The position numbers and the translations under genes are program-made. Source: Lactiplantibacillus mudanjiangensis (GTDB taxonomy: Bacteria > Bacillota > Bacilli > Lactobacillales > Lactobacillaceae). From it: DNA of 64,000 nucleotides. Positions 1-64,000 of the stretch are shown piece by piece; the stretch's first letter is position 1; the number at the start of each line of letters is the position of its first letter. Below the pieces are notes generated by a model. It saw only the letters and a list, made by a program, of their open reading frames with translations. It was not told the origin of the DNA and did no database searches. The stretch lies in the NCBI RefSeq assembly GCF_005405385.1, contig NZ_BJDY01000002.1, positions 682,001 through 746,000 of the forward strand. The letters are read 5' to 3'.

Positions 1-1163
1 TTTAGTCGCCCGTCAGCATCTTCATTCAAGACTAAGGTTGGTTTACCCGTCGCTTCCACTAACCGACTCGCCACAATCCCTAAGACGCCTTCGTGCCAAT
101 CTTTCCCAGTAATCACTAACGTCTGCCGGGCCTGATTTTCCGGCAACTGAGCTTGCGCTAAAGCACTATCCGCAATATCACGTACTAAGCCTTGACGTTT
201 GTCATTGAGTTGGTTAATGGTCGTCGCTAAACTCGTCGCGCGCTCGTCATCTAAAGTGGTCAGTAATTCGACCCCACTTTGTGCCGACTGCAACCGTCCC
301 AACGCATTCAAGCGCGGTGCGATCCCAAAACCGATGCTCGTGGCATCTAACTGATCATTGTCCAAACCAGCTGCTTTAATCAAAGCTGATAGACCTGGCC
401 GCGTTGTTTGTTGTAAAACTTTTAGCCCCAGCGTAACCAAGGTCCGATTTTCACCAGTTAACGACACTAAATCGGCAACAGTCCCAATTGCCGCTAAATC
501 GAGCAATTCCTCAGGAACTTCTTCCAATAGGGCCGTTGCGACTTTAAAGGCCACGCCGGCACCTGATAATTCGCCAAACGGATAGTGCCCCTCTGGATGA
601 CGTGGATGCACAATTGCATACGCATCGGGTAATTCTGCTGGCAATTCATGATGGTCAGTTACGACCACGTCAATGCCTCTTTCTTGAACCGCATTAATGA
701 CGTCATTACCTGCTACCCCATTATCAACGGTCACGAACAGTTTAGTCCCCGCTTCAATTAAGTGGTCAAAAGCGGCTTGATTGGGGCCATAGCCATCCTT
801 AAATCGATCAGGAATATAATAATTCACTTGTGCGCCCACTTGATCAAGCGTTTCAACCATAATTGACGTACTCGTTAACCCATCGGCATCATAATCGCCA
901 TAAACGGTGATCTGATCACCAGCTACAATCGCATCCTGAATTCGATCAATAGCCTTTTGCATATCATGCATTTGCAATGGATCATTTAATGGTTGTTGAT
1001 CCGCTTGTAAAAATATCTTCGCCGTTGCCGGCGTAGTGATGCCACGCGTGATTAATAGTCGTGCGACTAATGGTGTGACCGAGACGGCTTCAGCTAAAGC
1101 CGTCACCGCTGTCTCGTCAACCGTTGGTGTTGGTTGCACCCAGTGCTTTTTTGCTGCTAACAT
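1..1163 (-). CDS. recJ: Single-stranded-DNA-specific exonuclease RecJ (3' end cut by window)
   Basis: The reading frame is open from an ATG at 1163 to the window edge, giving about 387 N-terminal residues; the C-terminal part lies outside. DHH-family signatures are present in order: DYDADG near residue 90 (metal binding) and DHHE near residue 170, followed by the HPRHPEG and GELSGAG segments typical of RecJ. RecJ is a 5'-3' single-strand exonuclease acting in recombinational repair and mismatch repair. An AAGGAAGG ribosome binding site sits just upstream of the start. The downstream genes of the same transcript would lie left of the window. The family call is secure; only the missing C-terminus is unknown. 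Confidence 0.95.
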   Translation of the reverse strand, partial: MLAAKKHWVQPTPTVDETAVTALAEAVSVTPLVARLLITRGITTPATAKIFLQADQQPLNDPLQMHDMQKAIDRIQDAIVAGDQITVYGDYDADGLTSTSIMVETLDQVGAQVNYYIPDRFKDGYGPNQAAFDHLIEAGTKLFVTVDNGVAGNDVINAVQERGIDVVVTDHHELPAELPDAYAIVHPRHPEGHYPFGELSGAGVAFKVATALLEEVPEELLDLAAIGTVADLVSLTGENRTLVTLGLKVLQQTTRPGLSALIKAAGLDNDQLDATSIGFGIAPRLNALGRLQSAQSGVELLTTLDDERATSLATTINQLNDKRQGLVRDIADSALAQAQLPENQARQTLVITGKDWHEGVLGIVASRLVEATGKPTLVLNEDADGRL

Positions 1164-1193
1164 GGCATCCTTCCTTTCATCATCAATCGATCT

Positions 1194-1541
1194 TTATTGC
1201 GCTGATGTCGGTTCTGTCGGCGTTTTTGACCGATTTTGTTTACCTTTATTGTTTAAACGTAACGTTAAACTTTTATTTTCAGTCGTTAGCTTGTCAATTT
1301 CTGCTTGAGCCGCAGCTAAGGCTTCGGCATGTGCACTGCGCTCTTTAGCCGCAGCGACTGTCGCCATTAATACCGCAATCACCACGCCTAAAATTAGCGT
1401 GATCACAATCACTAAGATCAGTGGCCAATGGACTGCAGCTACCCCAAAGTTCACCCGAACTGGCTCAACATTTAAAATCGCAAACACCACAATAATCAAC
1501 ACAATCACTAACGCACTTACTAATCGCCATTGATTCTTCAT
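1194..1541 (-). CDS. LapA-domain (DUF1049-like) small membrane protein
   Basis: A protein of about 115 residues with two hydrophobic helices (roughly residues 8-28 and 40-63) separated by a short polar stretch containing NVEPVRVNF, then a charged, probably coiled-coil tail rich in Ala, Glu and Lys. This two-helix-plus-coil layout matches the LapA (lipopolysaccharide assembly protein A-like) domain family; in Gram-positives its role is unknown. The frame is open to a GTG at 1547, but an AGGGG site lies about 8 nt before the ATG at 1541, so I prefer that start. It lies between recJ and an SDR gene, all on the same strand. Confidence 0.75.
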   Translation of the reverse strand: MKNQWRLVSALVIVLIIVVFAILNVEPVRVNFGVAAVHWPLILVIVITLILGVVIAVLMATVAAAKERSAHAEALAAAQAEIDKLTTENKSLTLRLNNKGKQNRSKTPTEPTSAQ

Positions 1542-1558
1542 GACCACAACCCCTTATT

Positions 1559-2350
1559 TTATTTAAAATTAAAGACCGATCCCGCTAACCAATCGCCCAG
1601 TTTAGGTGCTAATTGATAACCGAGATTAGCCGCGTTCATCACCCACGGTATATTCAGTTCACGCCGATGATGTCCTAATTTACCCACAATTTGTTCAGCC
1701 AGTTTAACTGGATTTAAGGCTAACCAACTGACCGCATCTAAATAGTGCCCCGTTGGATCAGCGGTTTTAAAAAAGTCCGTCGTGATTGGTCCGGGATTAA
1801 CCGTCAATACATTAATATTGGCCGCCCGCAATTCCAGCCGTAACGCATTATCATAAGCAATCAATGCGGCCTTCGTCGCGGCATAAACAGCCGATTTAGG
1901 CGTGGCCATTTTACCAGCCATGGAGGCAATATTGACGATTTCGCCATGTCCCGCCGTTAACATCTTTTTGGCGGCTAATTGACTGACATACATCACGCCC
2001 AACGTGTTCACCCGCAACATTTTAGCCATGGCGGCCTGATCAATCTCAACTGCCGGTGCTAAATAACCAAAACCAGCTGCATTGATAACCACATCTAAAC
2101 GGCCATATAACTCATCAATCGTTGCAAACACATGATCTACCGCGGCCACTGAGCTAATATCACCAGCTAAGGCCACGGCTGGCGCCGCTGATAAGATTCG
2201 GCATTGATCGGCCACCCGAGTTAATCGGGCTTGTCGCCGAGCCATTAGAACCACCGTGGCCCCAGCCGTGGCAGCGGCTAACGCAAGTTGCTCGCCCAAA
2301 CCGCTAGAAGCCCCGGTAACTAAGACAACTTGTCCTGTTAAATCCGTCAT
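1559..2350 (-). CDS. Short-chain dehydrogenase/reductase family oxidoreductase
   Basis: A classical SDR of 263 residues. TGASSGLG (residues 12-19) binds the NAD(P) cofactor, NAAG (90-93) stabilises the fold, and Ser143 with Tyr156-x-x-x-Lys160 forms the catalytic set. MARR after the second strand suggests NADP(H) preference, which is an inference from family rules. The substrate cannot be told; the closest general type is the YqjQ/DltE-like group of lactobacilli. The start codon follows an AGGTG site overlapping the stop of rnz, 9 bp away, so rnz and this gene are probably co-transcribed. Confidence 0.9.
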   Translation of the reverse strand: MTDLTGQVVLVTGASSGLGEQLALAAATAGATVVLMARRQARLTRVADQCRILSAAPAVALAGDISSVAAVDHVFATIDELYGRLDVVINAAGFGYLAPAVEIDQAAMAKMLRVNTLGVMYVSQLAAKKMLTAGHGEIVNIASMAGKMATPKSAVYAATKAALIAYDNALRLELRAANINVLTVNPGPITTDFFKTADPTGHYLDAVSWLALNPVKLAEQIVGKLGHHRRELNIPWVMNAANLGYQLAPKLGDWLAGSVFNFK

Positions 2351-2359
2351 TACTTACAC

Positions 2360-3289
2360 CTACTTTTGAAAAGGAACGTCAATAATATCAAAATCACGCA
2401 CAACTTTTGTATTCTTAAAAACTGCTTGCGCTTGTTTTTGAAGTTCTTTGGATAACTTACCCGTATAGCGAGCCGAAATATGTGTCAGTAGTAATTGCTT
2501 TACGCCGGCCTTTTTAGCGATTTGAGCCGCTTGGGTACTCGTTGAATGGTAATAGTTATGCGCTAGTTTACCTTCATCCTTACCAAACGTACTTTCATGC
2601 ACCAAAACATCCGCGTCCTGGGCCAACACAAGTGCATTCGGCGTCTGACGCGTGTCACCTAAAATGGCGACCGTGCGACCAGCTTGTGGCGCAGCCAAAA
2701 AGTCTTGACCATTAATCGTCCGACCATCCGGTAACGTAACCGTTTGACCAGCTTTTAATTGCCCATAGACGGGACCACTTGGAATATCCATCGCTTTTAG
2801 CTTTTCAGCTTGTAGCTCACCTGGATGATCCGCTTCTTCAACGCGATAACCAAAGGTTGCAATCCGATGTTCCAATTTTTGACAAGAAACTTTGAAGGTT
2901 GCGTCCTCAAAAATAACGCCACCATCGGTTAGTTCTTCAAAATTTAATGGGTAGGACAATCGCGTCCCAGAAACACGCAACGCAGTCATCACAAAATCAC
3001 GGACTCCCTTAGGGCCATAAATCGTTAACGGTTCATCGCCACCTTGAAACGACCGCGAGCTTAACAACCCAGGTAACCCAAAAATATGGTCTCCATGTAA
3101 ATGGGTAATAAAAATTTTGGTGATTTTTCGCGGTTTTAACGTCGTGCGTAAAATTTGATGTTGTGTCCCTTCACCAACATCAAATAACCAAACTTCATTG
3201 CGTTCATCTAACAAGCGTAATGCCGTACTAGTGACATTACGAAACTTTCCCGGTGAACCAGCACCGGTTCCTAAAAATTCTAATTGCAT
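2360..3289 (-). CDS. rnz: Ribonuclease Z (tRNA 3' endonuclease)
   Basis: A 309-residue metallo-beta-lactamase-fold protein of normal RNase Z length. The zinc motif HLHGDH is at residues 63-68, with further ligands in [12 protein letters not shown] and the C-terminal [10 protein letters not shown]. RNase Z cuts the 3' trailer of tRNA precursors lacking an encoded CCA. It is the first gene of a minus-strand unit followed closely by the SDR gene. A promoter with 17-bp spacing is visible upstream (3326-3354). Confidence 0.96.
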
Positions 3290-3325
3290 CGTTTTGTTCG
3301 TCCTTATCTGTACAGTCTGCTAATT

Positions 3326-3354
3326 ATTTTACCGAAAACCGAGCTAATTCACAA
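3326..3354 (-). promoter_or_regulatory. Predicted promoter of rnz
   Basis: Read on the minus strand: TTGTGA (-35), 17-bp spacer, TAAAAT (-10), ending about 37 nt before the rnz start. It is divergent from the promoter of the small gene at 3436. Sequence match only. Confidence 0.5.
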
Positions 3355-3364
3355 CGATTAGTCT

Positions 3365-3393
3365 TTGTATTCGTTCCTATGTTATTGTATCAT
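3365..3393 (+). promoter_or_regulatory. Predicted promoter of the 92-residue orphan gene
   Basis: TTGTAT (-35), 17-bp spacer, TATCAT (-10), about 40 nt upstream of the ATG at 3436. Sequence match only. Confidence 0.45.
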
Positions 3394-3435
3394 TTCAGCT
3401 AAAGAAAGTTTGTAACTATTTATCGAGGCGAAAAA

Positions 3436-3714
3436 ATGCGTTTAATTGATTTCAAGCTCTCCACCGTTGATTTAAACCGGCAACTCCCACTCTACTGGGA
3501 GGTCGATGCCGAAATACAACCGATTCAAGACTTACGTTGGCACGACAAACAATTGTTGTTAGTCACTAATCCCAAAACAACCCCGTTAACTTTGGATCAA
3601 TTCTTTGCACGAACCCAACAACTTAATGGGCAAGCGCCATTATTAGTGGCTGCAACGTCGGTAATCCCTATTTTTGGGTACCGGTTGAGTGAACAACGAC
3701 TATTATTAGGTTAA
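3436..3714 (+). CDS. Hypothetical 92-residue protein
   Basis: Not recognised. A compact soluble protein with no signal peptide or membrane helix, with alternating hydrophobic stretches (LLLVTNPKTTPLTL, PLLVAATSVIPIFGYRL) suggesting a small alpha/beta fold. A GAGGCG ribosome binding site lies 5 nt before the ATG and a plausible promoter is upstream, so it looks like a real single-gene unit. It is divergent from rnz and followed by a large non-coding repeat. No function is proposed. Confidence 0.6.
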   Translation: MRLIDFKLSTVDLNRQLPLYWEVDAEIQPIQDLRWHDKQLLLVTNPKTTPLTLDQFFARTQQLNGQAPLLVAATSVIPIFGYRLSEQRLLLG

Positions 3715-3795
3715 GATAGATTAAATGTTTTTTAACAACAATTATTGATATGACGAGCATTCACCGATCGAAGATAGACCAACTTGCCACCTAAC

Positions 3796-4200
3796 GTTCA
3801 CCCACATTGAGCCGGAACGCTGTGGAAGGACCGGTTCAGCCAAAAAGCGGTCTGAACCGTCGTTTTGAACCACCAAGCCTGTATTTCAAAAGCGCCAATC
3901 TCTAAGCGATAAATCGCTAAGAGCTTCCCACGGCTGGGCTCAATGTGAACTTTCGGTTATAGTGATTACTTGAGTGATCGACAAGATAACCGGAGCCAGA
4001 CTGTGATGGCGCCGGCCGTGAAAACATCGTTAGTCCGGATGTTTTTCCCGGGCTTACGATGTGGATGACTTTTGAGACTAGCGATTTGGGCTAGGCTTAA
4101 AAGCGAGGTGGAAGCCCGAATTTCGGCTGGAGCCGGTCCCACAGCTGGCAGAATCACTGACTGACGTAGGTGGTCAAGTACGACTCAAGTCATTACTGGT
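3796..4200. repeat. Structured bipartite intergenic repeat, copy 1 (modules A and B)
   Basis: A non-coding stretch of about 400 bp whose two halves recur in the same order and orientation at 55392-55706. Module A (3804-3946) is closed by pairing of TTGAGCC with GGCTCAA and, inside that, GCTGTGG with CCACGGC. It encloses three hairpins: CGGTTCAG/CTGAACCG, TTTTGAA/TTCAAAA and AGCGAT/ATCGCT. The outer stem extends to GTTCA/TGAAC in this copy. Module B (3985-4200) contains GCCAG-A-CTGTG pairing with CACAGCTGGC, and a 15-bp hairpin at 4024-4062. Differences between copies fall mostly in loops. It could be a structured RNA or a mobile palindromic element; direction of transcription is unknown. Confidence 0.8.
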
Positions 4201-4246
4201 ATATCTTTCAACCTTTACTTAAGTTAGCGTCAAAAGGAGTACAAAC

Positions 4247-5023
4247 ATGAAGAAAACAAGCATCATCTGGGGATTATTGCTGAGTGTTGGCTTACTCAGT
4301 GGCTGTTCGGCCAGTCGGACACCAAGTTATCATAAAATGGCAGCGCAATTTGAAAGCCAGTCGACTAAATCTAAACAAGCACCTAAAGACACCACCAAGG
4401 CCAAAACTAGCACTAGTCATGATAACAGTAACGGGACTGCCACCACACTTAAAGATTTCAAGGCACCTAAAAAGGCTCAACATGATCGACTTTATGTCAA
4501 AAGCGGGCAACTGACTAAGGCTCACCAATATACGTATGATCAGGCCGGAACTAAAGTGAGTTTGACTAAAATCAAACCAACCACGCAATCGTTCACAAAC
4601 GGTCACGTCACCTTTAAATTTACGCAAATTCGGATTTTAAAGAATCAACCAACCACAAAAAACGCGTTAAAAATGGCCAATCAAGCGTTAAATACCGATC
4701 AGATTACAGGCACGTACTACACGCTACAATTACGGTATACCGTCACTAACCATCGTGATCAATCCGTCAACATTGATGGCATCACAGCCGTCAAAACCGA
4801 TCAAGGCCAAACACTCACCCAAGCAACGCAAATGTATGATGCCGGCGCCGGGTTGCGTCTCACCGCCAAAGCCAGCAAAACGGCCTTTACGATGGCACTG
4901 ATTACTAGTAATCCAACCACTGTCAAACAAGTTCAAGTTGAGCTTGGCGGAATCTTTACTCCTAGCGGCAAAACACTCACTAAAGCTAGCGATATGCACA
5001 CCTTAAGGTTACAAAACAACTAA
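4247..5023 (+). CDS. Predicted lipoprotein, DUF4352-like fold suspected
   Basis: 258 residues. The N-terminus (MKKTSIIWGLLLSVG) is a signal peptide ending in the lipobox LLSGC, so the protein should be lipid-anchored at the outer membrane face. A Ser/Thr/Lys-rich linker (about 25-80) leads to a beta-rich domain with segments such as GTYYTLQLRYTVTN that recall the immunoglobulin-like DUF4352 class; that link is tentative. An AAAAGGAG ribosome binding site precedes the ATG. It is transcribed away from the structured repeat and ends at a bidirectional terminator shared with obgE. Function unknown. Confidence 0.8.
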   Translation: MKKTSIIWGLLLSVGLLSGCSASRTPSYHKMAAQFESQSTKSKQAPKDTTKAKTSTSHDNSNGTATTLKDFKAPKKAQHDRLYVKSGQLTKAHQYTYDQAGTKVSLTKIKPTTQSFTNGHVTFKFTQIRILKNQPTTKNALKMANQALNTDQITGTYYTLQLRYTVTNHRDQSVNIDGITAVKTDQGQTLTQATQMYDAGAGLRLTAKASKTAFTMALITSNPTTVKQVQVELGGIFTPSGKTLTKASDMHTLRLQNN

Positions 5024-5025
5024 TC

Positions 5026-5062
5026 AAAAACGGTCACCCTCATAATGAAGGTGACCGTTTTT
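5026..5062. terminator. Bidirectional terminator between the lipoprotein gene and obgE
   Basis: Stem AAAAACGGTCACC / GGTGACCGTTTTT with A and T runs on both sides, placed between two convergent genes. Confidence 0.9.
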
Positions 5063-5069
5063 ATCAGAA

Positions 5070-6365
5070 CTAGTCCATAAATTGGAAAGCATAATCTAAA
5101 ATTTGAATCGTGTCGCCGTTTTCAGCGCCAGCAGCCCGCAAAGCATCGTCAATGCCCATGCCCCGTAATTGACGGGCAAAACGCATGAGACTTTCTTCGC
5201 GATCCAAGTTAGTCATCTTGAAGAGTCGTTCAAGTTTTTCACCTGATAAGACAAACAAGCCATCTTCTGGATTTTCAACCGTAAAGTCTTGATCTGGAGT
5301 TGCATCGTAATCACGATGTTCCACATCATCGACACCCTTAACTGGGAATTGTGGCGTTACGGCCAACAAGTCAGCGGTTTGGGCCAACAAGGCTTTGATC
5401 CCTTGTTGCGTAATCGATGAAATTGGATAAATTTGTGGCGTACTTGGTAACGTGTCATCAGCTTTTAGCTTCGTTTCAAATTCAGCTAAGTTAGCTGCTG
5501 AATCTGGCATATCCATCTTCGTTGCCACCACGATTTGTGGTCGTTTCAACAAGTCAGGATCATAACTGGTCAATTCATGATTGATTTTCAAATAATCTTC
5601 AAATGGATCATTTTCTTCAACACCACTCATATCGATTAAATGCAGAATAACCCGCGTCCGTTCAATATGGCGTAAGAATTGAATCCCTAAACCAACCCCG
5701 TTAGCGGCCCCTTCAATTAACCCAGGTAAATCCGCCATAACGAAGTCGCGCCCATCATCTAAACGTACCATCCCAAGATTAGGCACCAAGGTGGTAAAGT
5801 GATAAGCCGCAATCTTAGGCTTAGCACTCGTGACAACTGATAATAACGTGGATTTTCCAACAGATGGGAACCCGACCAAACCAACATCAGCCAACACTTT
5901 CAATTCTAGCCGAATCGTTAATTCAGCCCCTGGTTCACCATTTTCAGAGATTTCTGGCGCGGGGTTCTTTGGACTGGCGAAGTGAATGTTACCACGACCA
6001 CCACGACCACCTTTAGCAATTACTAATTTTTGATCTTTTTCAGTGATATCCCCGATGAGCTTACCAGTATCGGCGTCAGTCACAACCGTCCCTAGTGGCA
6101 CGTTAATGATCCGGTCTTTAGCAGAACGACCCGTCATTTGCTTGATCATCCCGTTACCACCATTATCGGCCTTGAATTTACGCGTATAACGAAAATCCAT
6201 CAAGGTCCGTAACCCTTCATCGGCTTGTAATACGATACTGCCACCGCGACCACCATCGCCACCAGCGGGACCACCATTAGGCACGAATTTTTCGCGCCGG
6301 AATGCGACCATCCCGTTACCACCGTTACCGGCCTTTACATCTACTTTTACTTGATCGACAAACAT
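5070..6365 (-). CDS. obgE: GTPase Obg/CgtA
   Basis: 431 residues with the three Obg domains: the glycine-rich Obg fold (1-158, repeated GGNGG and GGRGG turns), the G domain with P-loop GFPSVGKST (165-173), DLPG and TKMD motifs, and a C-terminal OCT domain (about 350-431). Obg binds the 50S ribosomal subunit and links ribosome assembly to (p)ppGpp and growth. It is a single gene flanked by a terminator, divergent from the fru operon. Confidence 0.97.
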
Positions 6366-6510
6366 AGTTTTCTCCTGTTTCTTCTATATTATTTATCTAC
6401 GAATGGTTCCGTGCGAAATTAGATACCTGACCTAGTATACAAATCTTCGGCGACCACGTCAAAGTATCCGCCATTTAAGCCGATCTGCCCCGTCACTGAT
6501 CGGTCAATGA

Positions 6511-6560
6511 CGGGTTTTGAACTTTTTTGACGTTTTTTGAAGGTTTTTGTTGCGTTTTGA
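6511..6560. promoter_or_regulatory. Five 10-bp-phased T-tract repeats at the fruR promoter
   Basis: TTTTGA ends at exactly 6520, 6530, 6540 and 6560, with TTTTGT ending at 6550: five copies at a strict 10-bp period. The last copies overlap the -35 element of fruR. This is either a tandem operator for the DeoR-type regulator encoded next door or an intrinsically curved promoter region. No rho-independent hairpin or ORF explains it. Confidence 0.6.
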
Positions 6561-6578
6561 TCACTGAGCGTGTATATT
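6550..6578 (+). promoter_or_regulatory. Predicted promoter of the fruRKA operon
   Basis: TTGCGT (-35, 6550-6555), 17-bp spacer, TATATT (-10, 6573-6578), about 20 nt before the preferred fruR start. The 5' untranslated leader would be very short. Confidence 0.6.
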
Positions 6579-6599
6579 ATTCTTCGGAGGGATTTGAAA

Positions 6600-7358
6600 G
6601 TGCTTACAGAAGAACGCCAACAATACATTTTAAATACGATCCGTTTCAAAGGCATTATTAAAATCAAGGATATTTGTTCTAAAACTAATTGTTCCGAATC
6701 GACCGCTCGACGGGATTTGCAACAGTTGGAAGAACAAGGTGAATTGCTGCGCGTCCACGGTGGCGCTAAGTATATGAATTCACTCCAAGAGGAACCGGCC
6801 ATGAACGATAAGGTGACGCGCAATGTGGATGCTAAAGACCACATTGCCCAACAAGCGGTAGCCAATATCCAGGTGGACGATGTTATTTATCTCGATGCTG
6901 GGACTTCCACACTCGCGATGATTCATCATCTTAATCCCGGCTATAACTTGCGTGTCGTGACTAATGGGGTCGTCCATGCCTCAGCATTAGCTGACATGGG
7001 CATTAAAACCTACTTGCTTGGTGGCAATTTGAAAGACACGACCAAAGCGGTCATTGGTCCTGAAGCCGTCAAGTCGTTACAGGAATACCGGTTCAATAAA
7101 GTCTTTCTTGGGATTAACGGGGTTCATCCAAAATTTGGGTTGACCACCCCCGATCCTGATGAAGCGATCGTGAAAAAAACCGCGATTGACCAAAGTGAAG
7201 AAAGCTTCATTTTGGCTGATAATACGAAGTTCGACCATGTTTCGTTTGCAAGAGTCGGTGATTTAAGTAGTGCGACCATCGTCACCGATCAACTAACACC
7301 AAGTGTGGCCGCGCAATATCAACCGTTAACAACTATTCAGGAGGTAACCAACTCATGA
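6600..7358 (+). CDS. fruR: DeoR-family regulator of the fructose operon
   Basis: 252 residues. An N-terminal winged helix-turn-helix (ERQQYILNTI ... CSESTARRDLQQLEEQG, about residues 3-55) is followed by the DeoR sensor domain that binds a sugar phosphate (YLDAGTSTLAM, VVTNGV, LGGNLKD, LADNTKFD). The frame is open up to 6570, but GGAGGG at 6586-6591 lies 8 nt before a GTG at 6600, and the conserved sequence begins there, so GTG 6600 is chosen. It overlaps fruK by 4 bp (ATGA), showing translational coupling. It probably represses its own operon and responds to fructose 1-phosphate, by family analogy. Confidence 0.93.
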   Translation: MLTEERQQYILNTIRFKGIIKIKDICSKTNCSESTARRDLQQLEEQGELLRVHGGAKYMNSLQEEPAMNDKVTRNVDAKDHIAQQAVANIQVDDVIYLDAGTSTLAMIHHLNPGYNLRVVTNGVVHASALADMGIKTYLLGGNLKDTTKAVIGPEAVKSLQEYRFNKVFLGINGVHPKFGLTTPDPDEAIVKKTAIDQSEESFILADNTKFDHVSFARVGDLSSATIVTDQLTPSVAAQYQPLTTIQEVTNS

Positions 7359-8272
7359 TTTACACCATCACCGTCAATCCAGCGATTGACTATGTGGTTC
7401 AACTACCAGAAATGACTTTAGGTAGCGTCAACCGCCTCGCCCACACGGCTAAATTGCCTGGTGGTAAAGGCATTAACGTTTCCCAAATCTTAAACGATCT
7501 CGAACAACCCAACGTTGCTTTAGGCTTCGTTGGCGGTTTCACCGGGGCGTTTGTCACCGATTCATTAAAGGCTAAAGGACTAAATTGCCAATTTACGACT
7601 ATCGCTGACGATACGCGGATCAACGTGAAGATTCATGCGGAACAAGAAACCGAATTAAATGGTGCTGGTCCCGAAATTACTGATGTTGAAGTTGACGCCT
7701 TCTACCAAGAACTCGCTAACTTAACACCAGACGATGTCGTGGTCATGTCTGGGAGTTTAACCCCTAGCCTGCCTGATAGCTTCTACTATGACATTATTCA
7801 AAAAGTCAAAGCAGCCGGCGCCAACTTCGTGATTGATACGACCGGTGAAGCCTTAAAGAAAACGTTACCTAGTCAACCACTAGTTGTTAAACCAAATAAT
7901 CATGAATTGGCCGCCTACTACAACACCACCTTTAACAGTCAGGCCGACATTATTGCCGCTGGTCAAAAGATGCTCGCTGAAGGCGCCCAACATGTTTTAA
8001 TCTCAATGGCTGGTGACGGTGGTCTCTTGATTACACCAGACCACGTTTACTTTAGCCCCGCACCTAAGGGTCACGTCATTAACTCGGTTGGCGCTGGTGA
8101 TTCCATGATCGGTGGTTTCGTTGGAACCTTTGCTAAAACACACGATGCCGTTGAAAGTTTCCGTTATGGCTTGGCTTGTGGGTCAGCCACGGCTTTCTCC
8201 GAAGACATTGCTACCCGGGCTAAAATTGACGAAATTTTGCCACTGATTAAGATTGAAGATTTAACTAACTAA
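7355..8272 (+). CDS. fruK: 1-phosphofructokinase
   Basis: 305-residue PfkB/ribokinase-fold kinase. The N-terminal MIYTITVNPAIDY and LPGGKGINVS and the C-terminal SVGAGDSMIGGF signature (catalytic Asp in GAGD) are intact. It phosphorylates fructose 1-phosphate, delivered by the PTS, to fructose 1,6-bisphosphate in the cytoplasm. Its position between a DeoR regulator and a fructose PTS favours 1-phosphofructokinase over tagatose 6-phosphate kinase, which shares the fold. Confidence 0.95.
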   Translation: MIYTITVNPAIDYVVQLPEMTLGSVNRLAHTAKLPGGKGINVSQILNDLEQPNVALGFVGGFTGAFVTDSLKAKGLNCQFTTIADDTRINVKIHAEQETELNGAGPEITDVEVDAFYQELANLTPDDVVVMSGSLTPSLPDSFYYDIIQKVKAAGANFVIDTTGEALKKTLPSQPLVVKPNNHELAAYYNTTFNSQADIIAAGQKMLAEGAQHVLISMAGDGGLLITPDHVYFSPAPKGHVINSVGAGDSMIGGFVGTFAKTHDAVESFRYGLACGSATAFSEDIATRAKIDEILPLIKIEDLTN

Positions 8273-8299
8273 CCATTTCAGGAAGGACTGTACACACAC

Positions 8300-10264
8300 A
8301 TGGATATCCGCGAACTGTTACTAAAAGACGTCATGATCATGGATATGAAAGCCACGACCAAAGACGAAGCAATTGACGAATTAGTTCATAAATATGCCGA
8401 ACAAGGCGTTATTAATGATGAAGCCTTATACAAACAAGATATTATCAAGCGTGAAGCCGAATCAACCACGGGGATTGGTGATGGTATTGCCATGCCTCAC
8501 GCTAAAGATAAAGCCGTTCAACGGGCAACCGTTATGTTTGCTAAGAGTCAAGCTGGGGTTGATTTCAATGCTTTAGATGGTCAACCAGTGCATTTATTCT
8601 TTATGATTGCTGCTCCCGAAGGTGCTAATAACACCCACTTGGCCGCCCTTGCTGCCCTCTCAAGTTTACTGATTGATCCTGAATTGGTCGGTAAATTAAA
8701 GAACGCGCAAACTCCAGACGAAGTTCAACAACTCTTCGCTGATGCGCAAGCTGCTAAAGAAGCCAAAGACGCTAAAGACGAAGCTGCTCGCGCTGAAAAA
8801 GCTGCTGCTCAAGCCAGTGCCCCAGCTGACGAAAAACGCCCTTACATCGTTGGGGTCACCGCTTGTCCTAATGGGATTGCGCATACGTACATGGCCGAAG
8901 CCGCTTTAATCAAGCAAGCCGAAGCCATGGGTGTCGATATTAAAATTGAAACCAATGGCTCTGAAGGGGTTAAACATTTATTAACCGCTGATGAAATTGC
9001 CCGGGCCGATGGTGTGGTCATTGCCGCTGATAAAAAAGTTAAAATGGCCCGTTTTGATGGCAAACACTTGGTTAATCGCCCTGTTACTGATGGGATTAAC
9101 AAGTCTGAAGAGCTTTTAACGGCTGCGTTAAGTGGCAAAGCCCCTGTTTATCATGATGCTGATGGTGGCGACGCCGATGCTGATGACAGTGGTAGCGCTA
9201 ATGGTAGTGTTTGGGGCGAAGTTTATAAGGATCTTATGAACGGGATTTCTCACATGTTACCTTTCGTTGTTGGTGGTGGGATTTTAATGGCCCTCTCCTT
9301 CGTGATCGAACAATTCACCGGTGGTAAGAGCTTAGCTTTCACCTTCTTCAACCAAGCTGGGAATATGGCCTTTGCCTTTATGGTCCCTGTCTTAGCCGCT
9401 TACATTGCCGAATCAATTGGTGATCGTCCAGCCTTGATGCCTGGGTTCGTTGGTGGGTTTATGGCGACGGTTTATACCGGTGCTTATGGTGGTGCTTATA
9501 CCGCTTCAATCGTTGCTAACGCTAAGAGTCCTGCTGGTTTCTTAGGTGGGTTAGTCGCTGGGTTCTTAGCAGGTTATATTACTGTTTGGATGAAGAAATG
9601 GACCAAGAACATGCCACAATCCCTTGAAGGGATGAAGCCAATGCTGATCTACCCTATCTTGGGATTATTGATCGTTGCTGCTTTGATGTTCTTCATTGTT
9701 AACCCAATCTTCTCAGTTATTAACCAATGGATTACCCATTTCTTGAACTCAATGGGTACTGGGAATGCCATTCTATTAGGGTTAGTCCTCGGTGGGATGA
9801 TGTCTATCGATATGGGTGGTCCTTTCAACAAGGCCGCTTACGTCTTCGCCACAGCTTCCTTTACCGCCACTCAAGACGGGAACTTAATGGCCGCTGTTAT
9901 GGCTGGTGGGATGGTGCCACCATTGGCAACTGCCATCGCTACTGCCTTCTGGCCAAAGAAATTTACGGATGACGAGCGTAAAGCTGGGATTTCTAACTGG
10001 TTACTTGGGATTTCCTTCATCACTGAAGGCGCTATTCCATTCGCTACCGCTGATCCATTGCATGTCATTGGATCAAGTGTCATTGGTGCTGCTATTGCCG
10101 GTGGTTTAACACAACTTTGGAACGTTTCAGTTCCAGCACCTCATGGTGGATTATGGGTTGCCCTCTTAGCAACCAACATCTGGGGTTACGTTGCCGCTAC
10201 GGTCATTGGTGCCGTTATTGCCGGTGTGATCTTAGGTCTCTGGAAACCTGCTAAAAAAGCTTAA
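8300..10264 (+). CDS. fruA: PTS fructose transporter, fused IIABC
   Basis: 654 residues with fused domains: IIA (about 1-150, phosphorylated His67 in GDGIAMPHAKD), a charged Ala/Lys/Glu linker, IIB (about 181-285, phosphocysteine Cys189 in VTACPNGIAHTYMAEA), and IIC (about 305-654, multiple membrane helices). It imports fructose while phosphorylating it at C1, supplying the substrate of FruK. It is the last gene of fruR-fruK-fruA and is followed at once by a terminator. GGAAGGA precedes the ATG. Confidence 0.97.
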   Translation: MDIRELLLKDVMIMDMKATTKDEAIDELVHKYAEQGVINDEALYKQDIIKREAESTTGIGDGIAMPHAKDKAVQRATVMFAKSQAGVDFNALDGQPVHLFFMIAAPEGANNTHLAALAALSSLLIDPELVGKLKNAQTPDEVQQLFADAQAAKEAKDAKDEAARAEKAAAQASAPADEKRPYIVGVTACPNGIAHTYMAEAALIKQAEAMGVDIKIETNGSEGVKHLLTADEIARADGVVIAADKKVKMARFDGKHLVNRPVTDGINKSEELLTAALSGKAPVYHDADGGDADADDSGSANGSVWGEVYKDLMNGISHMLPFVVGGGILMALSFVIEQFTGGKSLAFTFFNQAGNMAFAFMVPVLAAYIAESIGDRPALMPGFVGGFMATVYTGAYGGAYTASIVANAKSPAGFLGGLVAGFLAGYITVWMKKWTKNMPQSLEGMKPMLIYPILGLLIVAALMFFIVNPIFSVINQWITHFLNSMGTGNAILLGLVLGGMMSIDMGGPFNKAAYVFATASFTATQDGNLMAAVMAGGMVPPLATAIATAFWPKKFTDDERKAGISNWLLGISFITEGAIPFATADPLHVIGSSVIGAAIAGGLTQLWNVSVPAPHGGLWVALLATNIWGYVAATVIGAVIAGVILGLWKPAKKA

Positions 10265-10275
10265 TAGGTAAGTTC

Positions 10276-10309
10276 AAAAATGACTATCAGTGATGATGGT
10301 CATTTTTTT
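10276..10309 (+). terminator. Terminator of the fru operon
   Basis: AATGAC...GTCATT stem with an inner ATC/GAT pairing, followed by seven T residues, 11 nt after the fruA stop. Confidence 0.85.
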
Positions 10310-10347
10310 ATGGCAAAATTTATGCTTAACAGGTGACCATCGATCAC

Positions 10348-10830
10348 TTAATAATTAACGATTGTTTTAACGTTGCGACTAGGTCGTGTGACTAAACTCA
10401 CTTTAAAATCGAGCACATCCGCCTCGGTATATCCTGATTGTATCGTTAGCGGTATGGTGACGACCCCCGTTGCACTTCGGTGCTTATCAGACAACATAGT
10501 TGGATGCATTTCATCAGCTAACTGAATCTTATCGGCAGTCTGAACTCGAATAGCCTTAGATAGATTAATCGACTGTTTGGCGTGTTCATTTTTAGCCAAC
10601 CTAGCCTTGTAGGCAATCTTCATGTTGTAGATTGTTCCAGTTTTAAGTGGTGTCTTTTCAACTTGCGGCTTACTCAATATCACTTGTATCAGTCCACTAG
10701 TCGCCTGTCCATAGTGACCCGAAACTTTATTGGTCGTGATTTTTACTGGACGCGATTTCGCTGTATAAAGACGAACACCCCCAAAAATTAAAACACTGAT
10801 AATTAAGATTAACCCCAGCCATTTTTTCAA
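10348..10830 (-). CDS. Hypothetical membrane-anchored or secreted protein
   Basis: 160 residues: a short basic start and one hydrophobic helix (about 4-22, LGLILIISVLIFGG) followed by an extracellular beta-rich region of about 130 residues without cysteines. No lipobox is present, so an uncleaved N-terminal anchor is likely. Segments such as GLIQVILSKPQVEKTPLKTG hint at an immunoglobulin-like fold resembling DUF4352-type proteins, but I do not recognise the family. A GGGGGATTG-like ribosome binding site precedes the ATG. It is convergent with the fru operon. Confidence 0.65.
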   Translation of the reverse strand: MKKWLGLILIISVLIFGGVRLYTAKSRPVKITTNKVSGHYGQATSGLIQVILSKPQVEKTPLKTGTIYNMKIAYKARLAKNEHAKQSINLSKAIRVQTADKIQLADEMHPTMLSDKHRSATGVVTIPLTIQSGYTEADVLDFKVSLVTRPSRNVKTIVNY

Positions 10831-11157
10831 AACAATCCCCCATTACGTTTTAATCTATTACGAATAAAAACAGTATAAAGATACTGTCAGACTAAAAGCA
10901 ACTACTGCTTAAATATAAAATCAGGCATTTTATGGTTGAACATTAATAAAAAAGCGGCGTTTAAAAACCCGCTCTAAGTAGCCATTAAAACTCAAAATCA
11001 GTATTAGTACTTTTATGCCATCATGGCACTTTAACAAACATGCCATGTTAATTTAGTCTTTTTAATAGACTTTTTATGATCGCTAAACTAACCAACCGAT
11101 CCCCGCTAGAAACGCGTATAATAACAGTATGACTTTGGTAGAAATGAGACGATACTG
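10831..11157. other. Intergenic region with small hairpins, no gene seen
   Basis: 327 bp, AT-rich. AGCGG/CCGCT at 10953-10973 followed on the minus strand by six T residues resembles a terminator in the leader of the 10348-10830 gene, with no gene behind it; attenuation is possible but speculative. A TATAAT at 11117-11122 lies 35 nt before the phosphoesterase gene, with no clear -35. Confidence 0.4.
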
Positions 11158-12480
11158 ATGAAAATGACCTTCCGACACCTCGCTAGCTGGCTCGCTTTGG
11201 GAAGCACCCTCTTACTGGCCGGTTGTCAGCAAACAGCAACCCAAAAGACGACGCCCGTGAAGACACGCCAACTAACCGCAATGGTAATTAGCGACGACCA
11301 TGTGATTGCCCCTAGTTTACACGATAATGGCAGCGCTTTTACAAGTTATGCGGCCAGTGATGCCGGCGCTAACTTAAAATACAGCGCAACGATTTTCAAA
11401 GCTTTTATTGCAAAGGCCCTCCAACAAAAACCTGACGTCGTGCTCATGAGTGGCGATATTACCAACAATGGCGAAAAAGCTAGTCACCAGTACGTTGCCA
11501 AGCAATTAAAGCGCCTCACTCAGGCGCATATTCGGGTTTATGTGGTTCCAGGTAATCACGATATCAATAATCCACTGACACGGCGTTTTAAAGGTAAAAA
11601 GCAATATTCAACCGATGCGGTCTCACCAACCGAATTTAAGACCATTTATCGGCAAGACGGTTATCAGGCCGCCGTGCAACACGACAGTAGCTCTTTGAGT
11701 TATCTGGTAAAACCAAGCGCCAAGACGTGGTTTCTGATGCTCGACTCGGCCATTTACCGTGGTAATTATGCCCAAGGCAGTTCAACCGTTGGTGGTGGCT
11801 TCACCGATGGCACCTTAGATTGGATTGCCAAAATCGGTCGCGCAGCTAAAAATCAGCACGCCATCGTTATTCCAGTACTCCATCATAATATTATGAATCA
11901 CACGATGATTCATCAAAACTACACGATTGGCTATGCCGATCAAGTTCGCAATGTTTTCAGCAAAGCTAATTTAAAGCTCACCTTAAGTGGGCACATTCAC
12001 GCACAAAGTATCACACATAAGCAAGTCGGCGACACCAATTTGACCGAAATTGCCAGTGGCGCCTTAATTTTAGGTGAACATTATTATGGTACCCTCAAAA
12101 TCGATCAAAAAACCGGTCATGCTAGCTATCAGGCAAGACCATTAAATGTGAGTGCCTACCTCAAAAAGCAATCTGGGGAAAAAGCCGCCCAAGCTTATCA
12201 AAAATACAATCACGACGTCCTCTACGCTGCTGGTTACAATGCGGCTTTAAGTAATCTGTATGAGGATCGCGATGAGACACACTACTCCATGCGTAAGATG
12301 AAACTGCTCGCAAGTGGTATGGGAGTAGCCAACATCGCGATGTTCCGCGGAACTCCCGTTAAAGATAGTGCTAGTATTCGTGCCTGGGAAAAGATGCCGA
12401 AAAACACCCGTTTACGGCAATTTATCCTCCATACAAAGTCTTTAAGTGGTAACCTTGATTGGCAAGGTCAAACCCGATAG
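11158..12480 (+). CDS. Lipid-anchored calcineurin-like metallophosphoesterase
   Basis: 440 residues. The signal peptide ends in the lipobox LLAGC (Cys near residue 22), so the enzyme should sit outside the membrane. The metallophosphoesterase motifs follow in order: SDDH (about 44), GDITNNGE (about 100), VPGNHD (about 130), LHHN (about 241) and GHIHAQ (about 278), giving a complete dimetal site. The C-terminal 120 residues are a separate helical region. Family members act on phosphomonoesters, phosphodiesters or nucleotides; the substrate here cannot be inferred. The ribosome binding site is weak (GAG about 10 nt upstream). Confidence 0.88.
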   Translation: MKMTFRHLASWLALGSTLLLAGCQQTATQKTTPVKTRQLTAMVISDDHVIAPSLHDNGSAFTSYAASDAGANLKYSATIFKAFIAKALQQKPDVVLMSGDITNNGEKASHQYVAKQLKRLTQAHIRVYVVPGNHDINNPLTRRFKGKKQYSTDAVSPTEFKTIYRQDGYQAAVQHDSSSLSYLVKPSAKTWFLMLDSAIYRGNYAQGSSTVGGGFTDGTLDWIAKIGRAAKNQHAIVIPVLHHNIMNHTMIHQNYTIGYADQVRNVFSKANLKLTLSGHIHAQSITHKQVGDTNLTEIASGALILGEHYYGTLKIDQKTGHASYQARPLNVSAYLKKQSGEKAAQAYQKYNHDVLYAAGYNAALSNLYEDRDETHYSMRKMKLLASGMGVANIAMFRGTPVKDSASIRAWEKMPKNTRLRQFILHTKSLSGNLDWQGQTR

Positions 12481-12507
12481 AATCAAATTTTGTTAAATAC
12501 AATTAAT

Positions 12508-12550
12508 CCTGTTCGCCAGCTGAGCTTTAAAGCTGACGAACGGGATTTTT
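12508..12550 (+). terminator. Terminator after the metallophosphoesterase gene
   Basis: A hairpin built on GTTCG...CGAAC and AGCTTTAAAGCT, flanked by CC/GG, followed by TTTTT. Confidence 0.75.
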
Positions 12551-12583
12551 AATTGCAACTACCAAGTAAATTTTTGATAAATA

Positions 12584-12626
12584 AAAAGCCACCATCTAAG
12601 TCGACCGAAGTCTTCTCAAACAGTGG
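12584..12626 (-). terminator. Probable terminator downstream of uvrC
   Basis: On the minus strand a 12-bp stem (CCACTGTTTGAG with CTTAGATGGTGG, including several G-U pairs) encloses GAC-TTCG-GTC, a stable UUCG tetraloop hairpin, and is followed by TTTTT. It lies 150 nt past the uvrC stop. Confidence 0.65.
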
Positions 12627-12775
12627 TTACGTTGTGGTTATATCCGTTAAAACAAAACGATCCTTATCAGTATCTTTTTGTGCAAAACTTATATAACAAC
12701 TAGAGTATACGATAGGAATATTGCTATTGGTTATTAGTTGAGTTACAAACAGATTACAAAATGACCACGAACACT

Positions 12776-14590
12776 TTAAGTTGCCCCCTTTTGGTAATGT
12801 TTGGGGGTCACACCAGCACCAGCTAATGAAAATTTAATCGTTTGGGCCACATTCTTGGCTATCCCAAGTTTTTGAATGTCTTCTACAGGTGCCGCAGCAA
12901 TCTTGGTCATTGACCCAAATTTACGTAATAACTTGTTGCGCGTCTTCGGACCCACACCGGGAATTTCATCCAAACGAGAACTCAACGAATGCTTGGTATG
13001 AACTTGACGGTGGAATGTAATTGCAAAACGATGGACTTCATCTTGAATTCGTTGTAATAAATAAAAGCCTTGGCTTTTAGGATCAAGATTTAAATGTTGA
13101 TCACCAGCCGCCATCAACAAATCGGCTGTCTTATGATGATCATTTTTAACCATCGCAGCAACCGGCGTATCTAGGCCTAATTCGTTTTCTAAGACATCTT
13201 TAGCTGCATCCAACTGAATGTCCCCACCATCCATTAAAATCAAATCTGGCAAGGCCGCATGCTCTTTAAGCAAACGTGTATACCGTCGGCGAATAACTTC
13301 CCGGGTCGAAGCTGCTTCATCCGCATGATCAACCGTCCTGAGCTTATACTTCCGATACAACTTCTTGTTCGGTTGACCGTCTGTAAAGACAACCATCGCT
13401 GAGACGAGATCAGTCCCTTGAATGTGCGAGTGGTCAAATGCTTCAATTTTGTGACCCGGTGGTAATCCTAAGGCATCCGTTAATTCTTGCATCGCTCCAG
13501 TTGTCTTCCGTTCATCAAGTTCCAACAACCGGAATTTTTCTTCTAAGACAATCCGCGCATTCTTGTGCGCCATATCTAATAAGTCCTTCTTTTGACCACG
13601 TTGCGGTGTCCGTACCGGAATCCCCAAAATATCGCTTAAGACTTTTTTGTCTAACCCATCAGGTACCAAGACTTCTCGCGGCAAGACATTATTTTTTCGA
13701 TTATAAAACTGTAAAATAAAACTAGTCATTTCTTCATTTGCCGTTGAAACCACTGGGAATAAACGTTTTTCACGTTTCATCAAGCGTGCTTGACGAATGA
13801 AGAAGACTTGAATCGACAACCAACCTTTATCCAAATAAAAATTGAACAAATCACGAGGCGTATTGTCATTAGAAATAATCTTTTGCTTTTCAACCGTCAT
13901 TTCAATATAAGTCAGCTGATCACGCAATTCAGCCGCACGTTCGAATTCTAAATCGGCTGCGGCCGTTTCCATCCGTTTGGTTAGTTGTTGCTTTACCGTC
14001 GCAACGTGACCATTTAAGAACGACTTGATTCGTTTGATCTGCGCATCGTATTCTTCGGTCGGGACAGTTTTAAAACAAGCACCTAAACATTGGCCCATAT
14101 GATAATACAAACATGGCCGATGCTGAAAGCCATTGCAACGTCGTAATGGATAGACTTTTTGAATAAAGTTAACCGTCTCTTGCGCCGCATAAACATTTGG
14201 ATACGGTCCAAAGTAATAGCCACCGTCTTTCCGGACGTCACTCACAATTAAAATTCGCGGATCACGTTCACTGGTAATCTTGATATAAGGATAGCCCGTC
14301 CCTTTTTTCAACTTAATATTGAAATAAGGTTGGTGCTTTTGAATTAACGTAATTTCTAACAGGAACGCTTCCTTATCAGTAGACGTTACGATGAATTCAA
14401 AATCCTTAATCTCTGAGACTAGTCGCGCGGTTTTTCCAGTATGGCTACTTTTAAAATACGAACGGACGCGATTTTTTAAGTTTTTCGCTTTACCCACATA
14501 AATAATCTGACTGTTTAAGTTTTTCATTAAATAACAGCCAGGTAAATCTGGTAACAACGCTAATTTATGTTCAATATGAGCCGAAGCCAT
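12776..14590 (-). CDS. uvrC: Excinuclease ABC subunit C
   Basis: 604 residues, full length. GIY-YIG nuclease domain (about 10-95: LPGCYLMKN, IIYVGKAKNLKNRV), cysteine cluster (RRCNGFQHRPCLYYHMGQCLGAC split across 150-172), UVR domain (about 200-240, FERAAELRDQL), RNase H-like endonuclease domain (EAFDHSHIQG, DGG), and C-terminal helix-hairpin-helix repeats (DEIPGVGPKTRNKLL). It makes both incisions in nucleotide excision repair together with UvrA and UvrB, which are not in the window. AAGGAGG lies 7 nt before the ATG. Confidence 0.97.
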   Translation of the reverse strand: MASAHIEHKLALLPDLPGCYLMKNLNSQIIYVGKAKNLKNRVRSYFKSSHTGKTARLVSEIKDFEFIVTSTDKEAFLLEITLIQKHQPYFNIKLKKGTGYPYIKITSERDPRILIVSDVRKDGGYYFGPYPNVYAAQETVNFIQKVYPLRRCNGFQHRPCLYYHMGQCLGACFKTVPTEEYDAQIKRIKSFLNGHVATVKQQLTKRMETAAADLEFERAAELRDQLTYIEMTVEKQKIISNDNTPRDLFNFYLDKGWLSIQVFFIRQARLMKREKRLFPVVSTANEEMTSFILQFYNRKNNVLPREVLVPDGLDKKVLSDILGIPVRTPQRGQKKDLLDMAHKNARIVLEEKFRLLELDERKTTGAMQELTDALGLPPGHKIEAFDHSHIQGTDLVSAMVVFTDGQPNKKLYRKYKLRTVDHADEAASTREVIRRRYTRLLKEHAALPDLILMDGGDIQLDAAKDVLENELGLDTPVAAMVKNDHHKTADLLMAAGDQHLNLDPKSQGFYLLQRIQDEVHRFAITFHRQVHTKHSLSSRLDEIPGVGPKTRNKLLRKFGSMTKIAAAPVEDIQKLGIAKNVAQTIKFSLAGAGVTPKHYQKGAT

Positions 14591-14676
14591 GGCGCGTCCT
14601 CCTTCACGGTAATTTAGCGCTATTAGTATACCGCCCTGAGCCTATGGTGACAAGCAATCGGCCCGCTGTCGCTAAC

Positions 14677-14711
14677 AAAAAACGTGATGCCGCTGACGAC
14701 ATCACGTTTTT
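14677..14711. terminator. Terminator of the amino acid ABC transporter operon
   Basis: AAAAAACGTGATG / CATCACGTTTTT stem-loop just past the ATPase stop on the minus strand; A and T runs on both sides. Confidence 0.85.
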
Positions 14712-14718
14712 GAAATGA

Positions 14719-15459
14719 TTACATTAAAATTTTAGATAAGAAGTCTTTGGCCCGATCCGTTTCTGGATTCGCGAAGAAAGCTTCTGGCGTATTGTTTTCT
14801 TGAATATACCCATCAGCCATAAACCAGATCCGATCACCAACGGACTTCGCAAAGCCCATTTCATGAGTGACGACGACCATTGTCATGCCTTCTTTGGCAA
14901 GTTCTTGCATAACGTTCAAGACTTCGCCAACCATTTCAGGATCCAACGCTGACGTTGGTTCATCAAACAATAGCACTTCTGGGTCCATCGCTAAAGCACG
15001 CGCAATGGCTACCCGTTGTGCTTGCCCCCCAGATAAACTATCTGGGAAAGCATCGGCATGGTCATCTAAGCCAACCCGTTGTAACAATTCGTGGGCCCGT
15101 TTAGTGGCACTGGCATCATCGGTGTTTTTAACTTTCATTGGCGCTAACTTGATATTTTCCAAGACAGTCATGTTAGGGAACAAATTGAACCCTTGGAACA
15201 CCATGCCCATTTTTTCCCGTAAAGAATTCACACTCTTCGTATCCAACGTGGTTAAATCATGGCCTTCAAAGGCTACCTTACCACTCGTCGGCGTTTCAAG
15301 TAAATTCAAGCACCGCAAGAAGGTACTTTTCCCACCACCGGAAGGACCGATGACGACAATCACTTCACCAGGATTAACTTGTTCAGTAATATCTTTTAAC
15401 ACTTGGTTGTCACCAAAACTTTTGGCGAGTTTTTCAACTTCAATGACTGGTTTAGGCAT
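14719..15459 (-). CDS. glnQ: Polar amino acid ABC transporter ATPase
   Basis: 246 residues. Walker [10 protein letters not shown] (about 38-46), Q-loop FQGFNLF, signature [15 protein letters not shown], Walker [13 protein letters not shown] and switch His in VVTHEMGF are all present. This is the PAAT-type ATPase that powers the binding-protein/permease fusion encoded directly upstream, overlapping it by 8 bp. The glnQ symbol is by family; specificity (glutamine, arginine, cystine or other) is not shown by sequence. Confidence 0.93.
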
Positions 15460-16930
15460 GTTGCATCTTCCTTTCGAAGTAGTTCAAAATCCGTGACGCA
15501 GTAAAGGTCAAGATGAAGTATAAGACCATGATAACCACAATTGGCGCTACCCCACGATACGTGTCAGAACGGACAATATTACTTTGATAGATCAATTCAG
15601 TAACCCCGATAATCGAAACAATTGAACTATCCTTGATCAAGGTAATAAACTCGTTCCCCAATGATGGCCAGATGTTCTTCAACGCTTGTGGTAAGATCAC
15701 ATAACGCATTGTCTTACCATTAGACATCCCTAAGCTCCGAGCAGCTTCAGTTTGACCAACATCAACCGAGTTAATCCCACCACGAATGTATTCAGCTACA
15801 TAGGCCCCTGAGTTCAAGGAAATCGCGATAATCCCAGACGTTAATGCTGGTAAGTTCACGAATAACCCTAATCCAAAGTAAACGAACATGACTTGAACCA
15901 TCATTGGTGTGCCCCGAATAAATTCAACGTAAGCTGTGGCAACCCAACGTAATAAGTTCTTGAAGAAGTTCCCTCTAGCCATCCGCGCTAAGGCTAAGAT
16001 GATCCCAATAATGAATCCAAAGAAGACTGAACAAACGGTAATAATTAACGTGTATTCAATCCCAGTTAAGAAGGCTTTCCAGTAATGCGTCATTGACGTA
16101 TTCACAGTGTTGGTCTTCAAGTACTTCCCAGCAGCTGGCAAGTAGTCCTTTTTAACCAAGTTTTCTTTCTTAATTTGATCAACTGTCTTGTTAACCTTGT
16201 TGACTAAGCTTGTTGAGCCCTTCCGGAAAGCGATCGCTGAACTGGTGGCCGATGAGCTCATATTGAAGTCACTTGGAATGGCCGCTAGTTGTTTATTATT
16301 TGAAACGTAAGCTTCAGCGGATGGTTTTTCCATCGCGACCCCATCCAATTTATGGCTTTGTAAGGCCAAAATCAAATCGGATTGAGAGGTCATCCCTTTA
16401 ACGGTCGTATTCTTCGTTTGGCTCTTAGCAGCGTTGTATTGGGTTGTCCCCGTTTGGGCGCCTAATGTGCCACCACCAAAGGAATCTTTGTTCTTATACT
16501 TGGCTTTATCCGTCTTATTAATGACGATGTCATAGCCACCTTGATAATACGTATGGGTAAAGGACACGTTTTTCCGACGAGCAGGCGTTGGGTTCATCCC
16601 AGAAATAATCATGTCAACCTTACCAGTTTGTAACGCCACTAGTAAGGAGTCAAAAGACATTGATTTAATCTTTAATTTAACACCTAAATCCTTGGCGACT
16701 TTCTTCCCAATTTGCACATCCATCCCGACAACGGTACTCTTACCGTTAACCGTTGCTTGGAATTCATATGGTGGGTAATCAGGTGACGTCCCCATGACGA
16801 GAACCCCTTTTTTCTGAATCTTTTCTAATGAATTATCCGCGGCTTGGGCATGCGTGGTATTCCCCAATGGCATGACCAACATCACGAACGCTGTCATGAT
16901 TGCTAATAATAATCCGACTCTTTTTTTCAT
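15452..16930 (-). CDS. Amino acid ABC transporter, fused binding protein and permease
   Basis: 492 residues with two fused parts. A Sec signal peptide (1-31, cleavage after AQA) leads to a type-2 periplasmic-binding domain (about 35-270, [16 protein letters not shown]). A membrane domain follows (about 285-492) with the EAA loop ([20 protein letters not shown]). Fusing the receptor to the permease is common in GlnP-type importers of lactic acid bacteria; this one carries a single receptor domain. It works with the ATPase encoded by the overlapping next gene. The promoter region carries a motif array (16985-17059). Confidence 0.94.
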
Positions 16931-16964
16931 AAGCGCGCTCCTTGTTTTCGTTTTACAAGAATAA

Positions 16965-16993
16965 AGTATAGCCGCTTATGATTATTTATGCAA
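16965..16993 (-). promoter_or_regulatory. Predicted promoter of the amino acid ABC transporter
   Basis: Minus strand: TTGCAT (-35), 17-bp spacer, TATACT (-10). The -35 overlaps the first TTTATGCA motif of the adjacent array, which suggests direct regulation. Confidence 0.6.
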
Positions 16994-17059
16994 GTATTTT
17001 TGAAAATTTCTTTATTTTATGCATAAATACACCATTTATGCAGTTATAAAGTGCATAAA
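16985..17059. promoter_or_regulatory. TTTATGCA/TGCATAAA motif array
   Basis: The octamer TTTATGCA or its complement occurs at 16985-16992, 17016-17023 overlapping 17020-17027, 17035-17042 and 17052-17059. TGCATAAAT-5 bp-ATTTATGCA forms a 9-bp inverted repeat. The array covers the transporter -35 and reaches toward the divergent gene. ArgR-type boxes in Firmicutes are similarly AT-rich with TGCATA-like half-sites, but the regulator is not identified. Confidence 0.55.
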
Positions 17060-17069
17060 CGACTGATAG

Positions 17070-17098
17070 CTGACAAAATCGTCAAAATTTGCTATCAT
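17070..17098 (+). promoter_or_regulatory. Predicted promoter of the 58-residue gene
   Basis: CTGACA (-35), 17-bp spacer, TATCAT (-10), about 27 nt upstream of the ATG at 17125. Confidence 0.45.
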
Positions 17099-17124
17099 TA
17101 GCGGTAATCGAAAGGAATGATTGC

Positions 17125-17301
17125 ATGAGCTTAAAAGTCCAACGCCAAGATAACTTAGATAAACTATTTGATAAGTTTGCGATTGGTCCTGATGACAAAG
17201 ATAAGTTGACGACAAAGGCGATTCAAGCAACGATTGATGAACATTCAAAACGTCAAGCTGATCAAGCCAAAGCGACCGATAAACCTAAAGAAACCAAATA
17301 A
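17125..17301 (+). CDS. Small charged protein, SPJ_0845-family-like
   Basis: 58 residues. The start at 17125 has AAAGGA 8 nt upstream; an in-frame ATG at 17089 lies within the promoter and is rejected. The product is soluble and highly charged, with a LDKLFDKFAIGPDD core and a Lys/Gln/Glu-rich tail. The N-terminal DNLDKLFDKFA segment recalls the short SPJ_0845 family of lactic acid bacteria, function unknown; the assignment is from memory and moderate. It ends at a strong GC-rich hairpin. Confidence 0.6.
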   Translation: MSLKVQRQDNLDKLFDKFAIGPDDKDKLTTKAIQATIDEHSKRQADQAKATDKPKETK

Positions 17302-17314
17302 TTGGCACTCAAAG

Positions 17315-17346
17315 GCCCCCGCTAACGTCATAACGTTAACGGGGGC
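17315..17346. terminator. GC-rich hairpin between convergent genes
   Basis: GCCCCCG-TAACGT with ACGTTA-CGGGGGC, loop CATA. The stem is strong, but T runs are weak on both sides. It lies between the convergent genes ending at 17301 and 17365. Confidence 0.65.
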
Positions 17347-17364
17347 TTCGTGTTTAACCTTTAA

Positions 17365-17772
17365 TTAGCAAATCTTAGTACCGATCGTTTGCATCTTTTC
17401 ACGCCGTTCGGCTTCGGTTTCTGGTGAAACGTCACGCCAATCGACAATAGATAAAGCACCATCCAAGATACCACTATCGTCTTTCAACGCTAACCCACTG
17501 TGCCAGCGATCAATATTGAGACCGTTGCCTAAGAAGGTTTCATCGGCTGGTGACGTGGTTAATTGATAACCCGCGTTATTTTCTAAGGGCGTGGTGTACG
17601 CAGCATCAGCAGCCTTTAAAATGACTAATTGGAACTTATTCCCAATCGCACAACTCCCGCCTAAACTGGAGTATTTGTTAGAACCATCATCTACCGTTAA
17701 GATAATTGGACTATCCTTTGGCAGCTTGTCGGCCAAATATGCTTGTGCGTCATCTTTAATATTAATTTTCAT
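17365..17772 (-). CDS. Iron-sulfur cluster biosynthesis-like protein (HesB/YqkB type)
   Basis: 135 residues. The N-terminus MKINIKDDAQAYL and the following beta-rich region with GGSCAIG (Cys near 41) resemble the HesB/IscA-like Fe-S_biosyn fold in the degenerate YqkB-type form of lactobacilli. It has a second Cys only at the last residue, so the three-cysteine cluster site of true IscA is absent and the biochemical role is uncertain. GTTGACTT separates it from an AAAGGGTGT ribosome binding site. Confidence 0.7.
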   Translation of the reverse strand: MKINIKDDAQAYLADKLPKDSPIILTVDDGSNKYSSLGGSCAIGNKFQLVILKAADAAYTTPLENNAGYQLTTSPADETFLGNGLNIDRWHSGLALKDDSGILDGALSIVDWRDVSPETEAERREKMQTIGTKIC

Positions 17773-17882
17773 AAGTCAACACCCTTTCAATCCTATGACA
17801 AATTTTAGGTCGTGCACAACCTTTTATTACTTCTCTATACTACCTTACCCCCTTCTCGAATGCAATTAACTTGCTCACTAAC

Positions 17883-17919
17883 AAAAAAAGCAACACACCT
17901 AATCGATTAGGCATGTTGC
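17883..17919 (-). terminator. Terminator of the ysxC-MazG unit
   Basis: Minus strand: GCAACA-GCCTAATCGATTAGG-GTTGC hairpin followed by seven T residues, directly after the MazG-like gene. Confidence 0.88.
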
Positions 17920-17928
17920 TCAGCTTGG

Positions 17929-18225
17929 CTATTTTGAACTTTTTTCATTGGGATACTTTTGATTCAACTTGGCGATATTTTGTTGCGCCACTTCATCAAA
18001 AGGAATATCTGCCCATTCGGCAACTTGTGAGAGATACCATAAGACATCGCCCATTTGTTTCGTTAATTGGTCTTTATTCAAACTTTCACCGTGGAAGGTG
18101 TATTTTTTTACTAAATCAACTACTTGACCGGTTTCTGATGCCAATCCTAACGATAAGTTCGTCAAAACTTGTTCATTGCCGTAAAGTGTTCGATTTGCTA
18201 AAGCTTGATAGTCATTAAATTCCAA
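17929..18225 (-). CDS. MazG-like nucleotide pyrophosphohydrolase family protein
   Basis: 98 residues, the length of a single MazG-like domain. All-alpha with the metal-binding pattern spread over GLASETGQVVDLVKK and MGDVLWYLSQVA (Glu, Asp ligands). Such proteins hydrolyse (d)NTPs to monophosphates or house-clean aberrant nucleotides; the substrate is unknown. The ExxE portion is less regular than in canonical MazG, with Gln-Val-Val-Asp after the first Glu, so activity should not be assumed. Its start is 1 bp from the ysxC stop, so the two are co-transcribed. Confidence 0.75.
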   Translation of the reverse strand: MEFNDYQALANRTLYGNEQVLTNLSLGLASETGQVVDLVKKYTFHGESLNKDQLTKQMGDVLWYLSQVAEWADIPFDEVAQQNIAKLNQKYPNEKSSK

Positions 18226-18226
18226 C

Positions 18227-18820
18227 TTACTTGCCCCCTACTGTGTGTGATTCAATCCATTGCCAAACCGCGTCTTTACCCGTTTTAGTTTTCGCTGAAA
18301 ACGCAATAAAGTCGTCATTAGGCTGAAAATTCAACGTTTTTTTAATAAGACTTTCCTGTTTATTCCACTTACCACGTGGAATTTTATCACTCTTTGTCGC
18401 CACTACGAGTAACGGCATCTTGTAATACCGCAACCACTCGTACATCGCCACATCGTCTTTGGTTGGTGCATGCCGCGCATCCACTAAAATAATCACACCG
18501 CGTAACGTTTCTCGATTAGTCAAATAAGTCTCAATCATTTGACCAAATTGTTCCCGCGCTTTTTTTGACACCTTCGCATAGCCATAACCAGGCACATCGA
18601 CAAAATAAAGCTGTTCCTCAACTTTATAAAAGTTCAACGTTTGCGTTTTTCCTGGTTGGCTAGATGTCCGCGCATAGCTATTACGGTTGATCAACACATT
18701 AATCAAGGACGATTTACCAACATTGGAACGACCCGCTAACGCAATTTCTGGAAACCCCGTTGTGGGATATTGGCTAGGCGCCACCGCGCTCATCACTAGT
18801 TCTACGTTATGCACTTCCAT
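18227..18820 (-). CDS. ysxC: Ribosome biogenesis GTPase YsxC/EngB
   Basis: 197 residues with GTPase motifs GRSNVGKSS (G1, about 30), the T of SSQPGKT (G2), DVPGYG (G3), TKSDKI (G4) and FSAKTKTG (G5). YsxC is required for late 50S assembly in Firmicutes. It is encoded downstream of clpX and upstream of the MazG-like gene; the clpX-ysxC linkage is also seen in Bacillus, where Lon genes intervene. Confidence 0.95.
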
Positions 18821-18934
18821 CTTAAATAACTCCTCTACCTAAATAGTCTTTTTCCATTCTAACACATTTTTAAGTGACCGCCGTCGCTAGCGCTCAGAAT
18901 TAATAACGCCTTGACGATCAGCTTAAACAGCAGT

Positions 18935-18968
18935 CGGGACCGCAATAACGTGGGTTATTGCGGTCCCG
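18935..18968. terminator. Strong hairpin after clpX
   Basis: CGGGACCGCAATAAC / GTTATTGCGGTCCCG, a 15-bp perfect stem with a short loop. It lacks a clear T run, so termination is inferred from position 45 nt past the clpX stop. Confidence 0.6.
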
Positions 18969-19012
18969 ATTAATTGCCAGTTAGTCAACCTAACTTTATT
19001 GCTAGTTTTACT

Positions 19013-20278
19013 TTATGAGGCTTTTTGATCTTCCAAAACCAATTCCGGTTCGGCATGATCAGCCACCGTTGCTTGTTTAATAATGACTTTTTTAACATCT
19101 TCACGACTTGGAATATCAAACATGATATCACGCATCGTATCTTCAATGATTGACCGCAAGCCACGAGCACCGGTGTTACGAGCTAAGGCTTCTTCTGCAA
19201 TCGCCATTAACGCATCATCATCAAATTGTAATTCAACACCATCTAAGGATAGTAGACGTTGATATTGTTTAACCAAAGCGTTCTTAGGTTCTGTCAAGAT
19301 CCGAACTAAGTCATCTTCAGTTAACCGTTCTAAGGCCGTCAAAATTGGTAATCGTCCAATAAATTCTGGAATTAATCCGAATTGTAAGAGATCTTCCGGC
19401 ACAACTTGTTGCATTAAACTCTTAGTATCATCTAAGACCGCATTCTTACCGTCTGTATCTGAACCAAAACCAATCGTCTTATCACCTAAGCGACGTTTAA
19501 CGATGTCTTCAATGCCATCAAAAGCCCCACCAACGATGAATAAGATGTTGGTTGTATCAATTTGAATGAACTCTTGTTGAGGATGCTTACGACCACCCTG
19601 TGGTGGCACATTGGCAATGGTGCCTTCCAAGATCTTTAACAGCGCTTGTTGGACCCCTTCACCAGAAACATCCCGTGTAATGGAGACATTTTCACTCTTC
19701 TTGGCAATCTTATCAATTTCATCAATATAGATGATCCCTTTTTCAGCGCGTTCAACGTCATAATCGGCGTTTTGCAACAACTTCAACAGGATATTTTCAA
19801 CGTCTTCACCAACATAACCAGCTTCGGTTAAAGTCGTGGCATCCGCAATGGCAAATGGCACATCCAAAATGCGAGCTAAACTTTGGGCTAAGAACGTTTT
19901 CCCAGAACCAGTAGGTCCAACTAAACTAATATTACTTTTTTGTAATTCAGGGCCATCAGTATCCGCATCACCCTGGTCAGCCATGGCTTTAACGCGCTTG
20001 TAGTGGTTGTAGACCGCTACGGATAACGTCCGTTTGGCTTCATTTTGACCGATTACATATTGGTCCAATTCGTCAACAATTTCCTTCGGCGTTGGGATAT
20101 CTGTTAATTCACTTGAGCGTTCTTCGCTGAACTCTTCATCGATAATTTCTTTACATAAATCGATACATTCATTACAGATATAAACGCCGGGGCCGGCGAC
20201 AATTTTTTTAACTTGATCTTGTGACTTTCCACAAAATGAGCAGTTAACTGGGCCGTTCGTCTCGGTATTTTCAAACAT
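19013..20278 (-). CDS. clpX: ATP-dependent Clp protease ATP-binding subunit ClpX
   Basis: 421 residues. N-terminal zinc domain with Cys13, Cys16, Cys35, Cys38; Walker A GPTGSGKT (121-128); Walker [16 protein letters not shown] pore-loop vicinity; IGF-type ClpP contact loop (TIGFGSDT); and the sensor-2 arginine in [10 protein letters not shown]. ClpX unfolds substrates for ClpP. It follows tig on the same strand, a standard pairing. The C-terminus is normal. Confidence 0.98.
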
Positions 20279-20410
20279 TCACTCTCACCTCATCGATGTA
20301 TTTACGTGTCTTAATCATAACAGAAAAGCCTCACTAAAACTAGCTAAGGCCCTGCTTATCTCCGTCCAATACTATACCACGCAAGGATTAAATTCAAAAA
20401 TTATTTGTCT

Positions 20411-20450
20411 AAAAAAGCGACCTTGGAAGGTCACCCCTCCAAGGTCGCTT
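20411..20450 (-). terminator. Terminator of tig
   Basis: AAGCGACCTTGGA / TCCAAGGTCGCTT 13-bp perfect stem followed on the minus strand by a T run; between tig and clpX, so clpX probably also has its own promoter. Confidence 0.88.
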
Positions 20451-20472
20451 ATCAACACGGTAACAAATTTAA

Positions 20473-21789
20473 TTATTCGTTGTCGTCTTTTTTGTCATCA
20501 GCTTTAGCATTTTGCTTAGCCGTGTTGGCAATCATGTCAACAGCTTGGCGAATCGCAATGTCATGTGACAACATGTCATCAGTTAAAGCCCCACGAACAG
20601 CGCTTTCTTCCATGTTGTATTGACCAGCTAAGTCTTTAACTTCTGCATCAATTTCATCTTTAGAAGGCTTGATGTCTTCTGCTTCAACGATGGCTTCTAA
20701 GACCAAGTTAGTCTTAACCCGACGTTCAGCATCTGCAGCAAATTGCTTGTGCAAATCGTCTTCAGTCGTACCAGTTAATTGATAGTAAGTCTTAGGATCG
20801 ATACCTTGTTGTTGCATGTTAGCCAAGTATTGATCCATTTGACGATGAATATCGTCTTCCTTCATAGCATCAGGAATAGCTTCGATTTCAGCATTGTCAA
20901 CGGCTTGGTTTAAAGCTTCGTCTTCAATTGCATCATGAGCAGCTTGGTCCTTTTGTTCTTTAAGTTCTTCCTTGATCTTAGCTTTTAATTCTTCAAGGGT
21001 GTCAACATCTTCGTCAACGTCCTTTGCGAATTCGTCGTCTAATTCAGGGAGTTCCTTAGTCTTAACTTCGTGAACTGTAACCTTGAAAGTAGCTTCCTTA
21101 TCTTGCAAATCTTCTGCTTGATAATCTTTAGGGAAAGTTACCTTAACTTCGGTTTCGTCACCAGCTTTAACACCAACTAATTGGTCTTCAAAACCAGGGA
21201 TGAATGAATTTGAACCTAATTCAAGAGAATAGTTTTCAGATTCGCCACCTTCAAAAGTTTCGCCATCAACAAAGCCCTTGAAGTCGATAACAACCGTGTC
21301 GCCCTTAGCAGCTGGTTGGTCTTCTTTCAAGACTAATTCAGCTTGCTTTTCACGACGTGATTCTAATTCAGCATCAACGTCTTTAGCGTAAACACGCGTG
21401 TTTTGACGAGTGACACTAAGTTCTTTGTAGTCGCCTAATTTAACATCAGGTTTAACCGTCACAACGGCTTTTAATACCCAAGCTTGACCTTTTTCCATGC
21501 TGTCAACATCGATTTGAGGTTGATCAACTGGTTCGATTTCAGTATCTTTAATCGCTTGTTCGTAAGCTTCTGGAAGCACGATGTTCAAAGCATCTTGATA
21601 GAGTGCTTCTTCACCATACATTTGATTGAAGATTTGACGTGGAACCTTACCTTTACGGAAACCAGGTACGTTTAAATTCTTTTTAGTTTGTTGGAAAGCT
21701 TTTTCGATTCCTTCTTGGATCTTGTCAGCACCAATTTCGAATGTTAATTCGCCTTGGTTGCCTTCTTTCTTTTCCCACTTTGCAGCCAT
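20473..21789 (-). CDS. tig: Trigger factor
   Basis: 438 residues in three parts: N-terminal ribosome-binding domain with the [12 protein letters not shown] signature (about 44-55), FKBP-type peptidyl-prolyl isomerase domain (about 150-245, [15 protein letters not shown]), and a long helical C-terminal chaperone region with an acidic tail. It binds nascent chains at the ribosome exit tunnel. A GGAGGG ribosome binding site precedes the ATG. Confidence 0.98.
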
Positions 21790-21846
21790 TGTATTCCCTC
21801 CGAAACATTAATTTTTCTACAATTCAAGTCAATTGCATACTTGTTA

Positions 21847-21875
21847 AGTTTAACCTATCACTTCTATAAAGTAAA
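21847..21875 (-). promoter_or_regulatory. Predicted promoter of tig
   Basis: Minus strand: TTTACT, 17-bp spacer, TAAACT, about 58 nt before the start. Confidence 0.5.
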
Positions 21876-21930
21876 CCAAATCAACTAAAAAAGCGCTAGA
21901 TCACTCGTTCTATTGTTAGTTTTCCTAAAA

Positions 21931-21962
21931 AAAGAGACTTGGAAGAAAACTCCCAAGTCTCT
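21931..21962 (-). terminator. Terminator of tuf
   Basis: Minus strand hairpin AGAGACTTGG / CCAAGTCTCT followed by a run of seven T residues, 30 nt past the tuf stop. Confidence 0.85.
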
Positions 21963-21993
21963 CTTATTTGAAACAATGAAAATCAGTTAGAGA

Positions 21994-23181
<1,188 letters not shown>

Positions 23182-23253
23182 TAATGAAACCTCCTGTGAT
23201 TTTCGCAAGAATAATGTCAGCACAAGCAATGCCCTGACAATTCTTTAGTTAAT

Positions 23254-23282
23254 ATTATACTACATCCTAGTGAAAAGGCCAA
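23254..23282 (-). promoter_or_regulatory. Proximal tuf promoter
   Basis: Minus strand: TTGGCC, 17-bp spacer, TATAAT; about 72 nt upstream of the tuf ATG. Confidence 0.6.
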
Positions 23283-23313
23283 ATGTCGCACCCATCACTA
23301 AGAATCCTTAAAT

Positions 23314-23342
23314 ATTATATATAGTGCCATCTCATTTGTAAA
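23314..23342 (-). promoter_or_regulatory. Distal tuf promoter
   Basis: Minus strand: TTTACA, 17-bp spacer, TATAAT; exactly 60 bp upstream of the proximal promoter. The -35 and -10 are both close to consensus. Confidence 0.6.
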
Positions 23343-23398
23343 CAGATATTATTCAAAAAATTGAATTTTTGTAAGTAAATCCTTATTGCTTTCAATTT

Positions 23399-24316
23399 TT
23401 AACCCAATTCTGCCGTCATTTCTTGAATTTTGAGCTGATTAGCCAACATTTTTTCACCTGCAACCGTCAAATTTTGTGGTGTTACCCCCTGTTGTCGCGC
23501 AATTAATAATTTTATCCAAACATCGGCATCCGTAATAATCTTTTCTGGTTGTGGATATAAATACATTAATTGTAATGGCAAAACGGCTTGCAAGTTTTCA
23601 TATTGACCAGCATCCGTCTGACCGATTGTTGATTGCAACGTCTGATCAAGTTGCTGACTCGTCGCATCTTGACCAATCGCTGGTAGTGTTATTGGCACTA
23701 TCGTCAGTTCAGTCTGATCGAACCATCGAAATTGTACTGACGTGTCGATGCCAACCGCTCGTAACGTATATAACACTTCAACACGCACCAATTGCGATAA
23801 GAACGGATCAACCAATAAGAACTTGGCTGCTGTCAAATACTTAGTTAGTGTCAAATGTTGCGCAGCAGCTAAGCGTGCGGTTTGCTCAGCCACTGGTTGA
23901 TCTGCTAAATGCATAAATTGTCGCATCGTCACCGTTAATGTTTGGGCCATCGACTGTTCAGCTTGCGCTTCAGCAGTGACTACCTGTTGCTTAGCATCGC
24001 TTGCCCATGAAGATTCGGCCTGTTGAGCGGCAACGACAATGATGTGGGCCTTAATAAATTGATGACTGGCTAAAAGAATCGTTAAATAAAGGTTAAAATT
24101 AGTGGCAGTCGTCAAGTACGTTGCCTCAAATTCGGCCGCATACGTACTAGCAGCTGTATATTTTTGAGTCTTAGCTAAAGCCGGCACTAATTGTTGATTG
24201 ATCGCAAATGATTGCTCAGTTTGATACGCCGTTTCAAATAGGCTAGCTGCCTGTGACCAATGACCGGCATTTGCCGCTGTTTGCGCTTGGGTAAGTAGCG
24301 CACTAATTGTTGCCAT
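23399..24316 (-). CDS. Hypothetical TPR-like protein
   Basis: 305 residues, Ala- and Gln-rich, all-helical in appearance, no signal peptide. The N-terminal stretch AANAGHWSQAASLFETAY has the spacing of a tetratricopeptide repeat (W4-L7-A20 type pattern), followed by weaker repeats. The central part includes AAKFLLVDPFLSQLVRVEVL. No family beyond TPR-like is recognised. It is downstream of rnjB, separated from it by a terminator, with GGAGGAT before the ATG; it may live on readthrough or on a promoter hidden in the 40 nt after that terminator. Confidence 0.7.
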   Translation of the reverse strand: MATISALLTQAQTAANAGHWSQAASLFETAYQTEQSFAINQQLVPALAKTQKYTAASTYAAEFEATYLTTATNFNLYLTILLASHQFIKAHIIVVAAQQAESSWASDAKQQVVTAEAQAEQSMAQTLTVTMRQFMHLADQPVAEQTARLAAAQHLTLTKYLTAAKFLLVDPFLSQLVRVEVLYTLRAVGIDTSVQFRWFDQTELTIVPITLPAIGQDATSQQLDQTLQSTIGQTDAGQYENLQAVLPLQLMYLYPQPEKIITDADVWIKLLIARQQGVTPQNLTVAGEKMLANQLKIQEMTAELG

Positions 24317-24350
24317 GATGACTTATCCTCCTAAAAACTTAAACTTAGCA

Positions 24351-24376
24351 AAAAAGCCGGGGGTTAATCCCCGGCT
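24351..24376 (-). terminator. Terminator of dapA-rnjB
   Basis: AGCCGGGG / CCCCGGCT stem-loop with a T run on the minus strand, 11 nt past the rnjB stop. Confidence 0.85.
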
Positions 24377-24386
24377 AAACGTGCTT

Positions 24387-26117
24387 CTATGCTTCAGTTT
24401 CCGGCGTTTCAGCTGTACTATCCGCTGGTTTAGCCTTCTTGTGACGTCGATGATGCTGATTAACTTCCATAATAACAGGTAAGATAACCGGATGACGCTT
24501 CGTTTGATCCCATAAATAATGGTTCAACTTCTCACGCACGGCTTGCTTCAAATGACCCCAATCAAACTCCTTATTATCTAAGTTAGATTGTACGGTCTCT
24601 TTGACCAATTCAGCACTTTCTTGCATCAAATCTTTGCTCGTTTTGACGTACACAAATCCGCGTGACGTAATCTTTGGTGTTGAAATAATCTTTTTCTTCT
24701 TCCGGTCAATCGTGACTACTGCCACAAAAATCCCGTCTTCTGATAAGATCTTCCGGTCGCGCAACACAATGTTACCAATGTCGCCCACACCGATCCCGTC
24801 AATCATCGTATCGCCAATCTCAATTGAACCAGCCAGGTGCATATCATCGCCATCATAGCGTAATTGATCACCTTTAGCGGCAATAAAAATATGATCCGCT
24901 GGAATACCAACTTCTTTGGCGAATTCAGCATGTGAATCCAATAAACGATATTCACCTTGAATTGGAATAAAGTATTTTGGCTTCATAAAGTTCATCATTA
25001 ACTGTAAATCACGCTTAGTCGCATGACCTGATGAATTCAAATCATCAGCAATCGCCTTAACATCGGCGCCAGCTCGGTAAATCATGTCCCGCGTCTTGGC
25101 AACCACCGTTTCCATCGAATGTGATGGTGTGGTCGTAATGAAGACTAAATCGCCAGCTTCGATATTCACCTTGCCTTCTTGCTTGTTGGACATGCGTTGC
25201 AACGCTTTGATTGGTTCACCCATTCGACCCGTTTGTAGGATCACTGTTTCAGTTGGTTTGAGTTTACCAATCGATTCCAATGGCACGACAACATTTTCAG
25301 GCATCCGTAATTTACCGAGTTTCACTGCCGTCTTAACAATACTCTCAACATCGCCAGGCATTAAAGCCACCTTGCGACCTGATTGTTCAGCTGCATCTAA
25401 GACTTGTTGCACACGTAAAATATTGGATGCAACCGAAGCCACAATAATACGACCATTATGATATTTGAACGCTTCTAAAACGTATGACGCAATTTCATGT
25501 TCACTAACCGGTTGATCAAAATTTTCAGCACTCGCCGAATCACTCAATAAGGCTAAAACGCCTTTAGAGCCGATTTCAGCTAAACGTGCAAAATCCGTTT
25601 GATAGCCTGGCATCGCCGTCTGATCGAACTTAAAATCGCCAGTATAAACGACTTGACCAGCATCTGTTTGTAACACAATTCCCATAGAATCTGGAATTGA
25701 ATGTGTTGTCCGGAAGAAAGAAACGGTCACACTACCAAAATCAATTTCTGTTTTTTCATCAACAACATGAAAATCATCAAATTTCTTAGCTTTAGGATCT
25801 TTTTGCAATTGAATTTTAGCCAATTCAATCGTTAATTCAGAACCAAAAACTGGGACGTTAAATTCATTTAAAAAATATGGTAACGCGCCAATCGCATCAG
25901 CATGGCCGTGTGTCAAGAAGACCCCAACAATGCGGTCAGTATTTTCCCGTAAATAACTGAAATCTGGAATCACAATGTCAATTCCAAGTAATTCATTTTC
26001 CGGGTATTTTAGCCCACAGTCTAAGATATAGATGTCTTCATCGACTTCGACAGCATACATATTTTTGCCATTTTCGCGAACCCCACCAAAGGGGGTTATT
26101 TGAACATTACTACTCAA
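24387..26117 (-). CDS. rnjB: Ribonuclease J2
   Basis: 576 residues with metallo-beta-lactamase, beta-CASP and C-terminal domains. The zinc motif reads HGHADAIG instead of the HGHEDHIG seen in the RNase J1 of this window, so two residues of the active motif (Glu, and the last His) are Ala. That is the typical sign of the J2 paralogue, which has weak nuclease activity and works as a partner of J1 in mRNA decay and processing. It follows dapA by 15 bp, the same pairing as in Bacillus. The tail is basic (HRRHKKAK) then acidic. Confidence 0.93.
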   Translation of the reverse strand: MSSNVQITPFGGVRENGKNMYAVEVDEDIYILDCGLKYPENELLGIDIVIPDFSYLRENTDRIVGVFLTHGHADAIGALPYFLNEFNVPVFGSELTIELAKIQLQKDPKAKKFDDFHVVDEKTEIDFGSVTVSFFRTTHSIPDSMGIVLQTDAGQVVYTGDFKFDQTAMPGYQTDFARLAEIGSKGVLALLSDSASAENFDQPVSEHEIASYVLEAFKYHNGRIIVASVASNILRVQQVLDAAEQSGRKVALMPGDVESIVKTAVKLGKLRMPENVVVPLESIGKLKPTETVILQTGRMGEPIKALQRMSNKQEGKVNIEAGDLVFITTTPSHSMETVVAKTRDMIYRAGADVKAIADDLNSSGHATKRDLQLMMNFMKPKYFIPIQGEYRLLDSHAEFAKEVGIPADHIFIAAKGDQLRYDGDDMHLAGSIEIGDTMIDGIGVGDIGNIVLRDRKILSEDGIFVAVVTIDRKKKKIISTPKITSRGFVYVKTSKDLMQESAELVKETVQSNLDNKEFDWGHLKQAVREKLNHYLWDQTKRHPVILPVIMEVNQHHRRHKKAKPADSTAETPETEA

Positions 26118-26132
26118 TTATTTCACCTTGAT

Positions 26133-27008
26133 TCATTTAATATTTAATGTTTGATAAAGTTGACGTTCTTGTTCGACCGTTAGCGGCAAGATTGGTAACC
26201 GAGGTTCACCCACGGGTTGACCAAGATGGTTCAAGGCCGCCTTAACTGGGGATGGTGATGGGTAGCTGAATAGCGCACTCATCTTAGGCGTTAAATCGCG
26301 TTGATATTTGGCAGCCGTTGCAACGTCACCCGTTGCGACCGCTTGAAACATCGCCGTCATTTCATCACCATATACGTGACTGGCAACTGAGATGACACCC
26401 GCGCCACCAATTTCTTTAGCGGCTAAGCTTTGGGCATCTTCACCAGTGTAAACGAGAAAATCAGCCGGCGCATTTTCAACCAGCGCACCAAATTCTTCCA
26501 TCGATGCACATTGCTTGATCCCAATAATATTCGGATTTTTAGCTAGTTCAAGGACAGTATTAACCGCCATCTTGACTACCACTCGTCCAGGAATATTATA
26601 AATAATCACTGGTAAACCGCCTTGATCAGCAATCGCGGTAAAATGCGCAATCATCCCAGCTTGATTAGGTTTATTATAGTAAGGGACGACGACTAAAGCC
26701 GCATCGATCCCCTTAATTTCACTAACCTTTTTCGTAAAGTCAATCGTTGCTGCAGTATTGTTTGATCCAGTACCTGCGACAATTGGCACCCGACCAGCAA
26801 CAATTTCAGCGGTCTTCGTAATTAAATGTAATTTTTCTGTTTCCGACAACGTTGGGGCTTCACCGGTAGTGCCACCCACAATTAAGCCTTGGGTCCCATG
26901 CGCCAACAAATGTTCGATTAAACTGCTTAAGCGAGCATCATCAATTTGTTGTTGATCGTCAAAGGGCGTCACCATAGCCGTCATTAAATCTACATTTTCA
27001 AAGTTCAT
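26133..27008 (-). CDS. dapA: 4-hydroxy-tetrahydrodipicolinate synthase
   Basis: 291 residues, TIM-barrel. The pyruvate-binding GGTTGEAPTLS segment (about 43-53), YNIPGR (about 135) and the Schiff-base lysine in GIKQCAS (about 163) are present. It condenses pyruvate with aspartate semialdehyde to start the lysine/diaminopimelate branch needed for peptidoglycan. It is first in a dapA-rnjB unit. AAGGAG precedes the ATG. The leader contains a short hairpin but is too short for a lysine riboswitch. Confidence 0.95.
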   Translation of the reverse strand: MNFENVDLMTAMVTPFDDQQQIDDARLSSLIEHLLAHGTQGLIVGGTTGEAPTLSETEKLHLITKTAEIVAGRVPIVAGTGSNNTAATIDFTKKVSEIKGIDAALVVVPYYNKPNQAGMIAHFTAIADQGGLPVIIYNIPGRVVVKMAVNTVLELAKNPNIIGIKQCASMEEFGALVENAPADFLVYTGEDAQSLAAKEIGGAGVISVASHVYGDEMTAMFQAVATGDVATAAKYQRDLTPKMSALFSYPSPSPVKAALNHLGQPVGEPRLPILPLTVEQERQLYQTLNIK

Positions 27009-27037
27009 GTATTAAAACTCCTTATTATCAAATTTTA

Positions 27038-27055
27038 CAAATACCATTGTATTTG
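27038..27055 (-). promoter_or_regulatory. Small hairpin in the dapA leader
   Basis: CAAATAC/GTATTTG 7-bp inverted repeat with a 4-nt loop, about 30 nt before the dapA ATG and upstream of the AAGGAG site. Role unknown; it might be an operator or an mRNA-stabilising hairpin. Confidence 0.35.
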
Positions 27056-27132
27056 TGCCGAATAAGTAACTCTCCTCAGTTTACCACATTTTATGCGAAA
27101 GCCATAGCTAGACCACAGTTCTCATCTATCGG

Positions 27133-28338
27133 CTAGCCGGGGTGCCGTTTCGACCAAAAATAACCACCCCATAAGCTAAATGCCACCAGTTCTAAACCAG
27201 CTGTTACCAAAAAGATCGGTGGGTACCCCCAACGATTGGCGATTATGGCCGCTAGTCCTGGTCCAACAACATTTCCCAAAGCTTGGGCTGATTGATTGTA
27301 ACTAAATACCCGACCAAAAACAGCTCGGGGAATTTTTTGCACCGTTAACATTTGTAAAGCTGGCAATAACGCTGCATCCGCAATCCCCAACACAAATCGT
27401 AAGCTCATCAATTGCCAGATTTGCGTCACTTGGCTTGTCAAAAACAAATTAATAATGGCTAAACTGAAAAACCACCCTAAACACGTCGTTGCTCCCCACT
27501 TGTCTAGTAATCGGCCAACCCAGCGTGCCATTAAAATGGTGGCTAGTCCCGGTGCAGCCGCAACTAACCCCGTGAGTATAATTAAATCTTGCGGTGAGCC
27601 GTTCGACCCTAGTTGCCGAACAAACAAGCTCAAAATAGGCGTACTCGCATTTGTCGTTGCTTGAATCACCAGTAAAGAAGTTAACAAGGCCCCGAAAAAT
27701 GGCCAGCCAATTTGCTCTAGCACTGGACGTAACGGCGGTAACGCTTGACGAGTAATCGGTGTCACCGTTTCTTGAACGCCCCACCAAGTTAGACCAAAGA
27801 CACCACTCATTAAAAGACCCGTAATCAAAAAAGCCCCCCGATACCCAACGGTGCTAGCCAGGCCGCTACCAATCAGCGGCCCTAACAACGTACCAATAAT
27901 ACTACCGGTGACTAATTTACTTAACCATTGTCCACGGCTATCAGCCGGAGCTGTCAATGAAATCAAGGCGTTGGCATTATTGATGTATCCAGAAAAGGCC
28001 CCTTGCAACGCTCGCATCAACAACAAAACACCAACATTGGGCGCTAGGCCAACCCCAATAATGGTTAGCGTCATGATTCCCGATGCTCGTAAACACATCA
28101 ATTTACGGCCTTTGCGATCAGCCAGTCGGCCCCACAATGGCGCCGCAATGGCCTTACATGCATAAGTAATGGCAAACGCGAATGCGCCTAAACTATTTAG
28201 CTGGCTAGTCGTAAAATGTCCCAACGTATTAATATAAAGCACAATAAACGGTAACGTCATCGCATTACCCAATTCCGTAATTAAACTGCCGACCCACAGC
28301 ACACGAAAATTCCGTGTTAATGGTGTTGTCACTAACAT
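27133..28338 (-). CDS. MFS transporter, drug exporter type
   Basis: 401 residues, about twelve hydrophobic helices. The loop 2-3 signature GRLADRKGRKLM (about 65-76) is the standard MFS motif A, and GPLIGSGLAS (about 150) resembles motif C of drug:proton antiporters, so export is more likely than uptake. The substrate is unknown. It is a single gene upstream of dapA on the same strand, with 124 bp between them; no terminator is seen in that gap. Confidence 0.85.
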   Translation of the reverse strand: MLVTTPLTRNFRVLWVGSLITELGNAMTLPFIVLYINTLGHFTTSQLNSLGAFAFAITYACKAIAAPLWGRLADRKGRKLMCLRASGIMTLTIIGVGLAPNVGVLLLMRALQGAFSGYINNANALISLTAPADSRGQWLSKLVTGSIIGTLLGPLIGSGLASTVGYRGAFLITGLLMSGVFGLTWWGVQETVTPITRQALPPLRPVLEQIGWPFFGALLTSLLVIQATTNASTPILSLFVRQLGSNGSPQDLIILTGLVAAAPGLATILMARWVGRLLDKWGATTCLGWFFSLAIINLFLTSQVTQIWQLMSLRFVLGIADAALLPALQMLTVQKIPRAVFGRVFSYNQSAQALGNVVGPGLAAIIANRWGYPPIFLVTAGLELVAFSLWGGYFWSKRHPG

Positions 28339-28440
28339 ATCAATCGCTCCTTTAAACTAATAAGTCTAGGATAGCGAACGACTGTTTGTATCATGTAAAT
28401 AGTATGTATAGTTTTCGTAATTTATATTTGGGTATAAAAA

Positions 28441-28460
28441 AAGCCGCCAACTGGCAGCTT
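28441..28460 (-). terminator. Terminator of rpsO
   Basis: AAGC-GCCA/TGGC-GCTT hairpin followed by a T run on the minus strand, 14 nt after the rpsO stop. Confidence 0.8.
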
Positions 28461-28473
28461 TTGAAAATCAATA

Positions 28474-28743
28474 TTAACGACGAAGACCAAGACTTTGGAT
28501 TAAGTCACGGTAACGGTTAACGTCTTCTTTACGTAAGTAAGCTAACAAGTTACGACGATGACCAATTTTCTTCATCAACCCACGTTGTGAATGAAAATCC
28601 TTCTTGTGAACACGTAAATGTTCGTTTAATTCGTTGATGTCTTCAGTTAAAACTGCAACTTGAACTTCAACTGAACCAGTATCGCCTTCGTGACGGGCAT
28701 ACTTATTAATAAGTTCCGTCTTCTTTTCGCGTGAAATTGCCAT
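28474..28743 (-). CDS. rpsO: 30S ribosomal protein S15
   Basis: 89 residues, exact family length ([15 protein letters not shown] start, LIQSLGLRR end). It binds 16S rRNA early in 30S assembly. The frame is open far upstream, but the conserved start and the AAAGGTGG site at 28753-28760 set the ATG at 28743. The leader shows a possible anti-ribosome-binding-site pairing (28771-28819), in keeping with S15 autoregulation known in other bacteria. Confidence 0.98.
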
Positions 28744-28752
28744 GTGTATCAA

Positions 28753-28819
28753 CCACCTTTCAATTAATTGCCCTAAACTGAGTAAATCGTTGGTGGTGCT
28801 CGATAAACTAAGTAAAGGG
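28753..28819 (-). promoter_or_regulatory. Possible S15 autoregulatory leader
   Basis: Minus-strand mRNA reading: CCCT...ACT pairs with AGT...AGGG (28819 to 28771), enclosing an ACCACC that can pair with the GGTGGT of the ribosome binding site. Two copies of a TAAACTNAGTAAA motif lie 30 bp apart inside it. Structure is inferred by eye. Confidence 0.4.
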
Positions 28820-28907
28820 TTGCTGAACACTTGATATAGTTTAGCAAACTCCCTTTTAAAAAGCAAGCTTGAGACCATATCAAGATAAATCACTTTACAC
28901 ATAACGG

Positions 28908-28936
28908 TTGCAATCAGACCGGGGCTTATGTATAAT
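28908..28936 (+). promoter_or_regulatory. Predicted promoter of rpsT
   Basis: TTGCAA, 17-bp spacer, TATAAT, about 45 nt before the rpsT ATG. Confidence 0.65.
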
Positions 28937-28981
28937 AGCATTTGTTGAAAAAAAGTTGGTCCTTGATGGAGGTGAAACTTA

Positions 28982-29236
28982 ATGCCAATTATCAAATCCG
29001 CTATTGAACGCGTGAAAACAAACAATAAAGCAAATGCCCGGAACACTGCACAAATGAGTGCAATGCGGACTGCTGTTAAAAAATTCGAAAATGCTAAAAC
29101 TACCGGCGCCGAAGACGTCGATGCTTTATACTTAGCAGCTGTAAGTGCTGTTGACAAAGCTGCTTCTAAAGGGCTTATCAAACGTAACAAGGCTTCCCGT
29201 GACAAGTCACGGATGGCTGCTCGTTACGCTAAGTAA
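28982..29236 (+). CDS. rpsT: 30S ribosomal protein S20
   Basis: 84 residues, Lys/Ala-rich and helical, with the family pattern [23 protein letters not shown] and a C-terminal [10 protein letters not shown]. It stabilises the body of the 30S subunit. A GGAGGTGA site lies 7 nt before the ATG. It is a single gene convergent with holA; the holA-rpsT neighbourhood matches Bacillus. Confidence 0.97.
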
Positions 29237-29247
29237 TGTGCATTGCG

Positions 29248-29277
29248 ACTCCCGAGCATCTGCTTAGGAGTTTTTTA
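29248..29277 (+). terminator. Terminator of rpsT
   Basis: ACTCC-GAGC/GCT-GGAGT hairpin followed by six T residues. Confidence 0.8.
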
Positions 29278-29281
29278 ATAC

Positions 29282-29328
29282 AAAAAAGAAGCTTGGCAAC
29301 CCTTGAGGACTTGCCAAGCTTCTTTTTT
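29282..29328. terminator. Bidirectional terminator of holA
   Basis: GAAGCTTGGCAA / TTGCCAAGCTTC stem flanked by A6 and T6, 5 nt after the holA stop. Confidence 0.9.
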
Positions 29329-29332
29329 GTCA

Positions 29333-30355
29333 TTAACGAACTTTAGCTGCTCGTCGGTCATTTACAAATTGGACCATGAATAACTCGAATAACAATTCTG
29401 GATCACGTTGCGTCGTTTTCATTTGAACCTCAGTTTGTAACAGGCCTAAATAAGCCGCTCGTAAAGCTGCCTGATTAAATTGCCGTACAGTTTGCATCGC
29501 CAGCTTCACCCGATATGGATGCACCTTTAACGTGCTAGCTAGACTGCCTTGACTATAACCGGCACGTTCTAGAATTTTCACCTGCAATAATAATCGGAAC
29601 TGACCCAATAAAATCGCATTGATTTTCAGAGGCGCTTCTTGGGCCGTCACTAACTCATGATACAATTCCACTGCCGCTTGAGTTTGATAACGTAAAACGT
29701 CATTAACCAAGTCAAAAACATTTTGGGTCAATGACTTTGTTACCAACGCATCAACCGCCGCCAAATCAATTCGGCGGGATTGAGCGGCATAAATCATTAG
29801 TTTGGGCAATTGTGTCATAATCAACCCTAACTGACCATCTGTCCGACTCATGAGTTCTTGAAAAGCAGCCGGTTCAATGGATAATTGTTGTTTTTGTAAA
29901 GCGGCCTGCACGTATTCTTGAGTCTCACGTTCAGTCACTTGATTGACTTCAATCATCGCGGCCTGTTTCTTTAACGTTTTAACTAATTTTTTTCGCGCAT
30001 CCAACTTTTCATACGGTGCCATCAACACTAAAATAGTCGCCGGTTCTGGTTGCTCAAAATAACGTTGTAGTGCCTCTAAATCATGATCGATCTTATTTTT
30101 TTGATTATCTCCCGTTAAAAAATAAGGATGATTAATAAAAACTAACCGACGCTCCCCAAAAAATGGTGCCGACATCGCATCATCTAAAGCCACCGCCACC
30201 GGTGTTGTTTCCATATCATAACTCCCAACATTCATCGTCTGTTCTTCAGTCGGAATTAATTTTAAAAATTGTTGTTTCAATTGATCGGCTAAGTAATCTA
30301 CCGTTCCTAAAACCACATAAACTGATTTCACTTTATCGGCTTGCAGTTCCTGCAT
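29333..30355 (-). CDS. holA: DNA polymerase III subunit delta
   Basis: 340 residues from the ATG at 30355. The clamp-loader delta fold is suggested by SVYVVLGTVDYLADQLKQ near the start, the central FFGERRLVFINHPYF and the helical C-terminus ending in LLFELFMVQF. Delta opens the beta clamp during loading. The ATG has no ribosome binding site and the family usually has a few more residues before VYVVLG; the frame continues to an ATT at 30379 preceded by GAAGGAAGG. The true start may therefore be ATT 30379. The gene overlaps the 3' end of comEC. Confidence 0.9.
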   Translation of the reverse strand: MQELQADKVKSVYVVLGTVDYLADQLKQQFLKLIPTEEQTMNVGSYDMETTPVAVALDDAMSAPFFGERRLVFINHPYFLTGDNQKNKIDHDLEALQRYFEQPEPATILVLMAPYEKLDARKKLVKTLKKQAAMIEVNQVTERETQEYVQAALQKQQLSIEPAAFQELMSRTDGQLGLIMTQLPKLMIYAAQSRRIDLAAVDALVTKSLTQNVFDLVNDVLRYQTQAAVELYHELVTAQEAPLKINAILLGQFRLLLQVKILERAGYSQGSLASTLKVHPYRVKLAMQTVRQFNQAALRAAYLGLLQTEVQMKTTQRDPELLFELFMVQFVNDRRAAKVR

Positions 30356-32621
30356 CGCTTGCTGCGCGTTGATAAAAATTACCTTCCTTCAAAAAAGTCT
30401 CCCAATAGCCGGCAGTCCCCCAACCATAATGGTACGAAATCATGCCTTGTAACGCCGTTGAATAATTTAAAATTCCCTGTTGCTGTAATGTTTGCAGCGT
30501 TTCTAGATTTGGGTGACCATAGCGATTGTGACGACCGGCAGAAATGATGCCTCGTTGAACGCCCCATTGTTTTAACATTTGAGGATCAGAGGATGTTTTG
30601 CTGCCATGATGGCCTAATTTTAACACATCAGCCTTCAAATCCGGATACCGTTTCCCAATCGCCCGTTCGCCCGCGCGATCCAAATCACCAGTAAACATAA
30701 ATTGATGTTGACCAAAGTGTCCGGTTAAAACTAGTGAATCACCATTTTCTGCAGCACCGGGCTGAAATGGATGAATTGCTGTCAATCCAGCCGGAAATTG
30801 CTGTCCAGCAAGGGCCTCGACGACTTTAACTGGTCGCGACGTTGCTTGTAATAATTTCTGAAATTTCGGTAACGCCGCCATTCCTGCTGGCACAACCACT
30901 TGCTTAACTCGGATCAACGTCAACAAGTCGCCAAAATCACCAATATGATCAACATCTTTATGTGATAAATAAACGGTGTCGATTTGGCTAATGCCCAAGC
31001 GATGTAAATAATTAACCGTAATCGTGGCTACCCGAGGACGCGGTTGATTGTCAGCCGCCCAAGCCGGTGTTGGCAAGTGTAATCGGCCACCCGTATCAAT
31101 TAAGCTAACGGTGCGATTAAACGGTTCACGAATTAAGATGGAATCTCCTTGGCCGATATCAATAAACTGAACCGCGCCTTGTAGCGGCCAGCGTCGACCT
31201 AAGATGAGCCCTGTGTAACCTAGAATTAAACTTCGCCACAGCCATGTAGTGGGCTGCTTTAGCAACCACAACGTAATCAAGGCTAAGCTCCACGCCAACC
31301 AAGCTGGCGGCTGACCAACTGTCATCAACCCTGGCAATTGGCCAACCCAGTTGAGACCAGCCTGAAAATGAGCTAGGCCCCAATCACAAAATTGGGCAAC
31401 TGCCGGTAAAAACGGTCCAACCGCTGCACCCAACATTGTGAGTGGCAACAAAATCCAGCTAAAAATGTGGCCAATCGCTAAGTTCACGACAATTGTTAGC
31501 AAATGCCACTGCGCAGTTGCGACTAAAATCACCGGTAATCCGATTAATTGCACCCACAAGCTCAGTCGCCAAGTTGGCATGGCTGGCACCAAAATCAACA
31601 GTAAGGCTAGACCATAACTTAATTGTCCACCTAATGACAGTAAAACTAGCGGATTCAACGTAATGCCCACCATTAACGCAACACTCCAACCAGTCAAGGT
31701 AAGACTTCGACGACCAGTCAGCCATTGCCATAACAGTGGTAACCAGGCCGTTAAAACAGCTCGTTGTAAGCTGTCCGCTCCTCCACCGAGCACGAGGTAC
31801 AGCGGCAATAGTCCCAGCAGCCAATAATTAATCGCCATTTGGCTCAAATGAGCACGAATTAAAACCCATTTGAGCATCCCCATTAATAAAATGACATGCA
31901 TACCTGACAAGCTGAATAAGTGTAATAAACCGAGTTGTTGTACCGCCGTCATTTCCGTCCGAAATTCATTAGGACGCCCACCAACTAATAAACTAATCGC
32001 ATACAACCTCAATGTTGCCGGTAATTGATTCATGGTCACTATAAACTGTTGACGTTGATGATGTAGCCAATCGATCAGCCAACCCCAGCCATGCCGTGGG
32101 GCCAATTGCAATTTAGTCACCGAGCTAATCATGACTTGTCGTTGGATTCCTTGGCTACGATAATAAGCTGGTGCATCAAATTGTCCCGGATTCGTTGGCG
32201 GTGGTACTGGTGATAATTCGCCTTGGACTTGCCAACGAGTTCGGTGTGTTAACGTGGCCAATTGTTGCTTTTCGATGGCAGATTGCAAGCGCCCATAACC
32301 GATCACCCGCCCCTGCTCACTATGACCAACAAGTTGATACTGGCTACCTTTGACGTTAATTTCATCTGGCTGAACCGTCATCGTCATTGCGGTACGAATT
32401 GGCACGGTACGGGTCACCTGTTGAAATTGCCACTGCTGCCAGCTTAACCAACCTGCCATGACCAAGGTGAGACCAAAAACTAAGTACCATGTCAGTCGAT
32501 CACTTAATAACCATACCCGTAACAGCCACAAACACAATAATCCAGCAGCAAGCCACTGTTGACCAATCAACCAACTGCTTAACAGGCCACAGCTAATCGC
32601 CGCAAAAAAGCCGCGCGACAC
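30333..32621 (-). CDS. comEC: DNA internalization channel ComEC/Rec2
   Basis: 762 residues. Hydrophobic segments fill the first third, with the competence domain (about 205-480, RLYAISLLVGGR, LFSLSGMHVILL). A C-terminal metallo-beta-lactamase-like domain (about 500-750) contains YLSHKDVDHIGDFG and LGHHGSKTSSDP. ComEC forms the membrane channel for single-stranded DNA during transformation. The GTG start abuts the comEB stop, and the 3' end overlaps holA. The length and motifs look intact, so the gene is not an obvious relic. Confidence 0.94.
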   Translation of the reverse strand: MSRGFFAAISCGLLSSWLIGQQWLAAGLLCLWLLRVWLLSDRLTWYLVFGLTLVMAGWLSWQQWQFQQVTRTVPIRTAMTMTVQPDEINVKGSQYQLVGHSEQGRVIGYGRLQSAIEKQQLATLTHRTRWQVQGELSPVPPPTNPGQFDAPAYYRSQGIQRQVMISSVTKLQLAPRHGWGWLIDWLHHQRQQFIVTMNQLPATLRLYAISLLVGGRPNEFRTEMTAVQQLGLLHLFSLSGMHVILLMGMLKWVLIRAHLSQMAINYWLLGLLPLYLVLGGGADSLQRAVLTAWLPLLWQWLTGRRSLTLTGWSVALMVGITLNPLVLLSLGGQLSYGLALLLILVPAMPTWRLSLWVQLIGLPVILVATAQWHLLTIVVNLAIGHIFSWILLPLTMLGAAVGPFLPAVAQFCDWGLAHFQAGLNWVGQLPGLMTVGQPPAWLAWSLALITLWLLKQPTTWLWRSLILGYTGLILGRRWPLQGAVQFIDIGQGDSILIREPFNRTVSLIDTGGRLHLPTPAWAADNQPRPRVATITVNYLHRLGISQIDTVYLSHKDVDHIGDFGDLLTLIRVKQVVVPAGMAALPKFQKLLQATSRPVKVVEALAGQQFPAGLTAIHPFQPGAAENGDSLVLTGHFGQHQFMFTGDLDRAGERAIGKRYPDLKADVLKLGHHGSKTSSDPQMLKQWGVQRGIISAGRHNRYGHPNLETLQTLQQQGILNYSTALQGMISYHYGWGTAGYWETFLKEGNFYQRAASDAGTASR

Positions 32622-33107
32622 CTAGTTTCGGTTCAGTAAAATTTGATCTAGCCTTAATTCATTTAAATCGGCTTGATCAAATTCAACTTGTTGTAGCGCA
32701 ACTGCTTTTCGTTTAATCAAAGACATTGCATAATCATCATTATGATAATTGCGTAAATAATGAATCTTCGTAATCCCAGCTTGTAATAACATCTTAGTAC
32801 ATTGTAAACATGGAAAATCTGTGACATAGATTTCAGCACCGTCCGTAGCCGCGCCAAACTTTGCACATTGCAAAATGGCATTCATTTCAGCATGAATCGT
32901 TCGCATGCAATGCCCATCAACTAAATAACAACCTTCATCGATGCAATGGACGTCACCAGAAACCGACCCATTATAACCACCGGCAATGATCCGTTTGTCA
33001 CGAACAATCGTGGCCCCTACCGATAACCGTTCACAAGTACTTCGCGTGGACAATAATACCGCCTGCATCATAAAATACTGATCCCATGGAATTCGTTGAT
33101 CTTTCAT
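32622..33107 (-). CDS. comEB: ComE operon protein 2, dCMP deaminase family
   Basis: 161 residues. Zinc deaminase motifs: HAEMNAI (catalytic Glu) and PCLQC (zinc cysteines), plus the conserved NGSVSGDVHCIDEGC loop. It probably deaminates dCMP to dUMP for thymidylate synthesis; the name reflects the operon position between comEA and comEC, and a role in DNA uptake is doubtful in Bacillus. Confidence 0.95.
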   Translation of the reverse strand: MKDQRIPWDQYFMMQAVLLSTRSTCERLSVGATIVRDKRIIAGGYNGSVSGDVHCIDEGCYLVDGHCMRTIHAEMNAILQCAKFGAATDGAEIYVTDFPCLQCTKMLLQAGITKIHYLRNYHNDDYAMSLIKRKAVALQQVEFDQADLNELRLDQILLNRN

Positions 33108-33160
33108 TATTTTTGCCTCGCTTTCAATAGCAGTAGTATACCAAATTGTCAGTAGTCCGA

Positions 33161-33874
33161 CTAGACCGTCAACTGACTTCGAAATTTTTCTAACGTCTTA
33201 TCACCAATTCCCGACACTTGTTTCAAATCGTCAACCGTTTTAAAACCATCATGACTATCACGATATTCAATAATTTTTTCGGCCTTCTTTTGCCCAACAC
33301 CGGCTAACTTTTGTAATTCCGTGACATCAGCAGTATTTAAGTTAATCTGGGCACCACTGTCACCACCAGTCGATTTAGTGCCGCCAGTTGAACCACCGGT
33401 ACTACTGGCGGCCGATTGACTAGCAACTGGCTTTTTGGTCTCCCCTTTTTCAGGCACATAGATTACTTGTTGATCAGTCACTTTTTCAGCTAAATTCACT
33501 TGCAAGCGATCAGCTTTAGGTCGTAAGCCTTTCGCCAAAGCGATGACGTCAGCCACTCGCATTTGGGCTTTAACTTGATAAATTCCCGGTTGTTTAACCG
33601 CCCCTTTCACATCGACATACATCGGTCCAGACGTGCTAGCTGCCTGCGTATGACTGACCTGCTGACGACTCCCACTGGTTTGCGTACCACTGTACGATTG
33701 CCGGCCACTAGTCATCGTTTGACTTGTCGCAATTGCTGGCACTGCTGGGTCACTGACAGGCTTTTTTAATAAACCGATAACAACCACTACACCGACTAGC
33801 AATAACCCACTGCCACCGATGATCAACGCCCAACGTTGGTGCGTTTTAAGCCAAGCTAATAGATTGGTTTCCAT
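33161..33874 (-). CDS. comEA: Competence DNA receptor ComEA
   Basis: About 237 residues. One membrane helix near the N-terminus (LIIGGSGLLLVGVVVVIGLL), a Ser/Thr/Gln-rich linker, an SLBB domain (VDVKGAVKQPGIYQV, about 95-150), a Gly/Ser linker, and two helix-hairpin-helix motifs at the C-terminus (LAGVGQKKAEKIIEYRD, VSGIGDKTLEKF). It binds incoming double-stranded DNA at the cell surface. The frame is open to a GTG at 33895, but GGGTGG lies about 9 nt before the ATG at 33874, which I prefer. First gene of comEA-comEB-comEC-holA. Confidence 0.93.
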   Translation of the reverse strand: METNLLAWLKTHQRWALIIGGSGLLLVGVVVVIGLLKKPVSDPAVPAIATSQTMTSGRQSYSGTQTSGSRQQVSHTQAASTSGPMYVDVKGAVKQPGIYQVKAQMRVADVIALAKGLRPKADRLQVNLAEKVTDQQVIYVPEKGETKKPVASQSAASSTGGSTGGTKSTGGDSGAQINLNTADVTELQKLAGVGQKKAEKIIEYRDSHDGFKTVDDLKQVSGIGDKTLEKFRSQLTV

Positions 33875-33933
33875 TAATTTTAACCACCCTTTCACTCGTT
33901 AACTACGCAGTTTGACATCCATCTCAACAAAAA

Positions 33934-33959
33934 AGATTTAAACCAATCGGCTTAAATCT
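33934..33959 (-). terminator. Terminator of the ylbG-rsmD-coaD-sepM unit
   Basis: AGATTTAA / TTAAATCT hairpin followed by a T run on the minus strand, immediately past the protease stop. Confidence 0.8.
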
Positions 33960-35006
33960 TTAATGGGTTTTCAAATAATGAACGGCTTGCTTAAAAGTAG
34001 TCACCGGGACCACTTTCATTTTGGGTGCATATTTTTTAGCGGTTGCTTTCGCTAATTGATAATTGGTCTGATGATCCACTTCTAAAGCCAACAACGCTTT
34101 GGTCGGTTTCACATATGGCGCAAAGAAAATCGTAGCACCGGCCTTTTTGGCAGCGATGATCTTTTTATCAATCCCACCGATTTCACCAACTGCACCAGTC
34201 GCATCAATGGTGCCAGTACCGGCAATCTTACGGCCACGACGCAAGTTTTGATTAGTCAGCTGCTGATAAATTTGTAGACTAAACATCAATCCTGCCGATG
34301 GGCCGCCGATGTCACCCGGATCAACTTTCACTGGAATTTTAGTGGTTACTTTGACATTATCCGTTAAAGTGACTCCGATTCCCGCTCGTTTTTTGGTTAT
34401 CTTGATCAGTGGTGCCGTTTTCGTATAGGTCCGGCCATTGCGCCGATAGGTCACTTTAACCACCTTACCGATGCCTTGCTTAGCCAAGTACCGTTGATAC
34501 CCTTGGGCGCTCTTAAAATGATGACCATTAATTTTGGTCACCGTATCGCCGACTTTGATGGCCGACTTAAATTTCGATTTGCTACTAACTTCTAACACAT
34601 AGATACCTTGATAAATCTTATGATACTGGGCGTGCGCCGCTTGATAAGCAGTTGCAATCGCCTCATTCGTCGCGCTACGCATATAAAAAGTTTGCACTTT
34701 GTTATAGGTTGCATCGTCTTGACCGCCCGTCACTGACTGCGCTGAGACCACTGAATAATGTGGATTCAGCTGCGCATACAACCACGTAATCGGTCGTGCA
34801 GGCGCCATCAGAACCGACGTCAACATGAATTTACCCGAACGTTTATCTGGATGACCCTTAATGGTCACAAACGATTTCAAGTTGTTTGCGCCGCCAGGTC
34901 CCTCGATATAATAAGGCAATGGCACCAAAAACAACGCCAATACCACAATAACTGCCACAACAGCCAACCAGTAATGTCGTAATAGCTTGGTTATCCGACT
35001 AACCAT
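33960..35006 (-). CDS. PDZ/Lon-like membrane serine protease (SepM/YlbL family)
   Basis: 348 residues. One N-terminal membrane helix (about 12-30), a PDZ domain (about 120-200, SKSKFKSAIKVGDTVTKINGHHF) and a C-terminal Lon-type protease domain with catalytic Ser in GGPSAGLMFSL and Lys in IIAAKKAGAT. Streptococcal SepM trims a competence pheromone; Bacillus YlbL acts in checkpoint recovery. The substrate here is unknown. It overlaps coaD by 8 bp, keeping the Bacillus order ylbG-rsmD-coaD-ylbL. Confidence 0.92.
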   Translation of the reverse strand: MVSRITKLLRHYWLAVVAVIVVLALFLVPLPYYIEGPGGANNLKSFVTIKGHPDKRSGKFMLTSVLMAPARPITWLYAQLNPHYSVVSAQSVTGGQDDATYNKVQTFYMRSATNEAIATAYQAAHAQYHKIYQGIYVLEVSSKSKFKSAIKVGDTVTKINGHHFKSAQGYQRYLAKQGIGKVVKVTYRRNGRTYTKTAPLIKITKKRAGIGVTLTDNVKVTTKIPVKVDPGDIGGPSAGLMFSLQIYQQLTNQNLRRGRKIAGTGTIDATGAVGEIGGIDKKIIAAKKAGATIFFAPYVKPTKALLALEVDHQTNYQLAKATAKKYAPKMKVVPVTTFKQAVHYLKTH

Positions 35007-35490
35007 TTGACTGTTCCTGCAATCTTGTCAATAATTTCTCAGCAACCGCTGTAGGCACATACGTTGTGATATCCGCACCCATTTTAGCCACTTCTTTGAT
35101 GAGACTAGACGAGAAATAGGCATATGGCGGTCGAGCCAATAAACACACGGTTTCAACATCAGCGTTTAAAGACTGATTCATCCAAGCGATATCTCGTTCG
35201 TAGCCAAAATCTTGTTCATTTCGCAAACCACGTACTAACGCCGTTGCGCCAACTTGACTCATAAAATCAACCGTCAACCCCGTGGCCGCCTTAACTTCAA
35301 CGTTGCTTAACTGAGCCACTTCAGCCTGAATCATCGCCACTTTTTCTGACGTGGTAAACAACGGTTGTTTACTCGTATTAACCATTACAGCCACAATCAG
35401 GTGATCAAATAACCGGCTAGCACGCTTAATTAAATCTAGGTGACCACGTGTGATCGGATCAAAACTGCCTGGAAAAACCGCCGTTGTCAT
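34999..35490 (-). CDS. coaD: Phosphopantetheine adenylyltransferase
   Basis: 163 residues, family length. The nucleotidyltransferase signature FPGSFDPITRGHLDL (about 6-20, T/HxGH type) and SSSLIKEVAKMG near 127 are intact. It makes dephospho-CoA from phosphopantetheine and ATP. It overlaps rsmD by 4 bp and the downstream protease gene by 8 bp. Confidence 0.97.
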   Translation of the reverse strand: MTTAVFPGSFDPITRGHLDLIKRASRLFDHLIVAVMVNTSKQPLFTTSEKVAMIQAEVAQLSNVEVKAATGLTVDFMSQVGATALVRGLRNEQDFGYERDIAWMNQSLNADVETVCLLARPPYAYFSSSLIKEVAKMGADITTYVPTAVAEKLLTRLQEQSNG

Positions 35491-36056
35491 GCCAACGCCT
35501 CCGTTTCCTGTTTTTGATAAACCGTAATCACGGTAATCCCATAATCTTGTTGTCGGGTCATTTTAAAACCAGGAATATCATCCGCTAATTGAGCATTGGT
35601 ATCCGTTTCACAGATCACCCGACAGTCTGGATTCAGTAATCCTAATTCTTGGCATTTTAAAATATCAGCCACAATTTTTTGTTTCGCATATGGTGGATCT
35701 AAAAACAACAAGTCAAATCGCTGTTTTTGACTCGCTAACCGATCTAATGTCCGTTCGGCGTCACCCTTAATAACCGTAAACCGATCGGCCGCCTTGGTCA
35801 CCACGATATTATCATTAATGGTTTTAATCGCTTGATATTGCCGGTCAATCAACACAGCATGATCCACACCGCGAGAAACGGCTTCAATACTTAAACCACC
35901 ACTACCAGCAAACATATCCAATGACTGGCCACCATCAAAATAAGGGCCAATAATATTAAATAAGGCTTCTTTAACTTTATCCGTGGTAGGTCGCGTCTGC
36001 ATCCCTGGTACCGCTTTTAAACGACGACCACCAAAATCACCTGCTACAATTCGCAT
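35487..36056 (-). CDS. rsmD: 16S rRNA (guanine(966)-N2)-methyltransferase
   Basis: 189 residues. SAM-binding DMFAGSGGLSIEA (about 47-59) and the catalytic DPPY in LLFLDPPYAK (about 118) define the family. MRIVAGDFGGRRL is the conserved start. It methylates G966 of 16S rRNA. It sits in the ylbG-rsmD-coaD group. Confidence 0.95.
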   Translation of the reverse strand: MRIVAGDFGGRRLKAVPGMQTRPTTDKVKEALFNIIGPYFDGGQSLDMFAGSGGLSIEAVSRGVDHAVLIDRQYQAIKTINDNIVVTKAADRFTVIKGDAERTLDRLASQKQRFDLLFLDPPYAKQKIVADILKCQELGLLNPDCRVICETDTNAQLADDIPGFKMTRQQDYGITVITVYQKQETEALA

Positions 36057-36072
36057 CTCTTAGTCACCAACT

Positions 36073-36372
36073 TTAATCATCATCATCTTCGTCATTGATT
36101 CCGTCTTCTGGTTTAAAGAAGCCCCGATCAACCCGTTCACCAAAGTTCATATCAACATCCGGCCGATAAGATGGTTCAACTCGGCGGACAAAACCTAATC
36201 TTTTTAACTTAGCCGTCGCTGTGTTCACTTGATTCTCATCCATGTATAACACAACATAGCGTCCTTTGCGCGATTGATATTGAATCGACCCAAAGCGTTT
36301 TAATTGGCGTACCTGCTTCATCGAATGTAAATAAACAATCAGGGCGCGGCGTGGTTTGACGGTAAATTCCAT
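36073..36372 (-). CDS. ylbG: DUF2129 family protein YlbG
   Basis: 99 residues, matching the UPF0298/DUF2129 family: an N-terminal VKPRRALIVYLHSMKQVRQLKRFG and a central YMDENQVNTATAKLKRL segment, with an acidic tail. Function unknown. It is the first gene of a four-gene unit with a well-formed promoter (36404-36432) and an AGAGGTGG ribosome binding site. Confidence 0.9.
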   Translation of the reverse strand: MEFTVKPRRALIVYLHSMKQVRQLKRFGSIQYQSRKGRYVVLYMDENQVNTATAKLKRLGFVRRVEPSYRPDVDMNFGERVDRGFFKPEDGINDEDDDD

Positions 36373-36403
36373 CGGACTGCCACCTCTTTCTACTATCTTT
36401 TAA

Positions 36404-36432
36404 ATGTTAGGCTAGATTGGTAAATTCGTCAA
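36404..36432 (-). promoter_or_regulatory. Predicted promoter of ylbG-rsmD-coaD-sepM
   Basis: Minus strand: TTGACG, 17-bp spacer, TAACAT, about 32 nt before the ylbG ATG. Confidence 0.65.
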
Positions 36433-36434
36433 CT

Positions 36435-36554
36435 AAAAAAAGAGTGTGACCAACGGTGGGTTGCGACTGAGCATCGCCTAGAAAGACAATTGATTGTGCA
36501 TTTTCAATCAGTTGTCTTTCGTAGCGAAGCGGAAGTCGCAGCCGTTGGTCACAC
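36435..36554 (-). repeat. 111-nt imperfect hairpin with T run
   Basis: Arms 36444-36496 and 36505-36554 pair over about 50 positions (GTGTGACCAACGG, TGCGACT, GAAAGACAA, TGATTG blocks), loop TGCATTTT. Seven T residues follow on the minus strand. It lies after the pyc terminator and before the ylbG promoter, so it belongs to no gene. It may be a back-up terminator, a palindromic repeat element or a small RNA. Confidence 0.7.
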
Positions 36555-36562
36555 GTTTCAAC

Positions 36563-36595
36563 AAAAAAGAAGCCTAGGGTTATCCCTAAGCTTCT
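36563..36595 (-). terminator. Terminator of ftsW-pyc
   Basis: AGAAGC-TAGGG / CCCTA-GCTTCT stem-loop followed by six T residues on the minus strand, 8 nt after the pyc stop. Confidence 0.88.
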
Positions 36596-36602
36596 CAAAT
36601 CA

Positions 36603-39600
36603 CTACTGTGGTGTAATTTCGATTAACAAGTCATCCGTTTGAATAACATCGCCGCCACTCACATAAATATGTTCAACGAGTCCAGCCGTCGGTGCTTGAA
36701 TCGTGGTTTCCATCTTCATCGCTTCCGTGACAATCAATGGTTGCCCCTTCTTAACCGTGTCACCCTTCTTAACTAACAGCTTCAAAACAGAGCCACTCAT
36801 CGTTGCACCAACTTCATTTTCGTTCGTTGGTTCCGCTTTACGAGTACTAGAAGCCGTTTGATGGACGGCATTATCTTTAATCGTAATTTCTTGATTTTGA
36901 CCGTTAATGCTGAAGTACAACGTCCGAATCCCATCAACATCAGGATCACTCAATTGGTTCAACTTCACAATCATGGTCTTGCCTTTAGCCAATTCAATAT
37001 TGACTGTTTCACCTAACCGCATCCCTTGGAAGAATGTTGGGGTATCTAGCAACGACACGTGACCATATTGTTTGTGTTGAGCTTGATAGTCCAAGAAAAC
37101 TTTTGGATAAAGCAGATAGCTCAAGACTTCTTGATGATTAGGTTCATGCCCAATTAACTTAGCTAATTCGGCCTTAGTCGCTTCAAAGTCAGCCGGCTTA
37201 GCCAAACTCCCTGGCCGGACCGTTAATGGTTTGCGATCCTTCAAAATAATCTTTTGTAACTTCTTCGGGAAACCACCAACGGGTTGTCCAATATTACCGG
37301 CAAAGAAATTAATGACTGATTCAGGGAAATCAAGCTTAGCGCCATGATCTAAGACAGCTTCTGGCGTTAATTTATTTTCCATCATGAATAAAGCCATATC
37401 ACCCACAACTTTAGAACTTGGCGTTACCTTAATGATATCGCCAAATAAATCGTTCACCGTCGCGTACATGTCTTTAACATCTTCCCAACGATCACCTAAA
37501 CCAACCGCTTTTGCTTGTTGTTGCAAGTTCGAATATTGTCCACCCGGCATTTGGGTTTGATAAATATCCGTTTGTGGCCCAGTCATCCCATTTGAAAAGT
37601 CTTGGTAATAAGGACGAACACCTTGCCAATAGCGATTAATCGCTTCAACGTTATTAATATCAACTTGTGGCTGACGTTCATTATGTGCCAAGGCATAATA
37701 CAATGAACTCATCGATGGTTGACTCGTTGTCCCAGACAAGGCACTTGCGGCCACATCCACCACGTCAACTCCAGCTGCAACCGCGCGGGCATACGTAAAG
37801 ATCCCGTTACCAGTCGTATCATGTGTATGCAAATGTACTGGCACATCTAAAGCGTCTTTTAAAGTTGACACGAGCTCATAAGCGCCTTCTGGTTTCAAGA
37901 CCCCAGCCATATCCTTAATCGCAATAATATCGGCACCAGTCGACTGCAAGTCTAAGGCCAATTGTTTATAGTAAGCCAAGTCATATTTTTGTCGACTTGG
38001 GTCCATAATATCGCCAGTATAACAAATGGTCCCTTCAGCAATCTTACCGGTTTCCTTAACGGCTTGGATGCTCTTTTCCATTTGTGGGACCCAGTTTAAG
38101 CTATCAAAGATCCGGAAAACATCAATCCCACTTTGGGCGGCTTCCAAGATAAACTCACGAATCACATTATCGGGATAATTTTGATAACCAACCGCATTAC
38201 TCCCACGGAATAACATTTGGAATAAGGTCCGTGGCATTGCTTCACGTAATTTCTTCAACCGATCCCAAGGGTTTTCGTTTAAGAATCGATAGGCCACGTC
38301 AAAGGTCGCCCCGCCCCACATTTCGTAGGAGAACAATTGTGGTAAAGCCTTTTGTGAGGCCTCGGCTACAGCCAACATATCCTTAGTCCGCATCCGGGTC
38401 GCAAATAAGCTTTGATGCGCATCACGCATAGTGGTATCAGTAAGCAAAACATCTTTGCGCGCCAATAGCCAACTTTGTAAGCCAGCCACACCATCATGAT
38501 CTAAAACATCTTTAGCGGTCACAATCTTTTTATCAATTGTTTTAAACGTATCGTGAAATTCAACATCTGGATAATATTTCTTAGAATGTTGGGCCACGTC
38601 CGCAAAACCATTGACGGTGACATTCCCAATGTACTTCAACATCTTGTCTTCTTGTTGCGTATCATCTGGGAACTTAAAGAGTGCTGGATTTTGATCGATA
38701 AAACGCGTGCTGGCAGCCCCCGCTTGGAACGTTGGGTCATCAATCACGTTCAACATAAATGGGATGTTGGTTTTAACGCCACGAATATCAAATTCCGTCA
38801 ATACCCGCCGCATTTTGTGCACCGCAGCCTTGAAATTCCGGGCTACAACACACGCTTTAACTAATAACGAGTCAAAGTATGGCGTGACAATCGCACCAGA
38901 ATACGTGTTACCGGCATCAAGCCGCACACCATTACCACCTGGAGACCGGTACGTTTCAATTCGACCAGTATCTGGCATAAAGTCATTAGCCGGATCTTCT
39001 GTCGTCACCCGGCATTGAATCGCCGCACCTTTATAAGTGAGCGCGTCTTGATGTGGCAAGTGCAAGTCTTCAAATAAGTCGCCACCTTGAGCGATCTTCA
39101 ACTGGGCATGCACAATATCAATTTCAGTAATCATTTCGGTCACAGTATGTTCCACTTGAACCCGTGGATTGACTTCCATGAAGTAGAATTGATCGCCTTC
39201 GACCAAGAATTCGACCGTAGCGGCATTCACATAATGTACACTCTTCATGAGATCGACCGCTGCATTACAAATTTTTTCCCGTAATTCAATTGGCAACGAG
39301 ACAGCCGGCGCAAATTCAATGACTTTTTGGTTCCGCCGCTGCACTGAACAATCACGTTCAAATAAGTGCATGACGTTGCCGTGGGTGTCCCCTAAAATTT
39401 GAACTTCAATATGCTTTGGATGGGCAATAAATTTTTCTAAGTAAATTTCGTCATCACCAAATGATTGCATGGCTTCCGACCGAGCCCGATCAAAAGCTTC
39501 TTGCAGTTCGGACGCTTCGCGAACAATTCGCATCCCACGACCGCCACCACCCATGGCTGCTTTGATCATAATTGGGAAACCATATTTTTTGGTGAAGTCT

Positions 39601-40034
39601 AGTGCTTCATTAAGGCTCTTAACCGGATGCAAGGTACTAGGAATCGTTTGCACACCAGCATCTTGAGCCACTTTTTTGGCCGTAATCTTATCACCAAACA
39701 TCTCCAGATGTTCTGGCGTTGGCCCAACAAAGGTTAACCCTTCTTCGGCACAACGACGTGCAAACGTTGCATTTTCAGCTAAAAATCCATAACCAGGATG
39801 GATCGCATCAACCTGATTTTCTTTGGCAATACGAATAATATCTTCAATATCTAAGTACGCGGCAATCGGTGCTCGGCCTTCACCAACTAAATAAGCTTCA
39901 TCGGCCTTAAACCGGTGCACAGAAAATTCATCTTCTTTGGCATAAATCGCCACGGTCTGCATGCCAAGTTCATGACAAGCCCGGATCACCCGCGTTGCAA
40001 TTTCACCACGGTTAGCAATTAATACTTTTTTCAC
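36603..40034 (-). CDS. pyc: Pyruvate carboxylase
   Basis: 1143 residues, full length. Biotin carboxylase domain (1-450, KAAMGGGGRGMRI, EVNPRVQVEHTVTE), carboxyltransferase TIM barrel (about 520-800, DTTMRDAHQSL, IKDMAGVLKP), and C-terminal biotin carrier domain with the biotinylated Lys in EAMKMETT (about 1108). It makes oxaloacetate from pyruvate and feeds aspartate synthesis. The GTG start follows GAGGGA. It is 31 bp downstream of ftsW, as in Bacillus. Confidence 0.98.
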   Translation of the reverse strand: MKKVLIANRGEIATRVIRACHELGMQTVAIYAKEDEFSVHRFKADEAYLVGEGRAPIAAYLDIEDIIRIAKENQVDAIHPGYGFLAENATFARRCAEEGLTFVGPTPEHLEMFGDKITAKKVAQDAGVQTIPSTLHPVKSLNEALDFTKKYGFPIMIKAAMGGGGRGMRIVREASELQEAFDRARSEAMQSFGDDEIYLEKFIAHPKHIEVQILGDTHGNVMHLFERDCSVQRRNQKVIEFAPAVSLPIELREKICNAAVDLMKSVHYVNAATVEFLVEGDQFYFMEVNPRVQVEHTVTEMITEIDIVHAQLKIAQGGDLFEDLHLPHQDALTYKGAAIQCRVTTEDPANDFMPDTGRIETYRSPGGNGVRLDAGNTYSGAIVTPYFDSLLVKACVVARNFKAAVHKMRRVLTEFDIRGVKTNIPFMLNVIDDPTFQAGAASTRFIDQNPALFKFPDDTQQEDKMLKYIGNVTVNGFADVAQHSKKYYPDVEFHDTFKTIDKKIVTAKDVLDHDGVAGLQSWLLARKDVLLTDTTMRDAHQSLFATRMRTKDMLAVAEASQKALPQLFSYEMWGGATFDVAYRFLNENPWDRLKKLREAMPRTLFQMLFRGSNAVGYQNYPDNVIREFILEAAQSGIDVFRIFDSLNWVPQMEKSIQAVKETGKIAEGTICYTGDIMDPSRQKYDLAYYKQLALDLQSTGADIIAIKDMAGVLKPEGAYELVSTLKDALDVPVHLHTHDTTGNGIFTYARAVAAGVDVVDVAASALSGTTSQPSMSSLYYALAHNERQPQVDINNVEAINRYWQGVRPYYQDFSNGMTGPQTDIYQTQMPGGQYSNLQQQAKAVGLGDRWEDVKDMYATVNDLFGDIIKVTPSSKVVGDMALFMMENKLTPEAVLDHGAKLDFPESVINFFAGNIGQPVGGFPKKLQKIILKDRKPLTVRPGSLAKPADFEATKAELAKLIGHEPNHQEVLSYLLYPKVFLDYQAQHKQYGHVSLLDTPTFFQGMRLGETVNIELAKGKTMIVKLNQLSDPDVDGIRTLYFSINGQNQEITIKDNAVHQTASSTRKAEPTNENEVGATMSGSVLKLLVKKGDTVKKGQPLIVTEAMKMETTIQAPTAGLVEHIYVSGGDVIQTDDLLIEITPQ

Positions 40035-40065
40035 CAGAATTCCCTCATTTCCTCATTAGACTCGC

Positions 40066-41244
40066 TTAACTTTCTTGCCGTACAGCGGTTAAACGTTGCC
40101 GTTTTTCACGAGCAGCAACATTCAACACTAACCCTAGAGATAGCGTTAAAACCATCATACTGGAGCCCCCATAACTGATAAATGGGAAAGTAACCCCGGT
40201 AATTGGAATCAACCCAACAACCCCACCAATATTAATAAATGCCTGAATAGTCAAATAAGCGGCTACTCCGTAACAAACCAATGTATTAAACGTGCTTTGT
40301 GACCGAACGCCAATATAGATCACCCGAATCACAATCACGGCTAGCAACACCATAATCAGTAAAACGCCAATTAAACCGAGTTCTTCGGCCGTAATCGACA
40401 TAATAAAATCGGTATTTGGTTCTGGTAAATAGCCCCGTTTCTGGATACTATTACCAATACCAACGCCCATCAAACCGCCATTAGAGATCGCATAGTAGGA
40501 ATTTACCAACTGGGTCCCATCCCCTGAAGCCGTTGTAAATGGATTCAAAAATCCCACAAAACGACGTAACTGATAATAATGCGATAGGATATTTTTTGGC
40601 AAATGACTAATCAAGGGAACTAACACCCATTCAAAGCCAACGACTGCGGCTGCAAATGACCCAACACCAACAAGATAAGACATCCCGCTGGCAAATAGAA
40701 CCACTGCCGCAATGACCAAGTTAATCGTCGCGCCACCGATATCCGGTTGGATCACGATTAAGAGAATCATAACACCCACTAAAACCAATTGTGAGTTTAA
40801 ATCTCTCAACTTAACAACCCCTAACTGTTGCTCGCGTCGTTCAACGATCGCAGCTAAGTAAACAATCAAGAAAACCTTACAGAACTCCGCCGGTTGAATC
40901 GATACCGGTCCCAACACAATCCAACCAGCTGCCCCATTAATGGACTGTCCAAAGAGCCTTAGCAAGGTGAGCACACCGAGCATTAGCACGCCGAGCATGC
41001 TCCAAAAACCAAGCTGCTTAAAGAACTGTAAGTTGATGGCTAGTACAAATAATGTGATCATCAAACCGACCACGACCCAGACAAGCTGCCGAATTAGGTA
41101 ACCAGTTGGAGATGACCCATTACTAGTTGCCACATAGGAACTCGCCGAATATACCATGACGATTCCAATTCCACTTAAAACTAAATACGGTATAAAAATA
41201 CCATAATCTAGGTAACGGGCTTGCCGATAAATGGCCTTAAACAT
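40066..41244 (-). CDS. ftsW: Peptidoglycan polymerase FtsW
   Basis: About 392 residues with around ten membrane helices, SEDS family: VMVYSASS near the start, the conserved loop Asp within PNTDFIMSITAEELG and the terminal PFISYGGSSMM. It polymerises septal glycan with a class B penicillin-binding protein. The frame is open to 41277, but GGAGGG lies 10 nt before the ATG at 41244 and the family sequence begins there. Linked to pyc, so the genomic order suggests the division FtsW rather than RodA. Confidence 0.9.
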   Translation of the reverse strand: MFKAIYRQARYLDYGIFIPYLVLSGIGIVMVYSASSYVATSNGSSPTGYLIRQLVWVVVGLMITLFVLAINLQFFKQLGFWSMLGVLMLGVLTLLRLFGQSINGAAGWIVLGPVSIQPAEFCKVFLIVYLAAIVERREQQLGVVKLRDLNSQLVLVGVMILLIVIQPDIGGATINLVIAAVVLFASGMSYLVGVGSFAAAVVGFEWVLVPLISHLPKNILSHYYQLRRFVGFLNPFTTASGDGTQLVNSYYAISNGGLMGVGIGNSIQKRGYLPEPNTDFIMSITAEELGLIGVLLIMVLLAVIVIRVIYIGVRSQSTFNTLVCYGVAAYLTIQAFINIGGVVGLIPITGVTFPFISYGGSSMMVLTLSLGLVLNVAAREKRQRLTAVRQES

Positions 41245-41291
41245 GACCTGTAAATCCCTCCATCCAGCATTAACCATTGCACATGTGGTGC

Positions 41292-41307
41292 ACCATTAAT
41301 TAATGGT
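41292..41307. promoter_or_regulatory. 16-bp perfect palindrome in the ftsW leader
   Basis: ACCATTAATTAATGGT, symmetric over 8+8 bases, between the predicted promoter (41331) and the ftsW start. GGTGCACC (41287-41294), another palindrome, overlaps its edge. Possible operator of the ftsW-pyc unit. Confidence 0.45.
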
Positions 41308-41330
41308 CTTAATAAAACTTGCTTGCAATA

Positions 41331-41339
41331 ATTATAGCA
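41331..41339 (-). promoter_or_regulatory. Extended -10 promoter of ftsW-pyc
   Basis: Minus strand TGCTATAAT, an extended -10, with no good -35. About 85 nt before the ftsW start. Confidence 0.5.
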
Positions 41340-41584
41340 TAGTCCAATTTGTTCTATCATGTGAAATTATTAATTTGCGATTAGTTTTTAATCATATTAA
41401 ATTTCAGTTTCATCACTATCAGCACTTATATCATCGAGTTTTCTGGCTATCACTAAGGTAGTTTCATTTCCGTCGTTTGATCTCGCTCTCATTTACAATG
41501 ATATATTAGTGATGATTTTCTTGATTGCTACTAAGTCAATTGGCACTTCGTGAATTAACATTCAATTTCGGTCTCAATTAACGC
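41340..41584. other. AT-rich intergenic region, nothing further seen
   Basis: About 245 bp between the ftsW promoter and the typA terminator. No open frame with a ribosome binding site, and no strong inverted repeat. Confidence 0.5.
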
Positions 41585-41617
41585 AAAAAAAGTTCGACCA
41601 ATTGAATGGCCGAGCTT
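41585..41617 (-). terminator. Terminator of typA
   Basis: Imperfect hairpin (TCG-CCA / TGG-CGA core) followed by a T run of seven on the minus strand. Confidence 0.7.
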
Positions 41618-41643
41618 TTCTTGAGTAACTTTTTTATTAACGC

Positions 41644-43479
41644 TTAGTTACGCTTACGTTTCTTTGCTTCTTTTTCACGGAGACCTGTGTTCAAGATTTG
41701 CTTCCGTAAACGAACATGTTCTGGCGTGATTTCACAGTATTCATCTTCGTTGATGAATTCCAATGATTCTTCTAGTGACATCTTCCGAGGGCTCTTAACC
41801 TTGGCAATATCTTCAGAACCAGCAGCCCGAACGTTAGTTTGATTACGTCCACGCGTAATGTTTACTGAGATATCATTTTCACGGCTATTTTCACCAATGA
41901 TCATCCCTTCGTAAACTTCAGTACCGGCATCAGTAAAGATAGTCCCACGATCTTGCACGGCCATGATAGCATACGTTGTAACCTTACCAGCATTGATTGA
42001 AACCAAAGTCCCCTTGTGACGACCTGGGTTCCAGTTCTTGATAACTGGCATGTACTTAGAGAAGGTATGGTTCATGATTCCGTAACCACGTGTTAAGGAT
42101 AAGAATTCAGTTGAGTAACCGATTAAACCACGTGAAGGCGCAATGAAAGTTAACCGAGTTTGGTTATTCCCAGTACTTTCCATGTTGGTCATTTCACCTT
42201 TACGTTGTGACAACGTATCGATAATTGAACCAGTATATTCTTCAGGTGTATCGATTTGAACTGATTCGAATGGTTCGCAGCGTTCGCCATCAACATCACG
42301 ATAGATAACTTCTGGACGAGATGCTTGTAATTCATAACCTTCACGCCGTAACGTTTCGATTAAGATTGACAAATGCAATTCCCCACGACCAGAAACAACC
42401 CATGATCCAGGTAAATCAGTATCATCAACACGTAATGACACATCAGTTTCCAATTCAGACTTCAAACGAAGTTCCAATTGACGGGCCGTCACAAACTTCC
42501 CATCTTGACCAGCAAATGGTGATGTGTTGGTCCCAAAGGTCATTTGTAAGGTTGGTTTGTCAATCCGTAAGATTGGTAAGGCTTCTGGTGTCGTTGAATC
42601 AGCAACTGTTTCACCAACGTTGATGTCTTCCATCCCAGAAACGGCAACCAAGTCACCGGCTTTGGCTTCATTGATTTCCAAACGTTGTAAACCGAAGAAC
42701 CCAAATAACTTGGTAACCCGGTAGTTTTTCTTAGTCCCATCAAGCTTCATGACAGAAACACTGTCACCAACTTTGATCGTCCCACGGAAGACCCGACCAA
42801 TACCAACACGACCAACATAATCGTTGTAATCGAGCATGGCAACTTGGAATTGTAATGGTTCGTCAGAGTTGTCAATTGGTGATGGGATCGTCTTTAAGAT
42901 CGTGTCAAAAACAGGCACCATTGTGTGTTCTTGTTTTGCAGGATCTGAATCATAACTAGATGTCCCGTTTAACGCAGAAGCGTAAACAACTGGGAAGTCC
43001 AATTGAGATTCGTCCGCACCCAATTCGATGAACAAGTCTAAGACTTCGTCCACAACTTCTTCAGGACGTGAGCCTGGGCGGTCAATCTTGTTAATAACCA
43101 CGATTGGGGTTAAATGTTGTTCCAAAGCTTTCTTCAAAACGAACCGCGTTTGTGGCATCGTTCCTTCCAAAGCATCAACAACTAACAAGACACCATCAAC
43201 CATGCGCATGATTCGTTCAACTTCACCACCGAAGTCAGCATGTCCTGGTGTATCCAAGATGTTGATTTGTTTGTCGCCGTAACGAACGGCCGTGTTCTTA
43301 GAAAGGATCGTGATACCGCGTTCCTTTTCAATTGCATTAGTGTCCATGGCCCGATCATCAAGCTGGACGTGTTCATCAAGGGTATCCGATTGCTTAAGCA
43401 TTTCGTTAACTAACGTTGTTTTACCGTGGTCAACATGGGCAATAATGGCAATGTTGCGGATATCATCTCTAAATTTCAA
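41644..43479 (-). CDS. typA: Ribosome-associated GTPase TypA/BipA
   Basis: 611 residues. G domain with [12 protein letters not shown] (about 10-21), [13 protein letters not shown] and NKIDRPG; then EF-G-like domains III and V and a specific C-terminal domain ending in a basic KEAKKRKRN. It is needed for stress and cold growth and late 50S assembly. The frame reaches an ATG at 43497, but AAAGGA overlaps that codon and lies 10 nt before a TTG at 43479, after which the conserved KFRDDIRN begins; TTG is preferred. Confidence 0.94.
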
Positions 43480-43633
43480 AATTGATCTTCCTTTCATTCT
43501 TCCAAAATTCTAACCGTCACTTTTTTACGGCAGAAATCTTACATATATTAATACAAACCGGCGCTACTATCAAGTTATTGAGCGCAACAATTAACTCGTA
43601 ACGCGGTTTTCATTGGTTTTCATGCGTTGGCAT

Positions 43634-43661
43634 AAAAAAACTGTGACGGATGGGTCACAGT
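43634..43661 (-). terminator. Terminator downstream of the inositol phosphatase-like gene
   Basis: ACTGTGAC / GTCACAGT hairpin followed by seven T residues on the minus strand. Confidence 0.88.
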
Positions 43662-43669
43662 CACACCGT

Positions 43670-44455
43670 TTACTTGACAATTGTCAATATAGCACGTTGC
43701 GCACTCTTAGTCGCTACTAGTACAGCACCAGATGATAACATATTTACGGGCGTGCCGTCAACTTGTGACACGACTAGCCCTAGACTCTCAGCCAAGACGC
43801 GACCAGCCGCAAAATCCCATGGCCGTAAGTATGATAAGTAACCAACCAGTTCTCCGGCCAGCACTTGACTAATTTGAACCCCGGCACTACCTAAAATCCG
43901 TGGTCCCAAACTTTCTTGCGCGATGGTTTGCATGTGATAGCGATCTTGGATCAACAACGGTCCACTCGCCCCAAACAAACCACCACTTAATGGGGTATCC
44001 GCCGGTTTTGGTAATAGTTGGTCATTTAACATTACCCCAAGCGTTGGGCCACCAGCATAAAGCTTATCGGCCATCACATCGTAAATATAACCCAAAGTTG
44101 GGATACCATCATTATAAAACCCAATCATCATGGCAAAATGATTCCGTTGATGAACAAAATTCATCGTGCCATCAATTGGATCAACAATCCAAACGTGGCC
44201 AGCCATCGAGGTCACCTGATCGCCCAGACCCTCTTCAGCTAAAATCTGTGCTTGCGGATCAAGTTGACGAATCTGTTGAACTAAGAAATTTTCATTACTA
44301 CGATCAACATTGGTCACCAGGTCTTTACGACTCGTTTTTTCAGCGACTGTTAACGTTTGACCCATCGCCGACAAAACATGCGTCCGCGCGGTCTTCAAAA
44401 TAGCAATCACGGCTTGATTTAATTGTTGTAATGCTTGTTTTTCCATCTTGGTCAC
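43670..44455 (-). CDS. Inositol monophosphatase family protein (SuhB/YktC-like)
   Basis: 261 residues. Metal-binding motifs ILAEEGLG, VDPIDGTMNFVHQ (about 92-104) and WDFAAGRVLAESLG near 212 are complete. The family dephosphorylates inositol phosphates and related sugar phosphates or 3'-phosphoadenylates. Its stop-start junction with the UPF0223 gene is direct (1 bp), so they are one unit; the same neighbours occur in Bacillus (yktA-yktC region). Confidence 0.9.
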   Translation of the reverse strand: MTKMEKQALQQLNQAVIAILKTARTHVLSAMGQTLTVAEKTSRKDLVTNVDRSNENFLVQQIRQLDPQAQILAEEGLGDQVTSMAGHVWIVDPIDGTMNFVHQRNHFAMMIGFYNDGIPTLGYIYDVMADKLYAGGPTLGVMLNDQLLPKPADTPLSGGLFGASGPLLIQDRYHMQTIAQESLGPRILGSAGVQISQVLAGELVGYLSYLRPWDFAAGRVLAESLGLVVSQVDGTPVNMLSSGAVLVATKSAQRAILTIVK

Positions 44456-44743
44456 CTAACCCCGATAGCGCACCCGCGCTTTAGTCGTTGTTTGCGCTGC
44501 TTTCATCGTTAAATAAATACTGTACCCTGAAGCGGCTTCAAATTCCCGTGATAGTTGTTTTTCAACTGACTTAGCTGGCACAATCGTTTTAAATTCACGA
44601 TAAGCAGCCATCAAGTCATCTTTGGCGACCGAACTTTCATTGGCCGTTTCAATTAATTGATAAAACTTGGATACCGTAATAATCTCAGCTGTACTCCAAG
44701 TTTCATCGAGTGGATATTGATAATTTTCATGATTGGTCGTCAT
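44456..44743 (-). CDS. UPF0223 family protein
   Basis: 95 residues, the family length: NYQYPLDETWSTAEIITVSKFY is the typical start and REFKTIVPAKSVEKQLSREFE the core. Helical, soluble, unknown function. The frame is open to 44869 but those residues are shadow translation of the upstream gene; the ATG at 44743 fits the family and has GGGGAG 10 nt upstream. It overlaps the stop of the LDH-like gene by 17 bp. Confidence 0.9.
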   Translation of the reverse strand: MTTNHENYQYPLDETWSTAEIITVSKFYQLIETANESSVAKDDLMAAYREFKTIVPAKSVEKQLSREFEAASGYSIYLTMKAAQTTTKARVRYRG

Positions 44744-45665
44744 CTTGGTCAAACTCCCCTGCGGCCACGCGATCCAAGTCTTGACGCACCTGAGCCGCAA
44801 TGACAGCATATTCTTTTTGTTCTTCATCCGATAATACCACGTCAGTGAGCCGTTTAATCCCATTGGCACTAATCAGCACTGGTGACGCCAAACCGACTGG
44901 TTGTCCATCAGCACCTGGTTGTACATTGGTAACGGTACCAATAAACGGTTGATGTTGATAAAACGCACTGAGAACTTGTACTAATGCTAACACACTCATC
45001 GTTTGATTGGTAACAATTGCCGGATCATCCACTTGTTCTTGATCCGCTGCCATCTCATCAGCGCCAAAACTAGTATCTTGATTAGCCACGTAGGTTAATA
45101 CCGGCGCTGGGCCAATATAAGAGCGACTCCATGAAATTAAATGATCTTTGGTAACGCCAACCACGAAGGCATGGACATCGTTAGCCCCGACGTTCAATTG
45201 TTTTTGTAATAACCGTTCCAATAAACGACTTTGTGGTAATGTCCCCAGTCCTAGGACCCGTTGATGATCAATCCCACTAAACCGAGCGGCTAACACACTT
45301 AAAATCGCATCATTGCTACCAGCTAATAAGAGTTTTCCTTTAAATCCAGCCGCCATTGCGGCATTGACAAACTGGCGGAACAACGGCAAAGTGGCGCGTA
45401 AGTCAGCGTCGGGATCACCATCAGCCGCTAACGGTACGAGATTACCGATAATTAACGTATCGGCTTGCGAATAATCTGGTTTGGCTGTTGCGAGTAATGA
45501 GAATTGGCGACAAGCGATACTAGCGGTCACTAATGATTGGTACCGCGGTGTTTCATCAGCATCGGTCGCGACGATCAAGGTCAATGGCAAATCTTTAGCC
45601 ATGGCAATTAAAATAAGTTGTTGTACGAATTCGAATAATCCACGAATAATAACAGTGTTGTTCAT
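44727..45665 (-). CDS. Lactate/malate dehydrogenase-like protein, probable pseudoenzyme
   Basis: 312 residues from an ATG with GGGAGGA 5 nt upstream; the longer frame to 45833 is rejected. The middle and C-terminal parts follow the LDH plan: RVLGLGTLPQSRLLERLL matches the region carrying the substrate-binding Arg, and DVHAFVVGVTKDHLISWS aligns with VHAYVIGEHGDSEV, where the catalytic His of HGD is replaced. The N-terminal GxGxxG cofactor motif reads RGLFEF. It therefore looks like an LDH fold without catalytic His and without a normal NAD site. Function unknown; between pdhD and a UPF0223 gene. Confidence 0.7.
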   Translation of the reverse strand: MNNTVIIRGLFEFVQQLILIAMAKDLPLTLIVATDADETPRYQSLVTASIACRQFSLLATAKPDYSQADTLIIGNLVPLAADGDPDADLRATLPLFRQFVNAAMAAGFKGKLLLAGSNDAILSVLAARFSGIDHQRVLGLGTLPQSRLLERLLQKQLNVGANDVHAFVVGVTKDHLISWSRSYIGPAPVLTYVANQDTSFGADEMAADQEQVDDPAIVTNQTMSVLALVQVLSAFYQHQPFIGTVTNVQPGADGQPVGLASPVLISANGIKRLTDVVLSDEEQKEYAVIAAQVRQDLDRVAAGEFDQDDDQS

Positions 45666-45803
45666 GAAATTCCTCCCAACCTTCGCTAATAATTGTACCG
45701 AAGCTGTCAAGGAATTCAAGTGAATGTTAAGAAAAAGCTTAAGCTTTTGTAACATAAGCACCGGTTCACAGTCGGTTACACAATTCTTAAGTTTAGGTAA
45801 AAC

Positions 45804-45837
45804 AAAAAAGTTTGAGTCGCATGATCGACCCAAACTT
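45804..45837 (-). terminator. Terminator of the pdh operon
   Basis: AAGTTTG-GTCG / CGAC-CAAACTT hairpin followed by six T residues on the minus strand, 25 nt past the pdhD stop. Confidence 0.88.
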
Positions 45838-45861
45838 TTTCATCATGATTAAACCCACTTG

Positions 45862-47274
45862 TTAAATATGTGTTGGGTAACCCATCGCCACATCAGCAGC
45901 TTCTTGGACGACTTCGCCCAAGGTTGGATGTGGATGGATGGTCAAGGCTAAATCTTCAGCATTTAAGCCACCATTAACAGCAACACTTAATTCTGAGATT
46001 AAGTCACTGGCACCAGGACCGGCAATTTGAGCACCGACAATCGTGCCTTCGTCTTTAGTCGTAACCAAACGGAAGAAGCCATCCATGGTGTTCAAAGAAA
46101 TGGCCCGACCATTCCCAGCGAATGGGAACTTCGCAGCACTAACTTTGAGTCCAGCTTTTTCAGCTTCAGCCTTAGTCATCCCGACCGTCGCTAATTCTGG
46201 ATCGGTAAAGCAAACGGCTGGAACCGAAACGTAATCGTTAGCTGTCTTTTTGCCACTAATGGCACCGGCAGCAACTTTACCTTCTGCAAAGGCCTTGTGA
46301 GCTAAGGCAGGGCCAGCCACGATATCCCCAATTGCGAAAATATCTTCAGCAGCAGTCCGGCCTTGTGCATCGACTTCGACTAACCCACGATCAGTTAATT
46401 TAACATCGGTGTATTCTAAGCCCATGTCATCCGTATTAGGACGACGACCAACCGTCACCATGACGTAGTCCGCATGAACGGATTGTTCTTTCCCATCAAC
46501 TTCGTAAGTTACCGTGACACCTTGGTCATCTTGTTCTGAGTTCTTAGCCATGGCGTTAGTCACGACATCGACACCTTTAGACTTGAAGTTCTTCAGTACA
46601 AGTTGCACCATGTCTTTTTCGAAGTTAGGTAAGATTTGTGGTGTTCCTTCCAAAATCGTGACATGGGCACCCAAGTTGGCGTAAGCACCAGCCAATTCAG
46701 AGCCAATGTAACCGCCACCAATAACAACTAACTCTTTAGGCACTTCTGGCAAGTTCAAGCCACCGGTTGAATCAACCACGCGACCTTCAAACTTAAACCC
46801 AGGAATTTCAACTGGCCGTGAACCAGTTGCCAGAATTAAATGTTGGAATTTGTACGTTTGACCAGTATGATCGCCATTCATGACCCGTAACGTATGGTTA
46901 TCATGCATGTAAGCTTCACCAGAAACGACTTCCACCTTGTGCTTCTTCAACAACATGGCAACCCCGCCAGTTAAGCGATCGACCACTTGATGATCTTTCC
47001 AATCTTGTGTGACTTTGAAGTCTAAGACTGGTTCTTGAATATTTTTAATGCCAAAGATCGTACTATCTTTAGCTTCTTGTAACCGATGACCAGCGCTAAT
47101 TAACGCTTTTGAAGGGATACAACCGACGTTTAAACAAACCCCACCGATATGTTCCTTTTCCACGATCATCACTTTTTGACCGAGTTCAGCGGCCCGGATT
47201 GCGGCCACGTAGCCACCAGGGCCCGCGCCAACGATAATCGTATCGCGTTCTTCAGCAAAATCTCCTACAACCAT
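45862..47274 (-). CDS. pdhD: Dihydrolipoyl dehydrogenase (E3)
   Basis: 470 residues. FAD-binding [17 protein letters not shown] (about 17-33), redox pair [13 protein letters not shown] (about 43-55), NAD-binding [15 protein letters not shown], and the dimer-interface HPHPTLGE with catalytic His. It reoxidises the lipoamide of the E2 subunit. Its ribosome binding site overlaps the pdhC stop (7 bp apart). Last gene of pdhABCD. Confidence 0.97.
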
Positions 47275-47281
47275 TCTGACC

Positions 47282-48592
47282 TCATCCTTCCATCAACAAT
47301 AATTCTGGATCATGCAACAATTGTTTCAATAAGTTCATCGCTTTTTGAGCGGTCGCCCCATCGATTAAACGATGATCGAAACTTAAGGACAATTTTTGCA
47401 TCTTACCTACGACAATTTCACCATCTTCGTTCACATATGGTTCCTTACCAATGCGGCCAACACCTAAAATGGCCACTTCTGGTTGGTTGATCACTGGTGT
47501 AAACCAGCCACCACCGATTGAACCAATGTTACTAATGGTAATCGAGCCGCCACTCATTTCGTTGGCTTTTAACTTACCATCATAAGCTTTTTGAGTATTG
47601 TCAGTAATTTCCTTGGCAATGGCAAATAACCCTTTACCTTCGGCATGTTTGATATTTGGTACTAACAAACCGCGATCGGTATCAGTTGCCACGCCAATGT
47701 TGTAGTAGTGTTTGTAAACAATTTCTTTATTCGCATCGTCAATTGACGCATTGAATTCTGGGAATTGTTGTAGGACCGCAACCAAGGCCTTGACGAAGTA
47801 TGGCAAGAACGTCAAATGAATATCACGATCTAACGCAATTTGCTTGTACTTCTTACGGTGATCCATCAACGCACTAACTTCCACTTCATCAAACAAAGTG
47901 ACATGTGGCGCAGTATGTTTACTGTTAACCATCGCTTTAGAAATGGCCTTCCGAATAGGGGTCATCTTTTCGCGGGTTTCAAGTTCTGGCGTATCTGAAA
48001 CATATGGTTTAACTGGGGTTGGTGCAGCTTCAGCTGGTGCAGCTTTTTCAGCAGGTGCTGCAGCAACAGGTGCTTGACTACCCGTAGCAGCTGGGGCACC
48101 GGTATAGTTATCAATATCTTGCTTGGTAATTTGACCATGAGCCCCACTTGGGGTCACTAAGCTAATGTCAATATCTTTGTCCCGTGCATATTGCCGAACT
48201 GAAGGCATAGCCAAAATCCGTTTATTTGAATCGGCTGGCGTTACTGGCGCACTTTCAGCTGGCGCACTTGGTGCAGCTGGGGCTGGCGTATCAGCTGGTT
48301 TGTCAGCGGTTGCATTTTCAACTGGCGCAGCGGCTGGGGCCGCGTTTTCGCCAGAGCCATCATCGATAGTCACAATTACATCACCAATTTTAGCCGTTTC
48401 CCCTTCAGGGATTAAAATTTCAATAATCTTGCCATCAACAGGTGATGGTAATTCTTCAACTGATTTATCATTTTGAATTTCAACTAATGAATCGTCTTCC
48501 TTGACTTCATCACCAGGTTTTACGAGCCATGATGCAATTTCGCCTTCTTCAAGACCTTCACCAAGCTCTGGTAACTTAAACTCGTAAGCCAT
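47282..48592 (-). CDS. pdhC: Dihydrolipoamide acetyltransferase (E2)
   Basis: 436 residues: one lipoyl domain (1-80, lipoylated Lys in NDKSVEE, near 44), an Ala/Pro/Glu-rich linker, a peripheral subunit-binding domain (about 130-165, [15 protein letters not shown]), a second flexible linker, and the catalytic domain (about 205-436) with DHRLIDG near the end. It carries acetyl groups from E1 to CoA and forms the core of the complex. Confidence 0.97.
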
Positions 48593-48649
48593 TGGATAAC
48601 TTCCTTTCAGTACAACCGTCTAGGGTTGTTTTTCAATACCGTTTGGTCC

Positions 48650-49627
48650 TTAGTAATTAAGAATTTCACGGGTCTTTGCTTCGATTTCGTCTTCCGCTGG
48701 GAGCCAATCGTCTTCAGCCAACCCAAATGGATAAACCGTATCTGGTGCGTAAACACGGCCAACTGGGGCACTCAAGTATAAGGCACCCTTTTCAGCAATT
48801 AATGAGGCTACGTTAGCCGCAATACCGGCTTGACGTTGAGCTTCTTGAATCGCAACCGCGCGACCAGTCTTTTTAACGGAATTCAAGATCGTCGTTTCAT
48901 CTAATGGTGACAATGTCCGTAAATCGACCACTTCAACTGAAATACCCTCTTTTTCAAGCTTTTCAGCAACTTTAAGTGATTGGTTGACTTGGGCACTGTA
49001 CGCGATTAATGAAATATCGGTCCCTTCACGAACAATCGCTGCTTTATCTAACGGTACCGTATAAGCTTCATCTGGAATATCGGCTTTCATTGACCGGTAT
49101 AACTTCAAGTTTTCCAAGAAGAAGACCGGATCATTGTTCCGAATTGATGAAATAAGTAACCCTTTGGCATCGTATGGATTAGATGGCGTAACCACACGTA
49201 ATCCAGGAATTTGTGCTAAGTAACCTTCGAGTGAATCAGCATGCATTTCTGGCGTATGTGTCCCACCACCATATGGTGACCGGATGGTAATTGGCATATG
49301 CCGAGTACCGCCTGTCCGGAAACGTTCCCGTGACATTTGACCGGCAATTGAGTCTAAAGTTTCAAAGATAAAGCCTAAAAATTGAATTTCAGGAACTGGC
49401 CGGAAGCCTTCTAAGGCTAACCCAATGGATAAACCACCGATCCCTGATTCAGCTAAAGGAGTATCGAAAACCCGGTCTTCACCAAATTCAGCTTGGAGAC
49501 CATCCGTGGCACGGAAAACCCCACCGTTTTTACCAACGTCTTCACCGAAAACTAACGTCTTTTCATCGGACCCTAGTTCTAATCGAAGTGCATCGGTAAT
49601 CGCTTGAATATACGTTTTCTTTGACAT
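48650..49627 (-). CDS. pdhB: Pyruvate dehydrogenase E1 subunit beta
   Basis: 325 residues, transketolase C-terminal-like fold: [16 protein letters not shown] near 29-44, [15 protein letters not shown] near 62, and a C-terminal domain from about 190. It pairs with PdhA to decarboxylate pyruvate. The ATG at 49627 has AAAGGAG 11 nt upstream and overlaps the end of pdhA's stop region; the upstream open frame is pdhA in another frame. Confidence 0.97.
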
Positions 49628-49628
49628 G

Positions 49629-50741
49629 TTACTTCGACTCCTTTGCTTGATATTCCGTAATTTGTTGTTGAATGTTTTGTGGTTGTTCTTCAAAGACATT
49701 CTTCAAAAATTCGGTCATTTTTTGCTTAGGTGCATCATCTGCTTGTTTAACAGCAGCTTTAATATCAGCTTTAACTTGTTCAACGTATTCGTTTTCAAGA
49801 TCTTCTGACCAAACACCTTGATCAGTGAGGTACTTGCGATAACGAATTAATGGATCATTGTCGAACCAAGGTTGTTCTTCATCTTTAGTCCGATAACGTT
49901 TAGGATCATCCCCAGCGTTGGTATGTGGTCCGAAACGATAAGTTAATGTTTCGATCATGACTGGACCATTACCAGCAGCGGCATATTCACGAGCAGCTTT
50001 CGTGACTTCATAAACAGCTAAGAAATCCATCCCATCAACTTGGATGCTTGGAATCCCTGCGGCAACTGCTTTTTGAGCCAAAGTCTTGGCCGCTGTTTGT
50101 TTACGACGTGGCACTGAAATGGCATAACCATTATTTTGAACGATGAAGACTGCGGGTGCTTGGAAGGCGCCAGCAAAGTTCATGCCTTCATAGAAGTCCC
50201 CTTGCGACGTCCCACCATCACCAGTATAGGTGTAGGCAACCTTATCTTCGGTACCATTCTTCTTAATTCCTAAGGCAACCCCAGCAGCTTGAATGTATTG
50301 TGCCCCGATGATGATTTGTGGTGGCATTGCATTTAAACTTTCAGGATATTCATTACCCAAGACATGTCCACGTGACCAAAGGAATGCTTTGTAAACAGGT
50401 AACCCATGTTGAATTAATTGTGGGATATCACGATAAGCTGGCATCAAGACATCGGTGTCCTTCATTGCCGCGTTACTACCCATTTCACTAGCTTCTTGAC
50501 CTTCAGTTGGCGCGTAGAAGCCTAAGCGACCTTGCCGCGTTAAGGCATTTGAACGTTGGTGTAACGTCCGTTCCCAAATCATTAATTTTAAGAAGTCTAC
50601 TAATTGATCGTTTGAATATTTAGAGACAATTTCTGGTTTGACGACCTTGGCTTGCCCATCAATAACTTGCACTGGTTTAAAATCGTTACCTAGCGCATCA
50701 CGGATCGCACTAAAATCGACAATTGGTTGTTCGTTGTCCAT
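49629..50741 (-). CDS. pdhA: Pyruvate dehydrogenase E1 subunit alpha
   Basis: 370 residues. The thiamine diphosphate motif starts at [19 protein letters not shown] with the closing NN in [25 protein letters not shown] is the phosphorylation-loop region. It performs the first step of pyruvate to acetyl-CoA conversion. An in-frame GTG lies at 50750, only 2 nt from AAAGGGA, so the ATG at 50741 is preferred. First gene of the operon, with a promoter at 50822-50850 overlapped by a cre-like site. Confidence 0.96.
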
Positions 50742-50821
50742 AAATGACACATCCCTTTCATGAACGTACGAGCTAGAGGTACGATACCTTTGCTCGTAAT
50801 CGTTTTCATAATTACATGTTT

Positions 50822-50850
50822 AATTTACCATTCACTTTCATTTTTTGCAA
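50822..50850 (-). promoter_or_regulatory. Predicted promoter of pdhABCD
   Basis: Minus strand: TTGCAA (50850-50845), 17-bp spacer, TAAATT (50827-50822). About 80 nt before the start of pdhA. Confidence 0.55.
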
Positions 50851-50859
50851 GCCCTTTCA
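50846..50859 (-). promoter_or_regulatory. cre-like site at the pdh promoter
   Basis: Minus strand TGAAAGGGCTTGCA differs from the catabolite-responsive element TGAAAGCGCTTGCA at one position. It overlaps the -35 element, the position where CcpA represses. Confidence 0.5.
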
Positions 50860-50971
50860 AATACCGAAATAACAGTTATTTGGCCAAAATGATTGTGAAC
50901 CTTTTCATTAGCCAATTTTGCTCGCTTTCATGACTTTTTCGTTAAACGCCCTACATTTTCAATTTTAGATA

Positions 50972-50980
50972 TGCTAAACT
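50972..50980 (+). promoter_or_regulatory. Extended -10 promoter of def
   Basis: TGCTAAACT, about 65 nt before the def start, divergent from pdhA. The rest of the 303-bp gap holds nothing else that I can support. Confidence 0.4.
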
Positions 50981-51044
50981 ATTTTTAATGTGTGAACTGC
51001 TCGCTCAGTTCCAATAGACAGTATCATTTTGGAGGTAATTTGGG

Positions 51045-51605
51045 TTGATCAAAATGCGAGATATCATCCGCGAGGGTAACGACACGTTACGTGCGGAAGC
51101 CAAACAAGTCCAGTTTCCATTAAGTGCCGAAGACCAAAAATTGGCGGTCGACATGATGGATTACTTAGAAAATAGCCAAGATCCTGAATTGGCTAAAAAA
51201 TATGGGTTGCGGGCTGGCGTTGGGTTAGCAGCGCCCCAAGTCGACGTTTCCAAGCAAATGGCCGCCGTCTTAGTCCCTGGCGAAGACGAAAATGCGGAAC
51301 CAGTATTTAAGGACGTTATTATTAACCCCGTCATCATCAGTCACTCCATCCAACCTGGTGCCTTGACTGAAGGCGAAGGTTGTTTATCCGTTGATCGTGA
51401 TGTTCCGGGCTATGTCATTCGACATGATCGGATTACGTTACGGTATTACAACACTGCGGGTGAACAAAAGAAGATCCGCTTAAAGAATTATCCAGCGATC
51501 GTTTGCCAACACGAAATTGACCATCTACATGGTATTTTGTTCTACGATCACATCAATGCGGACAATCCATTTACCGCAGACGATGATTTAGTTTTACTTT
51601 CGTAA
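51045..51605 (+). CDS. def: Peptide deformylase
   Basis: 186 residues with all three deformylase motifs: GVGLAAPQ (about 59-66), EGCLSV (about 111) and HEIDH (about 154-158) for Fe/Zn binding. It removes the formyl group from nascent N-termini. The TTG start at 51045 is 8 nt after GGAGGT; the ATG three codons later would be too far. It is divergent from pdhABCD, the same neighbourhood as Bacillus defB. Confidence 0.96.
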   Translation: MIKMRDIIREGNDTLRAEAKQVQFPLSAEDQKLAVDMMDYLENSQDPELAKKYGLRAGVGLAAPQVDVSKQMAAVLVPGEDENAEPVFKDVIINPVIISHSIQPGALTEGEGCLSVDRDVPGYVIRHDRITLRYYNTAGEQKKIRLKNYPAIVCQHEIDHLHGILFYDHINADNPFTADDDLVLLS

Positions 51606-51622
51606 ATCAACTTAGAGCTACT

Positions 51623-51664
51623 AAAAAGCACCGAGACGCAATTAATTGCGCCTCGGTGCTTTTT
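51623..51664. terminator. Bidirectional terminator between def and the next gene
   Basis: AAAAAGCACCGAG / CTCGGTGCTTTTT with an inner CGCAATTAATTGCG palindrome. Confidence 0.92.
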
Positions 51665-51666
51665 GC

Positions 51667-52155
51667 TTAATCGCGATTCAGTCGACGTAAATCCTCCAAA
51701 TACTCAAGCGTTGCTTCATTCATCAAGTAAGCAACATCAACATGCAACTGCTGATCACGCAACCACGTATCTGTCACCCGCAAAACAGGACCTGCATCCC
51801 GAAACGCCGTTAACCCCTCATCGGTGGCATAAGCTTGCAGATGGTTATTGAGTAGTTTCCGAATTTCAGGCAAATCTTCAGGGACCATTCCTGGCATGTC
51901 GAGGACATATTCAAAAGCCATGACGCCACGCCCCCACACCGCTGCTACCGGTGTCGAATGTAATTGTCCACTGACTTGTTGCGCCGTTTTCGCACTACTT
52001 AAAGCCGTTAGCACCGTCAGCATCGCCGCATCGGTTGTTCGTTGTCCAGTCAGTCGAATTTTAAGTGCCGTTCGCTTTAAAACTTGACGCCGCAACACTT
52101 CATAAACGACTATCGCGATCAGTATCCCGCCTAAGACAATCAGCCATTTTTGCAT
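51667..52155 (-). CDS. Hypothetical N-terminally anchored protein
   Basis: 162 residues. One N-terminal helix (about 4-20, LIVLGGILIAIVVYEVL) followed by a basic stretch and a soluble domain of about 130 residues with no cysteine. The segment LPEIRKLLNNHLQAYATDEGL and the C-terminal YLMNEATLEYLEDLRRLNRD are helical. Not recognised; conserved-looking and with a plausible AGGAGCGC ribosome binding site. Convergent with def, divergent from rpoY-rnjA. Confidence 0.65.
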   Translation of the reverse strand: MQKWLIVLGGILIAIVVYEVLRRQVLKRTALKIRLTGQRTTDAAMLTVLTALSSAKTAQQVSGQLHSTPVAAVWGRGVMAFEYVLDMPGMVPEDLPEIRKLLNNHLQAYATDEGLTAFRDAGPVLRVTDTWLRDQQLHVDVAYLMNEATLEYLEDLRRLNRD

Positions 52156-52308
52156 CGCCTAGCGCTCCTTTTTTGTAATTTTATTCACAATATCATGTTT
52201 TTATGACAAATTCTTCATCAATTAGCATAGCATGTTTTTTTATTTTTTTTCGAGTTTGAACGCTTGTTTTTGAAGAAAGTTAACATTGTATACACCTCCC
52301 CTAAATTA

Positions 52309-52317
52309 TGCTAAAAT
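52309..52317 (+). promoter_or_regulatory. Extended -10 promoter of rpoY-rnjA
   Basis: TGCTAAAAT, no convincing -35. It implies a 5' leader of about 105 nt that contains the inverted repeat GTTGTGT-TT-ACACAAC (52328-52343). Confidence 0.4.
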
Positions 52318-52429
52318 GAAAGATAATTGTTGTGTTTACACAACCTGGTGTACGGATCAAACTTTTATTTTTGCTACTATTTAGAATTTCAGGTTCTAAA
52401 TAAATCTTTTTATATAGGGAGTTTTGTTA

Positions 52430-52648
52430 ATGATTTACAAAGTTTATTACCAAGAAACCAAAAAACGGAACCCACAACGTGAAACGACGAAGTCATTGTA
52501 TCTGGAAGCAGATACGGAAGTCGACGCACGGGTCTTAGTGGAAGATAATACCGAATACAATATTGAGTTTATCGAACCGTTAGAAGGTAACTTCTTGGAT
52601 TACGAAAAAGAAAATCCAGAGTTTCAACTAACGGAGTTTAATAAATGA
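52430..52648 (+). CDS. rpoY: RNA polymerase epsilon subunit
   Basis: 72 residues, matching the small RpoY/YkzG (DUF1447) family: [20 protein letters not shown] start and a [25 protein letters not shown] core. It is a small accessory subunit of Firmicute RNA polymerase. An upstream in-frame TTG at 52424 is ignored because AGGGAG sits at good distance from the ATG at 52430. It overlaps rnjA by 4 bp (ATGA), the same arrangement as in Bacillus. Confidence 0.93.
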
Positions 52649-54321
52649 AACGGTTAAACGTCAAAAATAACGAAACCGCCGTCTTTGCAATCGGCGGTTT
52701 GGGTGAAATTGGGAAAAATACTTATGGTATCCAATTTCAAGATGAGATTATTTTGATCGATGCCGGAATCAAATTCCCCGAAGATGAATTATTGGGGATT
52801 GATTACGTCATTCCAGATTATTCTTATCTAGTTGCAAACCAGCAAAAAATAAAAGCACTCGTGATTACCCATGGGCATGAAGATCACATTGGTGGGATTC
52901 CTTTCCTACTGAAACAGATCAACGTTCCAATTTATGCTGGGCCCCTCGCCTTGGCATTGATTAAGGGCAAACTGGAAGAACACGGACTACTTAAAACGAC
53001 TGAATTACATGAAATTAATGAGGACACCGTCTTAAAATTCCGCAAAACGCGGGTCTCATTCTTTAGAACGACCCACTCGATTCCAGATACTATGGGCATC
53101 GCGGTCCAAACACCACCTGGTACGATTGTGGAAACCGGGGATTATAAGTTCGATCTGACACCAATCACCAACCAGCCACCTAATCTCCAAAAGATGGCCC
53201 ATTTAGGTGAACGTGGCGTATTAGCGTTACTTTCTGATAGTACTAATGCCGAACGTCCAATCTTTACGAAGTCCGAACGTTGGGTTGCTCAATCTATCCG
53301 TAAGATCTTTGAACAAGTTGAAGGCCGCATTATTTTCGCCACCTTCGCCTCAAACATCTCACGGATTCAAGAAGCAGCTCAAGTTGCGTTAGAACATCAC
53401 CGTAAAATCGCCGTTTTTGGTCGCAGTATGGAAGCCGCCATTGTTAATGGTCGCGAACTCGGGTACTTAAACATCCCAGATGAAGCGATTGTTGATGCAA
53501 ATGACATCAAATCCCTACCAGCGAATAAAGTCATGATTTTATGTACTGGTTCTCAAGGTGAACCTATGGCAGCTCTTTCACGAATTGCCAATGGAACCCA
53601 CCGGCAAATTACCATTCAGCCTGGCGACACCGTCATTTTCTCTAGTTCACCAATTCCTGGGAACACGTTAAGTGTCAACCACGTCATTAATGAACTTGAA
53701 GAAGCTGGCGCGCATGTCATTCATGGTAAAGTCAACAATATTCATACTTCTGGTCATGGTGGTCAAGAAGAACAAAAGCTCATGCTTCGCTTAATGAAGC
53801 CGAAGTTCTTTATGCCAATTCATGGTGAATACCGGATGTTGAAAATCCATACTGAACTGGCTGAACAATGTGGCGTCCCACTCGATCATAGCTTTATCCT
53901 TGAAAACGGTGATGTTTTAGCCTTAACTAAGGATTCTGCTCGAGTAGCTGGTCATTTCGGCGCCGGTGATGTTTATGTTGACGGTTCTGGTATTGGCGAT
54001 ATCGGTAACGTTGTGTTACGTGATCGCCAAGTTCTTTCCGAAGAAGGTTTAGTCGTGGTTGTTGCCACAATTAACTTGAATAAGAAGGAAATCCAAGCCG
54101 GTCCAGATATTTTATCACGTGGATTTGTTTATATGCGTGAATCTGGCGACTTAATCAATGAAGCTCGCAAGCATGTCTTCCGGACGATTCGCCGGAAGAT
54201 GAAGAGCGATAAAGTTAGTGAAGCCACCATTCGCAATGCGATTATTGATGACTTACAAAGCTTCTTATTTGATAAGACCGAACGGCATCCAATGATTTTG
54301 CCAATGCTTATTATGAATTAG
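52645..54321 (+). CDS. rnjA: Ribonuclease J1
   Basis: 558 residues. Metallo-beta-lactamase motif HGHEDHIGG (about 74-82, complete), [10 protein letters not shown], the beta-CASP domain ([18 protein letters not shown]) and the C-terminal [10 protein letters not shown]. RNase J1 is the essential 5'-3' exonuclease and endonuclease of Firmicute RNA decay and 16S maturation. Its J2 partner is encoded at 24387-26117. Coupled to rpoY. Confidence 0.97.
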
Positions 54322-54326
54322 CCACT

Positions 54327-54354
54327 AGCCGGAACGGCGACGTTCCGGCTTTTT
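54327..54354 (+). terminator. Terminator of rpoY-rnjA
   Basis: AGCCGGAACG / CGTTCCGGCT 10-bp perfect stem, loop GCGA, then a T run, 5 nt after the stop. Confidence 0.9.
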
Positions 54355-54407
54355 GTGGTGTCAGGGTCGCTAAATCACTGACAGAAACTTTGTGAGGTGT
54401 CTTTTCA

Positions 54408-55364
54408 ATGGCGGAATACAACATTATTATTAACGAATTGGCTGGGTCCGGCCAAGGCAAGGTCGTTTGGGAAACGGTTAAACCGTTACTTGAACAACGC
54501 CAAATCGCCTTTGAAGCTCGCGTTTCTAAATACGCGGGTCATACGACCACTTTAGCCACCCAATTCGCACAACAACAAGCAAAAACTCCTGAAACGACCA
54601 CCGTCTTAATGGTTATCGGTGGTGATGGCACACTTAATGAAGCAATTAATGGCTTGATGCAAGCCCATTTGACCACGCCAATGCCCCTTGCCTACTTGCC
54701 TGGCGGCTCCGGCAATGATTTTGCCCGTGGTTTAGGAATGGCGACTGATCCGACATTAGCCTTATCACAAATTTTGAATAACATGCGACCACGCCCTTTA
54801 ACCGTCGGGTGTTATCAAGAAACCTTACGTCATGAGCGGAAATACTTCGTCAACAATGTCGGGATCGGCTTTGATGCCCAAATCGTTGACGATACTAATC
54901 GCAGTAAACAAAAAGGCCGCTTGGGCCGTTGGTCATACTTGAGCAATGCTTTAAAGGCCTTCAATCAACAAGAAGGTTTTGACCTAGCCGTTCATGAAGG
55001 CCGGCAACGTGATAGTTATCGGCATGCGTTTCTATGTACCGTCTCCAACCACCCCTATTTCGGCGGTGGCGTTAAGATCTTACCCACCGCTGATGTTTAC
55101 GATGACCAGCTAGAATTAATCGTCATCGAAGAACCCCATTGGTGGACAGTTTTATGGTTATTTATGTTACTCCTCATGGGCGGTCGGCATTTAAAGTCAC
55201 GCTTCGTCCATCACTACCGAGCTAAACAGCTTCACTTACTGGTTAATTCAGTGGAAATCGGTCAAATGGATGGTCAAACAATCGGGAATCGTAATTACGA
55301 TCTGTACTTCTCGACGATCTCATATCCATTTTGGATTGATACTAGTGTCCAGGGTCAACATTAG
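54408..55364 (+). CDS. Diacylglycerol kinase-family lipid kinase
   Basis: 318 residues. The ATP-binding GGDGTLNEAINGL (about 66-78) and YLPGGSGNDFARGLGM (about 96-111) are typical of the DgkB/YegS/BmrU family. The C-terminal half is the beta-sandwich. It probably phosphorylates diacylglycerol released during lipoteichoic acid synthesis; a sphingosine-kinase-like or other lipid substrate cannot be excluded. GAGGTG precedes the ATG. Confidence 0.88.
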   Translation: MAEYNIIINELAGSGQGKVVWETVKPLLEQRQIAFEARVSKYAGHTTTLATQFAQQQAKTPETTTVLMVIGGDGTLNEAINGLMQAHLTTPMPLAYLPGGSGNDFARGLGMATDPTLALSQILNNMRPRPLTVGCYQETLRHERKYFVNNVGIGFDAQIVDDTNRSKQKGRLGRWSYLSNALKAFNQQEGFDLAVHEGRQRDSYRHAFLCTVSNHPYFGGGVKILPTADVYDDQLELIVIEEPHWWTVLWLFMLLLMGGRHLKSRFVHHYRAKQLHLLVNSVEIGQMDGQTIGNRNYDLYFSTISYPFWIDTSVQGQH

Positions 55365-55391
55365 GTTTACTTTGCCGCCTACCGTTCGTTT

Positions 55392-55706
55392 AGATTGAGC
55401 CGGAACGCTGTGGTCGGACCGGTTCAGCCAAAGAACGGTCTGAACCGTCGTTTTGAACCACCAAGCCCGTGTTTCAAAAGCGCCGAACTCTAAGCGATAA
55501 ATCGCTAAGAGTTTCCACGGCTGGGCTCAATCTGGAAATCTGGACTCACTCTCAACTATGATCCTGATGACTCATCACTAATTAGAATCCACATGATAAC
55601 CAGAGTCAGCCAATGATGGCGCTGGCCGTGGTGACATCGTAAGGTCCAGCAGAATCAACTGGCTAACGTAGGTGACCAATTTAGCATCATGCAAGCCAGT
55701 ACTGGT
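55392..55706. repeat. Structured bipartite intergenic repeat, copy 2 (modules A and B)
   Basis: Second copy of the element at 3796-4200, same orientation. Module A (55392-55533) keeps all five helices: TTGAGCC/GGCTCAA, GCTGTGG/CCACGGC and the three internal hairpins. The pair next to the outer stem is G-C here and C-G in copy 1 (AGATTGAG/CTCAATCT against ACATTGAG/CTCAATGT). Module B (about 55595-55706) is shorter by roughly 105 nt, lacking the segment at 4031-4134 including its 15-bp hairpin arm, while keeping both ends (GATAACC, TGATGGCGC, ACATCGT, GCAGAATCA, ACGTAGGTG, ACTGGTA). Confidence 0.8.
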
Positions 55707-55746
55707 AAGTTTTCCATCATCAACATTAATTTGTCAATTAAGCTAA

Positions 55747-55793
55747 AAAACGATCTAATCTGTCGACGTTTCGTCGCGATTAGATCGTTTTTA
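55747..55793. terminator. Bidirectional terminator of the 67-residue gene
   Basis: AACGATCTAATC / GATTAGATCGTT stem with inner CGACG/CGTCG, flanked by A and T runs. Confidence 0.88.
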
Positions 55794-55997
55794 TTAATCT
55801 TCCGAAGCGTTAATTGCTTCCAGAAGCATGTCAAGCTGTTCACATTTTTGTGATAAATGACTAACCCGTTCACGTAAATGCGGGTAAATAGTCACTACCC
55901 GTGAGCGATCCTGTTGTTGTGCCGCCATCCCTTTTAATCGATCTAACTCTGAGTTAGCTTCTTGATACTCTTCCAGGATCTCAAATCTGTTACTCAC
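55794..55997 (-). CDS. Small coiled-coil protein, hypothetical
   Basis: 67 residues, highly charged and helical, with heptad-like spacing (FEILEEYQEANSELDRLKG, then LRERVSHLSQKCEQLDMLLE). AGGGAG precedes the ATG and a strong terminator follows, so it looks genuine. No family recognised. It resembles small regulatory or structural coiled-coil proteins only in shape. Confidence 0.6.
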   Translation of the reverse strand: MSNRFEILEEYQEANSELDRLKGMAAQQQDRSRVVTIYPHLRERVSHLSQKCEQLDMLLEAINASED

Positions 55998-56093
55998 TTT
56001 AACACTCCCTTAAAACAATAGTGATTGGCCCCCGACGACCAAAATGCAAGACTAATATAACACTTTCAACTAGGTTTGTGAACGCTAAAAAGC

Positions 56094-56126
56094 AAAAAGA
56101 CAGCCAGCCTTCAAGGGCTGACCGTC
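56094..56126 (-). terminator. Terminator of the LysM/NlpC hydrolase gene
   Basis: Minus strand: GAC-G-CAGCC / GGCTG-C-GTC hairpin followed by five T residues. Confidence 0.75.
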
Positions 56127-56157
56127 ACGTTTGGCGAAAATTCGTCTTAAACGTTGC

Positions 56158-57756
56158 TTACTTAACTGTCCCAGCAAAGCTAGGTTTGAAATATGAACTA
56201 ATCGTTTGAACTTGCACGTTTTGACCACTTTCAGGTGCCGCTACATATTGATTGTTTCCTAAGTAGATGGCATCATGATACGTTGATCCACGTGAACCCC
56301 AGAATAAAATATCTCCTGGTTGTGCATCTTTAACAGAATGCACAGAAACATATGCTTCTTGCGCAACCGTGTTATGTGGTAATGAAATGCCAGCTGCATG
56401 CTGGAAGACATAAGCAACTAACCCAGAACAATCCATCCCAGATAAACTACTCCCACCATAAACATAAGGAATATTGGCGCTAGCCAACTTCAACGCTAAG
56501 CCCGTTACCGAACCAGTTGTTAAATTAGCATTGCTGGTCGTCTTGGTTGAGCTACTTGCAGTCGTGGCAGCCGTACTTGTACTACTACTTTGTTGCGTTG
56601 CCGTTGATGCTTGGCTTGCACTGCTACTCGTGCTTTGACTAGTACTCGTGGTTGAACTAGCTGCACTAGTGGCTTTAGTAGCAACCTTTTTAACCGTGGC
56701 TTTGCGCGTTGTCTTCTTAGCAACACTCGTCACACTAGCACTAGTGGCGCTTGGTGTCGTTTGACTAGCCGCACTAGCTTGGCTACTGGTTGAACTAGCA
56801 CTAGTAGCTGTCTTTGTCGTTTTTTTAGCGACACTGCTAGTAGCTTGTGACGTTGACGCAGCTTTAGCTGGTGCTTGACTAGTAGATGCACTTGAAGTGC
56901 TACTGCTACTAGTCGTCGTGCTGCTAGCAGCACTTGGCGTTGTCGTTGATTGATCATCACTGGCTGACGTTGTGGTTGAACTAGCAGCTGCAGTTGAGCT
57001 AGCTTGGCTCGCACTAGCACTTGTCGCAGTAGCTGCCACAATGTGACTCTTCTCAGTCGTGGTGGTGGTGGTGCTACTACTACTTGCTGAACTAGGCGTT
57101 GTCGTTGACGCTTGACTCGTTGAGCTGCTTACCTTACTTGACTGACTAGCTTGACTTGTACTACTTGCACTAGCTGGCGTTGTTGATGCAGCACTAGTTG
57201 AACTAGTCGTAGCTGCCTTAGTTGAAGACGCAGCTGTCACCGTATTTTCAGCAGCATCAGTAGCAGCCGCTTTTTGACTCGTTGTTGTCGACGATGATTT
57301 TGCAGCACTAGTTGTGTTGCTAGTCGTTGTTGACTTAGTGGCCTTAGCGTCACTTGGCAAGATCAATTGTTGACCTGTCACAATAACGTCTCCGCTTAAG
57401 TTATTTAACGTTTGTAACGTATGCACCGAAGTCCCATACTTATCCGCTAAATCCCAAAGCGTATCGCCAGCTTTCACAGTATATGTACCCTGATCTGACG
57501 TTTTGGCTGAAGTTGCATTGACTTGTAATTTCTGACCGACATAGATTAAATCAGTATTCGCGTCAAGGGCTTTCACCTTATTTAAAGTTTCGATGCTCTT
57601 GACGGAAACACCATGTTGCTGAGCGAGGCTCCAAACGGTATCGTTTTGTTTAACAGTAACCGTCGCAGCATTGGCAGCTTGAGCTGTAGCAAACAGCAAA
57701 CCAACGGCACCAACCGTACCGGCTAGGACCTTGCCCGTTGTATGTGCTTGTGACAT
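56158..57756 (-). CDS. LysM and NlpC/P60 peptidoglycan hydrolase
   Basis: 532 residues from the ATG at 57756 (AAAGGAG upstream). Signal peptide (1-31, AQAANA), LysM 1 (about 33-79, VKQNDTVWSLAQQHG), LysM 2 (about 91-134, VKAGDTLWDLADKYG), a Ser/Thr/Ala/Gln low-complexity linker (about 136-415), and a C-terminal NlpC/P60 endopeptidase domain (about 420-532) with Cys443 in MDCSGL and His494 in YHDAIYLG. The position often occupied by a third polar residue reads AAPESG. Likely a secreted gamma-D-glutamyl endopeptidase acting in wall turnover; the linker may be glycosylated. Confidence 0.92.
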   Translation of the reverse strand: MSQAHTTGKVLAGTVGAVGLLFATAQAANAATVTVKQNDTVWSLAQQHGVSVKSIETLNKVKALDANTDLIYVGQKLQVNATSAKTSDQGTYTVKAGDTLWDLADKYGTSVHTLQTLNNLSGDVIVTGQQLILPSDAKATKSTTTSNTTSAAKSSSTTTSQKAAATDAAENTVTAASSTKAATTSSTSAASTTPASASSTSQASQSSKVSSSTSQASTTTPSSASSSSTTTTTTEKSHIVAATATSASASQASSTAAASSTTTSASDDQSTTTPSAASSTTTSSSSTSSASTSQAPAKAASTSQATSSVAKKTTKTATSASSTSSQASAASQTTPSATSASVTSVAKKTTRKATVKKVATKATSAASSTTSTSQSTSSSASQASTATQQSSSTSTAATTASSSTKTTSNANLTTGSVTGLALKLASANIPYVYGGSSLSGMDCSGLVAYVFQHAAGISLPHNTVAQEAYVSVHSVKDAQPGDILFWGSRGSTYHDAIYLGNNQYVAAPESGQNVQVQTISSYFKPSFAGTVK

Positions 57757-57846
57757 TAACTCCACTCCTTTGGCATTAACCGAATATATTTGCCTGAATG
57801 ACATTGAAATTCATAATTTTTAAGAAAAGCTTAACACCTTTTACAA

Positions 57847-57875
57847 ATTATAACTTTATTGTAGCACACTTTAAA
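57847..57875 (-). promoter_or_regulatory. Predicted promoter of the LysM/NlpC gene
   Basis: Minus strand: TTTAAA, 17-bp spacer, TATAAT. An extended -10 TGCTACAAT lies just upstream as an alternative. Gives a leader of about 85 nt. Confidence 0.5.
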
Positions 57876-58107
57876 AAAATGCAAACCACAATCACTTATT
57901 TTTTTATAAAACAACTTGTTAACTATCCAGCGATTAAAGTTAGCTTGTTCAGTCAACAAACCTTGACCTAGCAAGGGTTAACCAATCAAGTCATTAACTA
58001 ACAACTCGATAGTTCAAGGGCTGTCAGAAGCGCTGAAACCGTTGTCTGTAACCGGTTTAGACGAGATACGACTAATTTAAGATAATTTAAAGTTTCCCAA
58101 ACAAAAA
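57876..58107. other. Intergenic region, nothing definite
   Basis: About 230 bp between the LysM gene promoter and the prs terminator. AAACCG...CGGTTT near 58035-58062 could form a small hairpin. No gene-like frame. Confidence 0.4.
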
Positions 58108-58134
58108 ACGCCCCCACTAATAGCGTGAGCGCGT
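58103..58134 (-). terminator. Terminator of prs
   Basis: Minus strand: ACGC-CTCAC / GTGgG-GCGT imperfect hairpin followed by six T residues. Confidence 0.75.
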
Positions 58135-58149
58135 CTAATTTAGTCGAAA

Positions 58150-59115
58150 TTAGATTTCAGGTGTAAATAAACTATCGACCGGTTGTTGAGCGTGAACTAA
58201 CTTAATGGCATCACCTAGTAACGGTCCAACCGAAAGTTGTTCTAACTTTTCAAATTGTTTAGCCGCTGGAATTGCAATCGTATCCGTGACGATCACTTTT
58301 TCCAAAGCGGAATTTTGTAATTTTTCTGGTGCATCTTGAGAGAAAATCGCATGCGTGGCACAACCATAAATCTTGGCGGCCCCAGCGGCCTTCAAAGCCG
58401 CCGCCGAAACATCAAACCGAGTCCCAGTATCGATCATGTCATCGATCACGATGGCAATTCGACCTTCGACTTGCCCGATAATACTATCTGGCACAATATT
58501 ATCATCATCAGGATGACGATTATCAATAATCGCAATCGGTGCACCCAATAATTCGGCCATCTTTCGAGCACGGGACACCCCGGCATGATCTGGTGAAACG
58601 ACAACTAAGTTATCGGTAATCCCACGATCCTTAAAGTAGCTCGCAAGTAGTGGTGCTGCCAACAAGTGATCAACTGGAATATCGAAGAAGCCTTGGATTT
58701 GTGCGGCATGCAAATCGATCGTTAAGATTCGGTCTGCCCGATCTTTTTCCAAGAGTGTCGCAATTAACTTCGCCGTAATTGGTTCCCGTGACCGGGCTTT
58801 ACGATCTTGACGTGAATAACCATAGTAAGGAATCACGACATTAATCTCGCTAGCACTGGCCCGACGTAAGGCATCAATCATAATCAATAACTCTAAAATC
58901 GTATCATTAACTGGATCAGAAATGGATTGAACAACAAAGACTTCGGCACCCCGAATGCTTTCTTCAATATTAATCTGAATTTCACCATCACTAAACCGTT
59001 TGACTGAGCTCTTCCCAAGTGGAATGCCCACTCGATCTGAAATCTTTTGCGCCAACGGCATATTAGAATTGAGCGCAAACAATTTTAGTTTGGCATATGA
59101 TTCGTCTGCTGACAT
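58150..59115 (-). CDS. prs: Ribose-phosphate pyrophosphokinase
   Basis: 321 residues. Conserved N-terminal LKLFALNSN and [16 protein letters not shown], flexible loop, [21 protein letters not shown], and the PRPP-binding [11 protein letters not shown] (about 213-223). It makes PRPP for nucleotide, His and Trp synthesis. An in-frame GTG-type extension to 59127 exists, but GGAGGT lies 6 nt before the ATG at 59115. Single gene with an extended -10 (TGCTATAAT, 59155-59163). Confidence 0.96.
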
Positions 59116-59216
59116 AGCAACCTCCAAGAAATTAGTTTCATGACATATAAGTTAATTATAGCAGTATCGTTGGTCAAAAAGCAGTAAAGACGCATAATTT
59201 TATGATTTTTATCCAA

Positions 59217-61748
59217 CTAGTTGGCAGCTGGCATAAAATCCGTTGGCCGACTATCATGCATGCCAATCATCGGATCAATCCCACCACTGCGAACTAAGGC
59301 GGGCGTTAATCGATAAGTCTTAGGTGATGACGCGCTTGCGCCTTCAACCGCTGGCTCACTAGTACTGCTAGTTGCTATCGCAGCTGTTGATTCGGACGAT
59401 GCTACTTGACTTGTCTGCGTTTCAGCGGCACTTAATGGCGTCACATCAGCTTGATCATCGCCAAAGACTTGTTGCAATCGTTTAGTCAACGTGGTCAAAC
59501 GGTTCACTGATTCATTCGTGACACTCCGTAAAAATGACTGCTGATCACCAAGCAAAATAAGCATTTGTTCAGCCCGGGTCACTGCCGTATACAATAAGTT
59601 ACGCTGAAGCATCCGTGAAAACTGTGGCACCATCGGCAAAATCACCATCTTAAACTGGCTCCCTTGCGATTTATGAATCGACATACTGTACGCCAAGGTT
59701 AATCGATTCCACTCACTACGCTGATAGGTCACTTCATTTTGCTCAAAGGCAATCGTGATTTGATCCTTTTTACTCTTGTTATGGGGATCCTTAGCTAAAT
59801 CAATCCCGACGATCTTGCCAATATCTCCATTAAAGACATTATCCTCGGGCGAATTAACCAAATGCAAGACTTTATCCCCAACTCTAAACGTCTGATCATT
59901 ATACGTTAATTGTTTTTGACGCGCCGACTTAACCGGATTGAAAATATTTTGAACCGTTTTATTTAGCTGATCAATACCAGCGGCACCACGATACATGGGG
60001 GCTAAAATCTGTACGTCATCCGAACTAAAACCACGGGCTTTGGCTTTAGCCACAATTTGCTCAACCAGATGATTGACCTGATACGCGCCACAGGCAATAA
60101 AGGAGCGGTCTTTTTGATTCACGGTAAAATCATCTGGTAACCGCCCATCCTTAATCGCATGCGCCAATGGAATGATGCTAGAATCACCATCTTGTCGATA
60201 AATCTTAGTCAACTCAATTTGTGGCAACCATGGACTCGCTAGCAAGTCGTGGAAGACTTGACCAGCACCAACCGATGGCAACTGATCCTTATCACCCACT
60301 AAAATCACTTGCATGTGACTCGGAACTGCTTGCAACAACAATTGGAACAAGCTCGTATCGACCATCGACATTTCATCAATGATTAAAATACCGCCTTCCA
60401 AATCCTTCGTTGGCATCTCTGGGCCGTCTTCGCGACCGGTTAACCCAAGCAACCGGTGAATCGTACTAGCCGGCAAACCGGTTGTTTCCGCCATCCGTTT
60501 GGCTGCTCGCCCAGTCGGCGCCGCTAGCAAGATCGGGAACGTCTTGTCCTTGTATTGATTAATATCTAGCGACACATCATGTAATTCGGCAAATAACGAC
60601 ACTAAACCACGAATGATCGTGGTTTTACCAGTCCCTGGCCCCCCCGTTAGCAAGAACAAGTGGCTACTAATAGCCGACTTCAAGGCTTGGGTTTGTGACG
60701 CGTCGTAAGTTAAGTTGCTGGCTTTGGCGACATGCTCAATTGCACGATCAACCCGTTTTTCATTTAAATCATCGGCATTATCAGCGTCATGGAGTCGCTT
60801 TAAATGCTCAGCAATCCCCCATTCAGCCTCATATAGCGCCCGTAAATAAATCCGGTTTTCGTCACCCACAATCAGATTATCTTGAGCTAAAGCCACGAGT
60901 TGATCCGCTAATTTTTGCGGGTCAACGGCGACATTGCGCGAATTTTCTAAAAGCTGCAAGGTCGTATTCAATAGGGGTTTGGCCGTGGTATACGTATCAC
61001 CATTTTGTGCACATAGTTCGTTGATTTCCGTTAATAGTCCGGCCCGCAGTCGACTATCAGCTTGGGGATCAATATTCAGCTGAGCAGCAATTTGATCGGC
61101 TTTCTTGAACCCGACCCCTTTGATGTCTTCAACTAATCGATACGGATTTTCTTCAATCGTGCTCAAGGTATCGCCTTGATATTTAGCATAAATAGCCGCC
61201 GCTAACCGACTCCCAAAACCATAGGCATTGAGGCCAATGATGGTTTGTTCTAGACCATTATTAGCTCGTAACGTTTCGATCAACGTCTGTTGCACACTGG
61301 CCCGTAGTCCGATTGGCGTGAGCACTTTGGGATCTTCTAAAATTCGATCAATCGCTTGATTACCTAACGTATCCACAATTCGTTCGGCGGTTCGTTTTCC
61401 TAGACCCGGAAAATCATCACCCGCTAAATAGGCGATCAAGCCACTACGCGATGTTGGCGTTTCATTTTGATAATTATCCGCTTGAAATTGGGTGCCATAT
61501 TTGGGATGGCGGACTGCTTTGCCCGTGAAACGATAAGTCGCCTCTTCTTGAATATCAGCAAAACTTCCAGTGACAACAATTTCATCTTCTGCCCAATCAA
61601 TATTTTGTTCCGTTACTTTAACAAGTAAGACCTTATAAAAACTGTCGGCACTGCTAAAAAAGACAGCTGCAACTTTGCCGACGACATATGGTGTGGTCGT
61701 TTGACCGGCAGCATCATCGGGGAATAAATTTTGATCCGCTTCCGTCAT
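59217..61748 (-). CDS. recD2: RecD2 family ATP-dependent DNA helicase
   Basis: 843 residues: N-terminal OB-like and helix-hairpin-helix region (DDFPGLGKRTAERIV, GVGFKKADQIA), helicase core with Walker A GGPGTGKTT (369-377), LIIDEMSMVD Walker B, and C-terminal SIHKSQGSQF and AVTRAEQMLILL motifs. A Thr/Ser/Ala tail of about 100 residues ends the protein. RecD2 is a 5'-3' helicase tied to mismatch repair and replication stress; it works without RecBC. Downstream of the TPR gene, as in Bacillus. Confidence 0.95.
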   Translation of the reverse strand: MTEADQNLFPDDAAGQTTTPYVVGKVAAVFFSSADSFYKVLLVKVTEQNIDWAEDEIVVTGSFADIQEEATYRFTGKAVRHPKYGTQFQADNYQNETPTSRSGLIAYLAGDDFPGLGKRTAERIVDTLGNQAIDRILEDPKVLTPIGLRASVQQTLIETLRANNGLEQTIIGLNAYGFGSRLAAAIYAKYQGDTLSTIEENPYRLVEDIKGVGFKKADQIAAQLNIDPQADSRLRAGLLTEINELCAQNGDTYTTAKPLLNTTLQLLENSRNVAVDPQKLADQLVALAQDNLIVGDENRIYLRALYEAEWGIAEHLKRLHDADNADDLNEKRVDRAIEHVAKASNLTYDASQTQALKSAISSHLFLLTGGPGTGKTTIIRGLVSLFAELHDVSLDINQYKDKTFPILLAAPTGRAAKRMAETTGLPASTIHRLLGLTGREDGPEMPTKDLEGGILIIDEMSMVDTSLFQLLLQAVPSHMQVILVGDKDQLPSVGAGQVFHDLLASPWLPQIELTKIYRQDGDSSIIPLAHAIKDGRLPDDFTVNQKDRSFIACGAYQVNHLVEQIVAKAKARGFSSDDVQILAPMYRGAAGIDQLNKTVQNIFNPVKSARQKQLTYNDQTFRVGDKVLHLVNSPEDNVFNGDIGKIVGIDLAKDPHNKSKKDQITIAFEQNEVTYQRSEWNRLTLAYSMSIHKSQGSQFKMVILPMVPQFSRMLQRNLLYTAVTRAEQMLILLGDQQSFLRSVTNESVNRLTTLTKRLQQVFGDDQADVTPLSAAETQTSQVASSESTAAIATSSTSEPAVEGASASSPKTYRLTPALVRSGGIDPMIGMHDSRPTDFMPAAN

Positions 61749-61763
61749 GGGACCACCTCCTCA

Positions 61764-62432
61764 TTAGTTCGATGACTGGTCGCCCTTTTGCGCGGCCAGC
61801 ATCTTCTCAATATCACTTAGTTGTTGTTGATGCTGGTTAAAATAAGTTGAATCTAATTTTTCAGCTTGGGCAAACAACGCTGCATACGGTTGTCCAAGGA
61901 CCATCGCCGTTAATCCAGCATTGAAATAAGCATGACCATTTTTGTGATCTAGCTGGATCACGTCTTGATAAAAATCGTATGCCTGCTGATTATTGCCTAA
62001 CGCAAGTAAGATATCTGCTACTAACAAATTAGCATCAACGGCTTGTGGCTGCTGATCTTTAGCAGTAATCGCCCAAACCAAGGCATGTTGATAATCCTTT
62101 TTAGCCATTAGCGATTGCGCCATCATTAAATAAGCATCGGTTTTTAATTTCACATCAGTAATTTGTTGATAATACGGCAAGGCCCGATCATATTCACCAG
62201 CTTGATAATACACATTGCCCAAGGCATAAGTGAGTAAGTCACGTGCTTTGACGTTTTGATCAAATTGTCCCAATGCTTTCATCAGTAGCTCTTCAGCCTG
62301 TTCAAAATCTTGTCCAGCTGTGAGTAACACAGCCAATTCATAGTAGGCCTGATAGTTAGCTGGCTCCGCATCAATCTTGGTCACCAGCTGATGAACTAAC
62401 GCTTGTTGTTCGGCTTTGGTTGGTTTTGTCAT
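61764..62432 (-). CDS. TPR-repeat protein
   Basis: 222 residues, made of about five tetratricopeptide repeats (for example ANYQAYYELAVLLTAGQDFEQAEELL, AYLMMAQSLMAKKDYQHALVWA split over 36-150). Soluble adaptor protein, partner unknown. It lies 15 bp before recD2 and 12 bp after the phosphatase gene, so the three form one unit; the TPR-recD2 pair matches yrrB-yrrC of Bacillus. Confidence 0.9.
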   Translation of the reverse strand: MTKPTKAEQQALVHQLVTKIDAEPANYQAYYELAVLLTAGQDFEQAEELLMKALGQFDQNVKARDLLTYALGNVYYQAGEYDRALPYYQQITDVKLKTDAYLMMAQSLMAKKDYQHALVWAITAKDQQPQAVDANLLVADILLALGNNQQAYDFYQDVIQLDHKNGHAYFNAGLTAMVLGQPYAALFAQAEKLDSTYFNQHQQQLSDIEKMLAAQKGDQSSN

Positions 62433-62444
62433 CCCGGCTACCTC

Positions 62445-63110
62445 CTAAATTGTATCCGTTGCATCCGGTTCACGTGACAAGTAAGACGTATCATTCCATA
62501 GTAATAGCTTGAATGTCTTGCCCCGATCGTGAGTTTCAAGCATCGTTGTGCTGGTATTAGACAAGCCCCCACGATCGCGTAAGTGGGCTAAATCAGTGCC
62601 AAGTAACGTATTCACCAATGCATTTAGCGCCGCACCGTGACTAACGATTAAGACATTGTCTTCACGGCGTGGATTGGCAGCAACAATTTGTTTAATAGCT
62701 GGCGTCATCCGTTTGATTAATTGTTGAAAACTCTCCCCATTAATCGCCGTTGGATCATATTGATCAGGATGTTCACGAAAAGCCTGGAACTCAGTTGGGT
62801 ATTGTGCTTCAACATCGGTAAATTTCATGCCTTCCATTTTACCTAAATTAAACTCGCGTAATCGACTCAAAATTGTTAACGGTAAATCTGGGTGAGCTAA
62901 ATCTTGTTGTAACGTCGTCGCCGTGTCCCGGGCACGTTTTAAGGGACTCGCATAAATATGCTTAAACTGAATGGCTTGCAATGCCGCGGCCAGTTGATGA
63001 ATCTCAGTATAACTTGCTGGCAATAACGGCGAGTCACCTTGTGACCCTTGGTAGCGTCCTTCTAAATTCCACGCCGTTTTACCATGGCGAATAAATAACA
63101 ATTTTGTCAA
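62445..63110 (-). CDS. Histidine phosphatase family protein
   Basis: 221 residues. The phosphohistidine motif FIRHGKTAWNLEGRYQG (His9) and the second active-site His in VSHGAALNAL (about 165) are intact, with Arg and Glu in SPLKRARDT and MEGMKF. It belongs to the phosphoglycerate-mutase-like superfamily; monomer size and sequence favour a broad phosphatase rather than a glycolytic mutase. First gene of a unit with the TPR protein and recD2. Confidence 0.9.
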   Translation of the reverse strand: MTKLLFIRHGKTAWNLEGRYQGSQGDSPLLPASYTEIHQLAAALQAIQFKHIYASPLKRARDTATTLQQDLAHPDLPLTILSRLREFNLGKMEGMKFTDVEAQYPTEFQAFREHPDQYDPTAINGESFQQLIKRMTPAIKQIVAANPRREDNVLIVSHGAALNALVNTLLGTDLAHLRDRGGLSNTSTTMLETHDRGKTFKLLLWNDTSYLSREPDATDTI

Positions 63111-63207
63111 AACATTACTTCCTCATCTTGGTCGCAAAGACCCATAATCGTATCTTCTATTATGCCAGTTTTAGCGATCATTTTCAAAACCTCCTTTTCA
63201 CCAAAAA

Positions 63208-63241
63208 GGCCACTAATCATCGATAACACCATGATTAGTGG
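63208..63241 (-). terminator. Terminator of the WxL protein gene
   Basis: CCACTAATCA / TGATTAGTGG 10-bp perfect stem followed by CC and five T residues on the minus strand. Confidence 0.88.
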
Positions 63242-63262
63242 TCACAACTTATTGATTGTCAT

Positions 63263-64000
63263 TTATTGATTAGGCACCACCCCTAAAGTCCAATTTATGA
63301 TGCTTTGGTACGTACCAGCACTAACTAGCGGATTATGGCCCACTGTTAAATAGCTAGCCGTCACATCGTAACTTTGACTGTGATAACCATTTTGACTCGC
63401 TATCGTCTGTTGTTGGTTATCAGCCGGTAACGTTACTGACAGATTTTGACTTGTATCTACTAAAGTTAATTGTGCATTAGTTATTGACGCACCACCATAG
63501 GCTGAGGTACCAAACGGGGCCAGGCTCGCCGACAACGTCCAGGCATTTCCAACCGTCCGTTGATCGCTCACAGCCAATTGATACTGATCGTTACCATCAA
63601 CGGCTGTGCCATCAGTCGTTGCGGACGTTGTCTTTAGCTGTGTCCCGCTGGCAAGCGCTTTTAGTGACACGCTGCCAAAATTAAAATTTGGCACCGCCCT
63701 TAAGGTCAAGCTGCCACCTTTAGTCACGGTCAACAACGCTGCATTAGTCGTCACGGTTTGTGGTTTGCCATTGACTGTATACGTCAAAGTCGCATAATAC
63801 CCCGTGCCATCATCATCGGCATTAGTTGGCGATTTAATCGTATAACTCGTTGCTTGCGAATTCAGCGCCGTACTTTTACCATCTTTAACTCGATACCAAT
63901 TACTTACAGTGACATCGGCCGGTAAAGTCGGTAACTGAAATGTCGCCGGTGTGCCTTCCATCACAGTCTCATCTTGTAATGAGCCAACCATAATATCGAC
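63263..64000 (-). CDS. WxL-domain surface protein (5' part outside window)
   Basis: About 245 C-terminal residues; the frame stays open to the window edge, and the ATG at 63991 has no ribosome binding site, so the start is outside. An immunoglobulin-like stretch (FQLPTLPADVTVSNWYRVKDGK, split) precedes a WxL domain (about the last 145 residues) with the two WxL motifs: NAWTLSASLAPF and INWTLGVVP. WxL domains attach non-covalently to peptidoglycan in low-GC Gram-positives and often occur in clusters with membrane-anchored partners, which would lie right of the window. Confidence 0.88.
   Translation of the reverse strand, partial: VDIMVGSLQDETVMEGTPATFQLPTLPADVTVSNWYRVKDGKSTALNSQATSYTIKSPTNADDDGTGYYATLTYTVNGKPQTVTTNAALLTVTKGGSLTLRAVPNFNFGSVSLKALASGTQLKTTSATTDGTAVDGNDQYQLAVSDQRTVGNAWTLSASLAPFGTSAYGGASITNAQLTLVDTSQNLSVTLPADNQQQTIASQNGYHSQSYDVTASYLTVGHNPLVSAGTYQSIINWTLGVVPNQ

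Follow-up and report, generated by a model that had tools for sequence, protein, structure and literature searches.

What is the structured sequence that occurs twice, about 51 kb apart, in the 64,000-nt stretch of Lactiplantibacillus mudanjiangensis DNA analysed here (the window)? An initial annotation had proposed a two-copy, bipartite element outside genes, i.e. either an undescribed RNA or a palindromic mobile repeat. The repetition itself is real: the longest direct repeat in the window aligns 3784-3928 with 55372-55516 in the same orientation and at a spacing of 51,588 (145 nt, 89% identity). As annotated, both copies sit between open reading frames (ORFs), with copy 1 beginning beside the stop of the ORF at 3436-3714 and ending ahead of that at 4247-5023, and copy 2 following the ORF at 54408-55364. 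In an nhmmer search with a profile of the family, copy 1 spanned 3716-4219, while copy 2 was split into two pieces, 55343-55643 and 55646-55736. A chance repeat was rejected, given 89% identity over 145 nt and at least 150 copies in the genome (see below), and so was a coding sequence, the longest ORF inside copy 1 measuring 63 amino acids. In the region of copy 1 (3300-4400), a terminator search returned no terminator-like site; the promoter search around this copy gave one promoter-like site versus 1.6 expected, and the two flanking ORFs had no match in Pfam. The lipoprotein gene annotated after one copy and the lipid kinase gene before the other are uninformative as neighbors, because copies occur behind many different genes. 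Elsewhere in the window, a large minus-strand ORF (56158-57804, 548 amino acids) overlaps direct repeat family D2 and, judged by its sequence, looks like a repeat-rich secreted cell-wall protein.

Read from left to right, oriented alignments place a terminus CTAAAGGTTGAAAG ahead of a ~60-nt arm, followed by module A, a center that varies between copies, module B, a second arm and the inverted terminus (Table 1). The full unit in its own genome measures ~545 bp and consists of an inverted pair of ~170-nt multibranch modules, hereafter termed S, around a variable spacer, with a stem CGGTTAT/ATAACCG at the center between them. The second module, annotated as structured, indeed is so, and can be defined more precisely as the fold of module A on the opposite strand, the two sharing the same topology. 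Each S module has an outer helix, interrupted by an internal loop, and up to three hairpins: one bearing GGACCG and AGCCAAAAAGCGGTCT, a second that some relatives lack, and a third whose length varies. The proposed closing helix with three hairpins is the form into which the module A consensus folds, but over a longer stretch of A the minimum-energy consensus closes with another helix and forms the first hairpin differently, so that the exact pairing at the module base may deviate from that form. Differences between copies concentrate in the loops, as had been noted from two copies: across 53 copies, mean identity was 0.890 in loops and 0.955 in stems. Two covariance models were used below, R1 for module A, built from 31 copies, and R2, built from 70 modules of relatives. 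When 33 loci from the own and foreign genomes were scanned with R2, a facing S(+)...S(-) pair was found in 24, a single module in eight, and two S modules in one direction at locus L051. A short S form without the second hairpin (about 137-147 nt) is present in several species, at L057, L058, L059, L065 and other loci. The left terminus of copy 1 has decayed.

Table 1 Features of the two copies of the element in the window, with the evidence for each
Feature	Position	Strand	Evidence
Whole of copy 1, from left arm through module A, center and module B to right arm	3716..4219	+	nhmmer, profile built on 30 copies of the own genome, 546.6 bits, E 7.8e-166
Copy 1 module A, S fold on + strand	3784..3949	+	R1 193.7 bits, R2 143.7 bits; copy belongs to R1 training set
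Copy 1 central hairpin CGGTTAT...ATAACCG, variable spacer	3954..3992	.	Sequence; alignment: stem kept, loop variable
Copy 1 module B, S fold on - strand	4001..4176	-	R2 63.4 bits, E 4.3e-15; missed by R1
Copy 1 right terminal inverted repeat CTTTCAACCTTTAc	4205..4218	-	Sequence, 13/14 to consensus terminus
Copy 2 element, no recognisable left end, module B truncated	55370..55736	+	nhmmer 277.2 + 31.7 bits
Copy 2 module A (S fold)	55372..55536	+	R1 187.9 bits, R2 147.3 bits; in R1 training set
Copy 2 module B remnant, about 110 nt of inside deleted	55603..55676	-	Profile positions 341-452 absent between two nhmmer pieces

Two copies proved to be a large undercount. BLAST with 3784-4215 yielded at least 40 long copies including the query, the others being 83-88% identical (40 scored of 218 candidates). 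With R1, every one of the 150 candidates scored, out of 1,808 in the own genome, was a match (E no higher than 4.4e-15; 149 exceeded 100 bits), and 150 copies of module A are a minimum because three copies of a subfamily, at 112-121 bits, fall outside that list. Loci for 130 of the 150 were used further (30 from the BLAST set and 100 others, the 20 lowest-scoring being left out). At ~545 bp for each of 150 copies, the family would take up ~2.5% of the 3.29 Mb genome.

Related genomes match as well. Within the genus, R1 recognised S in 13 of the 21 genomes, counting the own one; across the family, R2 did so in 78 of 301, distributed over 12 of 40 genera and including Levilactobacillus brevis (nine candidates scored per genome). 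Among 28 chosen genomes, seven of which were picked because they had been positive in the 301-genome scan, R2 matched in 26, among them 19 of the 21 of the genus; in 16 of the 28, at least 94 of 98 scored candidates matched, the units being modules, up to two per element. L. brevis CD0817, an assignment with which the 100% identity of loci L201 and L236 agrees, holds at least 98 S modules. When 295 genomes were sampled across the order, members of the lactobacillus family among them, 11 matched, and all 11 belong to that family. The families of the element are species-specific, multi-copy and mobile. A plasmid or phage origin was rejected, as neither the 72,556 plasmid nor the 50,697 phage records searched, sets that may omit records near the own genome, gave a blastn match at E 1e-5.

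No Rfam 15 family reached its gathering score in the window, and a permissive scan of 3600-4300 produced one chance-level match (E 6.9). At 20 loci of the same genus, Rfam recognised tRNAs and one ribosomal leader only, all away from S; a known Rfam family was thus rejected for the element in the window and at these loci. In a relative of the same genus (L062, 646-748, minus strand), an Rfam S10-Clostridia leader scored 37.1 bits against a gathering score of 35.1. No description of the element was recognised in a literature search outside of which most subscription papers lay, and the annotation as undescribed holds as far as Rfam 15 and the literature searched reach. Apparently, then, this is a very abundant, non-coding, mobile element of the lactobacillus family that seems to be undescribed.

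The ends of the element bear on its mobility. Of the 136 elements that scored more than 100 bits, 37 carry CTAAAGGTTGAAAG at both ends (at least 11 of 14 bases), and the match between their flanks peaks at 8 bp (0.598 versus 0.353 in shuffled controls), being exact in 10 of the 37. Allowing up to two mismatches, the terminus pattern occurs at 156 genome sites, versus five for the reversed control. Twelve of 16 extra loci with termini hold true terminus pairs, at most 549 bp apart in a search that reached 900 bp; they represent a subfamily (L184, L188, L190) and shorter derivatives of 193-460 bp, with exact target duplications in L184, L190 and L195. The remaining four loci, with unpaired termini, are truncated copies or chance occurrences (three truncated copies and one terminus inside a reading frame), and no transposase that would mark an autonomous partner could be named among them. 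No copy examined carries a gene. Three features of MITEs, namely terminal inverted repeats, a target duplication (here of 8 bp) and an interior free of a transposase gene, are present.

Outside the own genome, Levilactobacillus suantsaiihabitans (L238) has the same terminus with an exact 8-bp duplication, atgattta; in relatives' flanks overall, the terminus was seen at 11 or more of 14 bases in just 10 of 87. In two Levilactobacillus species, a locus with the element (L239) is collinear with one without it (L247), and the own genome lacks the element at two sites that hold one in relatives (L046/L112 and L037/L006). The same intergenic site is occupied in two species at L073/L154, whether by a single insertion or separately. 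At a collinear L. brevis/L. suantsaiihabitans site (L236, 3877-4354; L244, 2153-2322), the two species have their strongest S module on opposite sides, as would result from a flip or a double insertion of the element. Inverted termini, 8-bp duplications, at least 150 copies and both orientations argue for a mobile repeat, and its mobility as a MITE-like non-autonomous transposon is well supported. Between the two alternatives of the initial annotation, the mobile palindromic repeat is therefore supported. An RNA of a single sense is not favored, given G-U counts close to those of A-C at mainly Watson-Crick pairs (see below), although over all pairs G-U is about twice as frequent.

Placement by a simple ORF script, successful for 135 of 136 elements, put 60 between convergent, 66 between tandem and nine between divergent genes; for comparison, the window gaps of at least 40 bp are six convergent, 21 tandem and seven divergent. 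Tandem copies were nearer the end of the upstream gene in 58 of 66 cases (median distances 35 versus 134.5 bp), and their orientation relative to the genes was balanced (34 same, 32 opposite). Some copies settle just past a terminator-like hairpin. A position behind genes can result from insertion preference, from selection against harmful sites or from a use at gene ends.

The S fold itself is conserved. In an alignment of 66 distinct modules from the genus, paired cells made up 92.5% and double-change cells numbered 815, with a covariation score of 0.584 versus 0.144 in shuffled alignments (none of 500 as high) and 0.04-0.07 in slid controls. Sixty modules, 23 of them from three other genera, gave 91.1% paired cells, 722 double-change cells and a score of 0.628 versus 0.176; further pair types in this set were not above the shuffles (125 versus 119.8; 63 of 500). 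The alignments were fitted to the structure, which favors structure, and the margin is very large. The evidence that the fold has been kept by paired mutations across several genera is thus very strong, and something in these bacteria may therefore depend on the shape of S.

Whether this shape is one of RNA or of DNA bears on the mismatches that its helices accept, given that RNA helices tolerate G-U but not A-C. In tRNAs of the same loci, used as a control, G-U and A-C numbered 17 and 3 (14 tRNAs, crude coordinates, 30 of 168 cells being 'other'). At those pairs of S that are mainly Watson-Crick (43-44 of 48), G-U/A-C counts in three alignments were 89/63, 69/69 and 72/90; over all 48 modelled pairs they were 168/72, 164/71 and 184/94, i.e. 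about twofold. Nine of the 48 pairs carry most of the G-U cells (129 of 168, 141 of 164 and 152 of 184 in alignments A4, A5 and A6). Within these nine, G-U is the usual form in some, and some may be conserved unpaired bases. Such few fixed G-U positions, or unpaired conserved bases, misfit pairing on both strands.

In 11 orthologous or near-orthologous module pairs, one-sided changes were 13 to G-U and 12 to A-C, next to 22 double Watson-Crick changes, and rare variants (at most two copies) of 43 tandem copies read in the mRNA sense showed no clear excess (G-U 44, A-C 36). Since G-U is no commoner than A-C at most pairs, the counts point to most helices being kept regardless of strand, as DNA or as RNA of both senses. 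One-sided variants of the own genome, read on the + strand, numbered 258 G-U versus 59 A-C in module B and 89 A-C versus 40 G-U in module A, and states found in at least five copies followed suit (B, 12 G-U and 2 A-C; A, 0 G-U and 4 A-C). Each module leans to one sense in the own genome, an asymmetry that the both-strand reading leaves unexplained.

Are the modules also retained at old sites? In 53 own copies with enough arm sequence, core identity to the consensus was 0.903-0.964 (mean 0.937) and correlated weakly with arm identity (r 0.18), the nine copies with arms below 0.65 having cores of 0.917-0.947 and good-arm copies 0.920-0.964; on its own this is no proof, because copies were chosen by core score, which hides decayed cores. 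At five orthologous sites in relatives—a count that excludes L037/L040 (two copies in genome G020) and L239/L247 (element versus empty site)—the spacer was 0.51-0.56 identical and seven of ten modules 0.72-0.98, the other three being poorly kept: one at 0.56, one at 0.47 across an alignment with 87 gaps, and one at 0.74 that carries a deletion of 38 nt. The flanks of these sites (100 nt, partly coding) were 0.66-0.96 identical, one gapped flank apart, and often as well kept as S, so that S contrasts with the spacer more than with the flanks. At L210/L215, S is 98% identical to its ortholog and at most 74% to four sampled paralogous loci and to the partner module, which gene conversion fails to explain. 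At L204/L209, in two genomes of the L. brevis genus, S is 0.77-0.78 identical, one side 0.29-0.41 and the other 0.62-0.69. Retention of modules at several old sites is supported by these data. As to neighbors, the element at L204/L209 lies upstream of an apparent threonyl-tRNA-synthetase leader, and around 1500-2000 of L204, L209, L210 and L215 elements adjoin putative T-box-like leaders, with AGGGTGGAACCACG / GGTGGTACCGCGG before the gene start; these four loci of other genera are two orthologous-site pairs, and the proximity may be chance.

We tentatively favor, at somewhat less than an even chance, a transposable element whose fold acts mainly as DNA and whose retained copies are fixed structural sites. 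The element would probably be moved in trans by a helper transposase. In its single-stranded or supercoiled state, the site would expose hairpin or cruciform arms of S, to which a protein could then bind; new copies would insert behind genes, after which the termini would decay and the S modules stay. Old copies, whose retention is supported, may in this way end up as fixed chromosomal sites, such as transcription-unit boundaries. An action mainly as DNA is proposed because pairing is seemingly kept on both strands at most positions, and old copies are read as fixed structural sites because termini decay while S modules are retained. Counting against this reading are the G-U excess over all pairs, residing mostly in nine of them, which a single-sense RNA would explain, as well as flanks often kept like S, three of ten modules poorly kept and few termini in relatives; the site preference can also be obtained by selection against insertion elsewhere. 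A more specific version, possible though doubtful, would have S as a shape recognised by a protein as folded DNA on either strand, brought to more than 100 sites by transposition and then selected as a chromosomal landmark or boundary in the Lactobacillaceae.

The position of copies directly behind genes (60 of 135 convergent, 58 of 66 tandem near the upstream 3′ end) would also suit a bidirectional 3′ RNA structure, in which read-through RNA from either gene folds at S and stops or protects the transcript in a REP/BIME-like manner. Both strands would then be constrained because both are transcribed, and a constraint on both RNAs would agree with the closeness of G-U to A-C counts at most pairs; yet one sense should dominate in tandem copies, where the variant counts are nearly even (44 and 36), and no terminator-like site surrounds copy 1, and we consider this explanation rather unlikely. 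Both-strand Watson-Crick pairing is also the expected trace of arm-to-arm correction in a purely selfish palindromic transposon devoid of cell function, its pairing kept by template-switch arm correction and gene conversion; species-specific, multi-copy, mobile families agree with this, as does the ratio of 22 double Watson-Crick to 13 G-U and 12 A-C single changes, and active maintenance of inverted repeats has been reported in another system (PMC1803023). However, arm correction preserves pairing, not sequence, yet stems in the own genome keep 95% identity with their consensus and the first hairpin shows almost no variation of its GACCG/CGGTC bases in four genera, and gene conversion fails for L210/L215; selfishness alone thus seems to us an unlikely account. 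Improbable, finally, is a single-strand structured RNA, trans-acting or cis-regulatory, that spread by hitch-hiking on a transposon. The multibranch fold, the strong covariation, a G-U count about twice that of A-C over all modelled pairs and the strand lean of common variants speak for it, but the modules lie on opposite strands and lean to opposite strands in the own genome, tandem genes impose no orientation preference, mainly Watson-Crick pairs show G-U not above A-C in two of three alignments, and at least 150 copies are dispersed. A single-sense RNA is therefore not favored.

How does the element relate to known systems? Like the element, REP/BIME palindromes are dispersed in the intergenic space in hundreds of copies and in both orientations, lying behind genes and often where two genes converge. 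A REP, however, is one short hairpin (~35 nt) and is associated with RAYT transposases, whereas the element pairs two inverted multibranch modules of 170 nt each and makes duplications of 8 bp. Its structure thus differs from the short single palindrome of REPs. The ends of IS200/IS605 elements act as folded single-strand DNA of one strand and insert without target duplication. Both would be mobile elements in which single-strand DNA folds close to the ends, whereas the modules described here are inverted, on opposite strands, and 8-bp duplications occur, which does not agree with a derivative of IS200/IS605. In form the element resembles bacterial MITEs such as QMITE2 of Coxiella, which has a target duplication of 7-9 bp and, as described in the review PMC10969869, is likewise short, gene-less and intergenic, with terminal inverted repeats, target duplication, many copies and strong folding. 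At ~545 bp the element is longer than QMITE2 as described there, and, unlike in MITEs, its interior consists of inverted covarying multibranch modules that are common to several genera and outlast the termini. The MRSC-65-2 motif is also multi-copy and strongly covarying, and its authors state that it may be relevant in DNA form (PMC11109978); as presented there, it is a single long stem from diverse phyla, whereas S is multibranch and belongs to one family in the genomes sampled.

Part of one bacterial family thus shares an element that is abundant, mobile and devoid of genes, and whose pair of inverted modules shows strong covariation. It combines mobility with a strength of covariation normally taken as proof of a functional RNA, a warning that covariation alone does not identify RNA. 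Its G-U and A-C counts are compatible with a fold acting as RNA or as DNA, which makes it a test case for structured DNA versus structured RNA, in a bacterium where this one seemingly unnamed family occupies ~2.5% of the genome (~545 bp times 150 copies).
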